NCBI GenBank assembly: GCA_028284225.1
Contig: JANQSD010000013.1
Span: 200,422-264,421, forward strand
DNA from: Arenicellales bacterium
GTDB lineage: Bacteria > Pseudomonadota > Gammaproteobacteria > Arenicellales > JAHEKD01
Direction: 5' to 3'
Length of the DNA: 64,000 nucleotides
Shown here piece by piece: positions 1 to 64,000 of this stretch. Every line of letters begins with the position of its first letter. Position 1 is the stretch's first letter. A program made the position numbers and the translations under genes. The notes under the pieces were generated by a model, which saw nothing but the letters and a program-made list of their open reading frames with translations, ran no database searches and was not told the DNA's origin.

Positions 1-690
1 CAACGACAGATACAATTATTTGAGATTGGAAATGTTTATTTTATTAATAAAAAACAAAGAGTTGAAGAAATATATTTAGGTGGAATATTAACTGGTTTTA
101 GACATGCGGAACAATGGGGAACTACACAAGAGCCAATTGATTTTTATGATATAAAATCCGATATTGAAGCCATTGAGCAATTAGCCAAACCAGCGCAAGA
201 GTTCAGTTATAAACCGGTTAAAGCTGAAGGATATCATCCTGGCAGGTCTGCGGAAATTTGGATTGGTGATCAAAAGATTGGCTTGATAGGTCAAATTTTA
301 CCGGGCATTACAACAGCTTTAGATATTGAACAGGATGTCTATTTCTTCCAACTTAATCTCAGCGTTTTGTCCAAATCCACTATTCCAAATTACCAAGCCA
401 CTTCAAAATTTCCATCAATCAGGCGTGACTTTTCCCTATTGGTTGATCGCAATTTAAGCGCTGATAAATTACTTGAAGAAATTAAACGCAGTGCAAGTGA
501 GGATCTGATTGAATTGAAGTTATTTGATGTATACACCGGAAAACCCATTGATTCCAATAAGAAAAGTGTATCAATAGGCTTGACATTTCAGGCCTTAAAT
601 CGTACTTTGACAGAGTTGGAGATGGATGAAGCATGTAGCCGAGTGTTACTTAACTTAAAAAACAAATTAGACGCTCAGCTACGAGTATGA
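1..690 (+). CDS. pheT: phenylalanyl-tRNA synthetase beta subunit, C-terminal part (5' truncated by window)
   Basis: Frame 1 is open from base 1 (QRQIQLFEIGNVY...) into the listed ORF; C-terminal anticodon-binding-like segment 'FPSIRRDFSLLVDRNLSADKL...'; directly upstream of ihfA as usual. Confidence 0.93.
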   Translation, partial: QRQIQLFEIGNVYFINKKQRVEEIYLGGILTGFRHAEQWGTTQEPIDFYDIKSDIEAIEQLAKPAQEFSYKPVKAEGYHPGRSAEIWIGDQKIGLIGQILPGITTALDIEQDVYFFQLNLSVLSKSTIPNYQATSKFPSIRRDFSLLVDRNLSADKLLEEIKRSASEDLIELKLFDVYTGKPIDSNKKSVSIGLTFQALNRTLTELEMDEACSRVLLNLKNKLDAQLRV

Positions 691-711
691 GTACACATTA
701 CGAGGCATAAA

Positions 712-1023
712 ATGGCAGTGACAAAAGCAGAACTGGCTGTTGCATTATTTGACAGCATTGGACTGAACAAACGTGAGGCCAAAGAATTTGTAGAACTTTT
801 TTTTGAACAGGTACGAAGTGCATTAGAAGCGGAAGAATCGGTCAAGCTTTCCGGCTTTGGTAACTTCGATATCAGACACAAGCGCCAACGACCGGGCCGC
901 AACCCCAAAACTGGGGAAGAGGTCGAAATCTCAGCTCGTAAAGTTGTAACTTTCAAAGCCAGCCCGAAACTAAAGGAACAGGTATCAAATAATACCGAAT
1001 TGCTGGTAAATAAGTTAACGTAA
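712..1023 (+). CDS. ihfA: integration host factor subunit alpha
   Basis: [35 protein letters not shown]...[37 protein letters not shown]. Confidence 0.97.
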
Positions 1024-1044
1024 AATAGAAACTAAAGAGTTTAT

Positions 1045-1407
1045 ATGCTTGATCCAAAAGATAATTCTGAGCTACCTCCTATTCCGGGTAAGCGCTATTT
1101 TACCATCGGTGAGGTGAGTGATTTATGCGCGGTGAAGCCACATGTACTGCGGTACTGGGAGCAGGAGTTCCCACAGTTAAAGCCTATAAAGCGCCGCGGT
1201 AATCGACGTTATTATCAGCGTCATGAAGTACAAATGATTCGGCAAATTCGCGAATTACTTTATAAAGACGGTTTTACTATCAATGGGGCCCGCAACCAAC
1301 TTGACAATGAAATTGTACAGACTAAAGATACGCCAACTGCAAAGAAAAACGTATTAGTCGAAGAAATTTTACGCGATCTAAACGAGATTTCGCAGTTATT
1401 GAAGTAA
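1045..1407 (+). CDS. MerR family transcriptional regulator
   Basis: MerR HTH 'YFTIGEVSDLCAVKPHVLRYWEQEFPQLKPIKRRGNRRYYQRHEV'; typical ihfA-downstream gene. Confidence 0.93.
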   Translation: MLDPKDNSELPPIPGKRYFTIGEVSDLCAVKPHVLRYWEQEFPQLKPIKRRGNRRYYQRHEVQMIRQIRELLYKDGFTINGARNQLDNEIVQTKDTPTAKKNVLVEEILRDLNEISQLLK

Positions 1408-1425
1408 TCCGAGTTTGAAGTTTGT

Positions 1426-1502
1426 CGGGGCGTGGCGCAGTCTGGTAGCGCACCTGCATGGGGCGTAGGAGGTCGGTGGTTCGAATCCACTCGCCCCGAC
1501 CA
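1426..1502 (+). tRNA. tRNA-Pro (anticodon GGG)
   Basis: Acceptor CGGGGCG/CGCCCCG, TTCGAATCC T-loop, encoded CCA, anticodon loop ATGGGGC. Confidence 0.95.
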
Positions 1503-1707
1503 GCTTTAATCAGGGTCCATTCCGAAAAGATCATTACAAAACTATTATCAGCTCTATACAGTAGTTAGATAAGATTTTGAGCTACATAAAATGCCTTGAC
1601 TGCTGGCATGAATAATCATTCACACTGGCCATGAAAACTTGTCATTTGAATTTCATTGTGCAGCGCACTATTATCTTGCCTTATCCAATATCAACTCTAG
1701 TCGCGCC

Positions 1708-1929
1708 ATGAACAATCCAATATTAATTCCATATCAACAAGCAATGAAATTCTATCTGCCAATTTCATTCTCAACGTTGATTAAACGTTTCAATCACTAT
1801 AAATCGTATCGCTCTACATTAAATGAGTTAAAGCGGCTTTCAGATCGTCAACTAGACGACATTGGGCTGGTCAGATCTGACATAGCAAAAGTCGCTTATA
1901 ATGTAGCGGCTAATGCTTATTATCGCTAA
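1708..1929 (+). CDS. DUF1127 domain-containing small protein
   Basis: YRSTLNELKRLSDRQLDDIGLVRSDI is the DUF1127 motif; ATG at 1708 preferred over the longer ORF start at 1639. Confidence 0.75.
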   Translation: MNNPILIPYQQAMKFYLPISFSTLIKRFNHYKSYRSTLNELKRLSDRQLDDIGLVRSDIAKVAYNVAANAYYR

Positions 1930-2192
1930 TTTCTAATTTCCTGCTTGTCGGACACGCGATCTGCAGGTACGCCTTGCGTCTTCCTGTCTTATATTTGCAG
2001 CTGTCCAGAGACGTATTTTTAATACCCACTACTCGTAATTGGGGGATTTACAACAGACTTTTATCTAATGCATGGCAAATTTGCCTTGATAGAGTTTAGT
2101 CGAAGGCTAGTTTGTAGTAAAAATCGCTATAAGCGCTTTGTATTAAGGTTAAACTGGTTATAATTCCCGCCTTGCCGAAAATATGATCCGCC

Positions 2193-3291
2193 ATGGAACG
2201 CTATAATTTACTCAATGAACAATTAGTCGATTATTCCCATCGCCTTGAGCAACTCAGGGGGTATCTTTGACTATGCTAATAAAAAAGATCGGCTTGAGGA
2301 AGTGCTGCGACAACTAGAAGATCCGGAAATCTGGAATGATGTTGAACTGGCGCAAAAGTTGGGCCAGGAAAGGGCACAACTGGAAACCATTACTACAACT
2401 ATCGAAGAACTAGATACTGGCATTGGTGACACACAAGATTTGCTCGAATTAGCCAAAGAAGAAAACGACATCGCGACTATTGATGAAATTGAAAACGATG
2501 TCAGCGCAATGGCTAAGAACCTTGAAAAGCTTGAGTTTAAGCGCATGTTTTCAGGCGAAATGGATACCAGCAATGCGTTTATTGATGTACAGGCAGGTTC
2601 CGGTGGAACAGAGGCTCAAGACTGGGCTAATATGCTATTGCGCATGTATTTACGCTGGGGCGAACAAAACAACTTTAAAACAGAAATCATTGAGATCTCT
2701 GACGGCGAAGTTGCGGGTATTAAAAGCGCAACAGTGAAATATAGCGGCCCATATGCTTATGGCATGCTGCGCACTGAAACCGGAGTGCATCGTCTGGTAC
2801 GCAAGTCACCATTTGACTCAGGTAATCGCAGGCATACATCATTCGCATCTGTATTTGCTTATCCAGAAATCGATGACAGTATAGAAGTCGATATTAATCC
2901 TGCCGATTTGCGTATCGATACTTATCGTGCCAGTGGAGCAGGCGGACAACATGTTAATAGAACTGATTCGGCAGTGCGCATCACCCACTTGCCCACTAAT
3001 ATTGTGGTGCAATGCCAGAATGATCGCTCACAACATAAGAACAAGGCTGAAGCCATGTCCATGCTTAAAGCTAGACTCTATGAACTAGAATTGCAAAAAC
3101 AGCGCGAGGAACAGCAGGCAGTCGAAGAAACCAAATCAGATATTGGCTGGGGCAGTCAGATTCGTTCCTATGTGCTGGATCAATCACGTATAAAGGATTT
3201 GCGTACTAACGTTGAAACAGGTAATACTCAGGCCGTTTTAGACGGTGATTTAAACCCATTTATTGAAGCCAGTTTAAAAGCTGGAGTATAA
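2193..3291 (+). CDS. prfB: peptide chain release factor 2, expressed by +1 programmed frameshift: join(2193..2267,2269..3291)
   Basis: ATG at 2193 encodes [25 protein letters not shown], then in-frame TGA (2268-2270); shift at CTT TGA C after AGGGGG; downstream RF2 with GGQ motif '[18 protein letters not shown]'. Confidence 0.97.
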
Positions 3292-3298
3292 ACAAAGT

Positions 3299-4801
3299 AT
3301 GGAAGACCAAATACAAGACGAAAATAAACTGATTGCGCTTAGACGCGAAAAGCTTGCAGAGCTGCGTGCTCAGGGTAATGCTTATCCGAATGACTTCCGC
3401 CGTGATTCGATGGCCTTAGATCTTCATGAGAAGTATGCAGGCAAAGAAAAGGAATGGTTTAACGACAACCTTGTAACGGTAAAAGTCGCTGGTCGGCTAA
3501 TCGCCAAGCGAATAATGGGTAAAGCCAGTTTTGCTCGCTTAAAAGATCAAAGTGCAGAAATACAGCTTTTTTTACAGCGCGATGCCTTGGGTGAGGACAT
3601 TTACAGTCAATTCAAACAATACGACATTGGAGATATTGTCGGTGCTGAAGGGGAGTTATTCCAAACAAAAACCGGTGAGCTTTCGGTTCGAGTCAAGCAA
3701 ATCCAATTACTGACTAAATCCTTGCGTCCTCTGCCTGAAAAGTATCATGGGCTTGCCGACCAGGAACTCAAATATCGTCAACGTTATGTCGACTTAATGG
3801 TCAATGAAAAAAGCCGGGAAACTTTTCGTATTCGTGCCAAAACCATTAATTATTTACGTCAATTTTTAAACGAGCGTGGCTATCTTGAAATTGAATCGCC
3901 CATGATGCAAAGCATTCCCGGCGGGGCTACAGCCAAACCGTTTGTAACACATCATAATGCGCTGGATATTGAATTGTTTATGCGTGTGGCTCAAGAATTG
4001 TATGTAAAAAGGACAATAGTGGGCTGCTTCGATAAAGTATATGAACTCAATCGTGTGTTTCGTAACGAAGGATTGTCCACTCGTCATAATCCTGAGTTCA
4101 CCATGCTTGAATACAATGAGGCTTATGTCGATTACAACGATTACATGGACATGACCGAAGAAATGATCCGAGGTGTAGTTCAACATATCTTGGGCACGAC
4201 GACTGTTGAATATCAAGGTGAATCTTATGATTTTGGCAAGTCATTTGAACGATTGACTTTATTTGATTCAATTCTAAAGTTTAATCCGACTTTAAGTGCA
4301 GACCAATTGAATGATATTGCTCAAACCAGACAGATTGCACGAGATTTAAAAATTGAAGTCAAAGATGATGATGGCCTGGGAAAAATTCAAACTGAAATTT
4401 TTGAAGCTACAGTTGAAGATAAGTTAAAAAATCCAACATTTATCACTTCTTATCCTGCTGAAGTATCACCGCTATCACGCCCGGATGATAATAATCCTGA
4501 TATTACTGATCGATTCGAATTATTTATTGGTGGCCGCGAACTGGTGAACGGTTTTTCCGAACTCAACGACCCTGAGATTCAAGCACAGCGCTTTAAAGAG
4601 CAGGTAGAACTGAAAGATGCCGGCGATGATGAAGCCATGTATTACGACAAAGATTATATTCGAGCTCTGGAATATGGCTTGCCGCCTAATGCCGGCGGTG
4701 GTATTGGCATTGACCGCCTGGTTATGTTGCTGACAGATTCAACATCGATCCGCGATGTCATTCTGTTTCCGCATATGCGGCCAGAAGCTGATGTTAGCTA
4801 A
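3299..4801 (+). CDS. lysS: lysyl-tRNA synthetase, class II
   Basis: [22 protein letters not shown]...; class II motifs '[18 protein letters not shown]' and '[16 protein letters not shown]'. Confidence 0.97.
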
Positions 4802-4822
4802 TAAGGATGAACTATATATTTA

Positions 4823-4939
4823 TGTCATCCCGAGTTCACGAGGGATCTCCATTAGAAATCGATTAGCATGTGTATAACAAGATATTTAATTAAAGCCCAA
4901 ACAGTGATTAAGAGATCCTTCGCTATACTCAGGATGACA
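4823..4939. repeat. intergenic inverted-repeat element (TGTCATCC-GAG...CTC-GGATGACA)
   Basis: Left end TGTCATCCCGAG...CGAGGGATCTC mirrored by right end AGAGATCCTTCG...CTCAGGATGACA. Confidence 0.7.
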
Positions 4940-4957
4940 GGCTAGAGCAGTTGAACA

Positions 4958-6202
4958 GTGATTAAACCTTTAGAGCTTTTCATTGGCCTGCGCTATACCC
5001 GCGCCAAGCGCCGCAATAACTTTATCTCTTTGATTAGTTTATTGTCGATAATTTGTGTGGCCTTAGGCGTATGGGCATTAATTACAGTGATGTCAGTCAT
5101 GAATGGTTTTGAGCGTGAACTTCGTGATCGAATTTTAGGAGTTGCGTCTCACATCACCATCAGCAGATATGATCCGTTTAATGATTGGCAAGCGATTGAA
5201 CAGCAAACCAAACAACTAGAAAATGTAGTCGGTGCAGCACCTTTTATTATGGGACAAGGCATGCTGGCTCGTGGTAATCAGGTCAGTGGCTCCATCATAC
5301 GTGGCGTATTACCTGAGCAAGAGACCTCAGTAACAGAGCTATTAACCAAGCTGATCGAAGGCAAAGCAGAAAGTTTGGTCGAAGGTGAATTCAATATTGT
5401 TGTAGGCAGCGCTCTGGCGGCGAATCTGGGTCTGGGACTTGGTTCCAAAGTTACAGTTGTATCACCACAGGGACAAGTCACACCGGCCGGCTTAATTCCC
5501 CGGTTAAAGCGCTTTACTGTGACCGGTATTTTTGACCTGGGTATGTATGAGTATGATAATGGCCTTGCTCTTATTCATCTCAAAGATGCTGCAAAATTGT
5601 TTCGCCGGGTAGATTCTGTCGATGGACTAAGACTGAAGCTGGATGATGTTTTTCTGGCGCCGCAACTCACCGGTGATTTGCAACATGACTTGGGGTTTGA
5701 TTATAGAGTTACCGACTGGACTACTGCTCATTCGACCTTTTTCCGGGCTTTGAAAACCGAGAGACGAGTCATGTTTGTGATTCTTAGCATTATCATTTTA
5801 ATCGCAGCATTCAATATTGTTTCAACATTAGTCATGGTAGTGACTGAAAAGCAATCCGATATCGCCATCCTCAAAACCTTCGGCTCCACACCTTCGAGCA
5901 TTCTGAAAATATTCATGGTACAGGGCACAGTTATAGGATTGGTTGGCACCATTATTGGTACCGTATTAGGTGTATTAACAGCACTTAACGTTAGTGAGAT
6001 CGTAGGCTGGATTGAAGGGTTATTTAATACGGAGTTTATGCCGGCCGATCTTTATTTGATCAGCGGTTTCCCATCAGAGTTATTGATTTCGGACGTCATC
6101 AACGTCACCACCGTTGCCTTTGTTCTAACTTTATTGGCCACACTTTATCCTGCCTGGCAGGCCTCAAAAGTTCAGCCCGCAGAAGCTTTAAGATACGAGT
6201 AA
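4958..6202 (+). CDS. lolC: lipoprotein-releasing ABC transporter permease (LolC/LolE/LolF type)
   Basis: FIGLRYTRAKRRNNFISLISLLSIICVALGVWALITVMSVMNGFERELRDRILG; FtsX-like C-terminus; followed by lolD. Confidence 0.92.
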   Translation: MIKPLELFIGLRYTRAKRRNNFISLISLLSIICVALGVWALITVMSVMNGFERELRDRILGVASHITISRYDPFNDWQAIEQQTKQLENVVGAAPFIMGQGMLARGNQVSGSIIRGVLPEQETSVTELLTKLIEGKAESLVEGEFNIVVGSALAANLGLGLGSKVTVVSPQGQVTPAGLIPRLKRFTVTGIFDLGMYEYDNGLALIHLKDAAKLFRRVDSVDGLRLKLDDVFLAPQLTGDLQHDLGFDYRVTDWTTAHSTFFRALKTERRVMFVILSIIILIAAFNIVSTLVMVVTEKQSDIAILKTFGSTPSSILKIFMVQGTVIGLVGTIIGTVLGVLTALNVSEIVGWIEGLFNTEFMPADLYLISGFPSELLISDVINVTTVAFVLTLLATLYPAWQASKVQPAEALRYE

Positions 6203-6879
6203 TGAGCATTATCAAAGTCGAACAATTAAAGCGTAGATTTATCCAGGGTAAAAATGAGTTAAAAATTCTTACCGGAATTGATTTTGAGGTTTCAGCAGGA
6301 GAACAAGTAGCAATTATCGGAGCTTCAGGTTCGGGTAAAAGCACCTTGTTACATTTACTTGGCGGCTTGGATAAACCGACTTCTGGTAAAGTGGTTATTT
6401 CAGGTACAGATCTGTCAACAATGAATGAGGCTGAAAGAGCGAGACTTCGCAATAAAGCCCTTGGCTTCGTTTATCAATTTCACCATTTGTTACCCGAATT
6501 TACCGCTGTGGAAAACGTAGCAATGCCATTATTAATCGGCAAAATAGATTCGATAACAGCTCAACAAAAAGCTACCGAATTACTTGAAGCAGTGGGCTTG
6601 GGATCACGTTTAACCCACAAACCGGCAGAGTTATCAGGCGGTGAACGTCAACGCACCGCGATTGCCAGAGCCATGGCTACCAACCCACAATGCGTACTGG
6701 CCGACGAACCTACCGGCAACCTGGACCAAAAAACCGCAGCCGAAGTGTTTGAATTAATGAAGCAAACTAATCAAAAACTGAACTCAAGCCTGGTGATTGT
6801 GACGCACGATCTGGATATTGCCAAACAAATGCAAAAAGGCTATATCTTAAATAATGGTCAACTTGAGAGGGACTGGTAA
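6202..6879 (+). CDS. lolD: lipoprotein-releasing system ATP-binding protein
   Basis: Walker A GASGSGKST, 'LGFVYQFHHLLPEFTAVENV', signature LSGGERQR; ATG overlaps the permease stop. Confidence 0.95.
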   Translation: MSIIKVEQLKRRFIQGKNELKILTGIDFEVSAGEQVAIIGASGSGKSTLLHLLGGLDKPTSGKVVISGTDLSTMNEAERARLRNKALGFVYQFHHLLPEFTAVENVAMPLLIGKIDSITAQQKATELLEAVGLGSRLTHKPAELSGGERQRTAIARAMATNPQCVLADEPTGNLDQKTAAEVFELMKQTNQKLNSSLVIVTHDLDIAKQMQKGYILNNGQLERDW

Positions 6880-6881
6880 TA

Positions 6882-7123
6882 ATCCTAGATTTCTCAATTG
6901 AGCGCTATGAAGTATATTTTAAAACTTATGAATCTATATTTAAATCTACCTGTGCATACAATCAATTCCCAGGTAAGTACGCTACCGGCCTTAATGCGGA
7001 TTAAAATCCACCACTGCTGCGTTATGGATTTTGTAAGTAGCGTAACTACATACTGCAATTCTTGCCTTGTATCAGCGTATTTTAACCGCGCCTTAAAACC
7101 GGTCCAACTGAGAATTCTAGGAT
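6882..7123. repeat. palindromic element with terminal inverted repeats (copy 1)
   Basis: ATCCTAGATTTCTCAATT (6882-6899) versus reverse complement of 7106-7123 ATCCTAGAATTCTCAGTT: 16/18 matches; contains TTGCCTTGT core string. Confidence 0.75.
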
Positions 7124-7415
7124 GATTTACTGGCTGCCAAAAAATATTCCTGAAATCAAAGCTTTGCCTGAAGAAAAAAGGAAAGAGGCACTAAAAACAC
7201 ACGGCAAAAATATCTGGTGGCGTTTTGCGCTGATTTTTTTAATCGTCTTCGTATTTCTGAATCAATCCGTCACCGTTTCAGTTGCAAATTACTTTCCTAA
7301 TCTCGGCTCCGTCATGCAGGCACTGGTGATCTGGCTGATTGAAGTACCTTTGCTATTACTTTTGTTATTGCCGATTTATTGTTTTTTACTGAGACGAGAT
7401 ATAAACAAAAACTGA
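7122..7415 (+). CDS. small membrane protein of unknown function
   Basis: 97-aa ORF with two hydrophobic segments. Confidence 0.6.
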   Translation: MIYWLPKNIPEIKALPEEKRKEALKTHGKNIWWRFALIFLIVFVFLNQSVTVSVANYFPNLGSVMQALVIWLIEVPLLLLLLLPIYCFLLRRDINKN

Positions 7416-7536
7416 AAAGATAAACCCATTCTGGACAAGACTCTTTCAGAATTAATTTATTCGAGTTATATCTTCAACGACTCGAAACTGCGCAATACTT
7501 GATAAATTTAAGGAACCTCAGAATAAGTATCTTATC

Positions 7537-7606
7537 GTCACTCCCGCGCAGGCGGGAGTCTAGAGAAATCAACAGCTTGTAGATTTCCGCCTTCTGGGTA
7601 AATGAC
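7537..7606. repeat. intergenic palindromic repeat (GTCACTCCCGCGCAGGCGGGAGT...CCGCC...AATGAC)
   Basis: Perfect hairpin ACTCCCGC-GCAG-GCGGGAGT at 7540-7559 and a degenerate outer arm ending AATGAC; related half-copy at 54252. Confidence 0.6.
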
Positions 7607-7678
7607 CTTAATCAGGGTTTCCTCAAATCTAGTCGAACTTGGTTTATTCCAACGAGAGAGCACTGATTGATGATAGTC

Positions 7679-8248
7679 CTAATTCTGAACTTCTTTATAC
7701 CTAAAGCAACTGGTCAAATGATCATTAATCAAACCTGTAGCCTGTAAGTAAGAATAAACAATTGTCGGCCCAACGAATCTAAAACCGATTTTTTTCAAAT
7801 CCTTGGAGATCTGCTCAGATAGTTTTGTGGTAGCCGGTACTTGTTTGGCTGAGCGCCATTTATTTACGATTGGTTTGCCGTCGACGTATTCCCAAATGAA
7901 ATTATTAAATGAACCATGTTTAGCCTGGGTTTCTAAAAAGCATTTTGCATTTGTTACAGCTGCGTTGACTTTCAGGCGATTACGAACGATTCCAGGATTG
8001 TTGAGCAGGATTTCGATTTGCTTTTCTTTAAATTTGGAGACTTTTACAGGGTCAAAATTCCTGAATGCCTTACGATAATTATCGCGCTTTTGCAAAATCG
8101 TATGCCAGCTCAACCCAGCCTGAGCGCCTTCCAGTATTAAAAACTCAAAATGAATACGATCATTATGAACCGGCAGTCCCCACTCTTTGTCATGATAGTC
8201 AATTTCTAATTCCGAAAACGTGGCCCAGCCACAGCGCTTTACGTTCAT
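7679..8248 (-). CDS. tag: DNA-3-methyladenine glycosylase I
   Basis: MNVKRCGWATFSELEIDYHDKEWGLPVHNDRIHFEFLILEGAQAGLSWHTILQKR. Confidence 0.95.
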   Translation of the reverse strand: MNVKRCGWATFSELEIDYHDKEWGLPVHNDRIHFEFLILEGAQAGLSWHTILQKRDNYRKAFRNFDPVKVSKFKEKQIEILLNNPGIVRNRLKVNAAVTNAKCFLETQAKHGSFNNFIWEYVDGKPIVNKWRSAKQVPATTKLSEQISKDLKKIGFRFVGPTIVYSYLQATGLINDHLTSCFRYKEVQN

Positions 8249-8277
8249 GATTTGTTTAATTTTTAACGGTTAATATT

Positions 8278-8421
8278 TAGAATCTATCTCAAAATACCTG
8301 CGCTAGTTGATACTTCGTTAAAAACTCGCTCAAAATGCTCATTTACGACTAGTAAACTGCGCTTTTTCGCTCGTTTTTGCCTTGTCTGAACTACACTCGG
8401 CTAATTTTGAGATAGATTCTA
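8278..8421. repeat. palindromic element with terminal inverted repeats (copy 2)
   Basis: Perfect 18-bp TIR TAGAATCTATCTCAAAAT (8278-8295) / ATTTTGAGATAGATTCTA (8404-8421); core homologous to the element at 52372. Confidence 0.88.
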
Positions 8422-8496
8422 GGCTCAGTATAAGCTTGATCTAAGTCAAATCAAGCCTTATATAGTTAATTAATCAACAACACACGATAGGACCTC

Positions 8497-9369
8497 ATGT
8501 TAAGAATCGGTTTATTTTTAGCAACAAATCTAGCCATTGTTGCCGTATTAAGTGTCTCCATGCGTTTGCTGGGTATTGAACCATACCTTCAGGCAAATGG
8601 CCTGAATTACACATCTTTGCTGATCTTCGCTGCAGGATTCGGCATGATCGGCAGCTTTGTTTCACTGGCCATGTCTAAATTTACGGCTAAAAAACTCATG
8701 GGGGTCAGAGTTATCGAAACACCTTCATCAGACGAAGAGCGCTGGTTGATGCTCACCGTTCAGCGTCAGGCTGAACAAGCCGGAATCGGTATGCCGGAAG
8801 TAGGCATCTTTGAAACACCTCAGATGAATGCGTTTGCCACTGGCATGAAGAAAAACGACGCACTAGTCGCAGTCAGCCGTGGCTTGCTGCAAGGTATGAG
8901 CCGTGATGAGGCCGAAGCTGTGCTGGGCCACGAAGTTGCTCACATCGCAAACGGAGACATGGTTACCATGGCTCTGATTCAAGGCGTGGTGAACACGTTT
9001 GTCATTTTCTTCGCTCGAATAATTGGCAATATCGTTGACAGAGTCATTTTCAAGAATGAAGACGGCCATGGTATCGGCTTTTTCATTGCCACCATAGTTT
9101 CAGAGATTGTGCTGGGTATTCTTGCCAGTACCATCGTTATGTGGTTCTCGCGCCGGCGTGAGTTCGTTGCGGACGCAGGCGGTGCAGAACTGTCAAGTAA
9201 AGAAAACATGATTGGTGCATTAGAACGACTGAAAGCAGGTACTCAAGAAGATTTACCTGATCAACTGGCTGCTTTCGGCATCAATGGTGGAAAACCCTCA
9301 GGTATAAAAGCCTTGTTTATGTCTCATCCTCCTCTGGAAGACCGTATCGAAGCACTACGTAGTAGTTGA
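8497..9369 (+). CDS. htpX: membrane zinc metalloprotease HtpX
   Basis: HEVAHIANGDM zinc motif, N-terminal TM segments, 'SFVSLAMSKFTAKKLMGVRVI'. Confidence 0.97.
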   Translation: MLRIGLFLATNLAIVAVLSVSMRLLGIEPYLQANGLNYTSLLIFAAGFGMIGSFVSLAMSKFTAKKLMGVRVIETPSSDEERWLMLTVQRQAEQAGIGMPEVGIFETPQMNAFATGMKKNDALVAVSRGLLQGMSRDEAEAVLGHEVAHIANGDMVTMALIQGVVNTFVIFFARIIGNIVDRVIFKNEDGHGIGFFIATIVSEIVLGILASTIVMWFSRRREFVADAGGAELSSKENMIGALERLKAGTQEDLPDQLAAFGINGGKPSGIKALFMSHPPLEDRIEALRSS

Positions 9370-9405
9370 TATTTGATCCAAATTTAATTCTTTTCTAAAC
9401 ATAAA

Positions 9406-9435
9406 AATAGAGCTGCTACCGCAGCTCTATTGCAT
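9406..9435 (+). terminator. rho-independent-like hairpin after htpX
   Basis: AATAGAGCTGC-TACC-GCAGCTCTATT perfect 11-bp stem; short U-rich tail. Confidence 0.65.
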
Positions 9436-9488
9436 TTTAATTTCAGCGCGGCATAATTTACGGCTCACAAACACAGATAGGAGTATCT

Positions 9489-10316
9489 TTGATGAAAAAA
9501 GCATTGTTAGCTGTTGTTTCCATGGCTTTTGCTTTAGCCAGCTTTAATTCAAACGCCGCAAATGAAAGATTTATGTCTGTCCTTGAAAAAGGCAAACTGG
9601 TCGTTGGCGTTAAAGCAGATTACAAACCCTGGGGTTTTCGTAACGAAACTGGGGAAATTGTTGGCATGGAGGCCGATATGGCCCAGGATGTTGCCGACGC
9701 ATTAGGTGTTGAGTTAGAACTCGTAGCCGTACAATCTTCTAATCGCATGCAGTTTCTGGAGCAGGGCAAAATTGATTTGATGATTGCCACCATGTCGGAT
9801 CGCGAAGATCGCCGCAAGATTGTTGGCATACCGCAACCCAATTACTATACCTCCGGTACTAATGTACTGGCACCTAAGGCACTTGCCCTAAAAAATTGGG
9901 AAGAGCTCAAAGACAAACCCGTATGCGGTAAGCAAGGTGCTTTCTATAATCAGATAGTAGAAGAACGCTATGGCGCAAAAATCGTAGCTTTTACCGGTAA
10001 TGCTGAATCCAAACAGGCTTTGCGCGATAAAAAATGCATCGCCTGGGTTTATGATGACTCATCAATCATGGCTGATTTGGCCAGCGGTGATTGGAATGAC
10101 TATGAAATGCCTTTACAAACCGAAGACGATAACCCTTGGGCGCTGGCTGTTCCATTGGAAGAGGTTGATGGCATTTGGGGCAGATTTATGTCCGGCATGA
10201 TCTATAACTGGCACCAATCTGGCCGTTTAATCGAGTTAGAGCAAAAATGGGGAATTCAACCCACACAATATCTGGCTACCCAGAACGAAAAGTATAAAGA
10301 CTGGCTGGCTGAGTAA
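9489..10316 (+). CDS. amino-acid ABC transporter substrate-binding protein
   Basis: Signal peptide; SBP family 3 motif 'GKLVVGVKADYKPWGFRNETGEIVGMEADMAQDVADALG'. Confidence 0.9.
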   Translation: MMKKALLAVVSMAFALASFNSNAANERFMSVLEKGKLVVGVKADYKPWGFRNETGEIVGMEADMAQDVADALGVELELVAVQSSNRMQFLEQGKIDLMIATMSDREDRRKIVGIPQPNYYTSGTNVLAPKALALKNWEELKDKPVCGKQGAFYNQIVEERYGAKIVAFTGNAESKQALRDKKCIAWVYDDSSIMADLASGDWNDYEMPLQTEDDNPWALAVPLEEVDGIWGRFMSGMIYNWHQSGRLIELEQKWGIQPTQYLATQNEKYKDWLAE

Positions 10317-10326
10317 TCATCACTCT

Positions 10327-10351
10327 GCAGGCTGGGATAAGCCCAGCCTGC
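10327..10351 (+). other. strong hairpin between substrate-binding protein and permease genes
   Basis: GCAGGCTGGG-ATAAG-CCCAGCCTGC perfect 10-bp stem. Confidence 0.65.
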
Positions 10352-10376
10352 TTTACTTACAAAGAGTTCAGACTTC

Positions 10377-11132
10377 ATGCCAGAGTTTATTGCTGATTTT
10401 TTTCGCCAATTAGCGGAAGATCATCCTCGCTGGAATTTTATTTTTTTCTATGAACCGGTTGAAATTCAGCGTGTTCTAAGCGGTATTGGCGTCACACTGC
10501 AACTATCGATAGTTTGCTTAATTCTGAGTGTCGTTATTGGCATTATTGGCGCATGGCTACAAGGCTCACCGATAAAATGGTTGCGTAATATCGTACAAGG
10601 GTATATTCAGTTTTTTCGTAATACGCCCCCGGTGGTGCAATTATTATTCTTTTATTTTGCGCTGGGGCAATTCACACCTACATATTCACCCGACGGCTGG
10701 TTAGAGATACCGTGGATTAGTAATGTAGGCTGGGCGATTATATCGTTGTCGTTTTTTGCGGGTGCCTTTAACGTAGAGATTTTCAGGGCAGGAATTGAAT
10801 CAGTGCCGGACTCCACTAAAGAAGCCGCAGAAGCCTTGGGATATAGTCGTATGAAGTCATATATCTATATTATTCTTCCTTTGGCTTTCCGGGTCAGCTT
10901 GCCGGCTCTGAATAACAATCTGGTTAATCTTGTTAAAACCACAACCCAGGCCATTGCCATTGCAGTGCCGGAGTTGCTCTATCAGTGTGTCACTATCTGG
11001 AATAATTACCCATCGGCTCAATATCCGGCCATGTTGTTTTTGTTCGTCTTTTATATCGGTTTGGTGGGATTAATTGTGATGGGTATGAATCGCTGGGAAC
11101 GCCAGCTAAAAATCCCCGGTTATGGTGTTTAG
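10377..11132 (+). CDS. amino-acid ABC transporter permease
   Basis: HisM/GlnP-type inner-membrane permease: 'GYIQFFRNTPPVVQLLFFYFAL...EIFRAGIESVPDSTKEAAEALGYS'. Confidence 0.9.
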   Translation: MPEFIADFFRQLAEDHPRWNFIFFYEPVEIQRVLSGIGVTLQLSIVCLILSVVIGIIGAWLQGSPIKWLRNIVQGYIQFFRNTPPVVQLLFFYFALGQFTPTYSPDGWLEIPWISNVGWAIISLSFFAGAFNVEIFRAGIESVPDSTKEAAEALGYSRMKSYIYIILPLAFRVSLPALNNNLVNLVKTTTQAIAIAVPELLYQCVTIWNNYPSAQYPAMLFLFVFYIGLVGLIVMGMNRWERQLKIPGYGV

Positions 11133-11135
11133 CTG

Positions 11136-12032
11136 ATGAAATCTATTCCAGGTATTAACAGTAAGGCGAGTACAGATTTTGCTGTATTGAAACCACCAGC
11201 ACGCAATCAAGTCAGCCATTGGCACCCTAACTCAACCTCATTTACACGCTGGCTGAGTGAACTTTCAATACTGAATTGCTTTTTATTTATCCTGTTGGCG
11301 TTTGTGTTTTCATCGCTGGCATTCGCACAATCAAATTACACTACCACGGATGCCGTTGACGCTTTATTTCGCTGGATGCCATTTTTATTAAAAAGCGGTT
11401 TCTTTTTTAACATCTTAATCAGCCTGTTGGTCATGTTGATTGGCACATTGACTGGAATAGTGCTGGGACTAGGACAAATTTCAATACATGGCTGGTTGCG
11501 TAAACTATGCTGGGCGATCACTCAGTTTTTTCGTAATTCTCCCTGGTTAGTTTTATTGTTTGTTGTCATGCTGGCCTTTCCGTTTCAAATAGAGATTTTT
11601 GGTTTAACCATCCCGGTACCGGACTGGTTGAAAGCGGTGATTGGTTTGTCTTTGCCGATTATGGCTAATGTTTCCGAAATTGTCCGCGGTGCAGTGATTT
11701 CAGTTCCTTCCGGTCAATGGGAGGCAGCCGAATCATTAGCCTACACGCGATTACAAACGCTTTGGCAGATTATCTTGCCACAATGTTTCAAACGCATGAT
11801 CCCGCCCTGGATGAATTGGTATGCGATCTTGACCATGGCGACACCATTGGTATCCATTCTGGGCGTTGAGGATGTGCTCAAGTTGGCGCGTGATGCGACC
11901 GAAGCCGAAGGTAATCATCCTGAATTATTAATGCCTTTTTATACATTCGTATTAGTGCTGTTTTTTATTTATTGCTACCCCATTGCCAAATTAACACAAC
12001 GCTTAGAGCGCAAGTTTAGTGTTAAAGGCTAA
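11136..12032 (+). CDS. amino-acid ABC transporter permease
   Basis: 'FFRNSPWLVLLFVVMLAFP...SEIVRGAVISVPSGQWEAAESLAYTRLQT'. Confidence 0.9.
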   Translation: MKSIPGINSKASTDFAVLKPPARNQVSHWHPNSTSFTRWLSELSILNCFLFILLAFVFSSLAFAQSNYTTTDAVDALFRWMPFLLKSGFFFNILISLLVMLIGTLTGIVLGLGQISIHGWLRKLCWAITQFFRNSPWLVLLFVVMLAFPFQIEIFGLTIPVPDWLKAVIGLSLPIMANVSEIVRGAVISVPSGQWEAAESLAYTRLQTLWQIILPQCFKRMIPPWMNWYAILTMATPLVSILGVEDVLKLARDATEAEGNHPELLMPFYTFVLVLFFIYCYPIAKLTQRLERKFSVKG

Positions 12033-12053
12033 TGATTTAACAACAAGGGATTT

Positions 12054-12803
12054 ATGATGAGCTGGACAGAAGATCAACCCATGGTAAGCATCAAGGATGT
12101 ACATAAATCTTTTGGTGATTTAGAAGTGCTTAAAGGTGTTTCCATGGACATCATGAAAGGGCAAGTAATTTGTATTATCGGCCCCTCCGGATCAGGCAAA
12201 TCGACCTTGATTCGTTGTGTTAATGCACTGAATGATATACAGCAGGGCTCAATCCTGGTTGAGGGACAAGAAGTAAACGACCCTGATCTGGACAAGCTTG
12301 AACTTCGAAAAAAAGTAGGCATGGTCTTCCAGCAATATAATTTGTTCCCGCACAAGACTGCCTTGCAAAACGTCATGATGGCTCCGATACAAGTGCTCAA
12401 GCAGGACAAAGCTGAAATCGAAAAACAAGCCTATGAATTACTGAAAAAAGTCAGGCTTGAGGGCAAAGAAAACAGTTATCCCGGAGAATTGTCAGGTGGC
12501 CAGCAACAACGGGTCGCCATTGCGCGTTCACTGGCCATGAACCCCGATATTATGCTTTTCGATGAAGTTACAGCGGCACTTGACCCAGAAACTGTCAAAG
12601 AAGTGTTAGTCACCATCAAACAGCTTGCTGAAGAAGGCATGACCTGCATTCTAGTTACCCACGAAATGGGGTTTGCCAGAGAGGTAGCCGACATGATTTA
12701 CTTTACTGACCGTGGAGTCATTGTGGAAAGCGGACCGCCCGCAACATTTTTTGATGAAGCCAAAGATCCACGCACCAAAGAGTTTCTGAGCCAGATCCTT
12801 TAA
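12054..12803 (+). CDS. amino-acid ABC transporter ATP-binding protein
   Basis: Walker [27 protein letters not shown]; GlnQ-like. Confidence 0.93.
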
Positions 12804-12820
12804 CTATCGCGAATATCTTC

Positions 12821-14332
12821 GTGCCGAAAAAAGCGGTTAATCCTCTTTATGATGCGCTGTTAAAACCGCACACACAGAACTCGAATTCTTTTTTGATACT
12901 GGAGGATGGCCAACGAGTTAGCTATGCAGAATTTATCCAGCTCGCCGGTCAAATCGCTAATGTTTTTAAAAGCATAGGAGTAAACAAAGGCGACAGGGTA
13001 CTTGTCAAAGTTGCAAAATCACCTGAAGCGCTTGCAACATACGCTGCTTGTATACAAACCGGCACAGTTCTGGTTCCATTAAATACAGCTTACACACCTG
13101 CCGAAACCAACTATTTCATCGCCGATGCAGAGCCAGCATTAATCATCTGCGACCCTGATGAAGAGACATCTATCAGCAAGTCATTAGAAAATCCCGGCAC
13201 GCATCTATTGACACTGACCGATAACTGCTCTGGCAGTTTAGTCGATAGTATTGATCGAAACACAGCTATAGCTGAAACACAATCATGCAGTGCGGATGAC
13301 TTGGTTGCACTGCTTTATACATCAGGCACTACAGGCAAACCTAAAGGCGCAATGCTGACACACGGCAATTTGCTATCTAACGGACAATCTTTGGTCGATT
13401 GTTGGGCATTCACTGAGCAAGATGTGCTCCTGCATGCTCTGCCCATATTTCATATTCATGGTTTATTTGTGGCTTGCAATGTGGCACTTCTATCCGGTTG
13501 TTCCATGGTCTTTTTGTCAAAGTTTAATCTGGACTCAATTATAGATTCACTCTCAAAAGCCTCGGTGATGATGGGGGTACCTACGTTTTATACACGCTTA
13601 TTGGAGGATAAGCGTTTTAATGAAAACTTAACCAAACATATGCGCTTGTTCATTTCCGGCAGTGCGCCAATGTTAAAGCAAACACATATGGCTTTCGAAC
13701 AACGAACCGGGCATCGTGTCCTGGAACGTTATGGCATGACCGAAACGAACATGAACACCTCTAATCCTTATCACCAGGAACGCAAAATCGGCACTGTAGG
13801 TTTGACATTAAGTGATGTATTAGTGCGAATCCGGGATACTGATACCGGCCAATGTTTAGGTGCTGATCTGACTGGTGCAATCGAAGTCAAAGGCCCAAAC
13901 GTTTTTAAAGGTTATTGGAAATTAGCGCAGAAAACCGCAGAGGAATTTACCGACGATGGTTATTTTATTACAGGTGACTTGGGTTTTCTGGACCAGGAAG
14001 GTTATTTAACAATTGTCGGTCGCCATAAAGATTTAGTTATCTCCGGCGGCTATAACGTTTACCCCAAAGAAATCGAAACCGTGTTGGATGCAATTGACGG
14101 CGTAACCGAATCAGCTGTGATCGGGATTCCGGATCATGATTTTGGTGAAAAAGTGGTGGCCGTTGTCGTCAAACAGCAATCCACATCAATTAATGAGACA
14201 GATTTAATTGAAATCTGCAAAACAAAACTGGCTGCTTATAAATGCCCCAAACAGGTGTTTTTTGTAGATGCATTGCCCCGCAATGCGATGGGAAAAGTAC
14301 AAAAAAATAGTTTACGTCAGCAGTTTAGCTGA
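12821..14332 (+). CDS. acyl-CoA synthetase, malonyl-CoA synthetase (MatB)-like
   Basis: AMP-binding motif LLYTSGTTGKPKGAML, 'RYGMTETNMNTSNPY'; GTG start. Confidence 0.8.
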   Translation: MPKKAVNPLYDALLKPHTQNSNSFLILEDGQRVSYAEFIQLAGQIANVFKSIGVNKGDRVLVKVAKSPEALATYAACIQTGTVLVPLNTAYTPAETNYFIADAEPALIICDPDEETSISKSLENPGTHLLTLTDNCSGSLVDSIDRNTAIAETQSCSADDLVALLYTSGTTGKPKGAMLTHGNLLSNGQSLVDCWAFTEQDVLLHALPIFHIHGLFVACNVALLSGCSMVFLSKFNLDSIIDSLSKASVMMGVPTFYTRLLEDKRFNENLTKHMRLFISGSAPMLKQTHMAFEQRTGHRVLERYGMTETNMNTSNPYHQERKIGTVGLTLSDVLVRIRDTDTGQCLGADLTGAIEVKGPNVFKGYWKLAQKTAEEFTDDGYFITGDLGFLDQEGYLTIVGRHKDLVISGGYNVYPKEIETVLDAIDGVTESAVIGIPDHDFGEKVVAVVVKQQSTSINETDLIEICKTKLAAYKCPKQVFFVDALPRNAMGKVQKNSLRQQFS

Positions 14333-15152
14333 TCTTTCGACCAATCAATGAGTCAAATAGCCGATCTGGAAAAATACGTTTCAAAAATGATAAGCCAATA
14401 GCTGGCACAGTCACTTTATAGCGAATCTTTGGATTGTTTGAGTTTAAAGCATGCAGTGTCGGTTTTAATACCGATTCAGACGGTAGCGTAAACGGCACAT
14501 TCTCGATTGCTTCGAGGCGATCAATAACACCTTGATAATAACTTTTATGTGCGCTGGTCTGAAGCTTTATGTGCTTAAAAAACATCGCCAGTGCATTTTT
14601 GCGAAAATCAGTAGCGATCGGTCCAGGTTCAACCAATGCAACTTTTATTGCAGTATTACTAAGCTCAATACGCATGGTGTCACTCAGCGCTTCAAGGGCA
14701 TATTTGCTGGCATTATAGGCACCGCGATAGGGCAAGCAGATTAAACCCAGAATTGAACTGATCTGGATGATTCTGCCTGCGTTATTTGCGCGCATGCCGG
14801 GCAGAATTAAATTAGTCAACTCGTGAGTGCCGAATACATTTGATTCAAATTGCTCTGTTAACGCCTGTCGACTAAGGTCTTCAACCGCCCCGGGCTGACC
14901 ATAAGCGCCATTGTTGACCAAACCGTATATATTTCCAGCACTTTGTGCCAAGGCCCATTCCACCGCTGCAGCAATCGACCCGGAATCTGCTAAATCAAGT
15001 TGATGAGCTAACAGATTTTGTGATTCAAGTTTGCTGACATCTTGTTGCTTACGAGTTGTCGCTAGCACTTTGTAACCATGTTTTTCAAGATGGGTGGCTA
15101 AACAATAACCAATGCCGCTGGAACAGCCAGTGATGAGAACAAATTTTTCCAA
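14325..15152 (-). CDS. SDR family oxidoreductase
   Basis: TGCSSGIG cofactor motif, NNGAYG, YxxxK (YNASK). Confidence 0.9.
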   Translation of the reverse strand: MEKFVLITGCSSGIGYCLATHLEKHGYKVLATTRKQQDVSKLESQNLLAHQLDLADSGSIAAAVEWALAQSAGNIYGLVNNGAYGQPGAVEDLSRQALTEQFESNVFGTHELTNLILPGMRANNAGRIIQISSILGLICLPYRGAYNASKYALEALSDTMRIELSNTAIKVALVEPGPIATDFRKNALAMFFKHIKLQTSAHKSYYQGVIDRLEAIENVPFTLPSESVLKPTLHALNSNNPKIRYKVTVPAIGLSFLKRIFPDRLFDSLIGRKIS

Positions 15153-15157
15153 AACGC

Positions 15158-15910
15158 TTAATTGAATAAGTTCTTTAACTTATCCTTCACTTTCTCTTTT
15201 AACTCATCCAGTTTCTCTATCCCCAGTTCTTTTAAGGATTCGGCTGCTACTCGTTGATACAAATCAGTAAGCATTTTGTTAATGATTTGATTACCTAGTT
15301 GCCCGGGTGTGCCGGATAAATCTCTGGCCGCAATTTGATCTATACCGAATTGCTTTTGTTCCTTCAGCTTATCAGAAATTAAATCAACAGTAATATTCTC
15401 AAGCGCAATGTAATTGATCGTCAAATTAATCGAATCTTCTTCGGCCTCAGCATTCTCAGCGCCGGGCTCGGATGTTGACTCACCGCCGGCGGTTACATCT
15501 ACTTCACTTACTGGTACCGGTGCGAACTTCTTAGCCTGTTCAGCCAGTTGCTCAATATTTAGTTTAGAGTCGATGAACTCGGCGTAAACATGTGGATCAG
15601 AGACAATGATTTCACTAATGCTGAGGTTCCTATAATCAAACTGCGCATAAATCTCAGATAAAGTCAGGGCATTTTGCTGTGTGAAGCCAGGCGGATTAGC
15701 AACACTGATCTCACGAATGCTGGCAGTACCGGCTTTTATATCCAGATCCAGGTCCGAAACTATAACTTCGGTGCCAAAAGCACGGCGTCCCTGCCGTTCA
15801 AGTTCTTTCAATACTAATTCCTCAGCCTGATTCGAAAACTTGAGCCAGGCAAATACGGCAATAATTAACAGTAAAATAACTGCAAGAATTTTTTTCATTA
15901 GTGACCTCAT
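15158..15910 (-). CDS. AsmA-like/uncharacterised membrane-anchored protein
   Basis: N-terminal TM then 'VIVSDLDLDIKAGTASIREISVANPPGF' typical of small AsmA-like proteins. Confidence 0.6.
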   Translation of the reverse strand: MRSLMKKILAVILLLIIAVFAWLKFSNQAEELVLKELERQGRRAFGTEVIVSDLDLDIKAGTASIREISVANPPGFTQQNALTLSEIYAQFDYRNLSISEIIVSDPHVYAEFIDSKLNIEQLAEQAKKFAPVPVSEVDVTAGGESTSEPGAENAEAEEDSINLTINYIALENITVDLISDKLKEQKQFGIDQIAARDLSGTPGQLGNQIINKMLTDLYQRVAAESLKELGIEKLDELKEKVKDKLKNLFN

Positions 15911-15967
15911 TAAGTAGGGTGATTCTATGGTTATGATTCACGTTATAATTATATAATCACACGTTTA

Positions 15968-16933
15968 ATGATTGAATGCTTAATGTCTGAAAAAGTAAAA
16001 GTTGCGGTTATCGGCGTGGGTTACCTGGGTAAATTTCACGCTAAAATTTATTCTGAGCATCCTGATGTTGATCTGATTGGTGTGGTCGATACCCGGCTTG
16101 AGAACGCACAGGAAATAGCCAACCAGTATTCAACGTCTGCTTTTACAAGCCACCAGGATATTATCGATAAAGTCGATGCCGTCAGTATTGTTGTACCAAC
16201 AACATACCATTATGAAGTGACAATGCCGTTTATTAATGCCGGTATTCAGGTATTACTGGAAAAACCCATTGCAGCCACAGTTGCCGAGGCCGAACAGCTT
16301 GTTAAGGCAGCTGATCAACAAAAGGTGTTGTTACAAATCGGACATTTAGAGCGATTTAATGCGGGTATTGTTGCCTTATCAGAACTGATCGATACGCCAA
16401 GGTTTATTGAGGCCCATCGTCTAGGCGAATTCACAATCAGAGCAACTGATGTTGATGTTGTGACTGACTTGATGATTCATGACATTGATATCATTTTGTC
16501 ATTAACAAAGTCGCAAATAAAAAATATTTCAGCAGTTGGAACCAAAGTACTGACTGACGAGATTGATATCGCTAATGCCAGGCTCGAATTTGTCAATGGA
16601 TCGGTTGCTAATGTCACAGCCAGCCGCGTTTCCAACAAGAAATTTCGTCGTATAAGAGTGTTTGCGCCGGATAAATATATGGCCGTTGACTTCAATGCAC
16701 AAAATGTAGAAGTCATCACCAAAACAGCAAAACAACCTGATCAACCCTTTGGCGGCTTGGATCGCAAGGTTCTTGAAATACAGCCTGTGCAACCTTTAGA
16801 TGCTGAAATTAGTGATTTCATCAATGCGATCAAATCAGGAAAAACACCTACTGTAAGTGGCCATGATGGACTTGCTGCTTTGGCTGTTGCGAATCAAATA
16901 AAAGATACTATTTATCAAAATCCGCTGATATGA
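15968..16933 (+). CDS. Gfo/Idh/MocA family oxidoreductase
   Basis: VAVIGVGYLGKFHAKIYSEHPDVDLIGVVD; EKPIAATVAEAEQL; true start may be ATG 15983 (MSEKVK). Confidence 0.9.
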   Translation: MIECLMSEKVKVAVIGVGYLGKFHAKIYSEHPDVDLIGVVDTRLENAQEIANQYSTSAFTSHQDIIDKVDAVSIVVPTTYHYEVTMPFINAGIQVLLEKPIAATVAEAEQLVKAADQQKVLLQIGHLERFNAGIVALSELIDTPRFIEAHRLGEFTIRATDVDVVTDLMIHDIDIILSLTKSQIKNISAVGTKVLTDEIDIANARLEFVNGSVANVTASRVSNKKFRRIRVFAPDKYMAVDFNAQNVEVITKTAKQPDQPFGGLDRKVLEIQPVQPLDAEISDFINAIKSGKTPTVSGHDGLAALAVANQIKDTIYQNPLI

Positions 16934-17415
16934 AGATATTAAAGCTTTTTTGTTTAACTCTATTTCTGTATACCGGACTCACGCATGCACAGTGCCAGAA
17001 CAGCACACCTATGGTGGAGCAAATGCAAGAACGTTATATTGAACTACTTAATAAGGATGGCGAAAGTATTTTATTGAAAGTTAAGGTTGCTGATGATGTG
17101 GGCGAGCAGGCGGCAGGGTTTCAACATATCTGCCCGGAAAAGTTTGCCAGTACAGCCATTCTATTTTTATTTGGACAAGCAAAAAAACCGACTTTTCATA
17201 TGAATAATGTTCATGCCAATTTGGACATAGCCTTTATCGATGAACAGGGTTTGATAGGGGACATTCAACTGATGCGAGAACATCTTTCCAGCGGTAATGG
17301 ACAACTTTATCCATCTCAAGTATTGACCAAATATGCGCTGGAAGTACACGAAGGATATTTCCAGCAAAATAATATCGAGGCCGGCAATAGCTATTTAAAG
17401 ATCAATGACTGGTGA
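16930..17415 (+). CDS. DUF192 family secreted protein
   Basis: Signal peptide; 'KVKVADDVGEQAAGFQHI...FHMNNVHANLDIAFIDEQGLIG'. Confidence 0.75.
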   Translation: MKILKLFCLTLFLYTGLTHAQCQNSTPMVEQMQERYIELLNKDGESILLKVKVADDVGEQAAGFQHICPEKFASTAILFLFGQAKKPTFHMNNVHANLDIAFIDEQGLIGDIQLMREHLSSGNGQLYPSQVLTKYALEVHEGYFQQNNIEAGNSYLKINDW

Positions 17416-18031
17416 TTTACTACGCGAGCGCACTTTAGCTTTGGCCGGGCTTGCTCAAGCCGCCAAATTAGTCCAGGATCTGGCACGTACCGGCAAAGTC
17501 GATCAACAACACCTTGACGCCTGTGTCAGAACCTTGTTTACTTTTAACGCCGGCACTGTAGATGAAGTGTATGGCGGTATTGATTCATTAAGCCTGGGAC
17601 TGCGCAGTCTGCAGAGTCACTTTTTCAAACCTAAATCACCCGTACAGGCCGAAATCATGCGTTATGCATTTCAGTTAATTCAGCTAAGTAAAAAGGTCAA
17701 ATCTTCATCACAATTGGGCCAACGTCTGGCAGAACAACTTGATCAAATCCATGTTGATGAACAACAACGTTTTTTTGATGAACAGACCATAGAACAAATC
17801 GCTGATATTTATTTAAAAACGATCAGTCCCCTGAAACCAAGAGTAATAGTCAGCGGTGAACAAGGTTATCTGGCGCAAAAACAAACTGCTGCCAAAGTAA
17901 GAGTTTGTCTACTCAGCGGTATACGGTCAGCCTATTTATGGTTACAAAAAGGAGGGGGTAAACTTCAGCTTTTGACCGCACGCGGAGCCTACCAAAATCA
18001 AGCCACGTCTCTGTTAGCAGAAATGGTATAG
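17405..18031 (+). CDS. hflD: HflD-like high-frequency lysogenization protein
   Basis: ERTLALAGLAQAAKLVQDLARTG...; 'RVCLLSGIRSAYLWLQKGGGKLQLL'. Confidence 0.9.
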   Translation: MTGDLLRERTLALAGLAQAAKLVQDLARTGKVDQQHLDACVRTLFTFNAGTVDEVYGGIDSLSLGLRSLQSHFFKPKSPVQAEIMRYAFQLIQLSKKVKSSSQLGQRLAEQLDQIHVDEQQRFFDEQTIEQIADIYLKTISPLKPRVIVSGEQGYLAQKQTAAKVRVCLLSGIRSAYLWLQKGGGKLQLLTARGAYQNQATSLLAEMV

Positions 18032-18176
18032 TAATGCTCTCACAAACACACAGATAATCCAGGAAACGTCTTATTACGTCGCTGATGAATACACTACCTG
18101 CCACAAACAATTGTTTGGCGCCTATGTCAGTACGGACTTAACCAGAGGTTTCTGAGCAACAAAGAGTACACTCCTC

Positions 18177-20603
18177 ATGACTTTGCTTCTAATTCTGATC
18201 ATTCTCGGCCTATACATGTATTACGTTGCCAGAATGAATCCCTCAATGCCTATGATTTGTATCGGTATTGCCATCATTTTACTTGCTGTTACTTTCACTG
18301 GCTGGATTCCGGCAATACTTATGTTGGGCATATGGTTACTTTTTGGCTTGATAGCTACAATTCTGAATGTTGAAGCAGTAAGGCGGACGTACTTGACCGG
18401 GCCGGTACTAAAACGAATTAAACAAATACTACCGCCGATTTCAGATACCGAGCAGGAAGCGATAGATGCCGGTACAGTATGGTGGGAGGCAGAGTTATTT
18501 AAAGGCGACCCTGATTGGAATAAATTAAATAATTATCCTCCGGCAACATTGAGTGATGCAGAAAAGGATTTTCTCAATGGCCCTGTTGAAGAACTTTGTA
18601 CCATGCTTGATGACTGGGACATCACACACAATCGTAATGACCTCCCACCTGAGGTTTGGCAATACATCAAGGATAATCAATTTTTTGGTCTGATCATTCC
18701 TGAACAATATGGTGGGCTTGAGTTTTCTCCTGTCGCCAACTCTGAGATTGTAATGAAAATTGCCAGCCGTAGTGGCACGGCTGGTGTGACTGTAATGGTA
18801 CCAAATTCATTAGGTCCGGCCGAGCTGTTATCGCATTACGGTACACAGGAACAAAAGGATTATTATTTGCCGCGTCTAGCCAAGGGCGAGGAAATTCCCT
18901 GTTTTGCGCTGACCGGCCCTTACGCCGGTTCAGACGCAGGCGCGATGACGGCAGCTGGTATAGTCTGTGAACAGGAAATAGACGGTGAGAAAAAACTTGG
19001 TTTTAAAGTAAACTGGGAAAAGCGTTACATCACGCTCGGACCGGTGGCATCTGTATTGGGATTGGCGTTTAAAGCCTTTGACCCAGATGGATTGCTTGGT
19101 GAAGAATCAGACCTAGGCATTACTTGCGCACTGGTGCCGGTTAATACTCCCGGTGTTGATATCGGAAAGCGTCATTTACCTCTGAATGCTTCTTTTATGA
19201 ACGGCCCCAATGAAGGCAAGGACGTTTTCGTGCCTTTTGACTGGGTAGTCGGTGGCCAGGAACAAATTGGACGAGGCTGGCGCATGCTGATGGAGTTATT
19301 AGCAGCCGGAAGGGCAATTTCGCTGCCGGCTTCTGGTGTCGCCATGAGTAAAGTTTCTGCCCGTACCACAGGTGCTTATGCACGTATTCGCGAGCAATTT
19401 AATATTCCGATCGGGAAATTTGAAGGCGTGCAAGAAGCCCTGGCCAGAATTGGTGGTTTAACCTATATGCTGGACGCGACGCGATTATTCAGCCTCGCTG
19501 CCTTACAGATGGGGGAAAAACCTTCTGTTGTTTCTGCTATCGCTAAATACCATTTAACGGAAGGCGGCCGAACAGTTATCAATGATGCCATGGATGTTCA
19601 CGGTGGTCGTGGTATTTGCATGGGTCCAAAAAATTATCTGGCTCGCGCCTATCAACAAACACCTATTGGTATTACCGTTGAAGGGGCAAATATCCTGACA
19701 CGCAGTCTAATCATTTTTGGCCAGGGAGCCATGCGCTGTCATCCATATTTGCTTAAAGAAGTCGAAGCCGCCTATGATCCTAATGAGTCAACCGCAATTG
19801 ATAAATTTGATCGAGTATTCGTTGATCACCTGCAATATGTGTATTGCAATAAAATACGAACTATATTCTATGCGCTCACCCGTGGCCATCTATCCAATCA
19901 AACTGGCTCGACAAAAACTAAACAATATTTTCGTCAAGTTTCGCGCTTAAGTGCTGCATTCTCATTTCTTTCCGATATGGCTTTGCTGGTCCTGGGCGGC
20001 GGTTTGAAGCGTAAAGAAGCGTTGTCTGGACGTTTTGCAGATGCCCTGAGTTATTTATATATGTGCACGGCGGTGTTAAAACAGCACCAAGATAATGGCA
20101 ACCCTGGCGAAGATATGCCTTTTGTCGATTGGGCATGTCAACATGCGTTATTTGAGACCGAACACGCCATCGATGGCATCTTGCGAAATTTTCCGATAAA
20201 ACCATTAGGTATTATGTTAAGACTTCTGGTGTTTCCAACGGGCAGGTGGCTACGTCGACCTAATGATAAATTGGGGCAAAAAGTTGCAAAGCTATTACAA
20301 AGCCCATCTGCTTCAAGAGATCGACTCACACATGGCATTTACGTCAACTCAAAGCCTGATGATGTGACTGGCTGCCTTGAACATGCATTGAATTTAACCC
20401 TGGAGGTTGAGCCAATTCGTAAACGTCTAAAAGATGCCGACCGTCGCCAGGCAGGGGGTCAGGCATTTTCTGACTGGCTGGATCAATTAGTTAATAGTGG
20501 TCATATAGATGATACTGAAGCTGAACAGCTAGCCGCCTGGCATCAATCTACTTATCATGTCATCAGTGTAGATAAATTCGAGAAAAAACATGTAACCCAT
20601 TGA
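18177..20603 (+). CDS. fadE: acyl-CoA dehydrogenase, FadE family
   Basis: N-terminal TM segments, 'EQYGGLEFSPVANSEIVMKIASRSGTAGVTVMVPNSLGPAELLSHYGT', DUF1974-like C-terminus. Confidence 0.93.
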   Translation: MTLLLILIILGLYMYYVARMNPSMPMICIGIAIILLAVTFTGWIPAILMLGIWLLFGLIATILNVEAVRRTYLTGPVLKRIKQILPPISDTEQEAIDAGTVWWEAELFKGDPDWNKLNNYPPATLSDAEKDFLNGPVEELCTMLDDWDITHNRNDLPPEVWQYIKDNQFFGLIIPEQYGGLEFSPVANSEIVMKIASRSGTAGVTVMVPNSLGPAELLSHYGTQEQKDYYLPRLAKGEEIPCFALTGPYAGSDAGAMTAAGIVCEQEIDGEKKLGFKVNWEKRYITLGPVASVLGLAFKAFDPDGLLGEESDLGITCALVPVNTPGVDIGKRHLPLNASFMNGPNEGKDVFVPFDWVVGGQEQIGRGWRMLMELLAAGRAISLPASGVAMSKVSARTTGAYARIREQFNIPIGKFEGVQEALARIGGLTYMLDATRLFSLAALQMGEKPSVVSAIAKYHLTEGGRTVINDAMDVHGGRGICMGPKNYLARAYQQTPIGITVEGANILTRSLIIFGQGAMRCHPYLLKEVEAAYDPNESTAIDKFDRVFVDHLQYVYCNKIRTIFYALTRGHLSNQTGSTKTKQYFRQVSRLSAAFSFLSDMALLVLGGGLKRKEALSGRFADALSYLYMCTAVLKQHQDNGNPGEDMPFVDWACQHALFETEHAIDGILRNFPIKPLGIMLRLLVFPTGRWLRRPNDKLGQKVAKLLQSPSASRDRLTHGIYVNSKPDDVTGCLEHALNLTLEVEPIRKRLKDADRRQAGGQAFSDWLDQLVNSGHIDDTEAEQLAAWHQSTYHVISVDKFEKKHVTH

Positions 20604-20608
20604 ATAAT

Positions 20609-22456
20609 ATGAGTAAAATAATAGAAGCTACGATCTATGCGGACGATGCCCTAAAGCATCGCAATGATATTGATATTATTACACCCAGCGAGGCTCAAAC
20701 ACTCAATGGCCTGTTTGCAGAAAGAGTAAAACGCAACCCGGAGAAAACTGCTTATCATCAGTTTGAGTCCGGGCAGTGGCGTCAATACAGCTGGCTGCAA
20801 ATGTCTGAGCTAATTGATCGGTGGAGATCAGCATTTATCAATGCTGATCTAAAGCGGGGAGACCGGATTGCAATTCTACAGCGCAACTCAACTCACTGGG
20901 TTTGTTTCGATCAGGCCGCCCATGCACAGGGTTTAGTGGTGGTGCCGTTATACATGGATGATCGTGCCGACAATATGGCTTACATTATGGAACTCACCCA
21001 AAGTCAGTTGCTGTTTATTGACTCAGCGGAGCATTGGGAAGAGCTGCGTGCCGAGAAAACCATAAACCTTGATTTCCTTAAGATTATTGTTTCACTTGAA
21101 TCCTTCGAACAGTGTTCCGACCAACGTGTTGTTTCAGTTGAAAATTGGCTGCCGCAAGAGGTTTCAGATTTACCTTCTGCGATTACGGACACACAGGCAC
21201 TGGCTTCAATCATTTTCACTTCAGGCACAACTGGTCGACCCAAAGGCGTGATGCTATCTCATAGCAATATGCTGGAAAATGCCTATGCCTGTGTCCGCTA
21301 TGGTCCGTTTTTCCCTGAGGATTTATTCGTTTCCTTTTTACCCTTGTCACATACATTTGAACGCACTGTTGGCTATTACATGACTATTATGGCAGGTTGT
21401 GAAGTCGCTTATGCCAGATCAATTCCCGAATTGGGAGAAGACTTGATACACCATAAACCCACGGTCATCGTGACCGTACCCAGAATTTTTGAGCGGGTTT
21501 ATCAGAAAATAATGACCCAACTTGATGAAGGATCGGCAATTAAAAAAACACTATTCGAAAAAACGGTTGAAATAGGCTGGGATAAATTTCAGCATCGACA
21601 AAATCGCGCTAAATCAAAACTAAATTTTTTGCTATGGCCGGTAATGGATAAGTTAGTTGCAGGCAAGGTTAGAGCAAAGCTGGGCGGCCGTTTACGAGTA
21701 GCCATTGCTGGCGGTGCACCATTGCCGTTTGTTGTCGGTAAAACATTTTTGGGATTAGGTGTAAATGTGACCCAGGGCTACGGTATGACTGAAGCTTCTC
21801 CTGTGTTATCTACAAACCTGGTGGATCGTAATAAACCTGAAAGTATTGGCCTGCCGTTGCTGGGAGTAGAACTGAGACTTGGAGAAAATAATGAAATCCT
21901 GGCCAAAGGCCCGAATGTTATGCAAGGTTATTGGCAGAATGAACAAGCAACCAGCGAGACATTTACTGAAGATGGCTGGCTGAAAACCGGAGATTGCGGA
22001 AAAATTGACAAGGACGGCTTTATTCATATTATTGGCCGCATTAAAGAGATTCTCGTATTAGCCAACGGCGAGAAGGTTCCACCGGCCGACATGGAATCAG
22101 CCATTGCCGAAGACGCTTTGTTTGAGCAGTCGATGGTCATTGGAGAGGGCAAACCTTATCTGACAGCACTGCTGGTTTTAAATAAAGAACTATGGCAAAA
22201 AGAAGCTGAAAAACTGGGCGTAGACAGTAATGACGAAACAGTGCTCAAGGATCCCAAGGTAGAAGCATTGCTGGTAAACCGCATAGCTGAACAAATAGAA
22301 GATTTTCCTGGTTATGCAAAAATTTATAAAGCCAGTGCATCGCTGGAGCCCTGGACGGTTGAGAATGGTTTACTGACGCCAACCTTAAAATTGAAACGAC
22401 CGGTGTTAAAAGATCGTTTTGCAAACGAAATTTCCAGACTTTATAAAGGACACTGA
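20609..22456 (+). CDS. long-chain-fatty-acid-CoA ligase (AMP-dependent synthetase)
   Basis: IIFTSGTTGRPKGVMLSH; 'GYGMTEASPVLSTN'; ATG 20609 or overlapping TTG 20600. Confidence 0.88.
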   Translation: MSKIIEATIYADDALKHRNDIDIITPSEAQTLNGLFAERVKRNPEKTAYHQFESGQWRQYSWLQMSELIDRWRSAFINADLKRGDRIAILQRNSTHWVCFDQAAHAQGLVVVPLYMDDRADNMAYIMELTQSQLLFIDSAEHWEELRAEKTINLDFLKIIVSLESFEQCSDQRVVSVENWLPQEVSDLPSAITDTQALASIIFTSGTTGRPKGVMLSHSNMLENAYACVRYGPFFPEDLFVSFLPLSHTFERTVGYYMTIMAGCEVAYARSIPELGEDLIHHKPTVIVTVPRIFERVYQKIMTQLDEGSAIKKTLFEKTVEIGWDKFQHRQNRAKSKLNFLLWPVMDKLVAGKVRAKLGGRLRVAIAGGAPLPFVVGKTFLGLGVNVTQGYGMTEASPVLSTNLVDRNKPESIGLPLLGVELRLGENNEILAKGPNVMQGYWQNEQATSETFTEDGWLKTGDCGKIDKDGFIHIIGRIKEILVLANGEKVPPADMESAIAEDALFEQSMVIGEGKPYLTALLVLNKELWQKEAEKLGVDSNDETVLKDPKVEALLVNRIAEQIEDFPGYAKIYKASASLEPWTVENGLLTPTLKLKRPVLKDRFANEISRLYKGH

Positions 22457-22827
22457 TGCGGGCGTTTTTACTCATTGCCCATGGCAGTCGGCGCACGGAA
22501 TCAAATGAAGAAGTTTTTGCATTAATCGAATCATTAAGGCCTAAATTAGAATCATCTTATGACTTGTTACAAGCCGCTTTTCTGGAGCTTTGTGATCCTG
22601 GAATCGGTGCGGCAATAGACAGTCTAATTGAAAAGGGTGCACAGGAAATCGTCATCTTACCCTATTTTTTAAATCAGGGACGACATGTGAGTGAAGATGT
22701 GCCACACGAAATTCTGGCCAAACAATCCCAGCATCCCGACTTAACTATTAAAACATTACCTTACTTTGGTAAAGCCAGCCAGATAACTGACATTGTAGTA
22801 AAACTGCTGGCAAAACATGATGCTTAA
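22456..22827 (+). CDS. CbiX/sirohydrochlorin cobaltochelatase family single-domain protein
   Basis: FLLIAHGSRRTESNEE...VILPYFLNQGRHVSEDVPHEI; start overlaps the upstream stop (TGATG). Confidence 0.88.
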   Translation: MRAFLLIAHGSRRTESNEEVFALIESLRPKLESSYDLLQAAFLELCDPGIGAAIDSLIEKGAQEIVILPYFLNQGRHVSEDVPHEILAKQSQHPDLTIKTLPYFGKASQITDIVVKLLAKHDA

Positions 22828-22833
22828 TCCTGA

Positions 22834-24150
22834 TTAAGCACTAATTGACCTCGGGATACGTGGAAACCATGCCCACAAAATAACTGCCCGAAAAACCATA
22901 AAAATTAAAAAGGCAAGCCATAGGCCGTGGTTATGCCATTGCTGAACTAGAAACAAACAGCAAAGCACAAATACACTAGTCGAAACCAACATCCCATTAC
23001 GCATTTCTACAGTATGTGTTGTACCGATATAAATGCCGTCCAGCTGGAAGCTCCATACCGAAATCAAAGGAGAAATAATTAACCAGGGCAAGTACTGCTT
23101 CGCCATGGCAATAACTTGCTGATCGACTGAAAATACCCGGACTATGTGTTCTCCGATAAGTAAATAAACTATACAACAAACCAATGCTGTAGCAGCTGCC
23201 CAAGATGTAGAATATTTGACTGCTAAAAGCAATTCATCTGGTGAACGCTTTCCGTAAGCTCTACCGGTAAGGCTCTCAGTCGCATCAGCAAAACCATCCA
23301 ATCCATACGCCATTATTGACTGAAAATGCAGCAGAATGGCATTGGCAGCCAAAAATATCGTTCCAAGCCGGCTGCTCATATACGTCATAAACGCAAAAGA
23401 AAAAACCAAACACGCTGTTCGAATCATAATATTTGCATTCAACTTCATCAGCGGGAAGTAGGAGCTCAAACGTTGCTTTATTGCAGTGGAAATTGATAAT
23501 TCAAATCCATTTTTGCGTGTAATCCTAACTAACCAGTAAATGCCTAACACGCACGCAGTAAAGTTCGCGATAACAGTCGCAAATGCAACTCCTTTGATTT
23601 GCCAATCAAATAGCAACACAAAAACCAGATCGAGAATGATATTAGTTAAATTAAGTAGCAATTGATGGAAAAAAATATATTTAGTTTGTTGTAATGCAAT
23701 AAAACTACCCAGAATAACAAAATTTATTAAAACAGCTGGAGAGCCCCAAATCCGAATACTGTAATAATCATATGTAGCCTTAGCAACACCGGCCTCAGTT
23801 TGGTAAATCTCCAATACAGAATCTATAATCGGCTGCTGGATTAATAAAATTAAACCCGCAGCAACTATGGCAATTACCAGCGCTCTGGATATAACATCGC
23901 CAGCTTTTTGATAATTCTCGCTACCGATTGCCTGGGCAGTCAAACCGCTGGTTCCGATCTTAAGAAAATTGAATCCCCAAAATAAAAAATCAAAAATTAT
24001 TGCCCCTAACGCTACCGCTGCAATGTACTGGGCACCTGGCAGTTGGCCGATTACAGCAGTATCAACTGCACCGACTAAAGGTATCGTTATGTTTGAAAGA
24101 ATAATTGGCCAGGCGATTTGCCATACCCTCAAATAGGACAGATTATGCAT
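22834..24150 (-). CDS. MATE family efflux transporter (DinF-like)
   Basis: WQIAWPIILSNITIPLVGAVDTAVIGQLPGAQYIAAVALG; 12 TM pattern. Confidence 0.92.
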   Translation of the reverse strand: MHNLSYLRVWQIAWPIILSNITIPLVGAVDTAVIGQLPGAQYIAAVALGAIIFDFLFWGFNFLKIGTSGLTAQAIGSENYQKAGDVISRALVIAIVAAGLILLIQQPIIDSVLEIYQTEAGVAKATYDYYSIRIWGSPAVLINFVILGSFIALQQTKYIFFHQLLLNLTNIILDLVFVLLFDWQIKGVAFATVIANFTACVLGIYWLVRITRKNGFELSISTAIKQRLSSYFPLMKLNANIMIRTACLVFSFAFMTYMSSRLGTIFLAANAILLHFQSIMAYGLDGFADATESLTGRAYGKRSPDELLLAVKYSTSWAAATALVCCIVYLLIGEHIVRVFSVDQQVIAMAKQYLPWLIISPLISVWSFQLDGIYIGTTHTVEMRNGMLVSTSVFVLCCLFLVQQWHNHGLWLAFLIFMVFRAVILWAWFPRIPRSISA

Positions 24151-24310
24151 TTTTGTTCTAGTTTTTTAGTTGGCTGAGTAAAAAAATAATATGCTACTGG
24201 CTAGTGAATATTCTGGTAATATAGCGATAATTTTAATTCCGTAGTTGAATAATAGCTATGGTAAACAGCATCATAGTGCTTAAGATTTTCGTAATAATAT
24301 TGGAGGACAG

Positions 24311-25000
24311 GTGCGAATAGCCTATTTAGAAGACGATCCAGATCAGGCAAACCTGATGACGGCTTGGATGCAAGAAGCAGGCTACCAATATCAGCATTTT
24401 GATCTGGGCGGAAAATTTGTAAATCGCATCTCCAAAGATAGTTTTGACTGTATCATCCTTGACTGGGAAATTCCGGATCTCACGGGGCTGGAGGTATTAT
24501 CCTGGATTCGCAATAATTATGATGTAAACATACCGGTTATTTTTGTTACCCAGCGCCAGGAAGAAGAGGATATTGTCGAAGCACTGGAGGCGGGTGCCGA
24601 TGACTATCTGGTTAAACCTGTCCGACAGGGTGAATTCATGGCACGTTTACGTGCCCTATATCGTCGCAGCTCCGATTACGCCTTGAAGGATGACGTTCCC
24701 CTGGAAGTCACTCCCTACAAATTCAATAAAACCAACGAAACAATTTCACTACATGGTGAGCCTGTTAAACTAACTAAAAAGGAATATGATCTGGCATTAT
24801 TTTTATTCAAAAATATTGGCAGAGTCATCTCGCGCGATCATATAATGGAAAGTGTATGGGGGAAATATTCCGATTTAAATACTCGAACAGTCGACACCCA
24901 TGTCAGTCGTATTCGTTCTAAATTAAACATTAGCGAAGAAAACGGTTGGCGCTTGACCTCGATTTATATGCACGGTTACCGATTAGATCAACTAAGCTGA
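24311..25000 (+). CDS. OmpR-family response regulator
   Basis: REC domain 'CIILDWEIPDLTGLEVLSWIR...VTQRQEEEDIVEALEAGADDYLVKPVR' plus winged-helix output domain; GTG start. Confidence 0.93.
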   Translation: MRIAYLEDDPDQANLMTAWMQEAGYQYQHFDLGGKFVNRISKDSFDCIILDWEIPDLTGLEVLSWIRNNYDVNIPVIFVTQRQEEEDIVEALEAGADDYLVKPVRQGEFMARLRALYRRSSDYALKDDVPLEVTPYKFNKTNETISLHGEPVKLTKKEYDLALFLFKNIGRVISRDHIMESVWGKYSDLNTRTVDTHVSRIRSKLNISEENGWRLTSIYMHGYRLDQLS

Positions 25001-25010
25001 TACTGAGTTA

Positions 25011-25289
25011 ATGCGCAGCGACCTCGTTGAGCAAGTCAAGCTCAGATATAAACAATCTCTAGTCGAAAAAGCCGATAAGTTAGAAACTCTTTGGACCAAA
25101 TACAAACATCAGCCTGACGAATTATCAAGTTTTCTGCATCAGTTGGCCGGTTCAGCAGGCATGTATGGTTATGATGACATAACCGAACAGTCAATTTCCC
25201 TACGCAAGAATCTTACTGTCGATCCAATCGAACAGCACCAAGACCAGTTCGAAAAACTGTATCAATTGCTCATTAAAAGTGCTAAATAA
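25011..25289 (+). CDS. stand-alone Hpt (histidine phosphotransfer) domain protein
   Basis: 'SSFLHQLAGSAGMYGYDDITEQ' Hpt motif in a 92-aa ORF. Confidence 0.8.
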   Translation: MRSDLVEQVKLRYKQSLVEKADKLETLWTKYKHQPDELSSFLHQLAGSAGMYGYDDITEQSISLRKNLTVDPIEQHQDQFEKLYQLLIKSAK

Positions 25290-25294
25290 TCTGC

Positions 25295-25774
25295 ATGGAT
25301 ACAAAAGCACTAAGATCGGCTCTATCTAAATTTGCCACCGGCATCACTGTTGTGACAACTGTTGATGAAGATAAGAAACCTTATGGTGTCACTGTTAACA
25401 GCTTTACATCAGTTTCCTTAGAGCCGGCATTGGCACTGTGGTGCCTGGGTGATCAAACATTTGCTTTAAACACATTTCTTAATGCAGAGCACTTTGCTGT
25501 CAACATACTTTCCTCAGAACAAGAAGATGTATCTAATAACTTTGCTGTTGCCGGCGAATTTGATCGTTTCGCAACCATCCCTCATAACCAGGGAACAACC
25601 GGCGTTCCATTAATAACCGGTTGTTTAGCTAATTTTGAGTGTAAACGCTACCAAGTTGAAAGAATCGGTGACCACTGGGTCTTTATTTGCAAAATCAAAA
25701 GCTTTAGCACGAATGGCGAAAAACCATTGATTTATTATTCAAGCCAATATTGTCAGTTAAGGACCCAAGCCTGA
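25295..25774 (+). CDS. flavin reductase family protein
   Basis: LRSALSKFATGITVVTTVDEDKKPYGVTVNSFTSVSLEPALALWCL. Confidence 0.93.
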   Translation: MDTKALRSALSKFATGITVVTTVDEDKKPYGVTVNSFTSVSLEPALALWCLGDQTFALNTFLNAEHFAVNILSSEQEDVSNNFAVAGEFDRFATIPHNQGTTGVPLITGCLANFECKRYQVERIGDHWVFICKIKSFSTNGEKPLIYYSSQYCQLRTQA

Positions 25775-25913
25775 GTATTGTTATCTTGAGTAACTATATT
25801 TAAAAAAGCAACTGAGACATTTCAACATTGTTGGACAAGATAAGAATGCATCAACATCAATGTTTCCAACCTAAACAGACCCCATCAATTGTATCAATAG
25901 AGAGTTAGTAATT

Positions 25914-26984
25914 ATGTGGCCCCAAACAGCGATTACCGGTTTACTCAACATTAAGCATCCGATTATTCAAGCTCCAATGATTTTGCAAAAGCCGCTAGCG
26001 CCTTTGGCGATAACTGTATCTAATGCTGGCGGCCTTGGTTCGTTGGGTTGTGCCGAAATGACAATAGAAGAAGTTGAAAAAGCAGTCACTACTTTACGTA
26101 AAAATACTGACGGGCCATTCAACCTAAACTTCTTCCTGCATAAAGAACCTGGATATAATGAACAAATAAATAGGCAAATGCTTGAACATCTAATGCCTTT
26201 TTATAAAAAAATCGGATTTACCGGCATACCTGACTCAAGGACATCTCCTTTAAACGTTTTTAACGATGAAATGCTATCGTTATTACTAGATTTAAGCCCC
26301 CCCGTAGTCAGTTTTCATTTCGGTGTACCTCAACCTCATGTCGTTAAATCACTCAAACAGGTCGGGTGTTTTCTTATGGCCACAGCTACAACAGTGAATG
26401 AGGCCAAAATACTAGATCAAGCTGGGATTGATGCGATAATTGCTCAAGGCTGGGAAGCTGGTGGGCATCGAGGTTCTTTTGAAACGAATTATGAGGAAGT
26501 AGGAATAGGTACATTGAGCTTGGTTCCACAAGTGGTTGATGCTGTTCGAGTACCCGTTATTGCGGCCGGTGGTATTGGTGACGGTCGAGGCATAGCTGCA
26601 GCTTTTGCACTCGGGGCGAGTGGAGTATCAATGGGCACTGCATTTTTGACATGCTTAGAGACACCTATCACAGACCAGCACCGCGGGGCATTGCTAAACG
26701 CTAAAGATGAAGATACCCAGCTTAGCCGTGCTTTTTCGGGACGCCCGTGTAGGGGTAAAAAAAACCCATATTCCGAAACAATGATCAATCTACATCAGCC
26801 ATTTACTGACTTTCCCACTATGTACAATTTTAGTGGGCCTTTAAAAAAGTACGGTATCGATAACAATGATTTGGAATATCAGTTCCTACTTTATGGACAG
26901 TCGGCATCATTAAACAGAGAACTAAATGCGACAGCATTAATCGAAGTGTTGGCAGAAGAGGCACTTGCTATTATGCGCCCGTAG
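25914..26984 (+). CDS. nitronate monooxygenase / 2-nitropropane dioxygenase family
   Basis: 'IIQAPMILQKPLAPLAITVSNAGGLGSLG', 'IAQGWEAGGHRG', 'VIAAGGIGDGRGIAAAFALGASGVSMGTAFL'. Confidence 0.93.
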   Translation: MWPQTAITGLLNIKHPIIQAPMILQKPLAPLAITVSNAGGLGSLGCAEMTIEEVEKAVTTLRKNTDGPFNLNFFLHKEPGYNEQINRQMLEHLMPFYKKIGFTGIPDSRTSPLNVFNDEMLSLLLDLSPPVVSFHFGVPQPHVVKSLKQVGCFLMATATTVNEAKILDQAGIDAIIAQGWEAGGHRGSFETNYEEVGIGTLSLVPQVVDAVRVPVIAAGGIGDGRGIAAAFALGASGVSMGTAFLTCLETPITDQHRGALLNAKDEDTQLSRAFSGRPCRGKKNPYSETMINLHQPFTDFPTMYNFSGPLKKYGIDNNDLEYQFLLYGQSASLNRELNATALIEVLAEEALAIMRP

Positions 26985-27016
26985 CTAGGGGGCGCTCTCA
27001 CACCCAGCCGTTGTTG

Positions 27017-28021
27017 CTAGCTTAAGGCACCGCCACAACTACTGCCTGCACCTGCAGTGCAACCGAAGCAATGATAGCGTGTAGCTATTTTTTGTTTTAA
27101 AAGTTCCGCCGATGAAATTTGCCAGAGAAAAATATCCTTTTTATCTGCCAATGGCAATTCCAGCATTTGATTAAAATCACAATCGTAAACCTTACCCGTC
27201 CAATCAATGCTTATCAGAGTCTTGCACATCACACTATTGACGGTTTGCGGATTAAAATTATCCAACAATAATTGCATGTAATCGTCAAATTGACCATCAC
27301 GTGTCAAGCTGTGTTCAAAACGGCTAACCGGCAGATTGGCCAGAGCGAACAATTGATTAAAGACAATTCCAAAATCATCTTTAAGCTTTTGTTTGTAATC
27401 AGCTTGTAGCTGTTTTTGGTCCGGAGGAAGAAACGCACCACCGGGGTTATATACTAAATCCAAAGTCAGCTCCGGCACCACTGCATAACCCACCTGGTTG
27501 AGGGCTTGCAGGGCCTCGATACTTTTTTCGAATACACCTTTACCACGCTGTTTATCCGTATTATCCGCCGTATAGCAGGGTAAAGAACAAATCAATTGTA
27601 TTTTATTATCTGCATACCATTGAGCTAGGTCATGTTGGTCAGGTTCAAACAATACTGTCAGATTACAACGCGAAATAACCTTTATGCCTAATTCTCGGAA
27701 AGCCATCACAAAGTCACGAAAATTTGGATTTAACTCAGGTGCTCCCCCGGTAATATCAACCGATTTGATGTCATTGTTTGCGGCCCAGTCAATGATCCTG
27801 GACATGGTTTCCCAGGTCATAATCTCCGTACGCTTAGGTCCCGCATCTACATGACAGTGGGTACAAGCCTGATTGCACAATTTACCGACATTAATTTGTA
27901 AATCGAGTAAATTTTCTCTGCTTAGGGACTCAAAACCATTTTGCTTTAAAACACGAGAGAAAGAATAGCGTTTATTTCTTTCAGCCTCAGTCGTCTTTAT
28001 ACTGACTGCAACAGCATCCAT
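27017..28021 (-). CDS. arsS: ArsS-like radical SAM protein
   Basis: Radical SAM 'CNQACTHCHVDAGPKR' and C-terminal 'CFGCTAGAGSSCGGALS' characteristic of the ArsS family. Confidence 0.85.
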   Translation of the reverse strand: MDAVAVSIKTTEAERNKRYSFSRVLKQNGFESLSRENLLDLQINVGKLCNQACTHCHVDAGPKRTEIMTWETMSRIIDWAANNDIKSVDITGGAPELNPNFRDFVMAFRELGIKVISRCNLTVLFEPDQHDLAQWYADNKIQLICSLPCYTADNTDKQRGKGVFEKSIEALQALNQVGYAVVPELTLDLVYNPGGAFLPPDQKQLQADYKQKLKDDFGIVFNQLFALANLPVSRFEHSLTRDGQFDDYMQLLLDNFNPQTVNSVMCKTLISIDWTGKVYDCDFNQMLELPLADKKDIFLWQISSAELLKQKIATRYHCFGCTAGAGSSCGGALS

Positions 28022-28042
28022 AGAGATATTTCTATAAGTGGT

Positions 28043-28498
28043 TTAAGGATTAGGGATATTATCCGGCATATGGCGCCAACGAATAAAATGATCAAAAGAC
28101 AATTTACCCGGTCCACGTACGAACAAGTAAAGTAAAATCAAACCCCAAAGTTGATGTTGGGCAACCCCGGCTGCATTTAAGCTTGGATATGAAACCACAG
28201 CAACAATATTGAAAACAAACAAGGCTCCAGCAGCCCAACGTCCGCCCAATCCAAGCGCCAGGAAAATAGGTAGAATTAATTCTGAATAACTACCCAGATA
28301 GGCAGCTGCTTCATAGGGAAGAAGGGGCACTTTATATTCATATTGAAACAAAAATTTTGTCGTATCGGTAACCACAGGCGGGAAACCTGTTACTTTCGTT
28401 AACCCCGATTTAAAAAATACCCAGGCAACCCATAGTCGTAGTGCCAGGTCAGGAATAGAAACAAATCGTTCAAGAAACAAAATGAAAGATTTAATCAC
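28043..28498 (-). CDS. DoxX family membrane protein
   Basis: 'LALRLWVAWVFFKSGLTKV...AAAYLGSYSELILPIFLALGLGGRWAAGALFVFNIVAVVSY'. Confidence 0.88.
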   Translation of the reverse strand: MIKSFILFLERFVSIPDLALRLWVAWVFFKSGLTKVTGFPPVVTDTTKFLFQYEYKVPLLPYEAAAYLGSYSELILPIFLALGLGGRWAAGALFVFNIVAVVSYPSLNAAGVAQHQLWGLILLYLFVRGPGKLSFDHFIRWRHMPDNIPNP

Positions 28499-28522
28499 AT
28501 TGAACTCCGTTTAAGATCACAA

Positions 28523-29332
28523 TTATTTTATCAGACACTCATCGTCTTTAGAGGTTCTTACTAATTTAAAATCACTAATATTATTTAACGTCACATTTTT
28601 TACTAGCAATTGGTTTAAATCAATCTGTTGGTCTGGGAACATATCTATTAAAGCGGTTGAAATTTCACCAAGCATTTTGCTGTCTTTAATTAAATTAAGA
28701 AATTGATATTCAACTTCATCCAGAGACTGGAATACATTCTCAAACTTACGCCGGCCGATAAGAAAAAAATATTTCTTTGCTTCAAGCTTAATTTCAGGTG
28801 GATTATCAGACTGATTGGCCTGCCATATCTCAACTAGAGGATAGTTACTGGCAATCAATCTGGATGCCGGATTCAGGCTAAATACTATATACCCGTAGTC
28901 CTGTTCATCGACATCCTGGAGTCGCTGCAAATCAAACGGATTAGTTTCAAGCTCATGGAAAACGCGATGATAGGCCCACTCAAACCTTGCCATATCGGGC
29001 AAATAGGTAAGTTGCTTTGCAGGCTCAAATTCAGCCAAAAATAACCCGAACTCTGACCCGTATTCATGCAAATTACCGTGCTTTGATGGTGTATTTTGAA
29101 TAAAATTTTTTGCAGCGTAATCAAAAAATTCTTCTCCGACCAGTTTTCTAATCACTGGATAAACTGCGGCCAAACTCGAAACAAGGCTCAGTTTAAAGTT
29201 GTTTTGATAAACTTGAAGGCGCTGATTATTTTGCAGCTGATTAAATTTAACTTGTGCCGCTATATCCGGCGAGGTGGGTAATCCCTGCAGATGTCTGGCG
29301 AATTGTTCCTGAATGTCACGCAGCGTGGGCAC
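28523..29332 (-). CDS. DUF2063 family protein (BufC/MbnC-like partner of DUF692)
   Basis: 'LRDIQEQFARHLQG...RLQVYQNNFKLSLVSSLAAVYPVIRKLVGEEFFDYAAKNFI'; overlaps the upstream DUF692 gene. Confidence 0.9.
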   Translation of the reverse strand: MPTLRDIQEQFARHLQGLPTSPDIAAQVKFNQLQNNQRLQVYQNNFKLSLVSSLAAVYPVIRKLVGEEFFDYAAKNFIQNTPSKHGNLHEYGSEFGLFLAEFEPAKQLTYLPDMARFEWAYHRVFHELETNPFDLQRLQDVDEQDYGYIVFSLNPASRLIASNYPLVEIWQANQSDNPPEIKLEAKKYFFLIGRRKFENVFQSLDEVEYQFLNLIKDSKMLGEISTALIDMFPDQQIDLNQLLVKNVTLNNISDFKLVRTSKDDECLIK

Positions 29333-30176
29333 AGGTTTGATCCATCACTGTCTGTGCTTGATTCATTTCTTGCAGCAAAACCGAAAACTCCGGTAAGTCT
29401 GTATCCCATTCTATTAAAGTTGGAACCGGTCCCAGTCTGGCAATTGCAAACTGGTAAAGCGCCCATACTTCATCACATATTAATTGGTTATGTGTATCAA
29501 TCCGAATTTCAGTGTCATCCACTGATTTAACTGTATGTCCGGCAAGGTGAATTTCCTTCACATATGCGACTTCGACTTCTGCCAGATACTTTCTTGCAGA
29601 AAAATGATGATTACAGGCATTGACATAAACATTATTGACATCCAGCAATAATCCACAGCCTGTTCGCTTGGCAAGTTCGTTAGTAAAATCCCATTCTGGA
29701 ATTGAAGATTGCACAAATTCCAGATAGGTTGAGGCATTTTCAATGACTATTTGCTGACCTAATTCATTTTGAATTTGATCGACTTTTTCACTGACATGAT
29801 CCAGTGCCTCCTCGGTATACGGAATAGGGAGTAAGTCGTTAAAATACTGTCCGTTTACTGAACTCCAGGACAAATGCTCAGAGACCTGTCCTGGTTGATA
29901 ATATTCGATTAACTGTTTCAGGCGTTTCGTATGGCTAGCATCAAGTTGATCGACCGATCCGATTGACATACCCACACCATGAAAACTGATGGCATGATCC
30001 TGGCGAATTTTTTCTAAATAGTAATGCGGGACACCACCGAGCCCGAAATAGTTTTCAGGATGGACTTCATACCAGGGAACCAGCCCGGGACTAGCTTCGG
30101 CATCTTTATAATGTTCAGCACGCAAGCCGATCCCGGCTTGTGCCGGGATCGGTTGATAAGAAAATTCAGTCGTCAT
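29316..30176 (-). CDS. DUF692 family multinuclear iron enzyme (BufB/MbnB-like)
   Basis: 'GIGLRAEHYKDA...VHPENYFG...ISFHGVGMSIGSVDQLD...SEHLSWSS...VIENASTYLEF...LLLDVNNVYVNACNH...IHLAGHT...IEWDTDLPEF'. Confidence 0.93.
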   Translation of the reverse strand: MTTEFSYQPIPAQAGIGLRAEHYKDAEASPGLVPWYEVHPENYFGLGGVPHYYLEKIRQDHAISFHGVGMSIGSVDQLDASHTKRLKQLIEYYQPGQVSEHLSWSSVNGQYFNDLLPIPYTEEALDHVSEKVDQIQNELGQQIVIENASTYLEFVQSSIPEWDFTNELAKRTGCGLLLDVNNVYVNACNHHFSARKYLAEVEVAYVKEIHLAGHTVKSVDDTEIRIDTHNQLICDEVWALYQFAIARLGPVPTLIEWDTDLPEFSVLLQEMNQAQTVMDQTCAHAA

Positions 30177-30187
30177 GAAACTGAAAC

Positions 30188-30448
30188 TTAGCTGGCTTCT
30201 AAAGTGCCGCCAACCAATTTGTCACAAGTGCCTTTAGGAACAAACACCCAGGCGTCCTTTTGGCCGTCCTCTGTTGAAGTACCGGCACACGAGCTGTTAG
30301 AAGTTTGACAGTCATTACCACCAGCTTTAGCCACACCATAGCATTTTTCCATATCTTGCGCTTGAACGGCTGTAGTTGTAACACCGGTCGCACCCAGTGC
30401 AATCAAGCTTGTGACGGCAGTTGAAAGTAATAAGTTAGTTTTCTTCAT
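30188..30448 (-). CDS. DUF2282 family bufferin-type RiPP precursor (BufA-like)
   Basis: 86 aa; signal-peptide-like N-terminus, Cys36/47/54/75 in '[23 protein letters not shown]...[17 protein letters not shown]'. Confidence 0.9.
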
Positions 30449-30580
30449 GTGTATATCTCCACGTTAGGTTAAAAGAATTAAGTTTACACGACACTATAGA
30501 CATAAGCCTAGATAATTAGTTCAGCAAATGATGCAAGATTAAATAACTTTTTCAATCCATTCAATACGGCTGTGCAATGG

Positions 30581-31216
30581 CTAAATATTTTTATCGCTGA
30601 ATTCACATAACTGATTGATTTTACAAGCCTTACACTCTGGATTTCGTGCCTTACATACATAGCGGCCATGCAAAATCAGCCAATGATGTGCATCTAGTTT
30701 ATACTCCTTGGGCACAAATTTAAGTAATTTTTTTTCAACTTCTAGCACATTTTTACCCGGTGCTATCCGGGTTCGGTTTGATACTCTAAATATATGTGTA
30801 TCCACAGCAATAGTCGGTTGCCCAAATGCTGTATTGAGTACAACATTAGCCGTTTTACGGCCTACGCCGGCCAAGGCTTCAAGTTGCTCACGATTATCGG
30901 GTACCGTGCCGTCATGTTTTTCCAATAAAGCTTTACTTAGTTTAATTACATTTTCAGCTTTACTATTATAAAGGCCGATGTTTTTGATGTATTTTTTAAG
31001 TTTAGTGGCACCCAGGTCAATGATTTGTTGAGGTGTATTTGCTACTTTATATAATTCTTCAGTCGCTTTATTGACTGAAACATCAGTCGCTTGTGCTGAT
31101 AAAACGACGGCAACCAGCAACTCAAAATTCGATTGATAATTCAATTCAGTTGTTGGTTTTGGATTAGTCGATTTAAGAATCGAAAAAATTTGTCTGCGCT
31201 TGTCAGCATTCATCAC
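30581..31216 (-). CDS. nth: endonuclease III
   Basis: HhH '[38 protein letters not shown]' and C-x6-C-x2-C-x5-C cluster motif. Confidence 0.97.
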
Positions 31217-31793
31217 GTTTACTCTTGGCTCGCTTAATTGAATCCTGAATCATCTTTTTACGATCCTGAGAGGCAAGTTTTTTCGATGGTTTTTTGTCAG
31301 AGATCCTTGCAATTCGGTTTTGACGTCGAAGACGTGCTTTATCTGCCGATTCAATCGAATAATCCTTCCAGGGACCACCAATAGCCCTGGTCGCCGGTGT
31401 TACCATTTTGATACAGTCCATAGGACAGGGTTCAATGCATAACTCACAGCCTGTGCATTCAGATTCAATGATACTGTGCATGAGTTTATTGGCACCGATG
31501 ATTGCGTCAACCGGGCAGACTTTTATACACAGCATACAGCCGATGCACTCATGCTCCATAATCTGTGCAACTTGCTTGGGCTGGTGTGTGCCATATTCTA
31601 TATTAAGCGGTTTAAAATCAAGCGCTAACAATTGGGCCAGGGCATTGATGGTTACATCACCTCCAGGCGGGCATTGATTAATCTCCGCTTCGCCGTCAGC
31701 AATCGCCTGCGCATACTCCTTGCAACCGGGATAACTGCACTTTGTACATTGCGTTTGTGGTAAACAGTGATCGATTTGCTCAACTGAGACCAT
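31203..31793 (-). CDS. RnfB/RsxB-like 2x[4Fe-4S] electron transport protein (no N-terminal TM)
   Basis: '[19 protein letters not shown]...[17 protein letters not shown]...[17 protein letters not shown]'. Confidence 0.9.
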
Positions 31794-33820
31794 TAACTGA
31801 CTTGCATACCTGGTTTGGCACCACTATCCGGAGAAATTAACCATAAATCACTGCCTCCTGGTCCGGCAGATAATACCATGCCTTCTGAAACGCCAAAGCG
31901 CATTTTACGCGGCGCCAGATTGGCAACCACTACAGCATATTTTCCAACCAAGTCTTCAGGCCTGTAGGCTGATTTAATGCCGGAAAAGACATTGCGTTTC
32001 TCATCACCTAAATCAAGGGTCAATTGCAAAAGCTTGTCAGCACCTTCGACATGATTCGCCTCAATAATCAATGCAACACGCAAATCAATCTTGGCAAAAT
32101 CGTCGGTACTTATGGTTGAAGGCTGTTCACTCACACTATTTTCCTTTTTAGTTTCGGGTTGATAAGCCATTTCCGCTTGTAACATTTTTTCTACTTGTGC
32201 AGAGTCAATGCGCTTTAATAAATGAACATAAGTCGCCAGTTCATGATTCAGCAATGGTTGATCAATATTCTTCCAACTATCATTAGCGACAATTTGGGTA
32301 TTAAGAAATTGTTCACTTCGTTGTGCTAACCCCGGTAAAACCGGTGTTAAATACATCATAATGATACGAAATAAATTAATGCCCTGAGTACAAATTAAAT
32401 GCAACTCGTTTTCTTTTTCAAGGTCTTTCGCTAATACCCATGGCTGTTTTTCGTCAATATACTGATTTGCTAAATCGGCAAGGCTCATTATTTTTCTTAT
32501 CAGACGACTATAGTGGCGATTTTCATAATAATCGGTTATTTGTGCTTTAGCGTCGACAATCTGCTCAAATAATTGCTGATCCTCTAACGTCCCGGCCAAT
32601 CGATTATTGAATCGCTTTTTAATAAATCCGGCACAACGACTGGCAATATTCACAAGCTTGCCGACCAAGTCGGCATTGACCCGCTGAACAAAATCATCGA
32701 GATTAAGATCAATGTCTTCGATTTGCGAATTCAATTTAGCGGCATAATAGTAGCGTATATAATCCGCATCAAAATGATCTAAATAGGTCCGTGCCCGAAT
32801 AAACGTACCCCGGGATTTAGACATCTTTTCACCGTTCACCGTCAAAAAGCCATGAGCAAAAATCGCGGTCGGTGTCCGATAGCCGGAACCATGCAACATC
32901 GCCGGCCAAAACAGAGCGTGAAAATAAAGAATATCCTTGCCGATAATATGATACAGCTCAGTGCTTGAATCCGGATGCCAGTACTCGTTAAAGTCCAGAT
33001 CATTTTTGTCACAATAATTCTTGAAGCTTGCCATGTAACCGATTGGAGCATCCAGCCAAACATAAAAGAATTTATCTTCTGTCCCCGGAATCTTAAACCC
33101 GAAGTAGGGAGCGTCACGAGAAATATCCCAATCTTGCAATCCGGCTTCAAACCATTCGTTAAGTTTATTGCTGGCTTGTTTTTGTACTCGCTTTGAATCT
33201 GAAATCCAGTTTTGCAAAAACTCACCAAACTCGGCCAATTTAAAAAAGTAATGCTCTGATTCTTTTTCAATCGGTGGCTCTCCGGATAACACCGATCTGG
33301 GATTAATCAAATCTGTTGGAGAATAAGTCGCGCCGCAATTCTCGCAACTATCACCGTACTGATCTTCGGTTTTACAATTCGGACATTGCCCCTTAATAAA
33401 CCGATCAGGCAAAAACATTTTTTCTCTGGCATCATAGGCCTGCATGATCGTTCGCCGATCAATATAACCTTTATCATTTAGACGATTAAATATTTGCTCG
33501 GCGAAATATCGATTTTCATCAGAATGAGTGGTGTAATAATTATCAAAGCTAATGTCGAAATCCGCAAAGTCCTGCCTGTGCTCAACAGCAACAGCTTCAA
33601 TCAATTGTTCAGGCGTAACTCCCTCATTCTTGGCTTTGATCATGATCGGCGTGCCATGAGCATCTTCGGCGCAAACCAGATGCACGTCATGGCCACAAAG
33701 CCGTTGAAAACGAACCCATATGTCACCTTGTACATGTTCAACCATGTGCCCCAAATGCAAGGAGCCATTAGCATAGGGTAGTGCATGGGTAACCAGAATT
33801 TTTCTTTTATTCTCGCTCAT
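31793..33820 (-). CDS. metG: methionyl-tRNA synthetase with C-terminal tRNA-binding domain
   Basis: '[34 protein letters not shown]', KMSKSRG, four-Cys zinc region, EMAP-like C-terminus. Confidence 0.97.
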
Positions 33821-33886
33821 TTAACTTGATAATCACGTCTTCATTACAAATTTCAACAAACAGGCTATTATAGGTCAACATTACAT

Positions 33887-35899
33887 ATGTCAGTTCAACT
33901 GATTGCGCTAAATTCACTTAAAAAAAGTACCCACGGCATTTGGGTCAGTCCGGATGCTGACAATGATTTTGGTTATAGCGATGGTAGTAACGAAGAGCAA
34001 TATTTAGTTGACCTATTTAAGTCAAGTCGGGATTTGAGCCTCGGCTCCCAGGAACTGGCGGCAGCCATTCAAGATTGGGCTTCACTTTACCATCTGAGTA
34101 CTAAGCGGGCTAATCTACTCAGAAACATTAATCTAGCTACCGACGCAAAGATATTAGAACTTGGTTGTGGTTGTGGTGCTATCACTCGCTATCTTGCAGA
34201 ACAGGCTTATCAGGTCACCGCTGTAGAGGGCAGCCTAAAGCGGGCTGAGATTGCCAGATTGCGTAATCGTGATATGTCAAATGCCGAAATTATTTGTCAC
34301 AACTTCAATACACTTAATCTGCCTGCTGAACATTATGACGCTGTTCTTTTTATTGGAGTGCTGGAGTACGCTAAACGATTCTCGGGGCAAACTGAAATTA
34401 GCCCGGAACAAGCTGTGATTCAATTACTCAATAAAGCAAAAAACACGTTAAAACCTCAGGGGCTAATTCTCATCGCCATTGAGAATCGTACCGGACTAAA
34501 ATACGAACTTGGTGCGCTGGAAGATCATCTCGCTATAGCCGGCGCCGGTTTGAATAACTATAAAGGTTATGAGTCTACCGGCATCAAGACCTATGATTAC
34601 ACCCAGTGGCAAGAAATTTTTGCTGAATCAGGATTGGCAAATACAGTTTATTTCCCTTTCCCGGATTACAAACTGCCAGATATGGTTATTTGTGGCAATA
34701 TCGATCAGCAAGATGCCGAATACTTAAGCTCACAAATACACAGTAATGATCCAATATCAAACTGGACAATGCCGCAATCTGAGCAACAACAATGGCTGGA
34801 TATACTGCTGCAAGCCAAATTACCTGAAAAAACCAACTCCTTCGGTTTTATTGCAACCAAGACAGAACTAAGTACAAATAAAATCTTTAACAACAATTGG
34901 TGTCTGTATGACAGCAGTGAAATCAAGCCCGAACTCAATTTAAGCTTAAACAGTAATGAAAAAGAAAAAATCAATAAAATCAATCTATTAAGACGTATAT
35001 TTAATAAACCAAGTGAAGTAAAAAAATCATTACTAGACCATTGGCTTGAGGCCTTTTCACAGTCACCCAACCAAGAAACCCTGACATTGCTGGCCAAAGC
35101 GTTTTTATCTGACTATCAGCATGCCTGGCCAAGCAAAAAGTTGCTGGATTTAAACCAGGTTATGTCGGTCCCACAAAAAACAGCCTTACAATATGCTAAA
35201 TATTGGCAACCGCAAACCGACGTAACCGTTGAACAACAACTATTTCATTTATTGCTTGATTTTTGTTTTAACTATAAAAAGTTTCTGGCTAAGGCAAGTG
35301 ATTTGCATTTGCACAGCATAAAACAGATCATTATCAATGTTTTCAATGAGCTTGATTTGGATTTGGAACAATTTGAGTCCAGCCTGATTCGATTTGAACA
35401 GGAATTTATGGACTGCTCTCAAATAAGCAATAGGAGAATTGAACATGATCTAAAAACGCTTATTTCAAGTTTTGATCAACACGGCTTTGCTTACGTCAAC
35501 TCGCAACTATTCTTTAGTAAGCACCCCAACCAATTTACTCAAGACGCTTCGAAAAGCATCTTGACCAAGCAAACAGGGTCGCTGGTGCAGCTATCTTTTA
35601 ATGAATTAGAAAGCGACTGTACAAACTTAAGATTCGACCCTTGTGATCATCTGCATGGCGACCAGCATTTCGTTTTTCTTGATAGCATCGATATACTGGA
35701 TAACAATAGTCATTCGACCACACGAATCAATCTTGCCGATAACCTAAACATTCAAGACATGGAACAAACAAGTCCAGAAAAACAAATATTCAAAGTGAAA
35801 GGAATTGATCCGCAGATTATTTTTTCTCTACCTGATAATTTAAAAAAGACTAGCTCCAGTTATAATCTTACTGTTGGAATACAATGGCTGGGAAAATAA
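33887..35899 (+). CDS. class I SAM-dependent methyltransferase domain protein, long uncharacterised C-terminal region
   Basis: 'DAKILELGCGCGAITRYLAEQAYQVTAVEGSLKRAEIARLRN' motif I region; the last ~400 aa not recognised. Confidence 0.8.
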   Translation: MSVQLIALNSLKKSTHGIWVSPDADNDFGYSDGSNEEQYLVDLFKSSRDLSLGSQELAAAIQDWASLYHLSTKRANLLRNINLATDAKILELGCGCGAITRYLAEQAYQVTAVEGSLKRAEIARLRNRDMSNAEIICHNFNTLNLPAEHYDAVLFIGVLEYAKRFSGQTEISPEQAVIQLLNKAKNTLKPQGLILIAIENRTGLKYELGALEDHLAIAGAGLNNYKGYESTGIKTYDYTQWQEIFAESGLANTVYFPFPDYKLPDMVICGNIDQQDAEYLSSQIHSNDPISNWTMPQSEQQQWLDILLQAKLPEKTNSFGFIATKTELSTNKIFNNNWCLYDSSEIKPELNLSLNSNEKEKINKINLLRRIFNKPSEVKKSLLDHWLEAFSQSPNQETLTLLAKAFLSDYQHAWPSKKLLDLNQVMSVPQKTALQYAKYWQPQTDVTVEQQLFHLLLDFCFNYKKFLAKASDLHLHSIKQIIINVFNELDLDLEQFESSLIRFEQEFMDCSQISNRRIEHDLKTLISSFDQHGFAYVNSQLFFSKHPNQFTQDASKSILTKQTGSLVQLSFNELESDCTNLRFDPCDHLHGDQHFVFLDSIDILDNNSHSTTRINLADNLNIQDMEQTSPEKQIFKVKGIDPQIIFSLPDNLKKTSSSYNLTVGIQWLGK

Positions 35900-35917
35900 T
35901 CAACTTTATTCAAATAT

Positions 35918-36484
35918 ATGGCAATTAAATCAGACAAATGGATCAGAAAGATGGCTCAACAGCACGGCATGATTGAGCCATTTGAAGCAAATCAAATTCG
36001 ATATAATGATAATCAAAAAGTTATCTCCTATGGCACCTCGAGCTATGGTTATGATATTCGTTGTTCAGATGAATTTAAAATTTTCACCAACATTAATTCA
36101 GCCATTGTCGACCCTAAAAACTTTGACGCCAACAGTTTTGTTGACTTCAAAGGTGACGTTTGCATCATTCCCCCTAATTCATTTGCATTGGCTAGGACCA
36201 TAGAATATTTTCGTATACCCAGAAATGTTTTAACCGTCTGTCTTGGCAAGTCAACTTACGCACGCTGTGGAATTATTGTTAATGTCACACCATTTGAGCC
36301 CGAGTGGGAAGGACATGTTACACTTGAATTTTCGAACACCACACCGCTGCCGGCTAAAATTTATGCCAATGAAGGTGTGGCTCAAGTGTTATTTTTCGAA
36401 AGTGACGAAGAATGTGAAGTGTCCTATAAGGATCGTGGCGGCAAATATCAAGGGCAGCAAGGGGTAACCTTGCCCAGAACTTAA
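35918..36484 (+). CDS. dcd: dCTP deaminase
   Basis: '[23 protein letters not shown]...[15 protein letters not shown]...[36 protein letters not shown]'. Confidence 0.97.
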
Positions 36485-36507
36485 GACCAAGGAAATCAGA
36501 ATCCAGT

Positions 36508-37581
36508 ATGTCAGGTAACACAATCGGCAAACTTTTCACCTTAACGACGTTTGGTGAAAGTCACGGCTTAGCTCTCGGCGGTATTATTGATGGATGTCCG
36601 CCTGGTATGAGTCTGTCGGAAGCGGATATCCAGCCCGATTTAGATCGACGTAAGCCCGGGACATCAAAATTCACAACCCAGCGACGTGAAGACGATCAAG
36701 TTGAAATTCTTTCTGGTGTATTCGAAGGCAAAACAACCGGTACACCAATCGGCTTGTTGATTCGAAACAAAGATCAACGCAGTAAAGACTATTCTGAGAT
36801 CAAGGATAAATACCGGCCCGGTCACGCTGATTTCACCTATGACAAAAAATATGGCATCCGCGATTATCGTGGAGGAGGGCGATCTTCTGCACGAGAAACA
36901 GCAATTCGTGTGGCAGCTGGCGCGGTTGCAAAAAAATATTTAAAAGATTCCTGCGGTATTCAGATCCAAGCATATGTATCGCAAATTGGAGATCTGAAAA
37001 TAAATCAAATTGATTGGGGTTTTATTGAAACTAACGCATTATTTTGTCCTGATCCGACTATTCTCAACCAAATGGAGGATTTCATCGACACAGTGCGAAA
37101 AACAGGTGATTCAATTGGCGCCAAAATCGATGTAGTCGCCCAGAATGTACCTGTTGGTTTGGGCGAACCGATTTTCAACAAACTAGATGTTGATATTGCA
37201 GCAGCATTAATGAGTATAAATGCGGTTAAGGGTGTTGAAATTGGTGCCGGTTTCGATTCCGTCAGCCAAAAAGGTTCCGAACACCGGGATCAAATAACCC
37301 CTGAAGGTTTTATATCAAACAACTCGGGTGGGATTTTGGGTGGCATTAGTTCAGGCCAGGATATAAAGGCCAGCCTGGCTTTGAAACCAGCTTCCAGCAT
37401 TCTAATCGAAGGCAATACAGTGGATAAAAATAACACTCAAACCACAATTGTTACTAAAGGCAGACATGACCCTTGTGTAGGAATTCGTGCAGTACCTATT
37501 GCCGAGGCAATGTTAGCATTGGTGCTAATAGATCATTTGCTACGTCATCGTGGGCAAAACTTTGACGTTATAAAAAGTTAA
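36508..37581 (+). CDS. aroC: chorismate synthase
   Basis: '[34 protein letters not shown]'; '[14 protein letters not shown]'. Confidence 0.98.
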
Positions 37582-37634
37582 TTCGCTATTTTTAATCAGC
37601 TGCTTATAATTGGGCAACAATTTAAGGAAGACTG

Positions 37635-38687
37635 ATGATTAGTTTAAAAGCAGCACTGATACCGTTTGTGCTTGCTCTGACTGCAAGTGTTTTTATGACA
37701 CTAGCTCTAAAACGCATCGCGGGTAAAGTCGGATTGGTTGATTATCCGGACCGCTCACAACATAAAACCCATTCACATCCAGCTGCATTAGTGGGTGGAA
37801 TCAGTATATTTATTTCATTTTGTTTTACCCTGTTATTTATAAACATACCGATAGCGGAACTTAGACCGTTATTCGCGGCATCTATAGTGCTTGTGGTTAT
37901 CGGCGTCCTGGATGACTTACATGAACTTTCTCCTTTGATGCGATTCGCAAGCCAGATTATTGCCTGCTGTATCATGATTTTCGTCGGTAAAACTTATATT
38001 CATGAACTTGGAGCACTGTTTACAGATCAGATTTTTACGCTTGGTGTTTTTGCCATTCCATTCACCGTATTTGCTGTTGTCGGTGTCATCAATGCATTTA
38101 ATATGTCAGATGGAATGGACGGACAGTCAGGCATACTTGCGATGTCCATCTTATTGCTGTTGATAGGACTATGCTATCTGCAAGATAACACCCGGGGCGC
38201 AACTATATTATTAGCCTTGCTGGGTGCCGTGGCTGGCTTTTTGTTTTTTAATTTACGCTGGTCAGCAAACAAAGCGGCCAGTGTGTTTATGGGTGATGCC
38301 GGCAGCATGTTTATTGGATTTATTATCTGCTGGTATTTAATCCAACTCTCACAGGGTGAACAAGCAATGATCAAACCCATTACTGCAGTCTGGATTCTGG
38401 CATTACCGATCAGTGATACGCTGACTGTGATGATACGGCGAATATTGCATCGTAAATCTCCACTCAAGGCTGATCGTAGCCATTATCACCACTTATTACA
38501 GGCCAGCGGGATGAGTATCAACAGCATACTTATTATTCTTGTTGCCATGACTGTTGGTTTTGGCGGTCTTGCCCACATGCTTCAGGCTATCCCGGGCATG
38601 GAAAAATTCATGTTTTATGGGTATTTATTATTTCTATTAACTTATTACTTGTGGTCTGCTAGAAAGATTAAACAGCTGGAAAAGTAA
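37635..38687 (+). CDS. undecaprenyl-phosphate GlcNAc-1-phosphate transferase-like (WecA/MraY family)
   Basis: 'DYPDRSQHKTHSHPAALVGGISIFISF...VLDDLHELSPLMRF...NAFNMSDGMDGQSG...VFMGDAGSMFIGF'. Confidence 0.9.
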   Translation: MISLKAALIPFVLALTASVFMTLALKRIAGKVGLVDYPDRSQHKTHSHPAALVGGISIFISFCFTLLFINIPIAELRPLFAASIVLVVIGVLDDLHELSPLMRFASQIIACCIMIFVGKTYIHELGALFTDQIFTLGVFAIPFTVFAVVGVINAFNMSDGMDGQSGILAMSILLLLIGLCYLQDNTRGATILLALLGAVAGFLFFNLRWSANKAASVFMGDAGSMFIGFIICWYLIQLSQGEQAMIKPITAVWILALPISDTLTVMIRRILHRKSPLKADRSHYHHLLQASGMSINSILIILVAMTVGFGGLAHMLQAIPGMEKFMFYGYLLFLLTYYLWSARKIKQLEK

Positions 38688-38733
38688 AAAGCCTCGCTTT
38701 GGAACCTGCGTAAAAACGACCATTGAAACCCTC

Positions 38734-38761
38734 AAAAACCTGCTCGTATGAGCAGGTTTTT
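38734..38761. terminator. rho-independent terminator
   Basis: AAAAACCTGCTC-GTAT-GAGCAGGTTTTT. Confidence 0.85.
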
Positions 38762-39094
38762 GGCTGTGGTCCTTAACAGTTTAAATTTATTGATATTTCC
38801 TTAGATACAGTTTTGCTAAAATAAAATTACGTTTTGAGAGTTCAATTTATAGAAACATCACTGACTGGAACACTGTTACTCACCGCAATTTGGTTTAAAT
38901 ATCATGTTTGCTTTATTTCTTCCCGGAATTTTTACTTCAGTGGGGTTCCTAGTTTTAGGGGGTTTCCATATTTTTTATCTGTTCAGGAAAAATAAAATAA
39001 TAATTTAAATTTTTTTAAGCATCGTTATCTTGGTTATCATTTAAGTATTAAAGTTTAGCCAAGCGGCACATTAATTATCCAAAAAGTATTTTTA

Positions 39095-39448
39095 TCAATG
39101 AATCTGAACCCAACGTATCCAACAAAAGGCTGGTAAGCTTGTGGGGTCATCAAGAGAGACAGTAACTTTACGACCTGTTAATTTTGCAGATAGTAAAGTT
39201 GTGTAGATTCGTTTCCCGTCGCTACTATCGCCATCGAATTTTGCTATCATATAAGAACCGCTCATCGTACATGTATGTGATCCAAAGACAGCATCAATGT
39301 AAGCATAATCTTCACCTATAGATCCTGTAAGATTAAAAATTCCTTTCACGAATCCAGTGCCATTGACATTACCTGCAATAGACAATTGACTAATAAAAAC
39401 AAATAACAAACCAGTAATTAGTTTTGAGTGTAATTTAAAATTAAACAT
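39095..39448 (-). CDS. small secreted protein of unknown function
   Basis: 117 aa with signal peptide, two Cys in the mature part. Confidence 0.6.
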   Translation of the reverse strand: MFNFKLHSKLITGLLFVFISQLSIAGNVNGTGFVKGIFNLTGSIGEDYAYIDAVFGSHTCTMSGSYMIAKFDGDSSDGKRIYTTLLSAKLTGRKVTVSLDDPTSLPAFCWIRWVQIH

Positions 39449-39470
39449 ATTTTTATCCTTGGATTATAAA

Positions 39471-41021
39471 TTAGTTGATAGATTGAATGTATTGTCTTAT
39501 GGGTTCCATTTCGTTGTGTAGACTTGCAGAGATTCGTTGATATAAGTCTTCCAACCCGATTCTAAAAAACCTGATTTCAGAAAAGTTAACCGGGCTTGGG
39601 TTTGGGAAAGCGCCATCATCTTGAAATAGACCGCTGTGAAACCGGTTATATTCTGCAAAGTAAAAAAATTGATCATCAATTAGCATGGTTGGATAACCGG
39701 TATCGAAGTAATTAATGTTATCGGTTGCAGCAATTTCAGTTAATTCCCCTGATTCAGGGTTCAAGCGGCTTATTACGGTACAAAATTCTTTTTGTTTAGT
39801 ACCATTTACGTCTATCACATTAAGTCTTCTGTAGGTGGCCAGGATGATGCCGTTAGGCAAAGTTAATAACTCCATTCCATGAATGCCAATGTCTGTCTCA
39901 GTAATAGCTAAACCGCTTTCGTCGGTAAAACCAATTTCTTTAAAATCCCAATCTGCTGTTGTACTTTCAGCATAGCCAAAAAAATACGATTTTTCATTTT
40001 CGCGCTTACGCGCAATAGCCACTATTGAACCATCATCTAAGAAAGCAAAGTCCGCTTCATTGGCACCGGCAGAATATTGAGGGCTTTCCGGAATACCTTT
40101 CCAGTTAGTGGCCTTTGAAACGGCGTTTGCATACGGGCTATTTAATAACTGGCTATAATCATCGCCCGGGCTAAAGTTAGCCGGAGCATAATTTTCGCCA
40201 TCATCACTACCGAAAAAAATAATTCCACCGGTTCTGAATGTGATGCTGGCAGTTCTGGGACCTACAAGATAGGCAAGGCTATAACTTTTATCACCAATCC
40301 ATCTGGTAGTGTGAAACCAATAGTCATTGTTGACACCTGTAGTTCGTACTAGCGGCGTCCAAGTGTTAGTAGCCGTATCAAGTTCGGAATAAACATTAAT
40401 TTGAATCCGATCTTTAAGTAATGGGTTATTTTCATCATTATCTTCATGAACGCCATTATTATTTGGTACTTCTGCTCCGGCATATTGATTCACAGCTACA
40501 AAGGTGAAGGTCAATTTTGCCGGTTGCCCATTGCTTGCTGGCTTCACCGATAATGTCATATCCTTAACATCATTTGTGTTATATGGGGAGAATTCGCCTG
40601 AGTTTGGATTTAGTTGTGGGGGTTCGATAACAAATTCTTTTGTCCAGCTGCTGCCATCGTTTGTAGAAGTAAAAATTACTACTCGACCTCCATAATGATG
40701 GCCTGACAATTGTTGACTAGGCTGAGTTTCAAATATGGCACTGGTGGGATATTTGGCAATCTCCTGAGCGGATCGACGATTTATGGCTCTAGACTCTCTA
40801 AAGGCTAGGTATAGTTTATTATTAAACTTTGCCAGAGTAGGAAAGCCCAGATGATCATCGCTATTAAAAGCTCCATTTGGATTCGTATCTTGAGTAGTTA
40901 TAGTTGTTATCAACTCATTATTTTGAGTTAGTGTTGAATTGCAAGCACTGTATAAAATTGTTGGGAGTAGAGATAAAACTACTAAGCAGCTGATTTTTTG
41001 TTTTATAAGGGTTGTCATCAT
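39471..41021 (-). CDS. secreted sialidase/Asp-box-like beta-propeller protein
   Basis: Signal peptide; Asp-box-like 'STNDGSSWTKEF' and 'GSDDGENYAP', long repeat-like beta architecture. Confidence 0.55.
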   Translation of the reverse strand: MMTTLIKQKISCLVVLSLLPTILYSACNSTLTQNNELITTITTQDTNPNGAFNSDDHLGFPTLAKFNNKLYLAFRESRAINRRSAQEIAKYPTSAIFETQPSQQLSGHHYGGRVVIFTSTNDGSSWTKEFVIEPPQLNPNSGEFSPYNTNDVKDMTLSVKPASNGQPAKLTFTFVAVNQYAGAEVPNNNGVHEDNDENNPLLKDRIQINVYSELDTATNTWTPLVRTTGVNNDYWFHTTRWIGDKSYSLAYLVGPRTASITFRTGGIIFFGSDDGENYAPANFSPGDDYSQLLNSPYANAVSKATNWKGIPESPQYSAGANEADFAFLDDGSIVAIARKRENEKSYFFGYAESTTADWDFKEIGFTDESGLAITETDIGIHGMELLTLPNGIILATYRRLNVIDVNGTKQKEFCTVISRLNPESGELTEIAATDNINYFDTGYPTMLIDDQFFYFAEYNRFHSGLFQDDGAFPNPSPVNFSEIRFFRIGLEDLYQRISASLHNEMEPIRQYIQSIN

Positions 41022-41140
41022 TATTGATCTTTTAAGTCATTCACTTTTTACTTCGATTGGATTGAAGATTATGACGACTTTGAAACGCATGGTCAAACAT
41101 ATATATTTTTACAGTAAATACCAGTTTTTAATTTGTATTT

Positions 41141-41765
41141 ATGAGTCTGATTAAAGAAGCTTCAACGATTGATGTGGATACAGACAAAGTCAATCAGACA
41201 CTTGAATTATTAACCAATCATCAACAGGAACTCGATACGATCAAAGCTAAGCTGGAATCTACCAAGCGTTCAAATTATTGTTCAACAGAATCCGATGCCC
41301 ATATCATGCGTACAGCAAATAAACATATTGTTCTCGGTTATAACGTCTAAACTGCCGTTAATGTGAATTCAGGTTTGATTGCGCATCATGAGGTCACGGA
41401 TGAGGCAAATGATCCCCGTCAATTACAGCCAGTGACTGAGCAGGTCAAAACCCAAGCCGATGTTGAAACATTATCCGTGGTTACGGATTCGGGTTATTCA
41501 AATGGTGAACAACTTGCAGCGTGTGAAGCCATACCCGCTAATCGGGCGATTAACAATCAAGGTGATTATTATCAGAAAAATGTGCGAAAGATATTTGACA
41601 CTACCCAGCAGTTGAACGACCGTTTGCACAAATCAAGCATCATCTTGGTATAAAACGCTTTCAATGCCGGGGATGGAAGGTGTGAAGGCTGAAATGACTT
41701 TATCGGTACTGAGTTATAACTTAAAACAGTTAATCAGCAAGACTGGAACTAAACAAACACTTTGA
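41141..41765 (+). pseudogene. degenerate transposase remnant (IS1182-like family)
   Basis: Frame reads ...HIMRTANKHIVLGYNV*TAVNVNSGLIAHHEVTDEANDPRQL...VVTDSGYSNGEQL; in-frame TAA at 41348-41350, frame change before C-terminal fragment MEGVKAEMTLSVLSYNLKQLI ending 41765. Confidence 0.85.
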
Positions 41766-41822
41766 TTGCTAACCGAATAAGTCAAAAAACTCACCTGATG
41801 AAAAAAACAAATTCAACTATAG

Positions 41823-41851
41823 AAAAAGCCTACTCGAAAGTAGGCTTTTTT
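41823..41851. terminator. bidirectional-looking rho-independent terminator
   Basis: AAAAAGCCTACT-CGAA-AGTAGGCTTTTTT. Confidence 0.85.
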
Positions 41852-41926
41852 ACTATCTACCGCTAAATTCTGCTTTTTACACAGGTCTTGGGAACGGGGC
41901 TTTCAAATTAAAACTAAATTTGGTGA

Positions 41927-42595
41927 TTATTCGTCACCGAATACACCAAATAACATTAATAGACTTTGGAACAAATTATAAATCGAAACAAATAGTGTTA
42001 CCGTCGCTAAAACATAATTAGTTTCCCCACCGTGAATAATCTCGCTGGTTTGATACATAATCAATCCTGACATCAACAGAACAAACATGGCAGCAATAGC
42101 CAATTGTAGAGCCGGTGATTGAAAAAAGAGATTACCTATCATCAATACAAATGCAGCCAAAATCCCAGCAAATAACATGCCACCCATAAAAGCCATGTTT
42201 TTACCCGTCACAAGGATATAAGCAGACAATCCAAAGAAAATGATGCCTGTTGTTGACATTGCAGCAACGACAATTTGATGGCCGTTTGGTATGGCAGTAA
42301 TATAATGACTGATAATCGGCCCAATAGTAAGGCCCATAAATCCGGTCAAAGCAAAAACAAAGAGAATACCTAGACCTGAATTCTGAAATTTATGAGTCAA
42401 AAACAATAATCCATAAAAACCAACTAATGTAATAATCAAACCAGGATGGGGCAATCCCAAACTCATTGATACAAAAGCAACTGCTGCACTAAACAATAAA
42501 GTCAAAGCAAGCAATATATATGTGTTCTTTAGCACTTTGTTTACAGAAATGGCACGGGTGCCGGTCTGTGAAACATAAGTATGTTCGTTAGCCAT
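41927..42595 (-). CDS. Bax inhibitor-1/YccA family membrane protein
   Basis: 'LKNTYILLALTLLFSAAVAFVSM...' and 7-TM pattern, C-terminal 'FVSIYNLFQSLLMLFGVFGDE'. Confidence 0.93.
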   Translation of the reverse strand: MANEHTYVSQTGTRAISVNKVLKNTYILLALTLLFSAAVAFVSMSLGLPHPGLIITLVGFYGLLFLTHKFQNSGLGILFVFALTGFMGLTIGPIISHYITAIPNGHQIVVAAMSTTGIIFFGLSAYILVTGKNMAFMGGMLFAGILAAFVLMIGNLFFQSPALQLAIAAMFVLLMSGLIMYQTSEIIHGGETNYVLATVTLFVSIYNLFQSLLMLFGVFGDE

Positions 42596-42715
42596 TAATA
42601 ACCTCCAATAGATAAACGATATTTAAGCATATTCTAACACTTCAAACTGAAAATTCATTAAATGAAGCACTGGAAAATATACTTTTTATCGCTACAATAT
42701 CAGGCTCGCTCCACC

Positions 42716-42806
42716 GGAGAGTTGGCAGAGCGGTTGAATGCGGCGGTCTTGAAAACCGTTGAGGGTTAGTAGCCCTCCGGGGGTTCGAATCCCTCACTCT
42801 CCGCCA
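42716..42806 (+). tRNA. tRNA-Ser (anticodon TGA)
   Basis: GGAGAGT acceptor, long variable arm, anticodon loop TTGAAAA, GGTTCGAATCC, encoded CCA. Confidence 0.95.
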
Positions 42807-42860
42807 TATACTGTTTAACCTGGGATTTTCAATCCCGGTGAGGTTAAAATATCGCCCATC

Positions 42861-43697
42861 ATGAAATGTTCAACATTGATCTCAGCGATTGAATTAAATC
42901 AAATCATAGATGCCTCAAATGTGCGAGTATTTGATTGTCGGTTTAATTTAATGAAACCGGAATGGGGTTTTCAGCAATTCGAAAAAGCCCATATACCTAA
43001 CAGTCAGTACGCCGATCTTAATCAGCAACTGGCAGGCCCTGTGACTGCTAACACGGGCAGGCACCCATTACCTGACAGAACAGTTTTTCAAGATCAGTTG
43101 CGCGAATGGGGTATAGATAAAAACTCCCAAGTCGTTGTTTATGATGATGCTTCTGGTGCCATTGCGGCAAGATTATGGTGGATGTGCATTTGGGCTGGGA
43201 TTGAAAACACCGCTGTATTGGATGGTGGTATCCAGGCATGGATGGATTCTGGCTTCACAGTTACGGAAAAAACCATTAAATTTGATAGAACGGATTATAT
43301 CGCTGACTATGACGATCGCCTTTGGATGTCAACTGAAGACATAGCAGCCCAAATCAAAACATCAACGATTACATTAACGGATGCCAGGACAAATGCGCGT
43401 TATCGGGGCGAACAGGAGCCTATCGATCCAATTGCCGGGCATATACCCACAGCGATAAATTTACCCTTTAATAAAAATCTGAATGAAAATGGTCACTTTC
43501 ACGAACAGGCTGACTTAAAACTTTTACATGAGAAACCATCTTCAACAAAGCGGGTTGTGAGCATGTGCGGCTCAGGGGTGACTGCCTGTCATAATATACT
43601 GGCCAGATGCCATGCAGGGCTAAACATGGGCAAGCTCTATGTCGGCTCATGGAGTGAGTGGATTACCGATTCTAATTGCCAGATCGAAAAGGATTAA
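42861..43697 (+). CDS. sseA: 3-mercaptopyruvate sulfurtransferase/rhodanese
   Basis: 'VRVFDCRFNL...FEKAHIPNSQYADLNQQLAGPVTANTGRHPLP', catalytic CGSGVTA. Confidence 0.92.
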   Translation: MKCSTLISAIELNQIIDASNVRVFDCRFNLMKPEWGFQQFEKAHIPNSQYADLNQQLAGPVTANTGRHPLPDRTVFQDQLREWGIDKNSQVVVYDDASGAIAARLWWMCIWAGIENTAVLDGGIQAWMDSGFTVTEKTIKFDRTDYIADYDDRLWMSTEDIAAQIKTSTITLTDARTNARYRGEQEPIDPIAGHIPTAINLPFNKNLNENGHFHEQADLKLLHEKPSSTKRVVSMCGSGVTACHNILARCHAGLNMGKLYVGSWSEWITDSNCQIEKD

Positions 43698-43833
43698 TCA
43701 TTCTAAGTTATTGATTAATCTGACCTGGAGGTCGATGTGATCACTAAACTGCAAATTGTTGAAATAAACCGCTATAATTGCCACCCTCAAGAGAAGACGA
43801 TATCCAAATTCAGACAAGTCAAGAGGACACACA

Positions 43834-45003
43834 ATGAATATCCATGAATACCAGGGTAAGGAACTGCTACGTGAATATAGTGTTCCTACCCCCAAAGGAA
43901 TAGCCTGTTTTTCAGTAGATGAAGCTGTTGCAGCCGCCGAGAATCTAGGCGGAGATATGTGGGTGGTAAAAGCCCAAATTCACGCAGGCGGGCGTGGCAA
44001 AGGTGGCGGAGTAAAAGTGGCCAAATCTATTGATGAAGTGCGCTCCCTATCCGAAGAAATTCTGGGCATGACCCTGATAACACATCAGACCGGCCCGGAA
44101 GGTAAAGAAGTCAAACGCTTATTAATTGAAGAAGGCGCTGATATAAAAGACGAACTTTATATCGGTTTGGTAATAGATCGAGCCAAGCAACGTGTTGTGA
44201 TGATGGCCAGCTCTGAGGGTGGCATGGATATTGAGGAAGTAGCCGCTAATACGCCTGAGAAAATTCACAAAGTGACGGTTGACCCAACTCAGGGCTTATC
44301 ACTTGATGATGCTAAAACACTTGCAACTAATATAGGCATACCTGAAGGATCAGTAAACCAGGGCGCTGAATTACTTGTCAATCTATACAATGTGTTTTGG
44401 GAAAAAGACGCATCACTGGCCGAAATTAATCCACTGATCGTGACCGGCGATGACCGAGTCGTTGCCCTGGATGCAAAGTTTAACTTTGACAGTAATGCAC
44501 TATTTCGTCATCCCGACATCATGGAATATCGTGATCTTGATGAAGAAGACCCAGCTGAAATAGAAGCCTCAGAACACGGCCTGAGCTACATCTCTCTGGA
44601 CGGTACCATAGGTTGTCTAGTTAACGGTGCCGGCCTGGCCATGGCCACCATGGATATCATTAAACTTTACGGTGGAGAACCTGCCAACTTCCTTGATGTC
44701 GGTGGCGGAGCAACGGAAGAACAGGTCACGGCTGCATTCAAAATCATGTTACGTAACCCTAATATCAAGGCGATCCTGGTTAACATCTTTGGTGGTATTA
44801 TGCGCTGTGATGTTATCGCTGAGGGGCTGGTTGCTGCTGCAAAAGAGATCAACTTATCGGTACCGTTAATCGTCAGGCTGGAAGGAACAAATGTTGAAAA
44901 GGGTAAGCGGATTTTAGCCGAGTCAGGCCTTGAAATTGAATCAGCCGGAACCATGGCCGAAGCCGCTGAAGAAGTCGTTAATGCAGCCAAAGGAGGTGAG
45001 TAA
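43834..45003 (+). CDS. sucC: succinyl-CoA synthetase beta subunit
   Basis: '[22 protein letters not shown]'; ATP-grasp; '[15 protein letters not shown]'. Confidence 0.98.
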
Positions 45004-45881
45004 TGTCGATTCTAATTGATAAAAATACGCGGGTCATGACCCAGGGTATGACCGGTAAAACAGGCATGTTTCACACCAAAAATTGTATTGAATATGCGTT
45101 GGGTAAAGACTGTTTTGTTGCCGGTGTCACACCCGGCAAGGGCGGTCAGGTTTATGAAGATATACCTGTATTTGACACAGTTGCTGAAGCCAAACAACAA
45201 ACTGGTGCCAATGTATCAGTGATTTATGTTCCTCCTCCCTATGCGGCGGCGGCAATTGACGAAGCGGTAGAGGCTGATCTTGATCTGGTTATTTGTATCA
45301 CCGAGGGCGTACCTGTTAAAGACATGGTGATGACACGTTACAAAATGCAGGGTAAGAAAACGCTGCTTGTGGGCCCGAATTGTCCCGGTGTCATTACACC
45401 TGACGAAATCAAAATCGGTATTATGCCAGGCTATATTCATAAAAAAGGCGCGATAGGTGTAGTATCACGTTCCGGCACATTGACCTATGAAGTTGTCGAT
45501 CAGTTAACTAAACTCGGACTGGGGCAATCAACTTGCGTGGGTATCGGTGGCGATCCAGTAAATGGTTTTAAGCATATCGATGTGCTGAAAAAATTTAATG
45601 AGGATCCGTTGACTGAAGCTGTCGTTATGTGCGGAGAGATAGGCGGAACTGATGAAGAGGAATGTGCACGCTGGGTAAAAGATAATATGACCAAACCTGT
45701 GGTCGGGTTCATTGCCGGCATTACTGCACCACCAGGCAAACGAATGGGGCATGCCGGGGCGATTATTTCCGGAGGCAAAGGTACCGCCACAGAAAAAATC
45801 AGTGTCATGGAAGAAAGTGGTATTCGAGTCACCCGCAATCCTGCAGAGATAGGCGCTTTAATGAAAAAAGCCCTTAAATAA
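45003..45881 (+). CDS. sucD: succinyl-CoA synthetase alpha subunit
   Basis: '[25 protein letters not shown]'; '[14 protein letters not shown]'. Confidence 0.98.
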
Positions 45882-45895
45882 ATACTACTGAAAAG

Positions 45896-47644
45896 TTGAT
45901 CAAAAAAAAACAGATTGCTCAGCGCAAAGCGCTGAGCAATTTTAGCGCACCTTCTTTAAATCCGCTGCTTAATCAAATTTATGCAAATCGAGGCATAAAA
46001 TCTCTTACTGAACTCGAGTACAGCCTCAAAAACCTGCCACGACCCGACTTATTAACCGGTATGAACGAAGCTTGCGAGCTTTTATATGAGGCCGCACTCG
46101 CTGAAGCCAATATATTAATTGTTGGAGACTATGACGCTGACGGTGCTACCAGTACTGCTTTAACTAAACTCGTCCTGCAGGACTTTGGTTTTATTCATGT
46201 GGCCTATTTTATTCCAGACAGAATGACCTTTGGTTATGGTCTGAGTACACAAGTTGTTGAAACTATTCAAGCCTTTCAACCCGATGTGATTATTACGGTC
46301 GATAACGGTATTAGTAGCTTTGAAGGCGTTAAATTGGCACAAGATTATGGAATCAGCGTCATCATCACGGATCATCATTTGCCTGCTGACGAACAGCCTC
46401 AAGCAGATGCAATTATTAATCCAAATCTGGCAAACGATCAGTTCCCGGCGAAGTCTCTGGCTGGCGTAGGGGTAGCTTTCTATTTAATGCTGGGTTTGAG
46501 AACTTATTTACGGCAGCAAAACTGGTTTGCAGAGCGCGACTTATCAGAACCATCGATGGCAGATTACCTGGACTTGGTTGCTTTGGGCACCATAGCTGAC
46601 GTTGTTCCATTTGATTATGTGAATCGATTATTGGTTTACCAGGGGTTACAGCGAATCAAGCAAGGCCACTGCAAAGTTGGAATCAAAGCATTACTGGAAT
46701 CTTCAAATTGTGAGCTTAGCCATGTCACCAGCGAAGATATTGCGTTTAAAATAGCCCCCAAAATTAATGCTGCAGGACGACTGGATGATATGTCAATTGG
46801 TGTCGAATGCTTATTGAGCCAGGATCATCAATCCGCCCAGGCATATACAGAAAGACTGATTCAAATTAATGAACAAAGAAAAACCGAACAAGAATCCGGC
46901 AATCAACAAGCCTTAGAATTGATTAGTGACCAAGTCAAAAATTTTGATACAAAAAATAAGTATAGCCTTTGCCTATACAATCAAGACTGGCATCCTGGCA
47001 TTATCGGTCTAATCGCGTCCAGAGTTAAAGATAGTTTCAACCTACCGACAGTGATTTTTGCCACCGATAACGATATGTTAAGAGGTTCGGCTCGCTCAAT
47101 ATCCGCCGTTCACATTCGTGACGTTATTGCTGCTATCGATCTAAAAAATCCAGGCTTGGTTGAAAAATTCGGCGGTCATGCTATGGCAGCAGGTTTGACA
47201 ATCAAACAAGAAGATTTTGACGTTTTCCAATCCGACTTTGAACAAGCGATGCAGCAACAATTGAGCGGAAAAAATTTAACCGCAAAAATGCTTTCTGATG
47301 GTTCACTGCTTGATACTCATTTTGAATTAGATCTGGCAGAATTAATCCAAAATGCCGGGCCTTGGGGAACGAGTTTTGACAAACCAAAATTTGATAATCA
47401 CTTCGACGTAATTAAATGCGAACCGATAGGTCAACAAGGACAGCATTTACGTTTTAAGCTTAAGTTAACTAATCCGGATTCAAAAATTATTAACGCTGTA
47501 GCATTCAACGTTGATCGATATACCAATTTACCTGAATCAAAACCAGCTACCATTCACGCATTATACGAACTAGGTATAAATCGATACAATAATTCACAGA
47601 ATCTGCAGATAATTATTGATTATTATGAGGTAAACTCCCCTTGA
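45896..47644 (+). CDS. recJ: single-stranded-DNA-specific exonuclease RecJ
   Basis: 'ILIVGDYDADGATSTAL', 'VIITDHHLP'; TTG start; N-terminus resembles other RecJ N-termini. Confidence 0.95.
   Translation: MIKKKQIAQRKALSNFSAPSLNPLLNQIYANRGIKSLTELEYSLKNLPRPDLLTGMNEACELLYEAALAEANILIVGDYDADGATSTALTKLVLQDFGFIHVAYFIPDRMTFGYGLSTQVVETIQAFQPDVIITVDNGISSFEGVKLAQDYGISVIITDHHLPADEQPQADAIINPNLANDQFPAKSLAGVGVAFYLMLGLRTYLRQQNWFAERDLSEPSMADYLDLVALGTIADVVPFDYVNRLLVYQGLQRIKQGHCKVGIKALLESSNCELSHVTSEDIAFKIAPKINAAGRLDDMSIGVECLLSQDHQSAQAYTERLIQINEQRKTEQESGNQQALELISDQVKNFDTKNKYSLCLYNQDWHPGIIGLIASRVKDSFNLPTVIFATDNDMLRGSARSISAVHIRDVIAAIDLKNPGLVEKFGGHAMAAGLTIKQEDFDVFQSDFEQAMQQQLSGKNLTAKMLSDGSLLDTHFELDLAELIQNAGPWGTSFDKPKFDNHFDVIKCEPIGQQGQHLRFKLKLTNPDSKIINAVAFNVDRYTNLPESKPATIHALYELGINRYNNSQNLQIIIDYYEVNSP
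45914..45943. other. perfect 12-bp hairpin inside the 5' coding region of recJ
   Basis: ATTGCTCAGCGC-AAA-GCGCTGAGCAAT-TTT, preceded by an A9 tract. Confidence 0.85.
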
Positions 47645-47670
47645 TAAGTTCATTTTGAGGATCATAAACA

Positions 47671-49044
47671 ATGAAAAAACTAAAAATAGCCATTACATGC
47701 ATAACCATCGCTATAGCACCAATCAGCCAGGCTGAATGGGGAAGCGCCAACACTAAAAATGCATTAACCGGCTCACAACTATCTCAACAATATTCAGCAT
47801 CCAGCACCCGGTTAAGCCAATCCGGACACTTGCAGACACTCTCTTATCTTCAAAATGATCATCAAGAAGTCACGGATGTACTTAACCGTGATCAAAGTTA
47901 TAAGGGACTTAAATTCACCAATAGTAGTGATTTAACTGATTCATCCTTCTTATATTTTTCAACTGAAGTTTCTCGCAACGAACAACATCTTAGCACCGTC
48001 ATTGCCAGCGGCAACTGGCGCTTTGGCGCTTCGGTAGGACAGGGTGAAAACTTTGTTAAAACCAATAATATGTTTACCGGCATTGATCCTTATTTTGTGC
48101 ATGGCGGCAGCGCTGTAAAATTTGATTATTATGGCGGTAATACCGGTTACCAATTCAACAACGGATCAACATTCTACCTCGGTTCTGCAACAGTCCAGGC
48201 AGAGCGGCTGGAAAATCGACAAGCTAACTATCTAGGTTATGCCGGGAAACATTTATCCGCTGCTTTAATGAATTTCCAACGTGGCGGCGAAACTATTGGC
48301 AAAGGCATCGAAATCGCAACTAGATTAAGAAATATTGATTTCGGTTATCGTCAGCTCAGCCGTGAAAATGGTGCTCATTCAAAAACACTTTCAATAAGCC
48401 GGGCAACATCACTAGCTAGAGCAGGGAAATTCGGTTTTGCCGTAGAGTCTGTAAATAATCCTCTGAATCGTGATGAAGATGAGTTAGCTTTTATGTTTAC
48501 TTTTTCGGGAGAATGGGGCAAACCCAGTCCGATTTTCAACCTAGATGAGGAAGAAGAGGAAACAGCATCACCCGGCATCAACAAAATGGCGGTTATCGGC
48601 GCGGCTGTGGTTGCAGGCGCGGTGATTGCTAGTTCAGGTAGTGACGATAAAGACGAATTTGTTATTGTACAGGGCGCTGATAATGCGGCCTTTCAAGTCT
48701 TAAATCGTATCAATCCTGAATCGGTAAGGTTGAATCGTGAGCATGGCGGCTGGATTTACCGTAATCCTAATGGAACATTTGGCGCCACGGAACCTAAACT
48801 CGGCAATGTTGCCAGTATTAACCTTGGTGATGTCGAAATCCCTAATGGAACCCGACGTGCAGCTTCGTACCATACTCACGGTGGACCTGATCCCCGCTTT
48901 GATAACGAGAATTTTTCGCCTCAGGATATTCGAGCTGATAATTTTTCCGGTGTAGATGGTTATCTGGGAACTCCGGGTGGGTTTATGAAACATCATGATG
49001 TAGAAACTGGACAAATTCGTACAGTCAGGCGTATTGCTAACTAA
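47671..49044 (+). CDS. secreted/outer-membrane-like protein with C-terminal DUF4329 (JAMM-like) domain
   Basis: Signal peptide, beta-rich region, acidic linker + hydrophobic helix, then 'GGWIYRNPNGTFGATEP...ASYHTHGGPDPRFDNENFSPQDIRADNF...GYLGTPGG'. Confidence 0.7.
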   Translation: MKKLKIAITCITIAIAPISQAEWGSANTKNALTGSQLSQQYSASSTRLSQSGHLQTLSYLQNDHQEVTDVLNRDQSYKGLKFTNSSDLTDSSFLYFSTEVSRNEQHLSTVIASGNWRFGASVGQGENFVKTNNMFTGIDPYFVHGGSAVKFDYYGGNTGYQFNNGSTFYLGSATVQAERLENRQANYLGYAGKHLSAALMNFQRGGETIGKGIEIATRLRNIDFGYRQLSRENGAHSKTLSISRATSLARAGKFGFAVESVNNPLNRDEDELAFMFTFSGEWGKPSPIFNLDEEEEETASPGINKMAVIGAAVVAGAVIASSGSDDKDEFVIVQGADNAAFQVLNRINPESVRLNREHGGWIYRNPNGTFGATEPKLGNVASINLGDVEIPNGTRRAASYHTHGGPDPRFDNENFSPQDIRADNFSGVDGYLGTPGGFMKHHDVETGQIRTVRRIAN

Positions 49045-49047
49045 TTA

Positions 49048-49506
49048 ATGCGTCGATTAATTGGTTTAATAGTTTGTTATCTGAGTATCTCAGCCATGGC
49101 TCAAGATAATACGGAAACGATCAAAAAGTATGCCGAAACTCAGGTAACAAACTGTACGCTTACTGATGGCTATGTTTGTGAAAACATAACTGAGGATGAT
49201 TTTTTATCCGTCGAATCTCAAAAGCAGCTTGTGCCGGCGATTTATTTTCCAGCCTGGCAAGCAGCTCATGAGGCATTTCAAAATATAGAAGACTTAACCA
49301 TTCAGCAAAAACAATTAAAGCATTATCGAATAGGCATAACTGAATCCGATGATGCTTATATAGTTCTGTTCAGCGCTTTATTGTTGCCACAAAAAATTGT
49401 GGATAATATTCCTCAAGGTATTACCAATATAACTTACGGCCAAACGACCAAATTCTGGGTTGATAAGGACTCTTTACAGGTTACAAAATACCTTTTTTAC
49501 CGTTAA
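49048..49506 (+). CDS. small secreted protein of unknown function (possible partner of 47671..49044)
   Basis: 152 aa with signal peptide, 3 nt after the upstream stop. Confidence 0.55.
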   Translation: MRRLIGLIVCYLSISAMAQDNTETIKKYAETQVTNCTLTDGYVCENITEDDFLSVESQKQLVPAIYFPAWQAAHEAFQNIEDLTIQQKQLKHYRIGITESDDAYIVLFSALLLPQKIVDNIPQGITNITYGQTTKFWVDKDSLQVTKYLFYR

Positions 49507-49584
49507 CTATAGCTAACGCTTGAATAGCTTGAGAAGGTAAAATAACCATCATGTTGATGGAGATTACATCGCTCAGGCCAGTCA

Positions 49585-51354
49585 ATGTCTGATTCAAACC
49601 ACTCCGGCGCTTATATTTATAAGCGCTTGTTAAGTTATGTGGGCCGCTATAAAGGGGTTTTTGCAGCCGCAATTGCCGGCATGATTACTACAGCATTAGC
49701 AGATGCTGGGTTTGTTTCAATGCTAAAACCGATTATGGATGAAGGCTTGGTGGCTCGCAGCCCATATATGGCTAAATGGTTACCTATATTTTTGATTGGG
49801 ATATTCCTGATCCGTGGTCTGGGTGTATTTATGGACACTTACGGCATGACCTGGGTGGCACGCAAAACCATATTCGACATGCGTCAAGACATGTTCGAAA
49901 AAGTGATCCATTTGCCAGTGCGTTTTTATGACCATAACTCTTCCGCCTCCCTGGTTTCAAAGCTGGTTTATGATGTCGAACAGGTAGCGGCTGCCAGCAC
50001 GTCGGTCATCAGGGTTCTGGTAAAAGACAGCCTGACGGTTATTGCTTTGTTGTGCTGGATGGCCTATTTGAATTTCAAGCTCACTCTGGTGCTGCTGGTT
50101 CTTTTGCCGATTGTAGCGTTAATTGTAAAAACGGCGAGCAAACGCTTTCGCAAAAATTCGCATGAAATTCAGCGCAGCATTAAGGATATTGCCAATACCT
50201 CTAAAGAAGCTTTTCAGGGCCACAAAATAGTCAAGACCTATGGTGGTGAAAGCTATGAAACCCAGCGTTTTAGAGTAGCGAATGACGACAATCGGCAACA
50301 AGCCATGAAAAAAGCGGTCATTTCAGCGATCAACCTTTCCTTAATTCTGGTTGTTGTCGGTCTGGCCGTGGCGATTATTATTAAGCTGGCCATTGATCCT
50401 GATAACCCTCAATTATTAAGTGCCGGTGGTTTTGTTTCTTATCTGGGTGCGATTTTGATGATGATGTCACCCGTCAAACGTCTGGCCAAAGTTAATGAGA
50501 CTTTGCAGGCTGGTATCGCCGGAGCCGATAGTATTTTCAGCACTATAGATGAAACTATCGAAACACAGTCCGGCACCGAATCTTTCACTCGAGCCAAAGG
50601 AAAAATCAACTTCCAAAATGTTTCGTTTCAATACGCCGATAATGAACAAACTAAGGTTCTGAGTGATATTAACTTCGATATTCAGCCAGGACAATCCATT
50701 GCACTGGTGGGCGCATCCGGTAGCGGTAAATCAACCATTGTGTCCTTATTACTGCGCTTTTACGAATTAAAAGAAGGTGAAATCAAACTCGATGACACGT
50801 CGATTAAAAACATCAAACTTAAGGAGCTTCGCTCTAATTTTTCCATCGTCACCCAGGATGCTATTCTGTTCGACGACACATTACGAAATAACATCACTTA
50901 TGCCAGTGATCAACAAAATGATGAAAACAGATTGAGACAAGTCTGTGATGCAGCACATGTCACAGAATTTCTGGATAAATTGCCAAACGGGCTTGATACA
51001 TTAATCGGCGAACGCGGAACCCGTTTATCCGGTGGTCAACGTCAGCGAATTGCTATTGCCAGGGCATTTTATAAAAATGCGCCTATTTTGATTCTTGATG
51101 AGGCCACATCGGCTCTGGACACGCATTCGGAACGATTGGTTCAACAGGCCACACAAGCCTTAAAACAGGGTAGAACGACCATCGTCATTGCCCACCGGCT
51201 TTCTACTATTGAAAATGCAGACTGTATTCATGTGATGGACAAGGGCAGGATTGTAGAAAGCGGAACTAACCAGGAATTAATCGATAAAAAAGGTTACTAT
51301 GCCCGTTTATGGCAAGCGCAACAATTGGGCAACCCCGAACTTATTAATCTATAG
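49585..51354 (+). CDS. msbA: lipid A export ABC transporter MsbA
   Basis: TM+NBD fusion, [24 protein letters not shown]; followed by lpxK. Confidence 0.95.
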   Translation: MSDSNHSGAYIYKRLLSYVGRYKGVFAAAIAGMITTALADAGFVSMLKPIMDEGLVARSPYMAKWLPIFLIGIFLIRGLGVFMDTYGMTWVARKTIFDMRQDMFEKVIHLPVRFYDHNSSASLVSKLVYDVEQVAAASTSVIRVLVKDSLTVIALLCWMAYLNFKLTLVLLVLLPIVALIVKTASKRFRKNSHEIQRSIKDIANTSKEAFQGHKIVKTYGGESYETQRFRVANDDNRQQAMKKAVISAINLSLILVVVGLAVAIIIKLAIDPDNPQLLSAGGFVSYLGAILMMMSPVKRLAKVNETLQAGIAGADSIFSTIDETIETQSGTESFTRAKGKINFQNVSFQYADNEQTKVLSDINFDIQPGQSIALVGASGSGKSTIVSLLLRFYELKEGEIKLDDTSIKNIKLKELRSNFSIVTQDAILFDDTLRNNITYASDQQNDENRLRQVCDAAHVTEFLDKLPNGLDTLIGERGTRLSGGQRQRIAIARAFYKNAPILILDEATSALDTHSERLVQQATQALKQGRTTIVIAHRLSTIENADCIHVMDKGRIVESGTNQELIDKKGYYARLWQAQQLGNPELINL

Positions 51355-51368
51355 GGGCATTCTCCTTA

Positions 51369-52388
51369 ATGCGTGATTATCTTGCCACCCATCTCCCGCA
51401 AATTTGGCAGGATAAAACACATCCTGTCAGTAAATTACTTTTCCCACTAAGCTTAATCTACGGTTTAGCGATTTCTATACGTCAAAAACTGTACAGCACA
51501 GGCATATTTAAACGTTCATCCGTCAGCGTGCCTGTGATTGTGGTTGGTAATATCACCGTTGGAGGCACTGGTAAAACACCTTTGGTCATATGGCTGGCTA
51601 ACTATTTACAGCAACGCAACTGGAATGTTGGAATCATCAGCCGGGGCTATGGCGGTAGTTCACCGCAGTGGCCGGTTGATGTGACCTTGTTAGAAAAACC
51701 GGAAATAGTCGGTGATGAAGCTGTATTACTTAGGCATAAATTAGATCAGCCACTTGCTGTTTCGCCTAATCGGCTCGATTCAGCACAATTGTTAATCGAT
51801 AAATACAATATCGATATCATCATTAGTGATGACGGTTTACAGCATCTGGCATTAAAACGGGATTTGGAAATCATTGTCATCGATGCAGATCGTAAATTCG
51901 GCAATGGCCGTTTACTACCCAGCGGGCCATTACGACAAACGTCCGAATCTACCTCGCAGGACGCAATAAAAATTTACAGCGGCAATAAAAACCTGGATCA
52001 GTTCGAATTCAATATGCAATTCAAACCCACCCGATTTTGTAAGGTAAACGCTGCGGATCAATCACAGCAGATTGATTATTTTGAAAACATGGATGTAAAT
52101 GCCGTTGCAGGAATAGGGAATCCGGAAAAATTCTTTAATACACTCAAATCGCTAAACATCAAGGCAAATACCAAAGTTTTTCCCGACCATCATGTTTTTC
52201 AATCCGGTGACCTTATTTTTAACGACAATAAGCCCATTCTTATGACTGAAAAGGATGCAGTAAAATGCAGGGAATTTACTTTACCGAATGCCTGGTACCT
52301 GGAAATCGAAGCCCAACCCAATCAAACATTCATTAACAAATTACAACGATCCTTAGCTGAAATTACCGACCATGAGACCTCAGCATAA
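51369..52388 (+). CDS. lpxK: tetraacyldisaccharide 4'-kinase
   Basis: 'VPVIVVGNITVGGTGKTPLVIWLA'; 'ISRGYGG'; 'IISDDGLQHLALKRDLEI'. Confidence 0.97.
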   Translation: MRDYLATHLPQIWQDKTHPVSKLLFPLSLIYGLAISIRQKLYSTGIFKRSSVSVPVIVVGNITVGGTGKTPLVIWLANYLQQRNWNVGIISRGYGGSSPQWPVDVTLLEKPEIVGDEAVLLRHKLDQPLAVSPNRLDSAQLLIDKYNIDIIISDDGLQHLALKRDLEIIVIDADRKFGNGRLLPSGPLRQTSESTSQDAIKIYSGNKNLDQFEFNMQFKPTRFCKVNAADQSQQIDYFENMDVNAVAGIGNPEKFFNTLKSLNIKANTKVFPDHHVFQSGDLIFNDNKPILMTEKDAVKCREFTLPNAWYLEIEAQPNQTFINKLQRSLAEITDHETSA

Positions 52389-52510
52389 CGTCATGAACGC
52401 AGAAAAGACGAGGCAAAAATGAACGAAAAAGCGCAGTTTATTGGAATAAATGAACATTTTGAGCGACATTAACGACGTATTTTCAAGTGTGAGTTATACT
52501 GAGGTCTCAT
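52372..52510. repeat. palindromic element with terminal inverted repeats (copy 3)
   Basis: ATGAGACCTCAGCATAAC (52372-52389) versus reverse complement of 52493-52510 ATGAGACCTCAGTATAAC: 17/18; core homologous to reverse complement of 8278-8421. Confidence 0.88.
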
Positions 52511-52511
52511 C

Positions 52512-53264
52512 ATGAATAATAAATTTGTCGTCATCATCCCGGCCCGATACGCCTCCACACGACTACCCGGCAAACCCTTGAAAGTAATCGGCGACAGGAC
52601 ATTAATACAGCATGTCTGCCAACGGGCTGGTGAAAGTGCTGCGGAAGATGTCATTGTTGCGACCGATGATAAACGTATATTTGACCATGTCATTGAATCC
52701 GGTTATAAAGCCGTCATAACATCCGAACAATGCCAGTCCGGCACAGACCGTATCGCTGAGGCGGCGAATGCTCTGGAACTCGGTGATGACGTTATTATTG
52801 TCAATCTTCAAGGTGACGAACCGTTTATGCCTGCCGAAGTTATCAACCAAATAGCGAACAGCCTGGCCGAAAACACACAGGCAGCGATGAGCACCGGATG
52901 CGAATTATTAAATAGCCCGGATGATTATATCAATCCTGATATTGTTAAAGTTGTACGCGACAAAAACGACATAGCCCTTTATTTCAGTCGTTCCTATATT
53001 CCTTTTTGCCGTGAAAATTTGAGTCAAAACAATGTTTATAAACATCTGGGTATTTATGCTTACACGGCAGCTTACGTAAAGCAATTCGCCTCGTTGAGCC
53101 CGTGTGAGCTTGAATTAACCGAAAAACTTGAGCAACTTCGGGCGCTTTGGCAAGGCGATAAAATAATCGTTAGTGAAGTTAAACAAGCAACTGGAATTGG
53201 CATAGATACACCCGAAGATCTTGAACTGGCCAGGAACAATTATGTACAACACTATTCAAACTAA
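52512..53264 (+). CDS. kdsB: 3-deoxy-manno-octulosonate cytidylyltransferase
   Basis: 'FVVIIPARYASTRLPGKPLKVIGDRTLIQHV'. Confidence 0.97.
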   Translation: MNNKFVVIIPARYASTRLPGKPLKVIGDRTLIQHVCQRAGESAAEDVIVATDDKRIFDHVIESGYKAVITSEQCQSGTDRIAEAANALELGDDVIIVNLQGDEPFMPAEVINQIANSLAENTQAAMSTGCELLNSPDDYINPDIVKVVRDKNDIALYFSRSYIPFCRENLSQNNVYKHLGIYAYTAAYVKQFASLSPCELELTEKLEQLRALWQGDKIIVSEVKQATGIGIDTPEDLELARNNYVQHYSN

Positions 53265-53730
53265 AATACTGTTCGTTTGCTTAGGTAATATTTGCCGCTC
53301 ACCCATGGCCGAGGGTGTATTTAGCAAGGTAGTGAATGATGCAAACCTAAGTGAGCAGATCAAGGTTGACTCAGCCGGTACAGGCAATTGGCATATTGGC
53401 CATCCGCCTGATAACAGAGCAATTAAAGCGGTAGCACTTCGTGGTATTGACATAAGCGGCCTTCGGGCCCGGCAAGTTTCGGCTAATGACATGCACGCAT
53501 TCGATTACATTATTGCCATGGACAATCAAAATCTTGCTGATTTAAAACAGCTCTGTATACCCAGCCATCACTACAAGATTAATCTATTTTTAAGCTATGC
53601 TGATCAATACGATGATAGCGAAGTTCCTGATCCATATTATGGCGGCAACCAAGGTTTTGAAACAGCTTTGAGTATGATTGAAAATGCATCTGAAGGCTTG
53701 CTCAAAAAAATTAAACACGACCATGGTTAG
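53242..53730 (+). CDS. low molecular weight protein-tyrosine-phosphatase
   Basis: 'ILFVCLGNICRSPMAEGVF' catalytic loop, DPYYGG; starts inside kdsB. Confidence 0.95.
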   Translation: MYNTIQTKILFVCLGNICRSPMAEGVFSKVVNDANLSEQIKVDSAGTGNWHIGHPPDNRAIKAVALRGIDISGLRARQVSANDMHAFDYIIAMDNQNLADLKQLCIPSHHYKINLFLSYADQYDDSEVPDPYYGGNQGFETALSMIENASEGLLKKIKHDHG

Positions 53731-54202
53731 CATTGAAATCAATATCGCTAAACAGCAACTTTGCTTTCACGACAATTCAAGGCTTATTCTTTATCCTGTA
53801 TCGACCGCACTAAATGGTACCGGACAACGACAAGACAGCGGGCAGACGCCAGTGGGTTCACATATTGTGCGGGCAAAAATTGGGACAGGGCAACCAATCA
53901 ATTCTGTTTTTGTAGGCCGCCGCACTACCGGTGAAGTCTATACATCGAAACTTGGAAAACAGTTTCCCGGCAGGGACTGGATACTCACCCGTATACTATG
54001 GCTAAGCGGCAAGCAGATCGGATTTAATCGCCTGGGAAATGTGGACACCATGCGGCGATACATCTATATCCATGGTACTCCCTATGAAAGCGAATTAGGG
54101 CAGGCCGTATCCCACGGTTGTATTCGTATGGCTAATCGGGACATTATCGAATTATTTGATCTAACACCTGTTGGCTGTCCGGTGGAAATTACTGTTGAAT
54201 AA
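53723..54202 (+). CDS. L,D-transpeptidase (YkuD) family protein
   Basis: 'YIYIHGTPYESELGQAVSHGCIRMANRDIIELFDLTPVG' catalytic HGCIR. Confidence 0.92.
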   Translation: MVSIEINIAKQQLCFHDNSRLILYPVSTALNGTGQRQDSGQTPVGSHIVRAKIGTGQPINSVFVGRRTTGEVYTSKLGKQFPGRDWILTRILWLSGKQIGFNRLGNVDTMRRYIYIHGTPYESELGQAVSHGCIRMANRDIIELFDLTPVGCPVEITVE

Positions 54203-54251
54203 TCCAGGTCACAGAATAATGGTGAGTATATCTAACCTGGTAACAGATCCT

Positions 54252-54277
54252 GGATTCCCGCCTACGCGGGAATGACG
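54252..54277. repeat. half-copy of an intergenic palindromic repeat
   Basis: GGATTCCCGCCTACGCGGGAATGACG; resembles the arms of the 7537-7606 repeat. Confidence 0.55.
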
Positions 54278-54302
54278 ATATGAGGCATTAAGGTAATAAT
54301 AG

Positions 54303-55277
54303 ATGAACGACAGAATTCAACTACCATTAGGCCCCCTGATCATTGATGTCGGCGGCCTGGAATTAAGTACCGAAGATGGGGAAGTTTTACAACATCCTCT
54401 GGTCGGTGGCGTGATTTTATTTACTCGCAACTATGCCACTAAAGCTCAAGTCACACGATTAGTCGCGCAGATTAAATCACTCAGAACACCTGAATTAATC
54501 GTATGTGTTGATCAAGAGGGTGGACGTGTTCAACGCTTCAAAGATGAATTCACACTATTACCGTCATTGCATACTTTGGGCCAGCTATATGATGAATCGC
54601 CACAACAAGCTATCCGGGCTAGCACAGATTTAGCTAAGTTAATGGCAAACGAGCTCAAACCTACGGGTATCGATTTCAGTTTTGCACCAGTGGTTGATTT
54701 ATTAGACTGCTCAAGCGAAATTATTGCCAACCGGGCCTTTCATTATAATCCAGAAGTTATAGCAGAACTTGCTGCAGCTTATATGCAAGGCTTACACCAA
54801 TGTGGTTTTATTGCTGTTGCCAAGCACTTTCCCGGTCATGGTGGAGTACTGGAAGATTCCCATTTATGCCTGCCACAAGATTCCCGTTGCTATCATGATG
54901 TTTTAGCTAACGACTTAATGCCTTACCAAAAACTAATTGCCCAGGACTTAGATGCTGTGATGACCGCACACCTGCTGTTCAATCAGATCGACACATTACC
55001 CTCAGGATTTTCACAATTCTGGCTAAAAACTATTTTACGTGAACAATTAGGATTTAACGGTGTTATTTTTACCGACGACCTGTCCATGCAAGGTGCCGTT
55101 GAGCTCGGTTCAGTTGTCGATAGAACCCATATGGCCTTGAATGCCGGTGCTGATGTTGCATTGATTTGTAATGATCGACCGGCCGTTGAACAGGTATTGG
55201 ATGACAACAGCTTACTGGAATTAGTTGAGCCTGGGGTTGAATTAGCACAATGCTTGAGAAAATGGCAGGATAAATAG
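54303..55277 (+). CDS. nagZ: beta-N-acetylhexosaminidase
   Basis: GH3: 'ELIVCVDQEGGRVQRFKDEFTLLPS', 'AVAKHFPGHGGVLEDSH', 'GVIFTDDLSMQGA'. Confidence 0.97.
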   Translation: MNDRIQLPLGPLIIDVGGLELSTEDGEVLQHPLVGGVILFTRNYATKAQVTRLVAQIKSLRTPELIVCVDQEGGRVQRFKDEFTLLPSLHTLGQLYDESPQQAIRASTDLAKLMANELKPTGIDFSFAPVVDLLDCSSEIIANRAFHYNPEVIAELAAAYMQGLHQCGFIAVAKHFPGHGGVLEDSHLCLPQDSRCYHDVLANDLMPYQKLIAQDLDAVMTAHLLFNQIDTLPSGFSQFWLKTILREQLGFNGVIFTDDLSMQGAVELGSVVDRTHMALNAGADVALICNDRPAVEQVLDDNSLLELVEPGVELAQCLRKWQDK

Positions 55278-55467
55278 CCCTGAATTGATTGTTCGCAAAT
55301 AGACAATAATATATTAACTCGATTACGAAACCGTCAATAGTTTACAAATGTTTACATAAATAACGTTTTTAATAGTAGTTTATCAATTGTAAATTCAGTA
55401 GATTGTCAGCTTTAAGCTATATCCTGCATCCGGGATTTTTAATTAACTTATTAATTGGAGTTTATAA

Positions 55468-55728
55468 ATGAAAAATAAATTTTTGCTGGCTTTGGTGATT
55501 AGCGTTTTTGGCACTGCAAATATCGCGATGGCAGGGTCAATATCTGAAAACTTAAACAAAGCTGCAGAATCAGCTGAACAAGTTGAGAATATGGTAGATT
55601 CTGCGGGCGAAGCTGATGAAATGGCCGCTGATAAAGCTCAGGATGAAATTGATGAAATGGGCGAAACGGCTAAAGAAGAGGCAAGTGACGCCGTCGATGA
55701 AATGGTTGAAAAAGCAACAAGCGAATAA
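55468..55728 (+). CDS. small exported Ala/Glu-rich helical protein
   Basis: Signal peptide then acidic AxxA/DExA helical sequence. Confidence 0.6.
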   Translation: MKNKFLLALVISVFGTANIAMAGSISENLNKAAESAEQVENMVDSAGEADEMAADKAQDEIDEMGETAKEEASDAVDEMVEKATSE

Positions 55729-55746
55729 ATCAGTTTAAAATGTTTT

Positions 55747-55775
55747 AAAAAAGCCTGCATCTTGCAGGCTTTTTT
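55747..55775. terminator. bidirectional rho-independent terminator
   Basis: AAAAAAGCCTGCA-TCT-TGCAGGCTTTTTT between convergent genes. Confidence 0.88.
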
Positions 55776-55784
55776 GTAACTGAT

Positions 55785-56348
55785 CTAATCAGCCCGTTCT
55801 ATATACTCACCCGTATCAGTATTGACCTTGATTTTATCGCCGATATTGACAAAAGGCGGTACTGTGACGCGAATACCGGTTTCCAGTTCAGCCGGTTTGC
55901 CTGAACTGGCAGCTGTCTGGCCTTTGACCACACCTTCTGTATCAACGACTTGTAGCACTACACTCTGCGGCAACTCAACACCAATAGGAGACTCATTATA
56001 GAAGTTGATCTGAATCTCGGTATTGGGCAGTAAATAGCCTGACTGTGCTTCTAAATCTTCTGCCGGCAGGGTAGTCTGCTCATAGGTTTCATTATCCATG
56101 AAAACATAATCCGTGCCTTCGTTGTACAAAAACTGCATTTGGCGCGGCTCAACGTGAGCCTTTTCAACTTTATCCTCAGAACGAAAACGTTCATTCAATT
56201 TCGTACCGGTGCCGTGTTCTTTCATTTCTACTTGCACGAAGGCACCACCTTTACCTGGTTTGACGTGATTTTTCTTTAAAATCCGCCAAAGCCGCCCTTG
56301 ATATTCAATCAGGTTCCCAATTTTTATTTCGAATGCAGAAATTTTCAT
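55785..56348 (-). CDS. efp: elongation factor P
   Basis: 'NLIEYQGRLWRILKKNHVKPGKGGAFVQVEMKEHGTGTKLNERFRSEDKVE'. Confidence 0.96.
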   Translation of the reverse strand: MKISAFEIKIGNLIEYQGRLWRILKKNHVKPGKGGAFVQVEMKEHGTGTKLNERFRSEDKVEKAHVEPRQMQFLYNEGTDYVFMDNETYEQTTLPAEDLEAQSGYLLPNTEIQINFYNESPIGVELPQSVVLQVVDTEGVVKGQTAASSGKPAELETGIRVTVPPFVNIGDKIKVNTDTGEYIERAD

Positions 56349-56386
56349 CTGTTTACTCTGTTTGCGTACAATAAGGGCTGAATTCT

Positions 56387-57076
56387 ATGGTGAACGGCTT
56401 AAGTCAGCAACCGACATATCCTGAACAAACGAGAAATATGCAAAACACGACATCATTTTACGACCCAGACTGCAAAAAATGTCAACGCTTGGCAGACTTT
56501 TTGAGTCAAGTCAAAACCAGGCATCCTGATTATTTTTGCAAACCGGTACCGCCATTTGGTGACAGCAAAGCGAAGCTATTGATCGTTGGACTTGCACCCG
56601 GCATGCATGGCGCTAATGCAAGCGGGCGGCCATTCACCGGTGACCATGCCGGCATTCTACTGTATCAAACCCTGTATGATTTTGGTTTCGCCAGTCATAA
56701 CGAATCCATCTCGGCCGAGGATAAACTTATGCTGATAAATTGCAAAATTACCAATGCGGTCAAATGCCTGCCCCCGGAAAACAAACCCGTCGGCGCCGAA
56801 GTTAATCAGTGCAATGCATACCTGTCCAATGAATTGTCTGAATTACCATCCGGCAGTGTGATCTTATCGCTGGGCCTGCTATCACACAAAGCGGTCATCA
56901 AAGCTTTGGGGCTAAGGCAGGCTGATTATAAGTTTGCGCATGCCGCAACCTATAAACTTGATGAGAAGCTTACTTTAATCGATAGTTATCACTGCAGCCG
57001 TTATAACACTAACACCGGACGTCTGACTGAAAAAATGTTTCAGGATGTATTTAAGAAAATCACCAGGCTTTTGTAA
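56387..57076 (+). CDS. uracil-DNA glycosylase family 5 (UDGb-like)
   Basis: 'LLIVGLAPGMHGANASGRPFTGDHAG', 'NAVKCLPPENKP', 'SYHCSRYNTNTGRLTEKMF'. Confidence 0.88.
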   Translation: MVNGLSQQPTYPEQTRNMQNTTSFYDPDCKKCQRLADFLSQVKTRHPDYFCKPVPPFGDSKAKLLIVGLAPGMHGANASGRPFTGDHAGILLYQTLYDFGFASHNESISAEDKLMLINCKITNAVKCLPPENKPVGAEVNQCNAYLSNELSELPSGSVILSLGLLSHKAVIKALGLRQADYKFAHAATYKLDEKLTLIDSYHCSRYNTNTGRLTEKMFQDVFKKITRLL

Positions 57077-58896
57077 TGCCTGATTGCTTCGACGGCAAAA
57101 CCTATGCCCAAAGCCTGAGTCATTCCCCGGGCATCTATTTAATGCACGACAAAAATGGCAAGCACCTTTATGTCGGTAAAGCCGCTAACTTGAGAAAACG
57201 TGTAGCCAGTTATTTTTCCGGCAAACCGTTGACCGCCAAGCTGCAAATGATGGTCAACAAAATTGCTTCCATGAATGTCATTGTAACCGGAACAGAAGCC
57301 GAGGCATTGTTGCTTGAGAGTAATTTAATCAAGCAACACAGGCCACGCTATAACATACAACTGCGTGATGACAAAAGTTATCCCTATATTTATCTTGATA
57401 CACAACATGCTTTCCCCAGGCTTGGCTTTTATCGTGGCACCCGCAAGGTTAAGGGCAAATTGTATGGGCCTTATCCCAGCGCCAAATCTGTTCGTGAGAC
57501 ACTGGCTTTACTGCAAAAAATATTTCCTGTGCGTCAATGCCGGGATAGTTTTTACGCCAATCGCTCTCGGCCCTGTTTGCAATATCAGATTAAACGCTGT
57601 CCTGCGCCCTGTGTCGGCTTAATCGATGAGCAAAGTTATACCGATAATGTAAAACTGGTTCAATTATTCTTAGAAGGTAAAAGTGATGAATTATTATCTA
57701 TATATACTGATAAAATTCAGCATCTCTCCAAGCAGTTAGCGTTTGAGCAGGCCGCCGTTTATCGAGATAAATTGCTGGCCTTACAGCGCGTTTATCAAAC
57801 TCAAAACATACAAGGCACACAAGTTGATATAGATCTTTGCGCAATTTCAACTTACCAGGATAGCTGTTGTGTTGCCGTGACATTTGTGCGTAGTGGTCGG
57901 CTGGTCGGAACCCGTTATTACCCAATAAAGAACAAACTACAGTCCACTGAAAACGAATTGCTAGAATCATTTATTGCACAATATTACTCGTCCCATCCTT
58001 TACCCGATGAAATTATTGCTAATAAAAAGCTATCTAAACGTGTACTGATTGAAAAGGCGCTGTCATCGCTGAAAAAATCCAGTCGCAGCTTGGTGATTAA
58101 GCATTCAGTGCGTGCCGACCGGGCCAAATGGTTACACATCACAGCAGAAAATGCGCTCAATTACTTAAAACAAAAAAACCAGACTAAGGCGCGTTATGAA
58201 GACATGTTTCAAGCTCTCAAAAACGAACTAAACTTGGAAATATTGCCGGAAAAGATAGAATGTTTTGATATCAGTCATTCGCAGGGGGAATCCACAATAG
58301 GCTCTTGTGTAGTCTTCGACCATACCGGTGCTGTCAAAAAAGAGTATCGCCGCTTTAATATTAACAATATTACCGCCGGTGACGACTATGCGGCCATGCA
58401 ACAAACATTAACAAGACGATACTCACGTATTATTAACGAACAAGGTACACTACCTGATATTGTTTTAGTTGATGGTGGCACAGGGCAACTTAATAAAGCT
58501 GTAGATGTAATGAACGAGTTGGCTATTAATTCGATCCAGTTAATTGGTGTAGCAAAAGGCGAAGGGCGTAGGCCTGGGTTAGAAAAACTGATTGTCGCAG
58601 GATCGTCGAACAGAACCTATCACTTGTCGAAAACGAATCCCGCTTTGCACCTGATTCAACAAATCCGCGATGAGGCACATCGCTTTGCGATAACCGGCCA
58701 TCGTCAAAAGCGCTCAAAAAATCGATTTCAGTCACAGTTAGAGAAAATACCGGGAATAGGGAACAAGCGCCGTAAGGCTCTGCTGACTTACTTCGGTGGT
58801 ATTCAAGGGATAAAACGGGCTGGGATCGAAGACTTGCAAAACGTTGAAGGGATCAGCCAACAACTGGCAGAATCCGTATATAAGCATTTTCATTAG
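57076..58896 (+). CDS. uvrC: excinuclease ABC subunit C
   Basis: GIY-YIG 'SPGIYLMHDKNGKHLYVGKAANLRKRVASYF'; 'ECFDISHSQGESTIGSCVVF'; C-terminal HhH. Confidence 0.97.
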   Translation: MPDCFDGKTYAQSLSHSPGIYLMHDKNGKHLYVGKAANLRKRVASYFSGKPLTAKLQMMVNKIASMNVIVTGTEAEALLLESNLIKQHRPRYNIQLRDDKSYPYIYLDTQHAFPRLGFYRGTRKVKGKLYGPYPSAKSVRETLALLQKIFPVRQCRDSFYANRSRPCLQYQIKRCPAPCVGLIDEQSYTDNVKLVQLFLEGKSDELLSIYTDKIQHLSKQLAFEQAAVYRDKLLALQRVYQTQNIQGTQVDIDLCAISTYQDSCCVAVTFVRSGRLVGTRYYPIKNKLQSTENELLESFIAQYYSSHPLPDEIIANKKLSKRVLIEKALSSLKKSSRSLVIKHSVRADRAKWLHITAENALNYLKQKNQTKARYEDMFQALKNELNLEILPEKIECFDISHSQGESTIGSCVVFDHTGAVKKEYRRFNINNITAGDDYAAMQQTLTRRYSRIINEQGTLPDIVLVDGGTGQLNKAVDVMNELAINSIQLIGVAKGEGRRPGLEKLIVAGSSNRTYHLSKTNPALHLIQQIRDEAHRFAITGHRQKRSKNRFQSQLEKIPGIGNKRRKALLTYFGGIQGIKRAGIEDLQNVEGISQQLAESVYKHFH

Positions 58897-58904
58897 CGGT
58901 AACG

Positions 58905-59486
58905 ATGACATTTAACCTTCCTAACATTCTAACGCTGCTCCGGGTGATTTTAATTCCGGTTATGGTCATCATTTATTTGCTTGATTTTTCCTTCTCACAC
59001 CTGCTGGCAACCGTTATTTTTGTAGTAGCGGCTGTCACCGATTGGCTGGATGGATATTTAGCCAGGCGCTTGCAACAGGATTCGAAATTTGGCGCTTTTC
59101 TTGACCCCGTTGCCGACAAGCTGATTGTGGCAGTTGCATTGGTTTTGTTAGCAACTGATAAAGATATTCTGCAAAATGTCTGGAGCATTTCCTTATTCAC
59201 CTGCGTGGTGTGCATCATTCTCTGTCGAGAAATAATCGTTTCAGCTTTGCGTGAATGGATGGCAGAAATAGGCAAACGTGGCAATGTAGCTGTTTCCTAC
59301 ATCGGCAAGATTAAAACCACATTTCAAATGATCGCCATTAGCCTGCTGCTTTACCAAAAACCTTTTTATGGTCTACCCATTCTTAAATTAGGTGAATTAT
59401 TACTCATTATTGCTGCAGTGCTCACGCTTTGGTCAATGTATATCTATTTAAAAGCAACCTGGCCTTACTTGAAAGATGACGCTTGA
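58905..59486 (+). CDS. pgsA: CDP-diacylglycerol-glycerol-3-phosphate 3-phosphatidyltransferase
   Basis: CDP-alcohol transferase motif 'DWLDGYLARRLQQDSKFGAFLDPVADK'. Confidence 0.97.
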   Translation: MTFNLPNILTLLRVILIPVMVIIYLLDFSFSHLLATVIFVVAAVTDWLDGYLARRLQQDSKFGAFLDPVADKLIVAVALVLLATDKDILQNVWSISLFTCVVCIILCREIIVSALREWMAEIGKRGNVAVSYIGKIKTTFQMIAISLLLYQKPFYGLPILKLGELLLIIAAVLTLWSMYIYLKATWPYLKDDA

Positions 59487-59663
59487 ACCCGGATTATGCA
59501 ATGGAATTCGTCGTGAGAGGAAAAACTGCGCTAAGATCGAGTGCACCCGCAAGGAATTTAGACAACGCCATAGCCACCCTATGGTGAGCAGAAATTCCTG
59601 AGGACGTGCTTGAGGTTGAAGCAGTTTTTTATCGTAATAGAGGTTCATTGCATAATCCGGGTT
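59486..59663. repeat. palindromic element with terminal inverted repeats (copy 4)
   Basis: Perfect 18-bp TIR AACCCGGATTATGCAATG (59486-59503) / CATTGCATAATCCGGGTT (59646-59663); nested inner palindromes; TTGAA direct repeats at both ends. Confidence 0.88.
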
Positions 59664-59711
59664 GAACATCATCCACTTCCCGGATAAAATCGCCACTCTT
59701 TGGTGAGACTG

Positions 59712-59787
<76 letters not shown>

Positions 59788-59798
59788 GAATACGATCA

Positions 59799-59827
59799 GG
59801 GAAAGCTGATATTGCTTTCCCTTTTTT
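59799..59827 (+). terminator. rho-independent terminator between tRNA-Gly and tRNA-Cys
   Basis: GGGAAAGC-TGATATT-GCTTTCCC-TTTTTT. Confidence 0.8.
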
Positions 59828-59859
59828 ACATATATTGTTTGAAAGGGTGAAGCCTTAAC

Positions 59860-59933
59860 GGCTGAGTGGCAGAGTGGTTATGCAGCGGCCTGCAAAGCCG
59901 TTTACCTCGGTTCGATTCCGGGCTCAGCCTCCA
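59860..59933 (+). tRNA. tRNA-Cys (anticodon GCA)
   Basis: GGCTGAG acceptor, CTGCAAA anticodon loop, GGTTCGATTCC, encoded CCA. Confidence 0.95.
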
Positions 59934-59987
59934 GGTTAGGGTATAATTCATTAATTGAATAATCACACTTAGGAGACAAGTCATCGT

Positions 59988-60076
59988 GCCCAGGTGGCGG
60001 AATTTGGTAGACGCAAGGGACTTAAAATCCCTCGGGATAATATCCCGTGCCGGTTCGAGTCCGGCCCTGGGCACCA
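59988..60076 (+). tRNA. tRNA-Leu (anticodon TAA)
   Basis: GCCCAGG acceptor, CTTAAAA anticodon loop, long variable arm, encoded CCA. Confidence 0.95.
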
Positions 60077-60096
60077 TCTTGCAGTTGAATTAAGGC

Positions 60097-64000: not shown

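Follow-up and report, generated by a model that had tools for sequence, protein, structure and literature searches.

Two short elements in the window, by which we mean the whole 64,000-nt stretch analysed, carry the same interior between terminal inverted repeats (TIRs) of unrelated sequence. We consider it likely that this interior is a folded module which travels as the passenger of one transposase system after another; the interior would be long-lived, the ends would be exchanged and the fold would probably act in cis in mobilisation. Both elements would be miniature inverted-repeat transposable elements (MITEs) of one structural superfamily, apparently undescribed as judged against Rfam 15 and the open-access literature. 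Each subfamily would have the TIRs of one particular transposase, of the IS5 family where identified, and would be mobilised in trans by that transposase. The interior, some 110 bp in length, would be a module folding into a long imperfect hairpin whose internal loops are conserved. Over time it would have been re-housed between ends belonging to different insertion sequences (ISs), with recombination or gene conversion among resident elements as the probable mechanism. The coordinates are collected in Table 1.

Table 1. The two elements of the window, their parts and their neighbouring genes.
Feature	Position	Strand	Remarks
Subfamily A element, 144 bp	8278..8421	-	core reads on - strand
tag (DNA-3-methyladenine glycosylase I), neighbour of A	7679-8248	-	
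htpX, neighbour of A	8497-9369	+	
TIR A arm 1	8278..8295	+	outer TA is a probable target duplication
TIR A arm 2	8404..8421	-	
Shared core of element A	8310..8387	-	conserved loops AAGGC/AACGC and GCGCAG/TGAGC; inner stem TTTAC/GTAAA
Subfamily B element, 139 bp	52372..52510	+	
lpxK, neighbour of B	51369-52388		
kdsB, neighbour of B	52512-53264		
TIR B arm 1	52372..52389	+	
TIR B arm 2	52493..52510	-	
Shared core of element B	52406..52480	+	homologue of 8310-8387; inner stem TTTAT/ATAAA

Element A is bounded by a perfect 18-bp TIR, TAGAATCTATCTCAAAAT, at both ends, and element B by ATGAGACCTCAGCATAAC and ATGAGACCTCAGTATAAC, which match at 17 of 18 positions; the TIRs of A and B are unrelated in sequence. 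The reverse complement of A aligns with B at 82% identity over 78 bp (E ~2e-15, in a search within the window only), and the inner stems of the two cores differ by a compensatory change. An earlier note on this DNA had described the two as MITE-like, with cores that are homologous and arms that match within an element but are unrelated between them, and had considered one transposase to be insufficient for both; the TIR comparison and the 78-bp alignment confirm the description, and the second point stands as well. Both elements fold better than dinucleotide shuffles, with z values of -6.1 (A) and -4.3 (B) and none of 200 shuffles as good, and neither holds an open reading frame (ORF) of 80 aa or more. 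The lpxK frame ends within TIR B, its last residues and stop codon being derived from the element.

A genome search for further copies of the core, which the earlier note had proposed, returned dozens. With either A or B as the query, about 40 places were found in the home genome (G000), and the core links both sets. Subfamily A has about 35 copies and subfamily B about 7. The full copies form two clean sets, of 142-147 bp for A (with an additional form of ~102 bp) and 139-143 bp for B, and their alignment gives one TIR consensus per subfamily, that of TIR A being TAGAACCTATCTCAAAAT. At up to 3 mismatches TIR A occurs 81 times in this genome versus 4 for the reversed control, and TIR B 15 times versus 8, a TIR-only count so weak that the copy alignment is the better evidence for B. 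The A copies have TA on either flank, usually with Y before and R after, and no clear target duplication was seen for B elements in the home genome. None of the 26 full copies lies inside an ORF as called by a simple heuristic. The model R1 gave 49 matches in the home genome at E up to 1, among which L272, L273 and L274 have still other ends. At L272 (300-569) two adjoining core-bearing elements with different ends are present. The ~102 bp form (for example L023, L026 and L028) looks as if it had lost, by deletion, the stretch between the core copy and the TIR copy of CATTTTGAG, and a 63-bp element with TIR A (L071, 1456-1518) is almost without an interior.

The window elements have the properties of bacterial MITEs: they are short, carry TIRs, lack a transposase gene and are multicopy, dispersed and intergenic. 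Target duplications and empty sites are observed as well, in the form of TA in A, 4-bp duplications in genome G190 and two empty B sites, and known autonomous ISs have ends that match TIR A or TIR2 of G190 in sequence. A MITE usually originates by internal deletion of an autonomous IS, which some definitions do not require; derivation of the interior by deletion from a partner IS was not seen here, as R1 found no core in any of the ISs examined.

From the initial two-copy comparison the earlier note had suggested that arms differ between copies and may be acquired or templated at each target site. The arms do differ between subfamilies, but not among the copies of one subfamily. Capture or copying of the arms from each target is contradicted by the single genome-wide TIR consensus per subfamily, by empty sites and by an IS with the same ends; that first comparison alone speaks for it, and we regard it as practically ruled out. 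The empty sites come from joined-flank queries of five sites in G299, which is 75% complete and the one further genome sampled from the genus, and consist of two sites, both of subfamily B. The lpxK-kdsB site of the window and the site of L032 were matched at 65-75% identity with a spacing that leaves no room for an element, and the remaining three gave no match in G299. At the lpxK-kdsB site, where the sequence was read, neither arm is present in G299 in the stretch that separates the stop of lpxK from the start of kdsB.

TIR A is the exact end of an 834-bp IS5-family IS in G299 (L282), which has GAACCTATCTCAAAATT at both ends and encodes a 265-aa transposase (NF033580); a related IS of 838 bp (L297) occurs in the same order. 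No IS partner was found for TIR B. Judging from the shared ends, the matching IS would move the element in trans. The home genome has no PF01609 match, whereas 7 of the 13 genomes searched have one. The absence of the core from the ISs examined, and of a PF01609 transposase from present-day G000, speaks against this reading, and movement in this host today is at most a possibility.

The interior recurs in records of Pseudomonadota, Desulfobacterales and Bacteroidales, in elements mostly of 120-150 bp. The exact core pattern is present at at least 114 loci in GTDB genomes, many in metagenome-assembled genomes, and among the matches listed are records named Pseudomonas, Nitrosomonas, Marinobacter, Halomonas, Thiotrichales, Desulfobacterales and Bacteroidaceae/Alistipes. 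Of the 115 pattern matches listed, 26 score without a TIR, several being cut by a contig end within the element and others having imperfect arms; a few of the remainder owe their TIR score to chance repeats, and arms are hence not demonstrated for every match. The pattern includes part of the innermost helix, so that conservation there reflects the selection of hits; the other stems and the loops lie outside it. Single-linkage clustering of 109 elements, at 12 or more of 16 end bases matching, gave 24 TIR clusters, a rough count since 14 of them are singletons and the choice of 80% as threshold is arbitrary. With R1 the interior was found, at E up to 0.01, in 83 of 299 Pseudomonadota genomes, 51 of the 239 high-quality ones and 33 of 154 genera. 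In a plasmid collection 16 records match, and the listed matches overlie no annotated feature. A phage search gave no match and a viral collection two, by which a phage origin was ruled out. No Rfam 15 family lay over the elements of six loci up to E = 1; a match to the t44 sRNA (L225, 471-563) shares a contig stretch with an element without overlapping it. A description of the superfamily was not found in the open-access literature, where the papers matching the core string dealt with other topics. Members of ~118-123 bp (L256, L346 and L348-L350) have long near-perfect arms that enclose the retained AAGGC/AACGC and inner loop.

The interior is a long imperfect hairpin in which the internal loops are conserved and the stems vary freely yet stay complementary. 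Across 46 sequences 90.8% of cells are paired, and the covariation is 0.457 versus 0.147 for shuffled and 0.057-0.080 for slid alignments. In the 75 sequences of set A3, found and aligned by the model and with counts that therefore lean towards structure, 89.2% are paired and the covariation is 0.698 versus 0.189 (shuffled) and 0.081-0.126 (slid). Double changes were seen at 35 of 48 pairs in the former set and 44 of 47 in the latter. The suggestion of the earlier note that the arms co-vary under a hairpin constraint is thus borne out, and the constraint reaches the inner stems across phyla.

In genome G190 the same interior lies between either of two kinds of ends. Counted as single ends, TIR1 (CAGGCCGTTGAAAAA) is present 96 times and TIR2 (GGGCACCTCTAAAAAC) 61 times, which corresponds to about 45 TIR1 and 28 TIR2 elements. 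A 1201-bp IS with TIR2 in this genome encodes a 334-aa IS5 transposase of subfamily NF033581, different from the NF033580 of TIR A. The flanks of 40 elements were read. Identical 4-mers, mostly CTAG/TTAG, flank 13 of 22 TIR1 elements, where permutation gives 5.2; for TIR2 elements the count is 11 of 18, where permutation gives 1.2, and the 4-mers vary in sequence. Target choice is not the same for the two kinds. A pair of 290-bp elements separated by 1.6 kb has a common interior and inserted modules with different TIRs, and the switch point lies between AAAAAC and GTAGGCGAGG. The likeness of interiors (SequenceMatcher ratio) is 0.865 between TIR types versus 0.891 within them. The interior tree needs one change of TIR type (1-3 in bootstrap), and three TIR1 copies sit among TIR2 interiors on a supported branch. 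TIR type thus tracks the interior clade with few changes, indicating that end swapping is rare. This tracking, and the likeness of several TIR types (purine-rich, often ending AAAA), would fit ordinary MITEs from one ancestral IS5-type element, with TIRs that drifted along with their transposases and an interior conserved by recency only. Such plain inheritance is, however, very unlikely in our judgement: the interior is conserved across phyla where the TIRs are not, its stems covary, two TIR types go with different transposase subfamilies and the core is absent from the ISs examined. No replication-strand bias was seen in G190 when orientations and coordinates were inspected with the origin assumed at coordinate 0.

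Many G190 copies contain extra inserted hairpins, at six insertion sites that by eye all lie in unpaired regions or loops. As 35% of model positions are unpaired, six of six has p ~0.002, for sites that were read by eye and may not be independent. Some of the extra modules at loop positions (L258-L270, L366-L397) occur under both TIR types. The complementarity of the arms might also arise with no selection on folding, if template switching or gene conversion homogenised them. In subfamily A, arm deviations common to both arms of a copy number 6 against 1.9 expected (p = 0.0055), the window copy being one of those concerned, and the wobble counts of the TIRs are roughly symmetric; both speak for this process. 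It leaves unexplained why non-complementary loops are kept across phyla while the flanking stems change, and why insertions are confined to loops. We hold it improbable as the whole explanation; arm homogenisation may operate alongside selection. As individual copies seem dispensable, we reason that selection on propagating copies is the simplest account of why the loops and the pairing persist, and the folded interior would then probably be a cis-acting part of mobilisation. The fold, or a bend, may bring the two element ends together. A benefit to the host from the interior may also exist.

We infer a role of the fold either in DNA bending or synapsis or as RNA. Of 50 elements that are under 80% alike (SequenceMatcher ratio), 33 have at least three A/T tracts, and in these the phasing of the tracts peaks sharply at 10.5 bp, with a mean R squared of 0.753 versus 0.228. 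A wedge model predicts 52 elements to be more curved than their dinucleotide shuffles, with a mean z of -3.95 versus -0.38 for random 144-mers of the window, and window A and B are predicted to be strongly curved (z of -9.7 and -5.6). Through shared ancestry the elements are far from independent in both measures, and an R of 0.96 has a chance of 0.004 for one mirror-symmetric six-tract arrangement; a pair-preserving shuffle breaks A-runs and is an unfair null. The same model predicts weak or no curvature, and a nearly straight path, for several GC-rich and divergent members, by which curvature as a universal feature of the family was ruled out.

Alternatively, read-through transcripts might fold into a rod on whose loops a widespread RNA-binding protein or nuclease acts, cutting the cost of insertion or regulating neighbours, an idea also put forward for NEMIS and ERIC. 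Conserved loops with covarying stems would suit this, and helix 3 in the pattern set has G-T over A-C 16 to 2, as opposed to 26 to 19 in the TIR; the strand bias of wobbles is suggestive for helix 3 only, in the unbiased set, and overall it is weak. The model-found set is biased towards G-T. With genes called by a simple ORF heuristic, the core is co-directional with the upstream gene in 23:7 cases in the home genome (p = 0.005) and 15:6 in AT-rich pattern loci, but no orientation bias is seen in the GC-rich pattern set (24:21) or the model-found set (10:13), and it is significant for the home genome only. Several such tests of DNA versus RNA were tried, and single p-values are therefore to be discounted. 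The phasing of A-tracts, moreover, suits duplex DNA in many members, and we consider a function as RNA doubtful. A further possibility, which we put forward tentatively and consider less likely than not, is that the folded interior is a selfish unit in itself: an ancient non-coding replicator spread across several bacterial phyla, re-housed in locally active transposase ends, with loops that a common host factor would read in folded or bent form during mobilisation.

REPINs and REPs are marked by a Y1 (RAYT) transposase and by GTAG/CGTC-tagged palindromes. They resemble the present family in being folding, multicopy and non-autonomous, but are palindromes of 20-40 bp, whereas 18-bp TIRs, target duplications and IS5-family partners are found here (PMC3116915, PMC3733652). 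The IS5-type ends, as read from sequence, and the target duplications argue against an assignment to REPINs or REPs. MITEPsy1 of Pseudomonas syringae is a 100-nt IS5-type MITE with a 4-nt duplication at CTAG or YTAA, whose movement was demonstrated by an entrapment assay and for which similar sequences were noted in other genera (PMC3189936). Its TIR resembles one TIR type here (GGAAGGTCTGAAAAAGCC); its interior is not described as a folded module common to TIR types, and it is by description only that we set it apart (PMC3189936). NEMIS/Correia, ERIC and similar elements are also of ~100-200 bp with TIRs, TA ends and transcripts with long stem-loops; in the part of that source available to us they have one TIR per family within a lineage, and a covarying interior under many TIRs is not reported there (PMC2229807). 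QMITE1 and QMITE2 of Coxiella burnetii are likewise multicopy MITEs with strongly folding transcripts, and some QMITEs give sRNAs, but they differ, by description, in size and duplication, and QMITE1 has no orthologues in other genomes according to the paper (PMC5896051). The Tn3-derived inverted-repeat miniature elements (TIMEs), going by the accessible part of their description, are non-autonomous, use a transposase in trans and can form mosaics, with Tn3-type ends in contrast to the IS5-type ends identified here (PMC4133298).

The new part is the interior common to many TIR types; MITEs as such are already known. They are commonly viewed as decayed ISs with disposable interiors. Here the interior outlives the ends, its structure being kept across phyla as the transposase ends change. 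For annotators, a model becomes available for an apparently uncatalogued repeat superfamily present in 83 of the 299 Pseudomonadota genomes sampled. The family makes it possible to test whether fold or curvature acts in cis in DDE transposition, or whether MITEs have a role as RNA.
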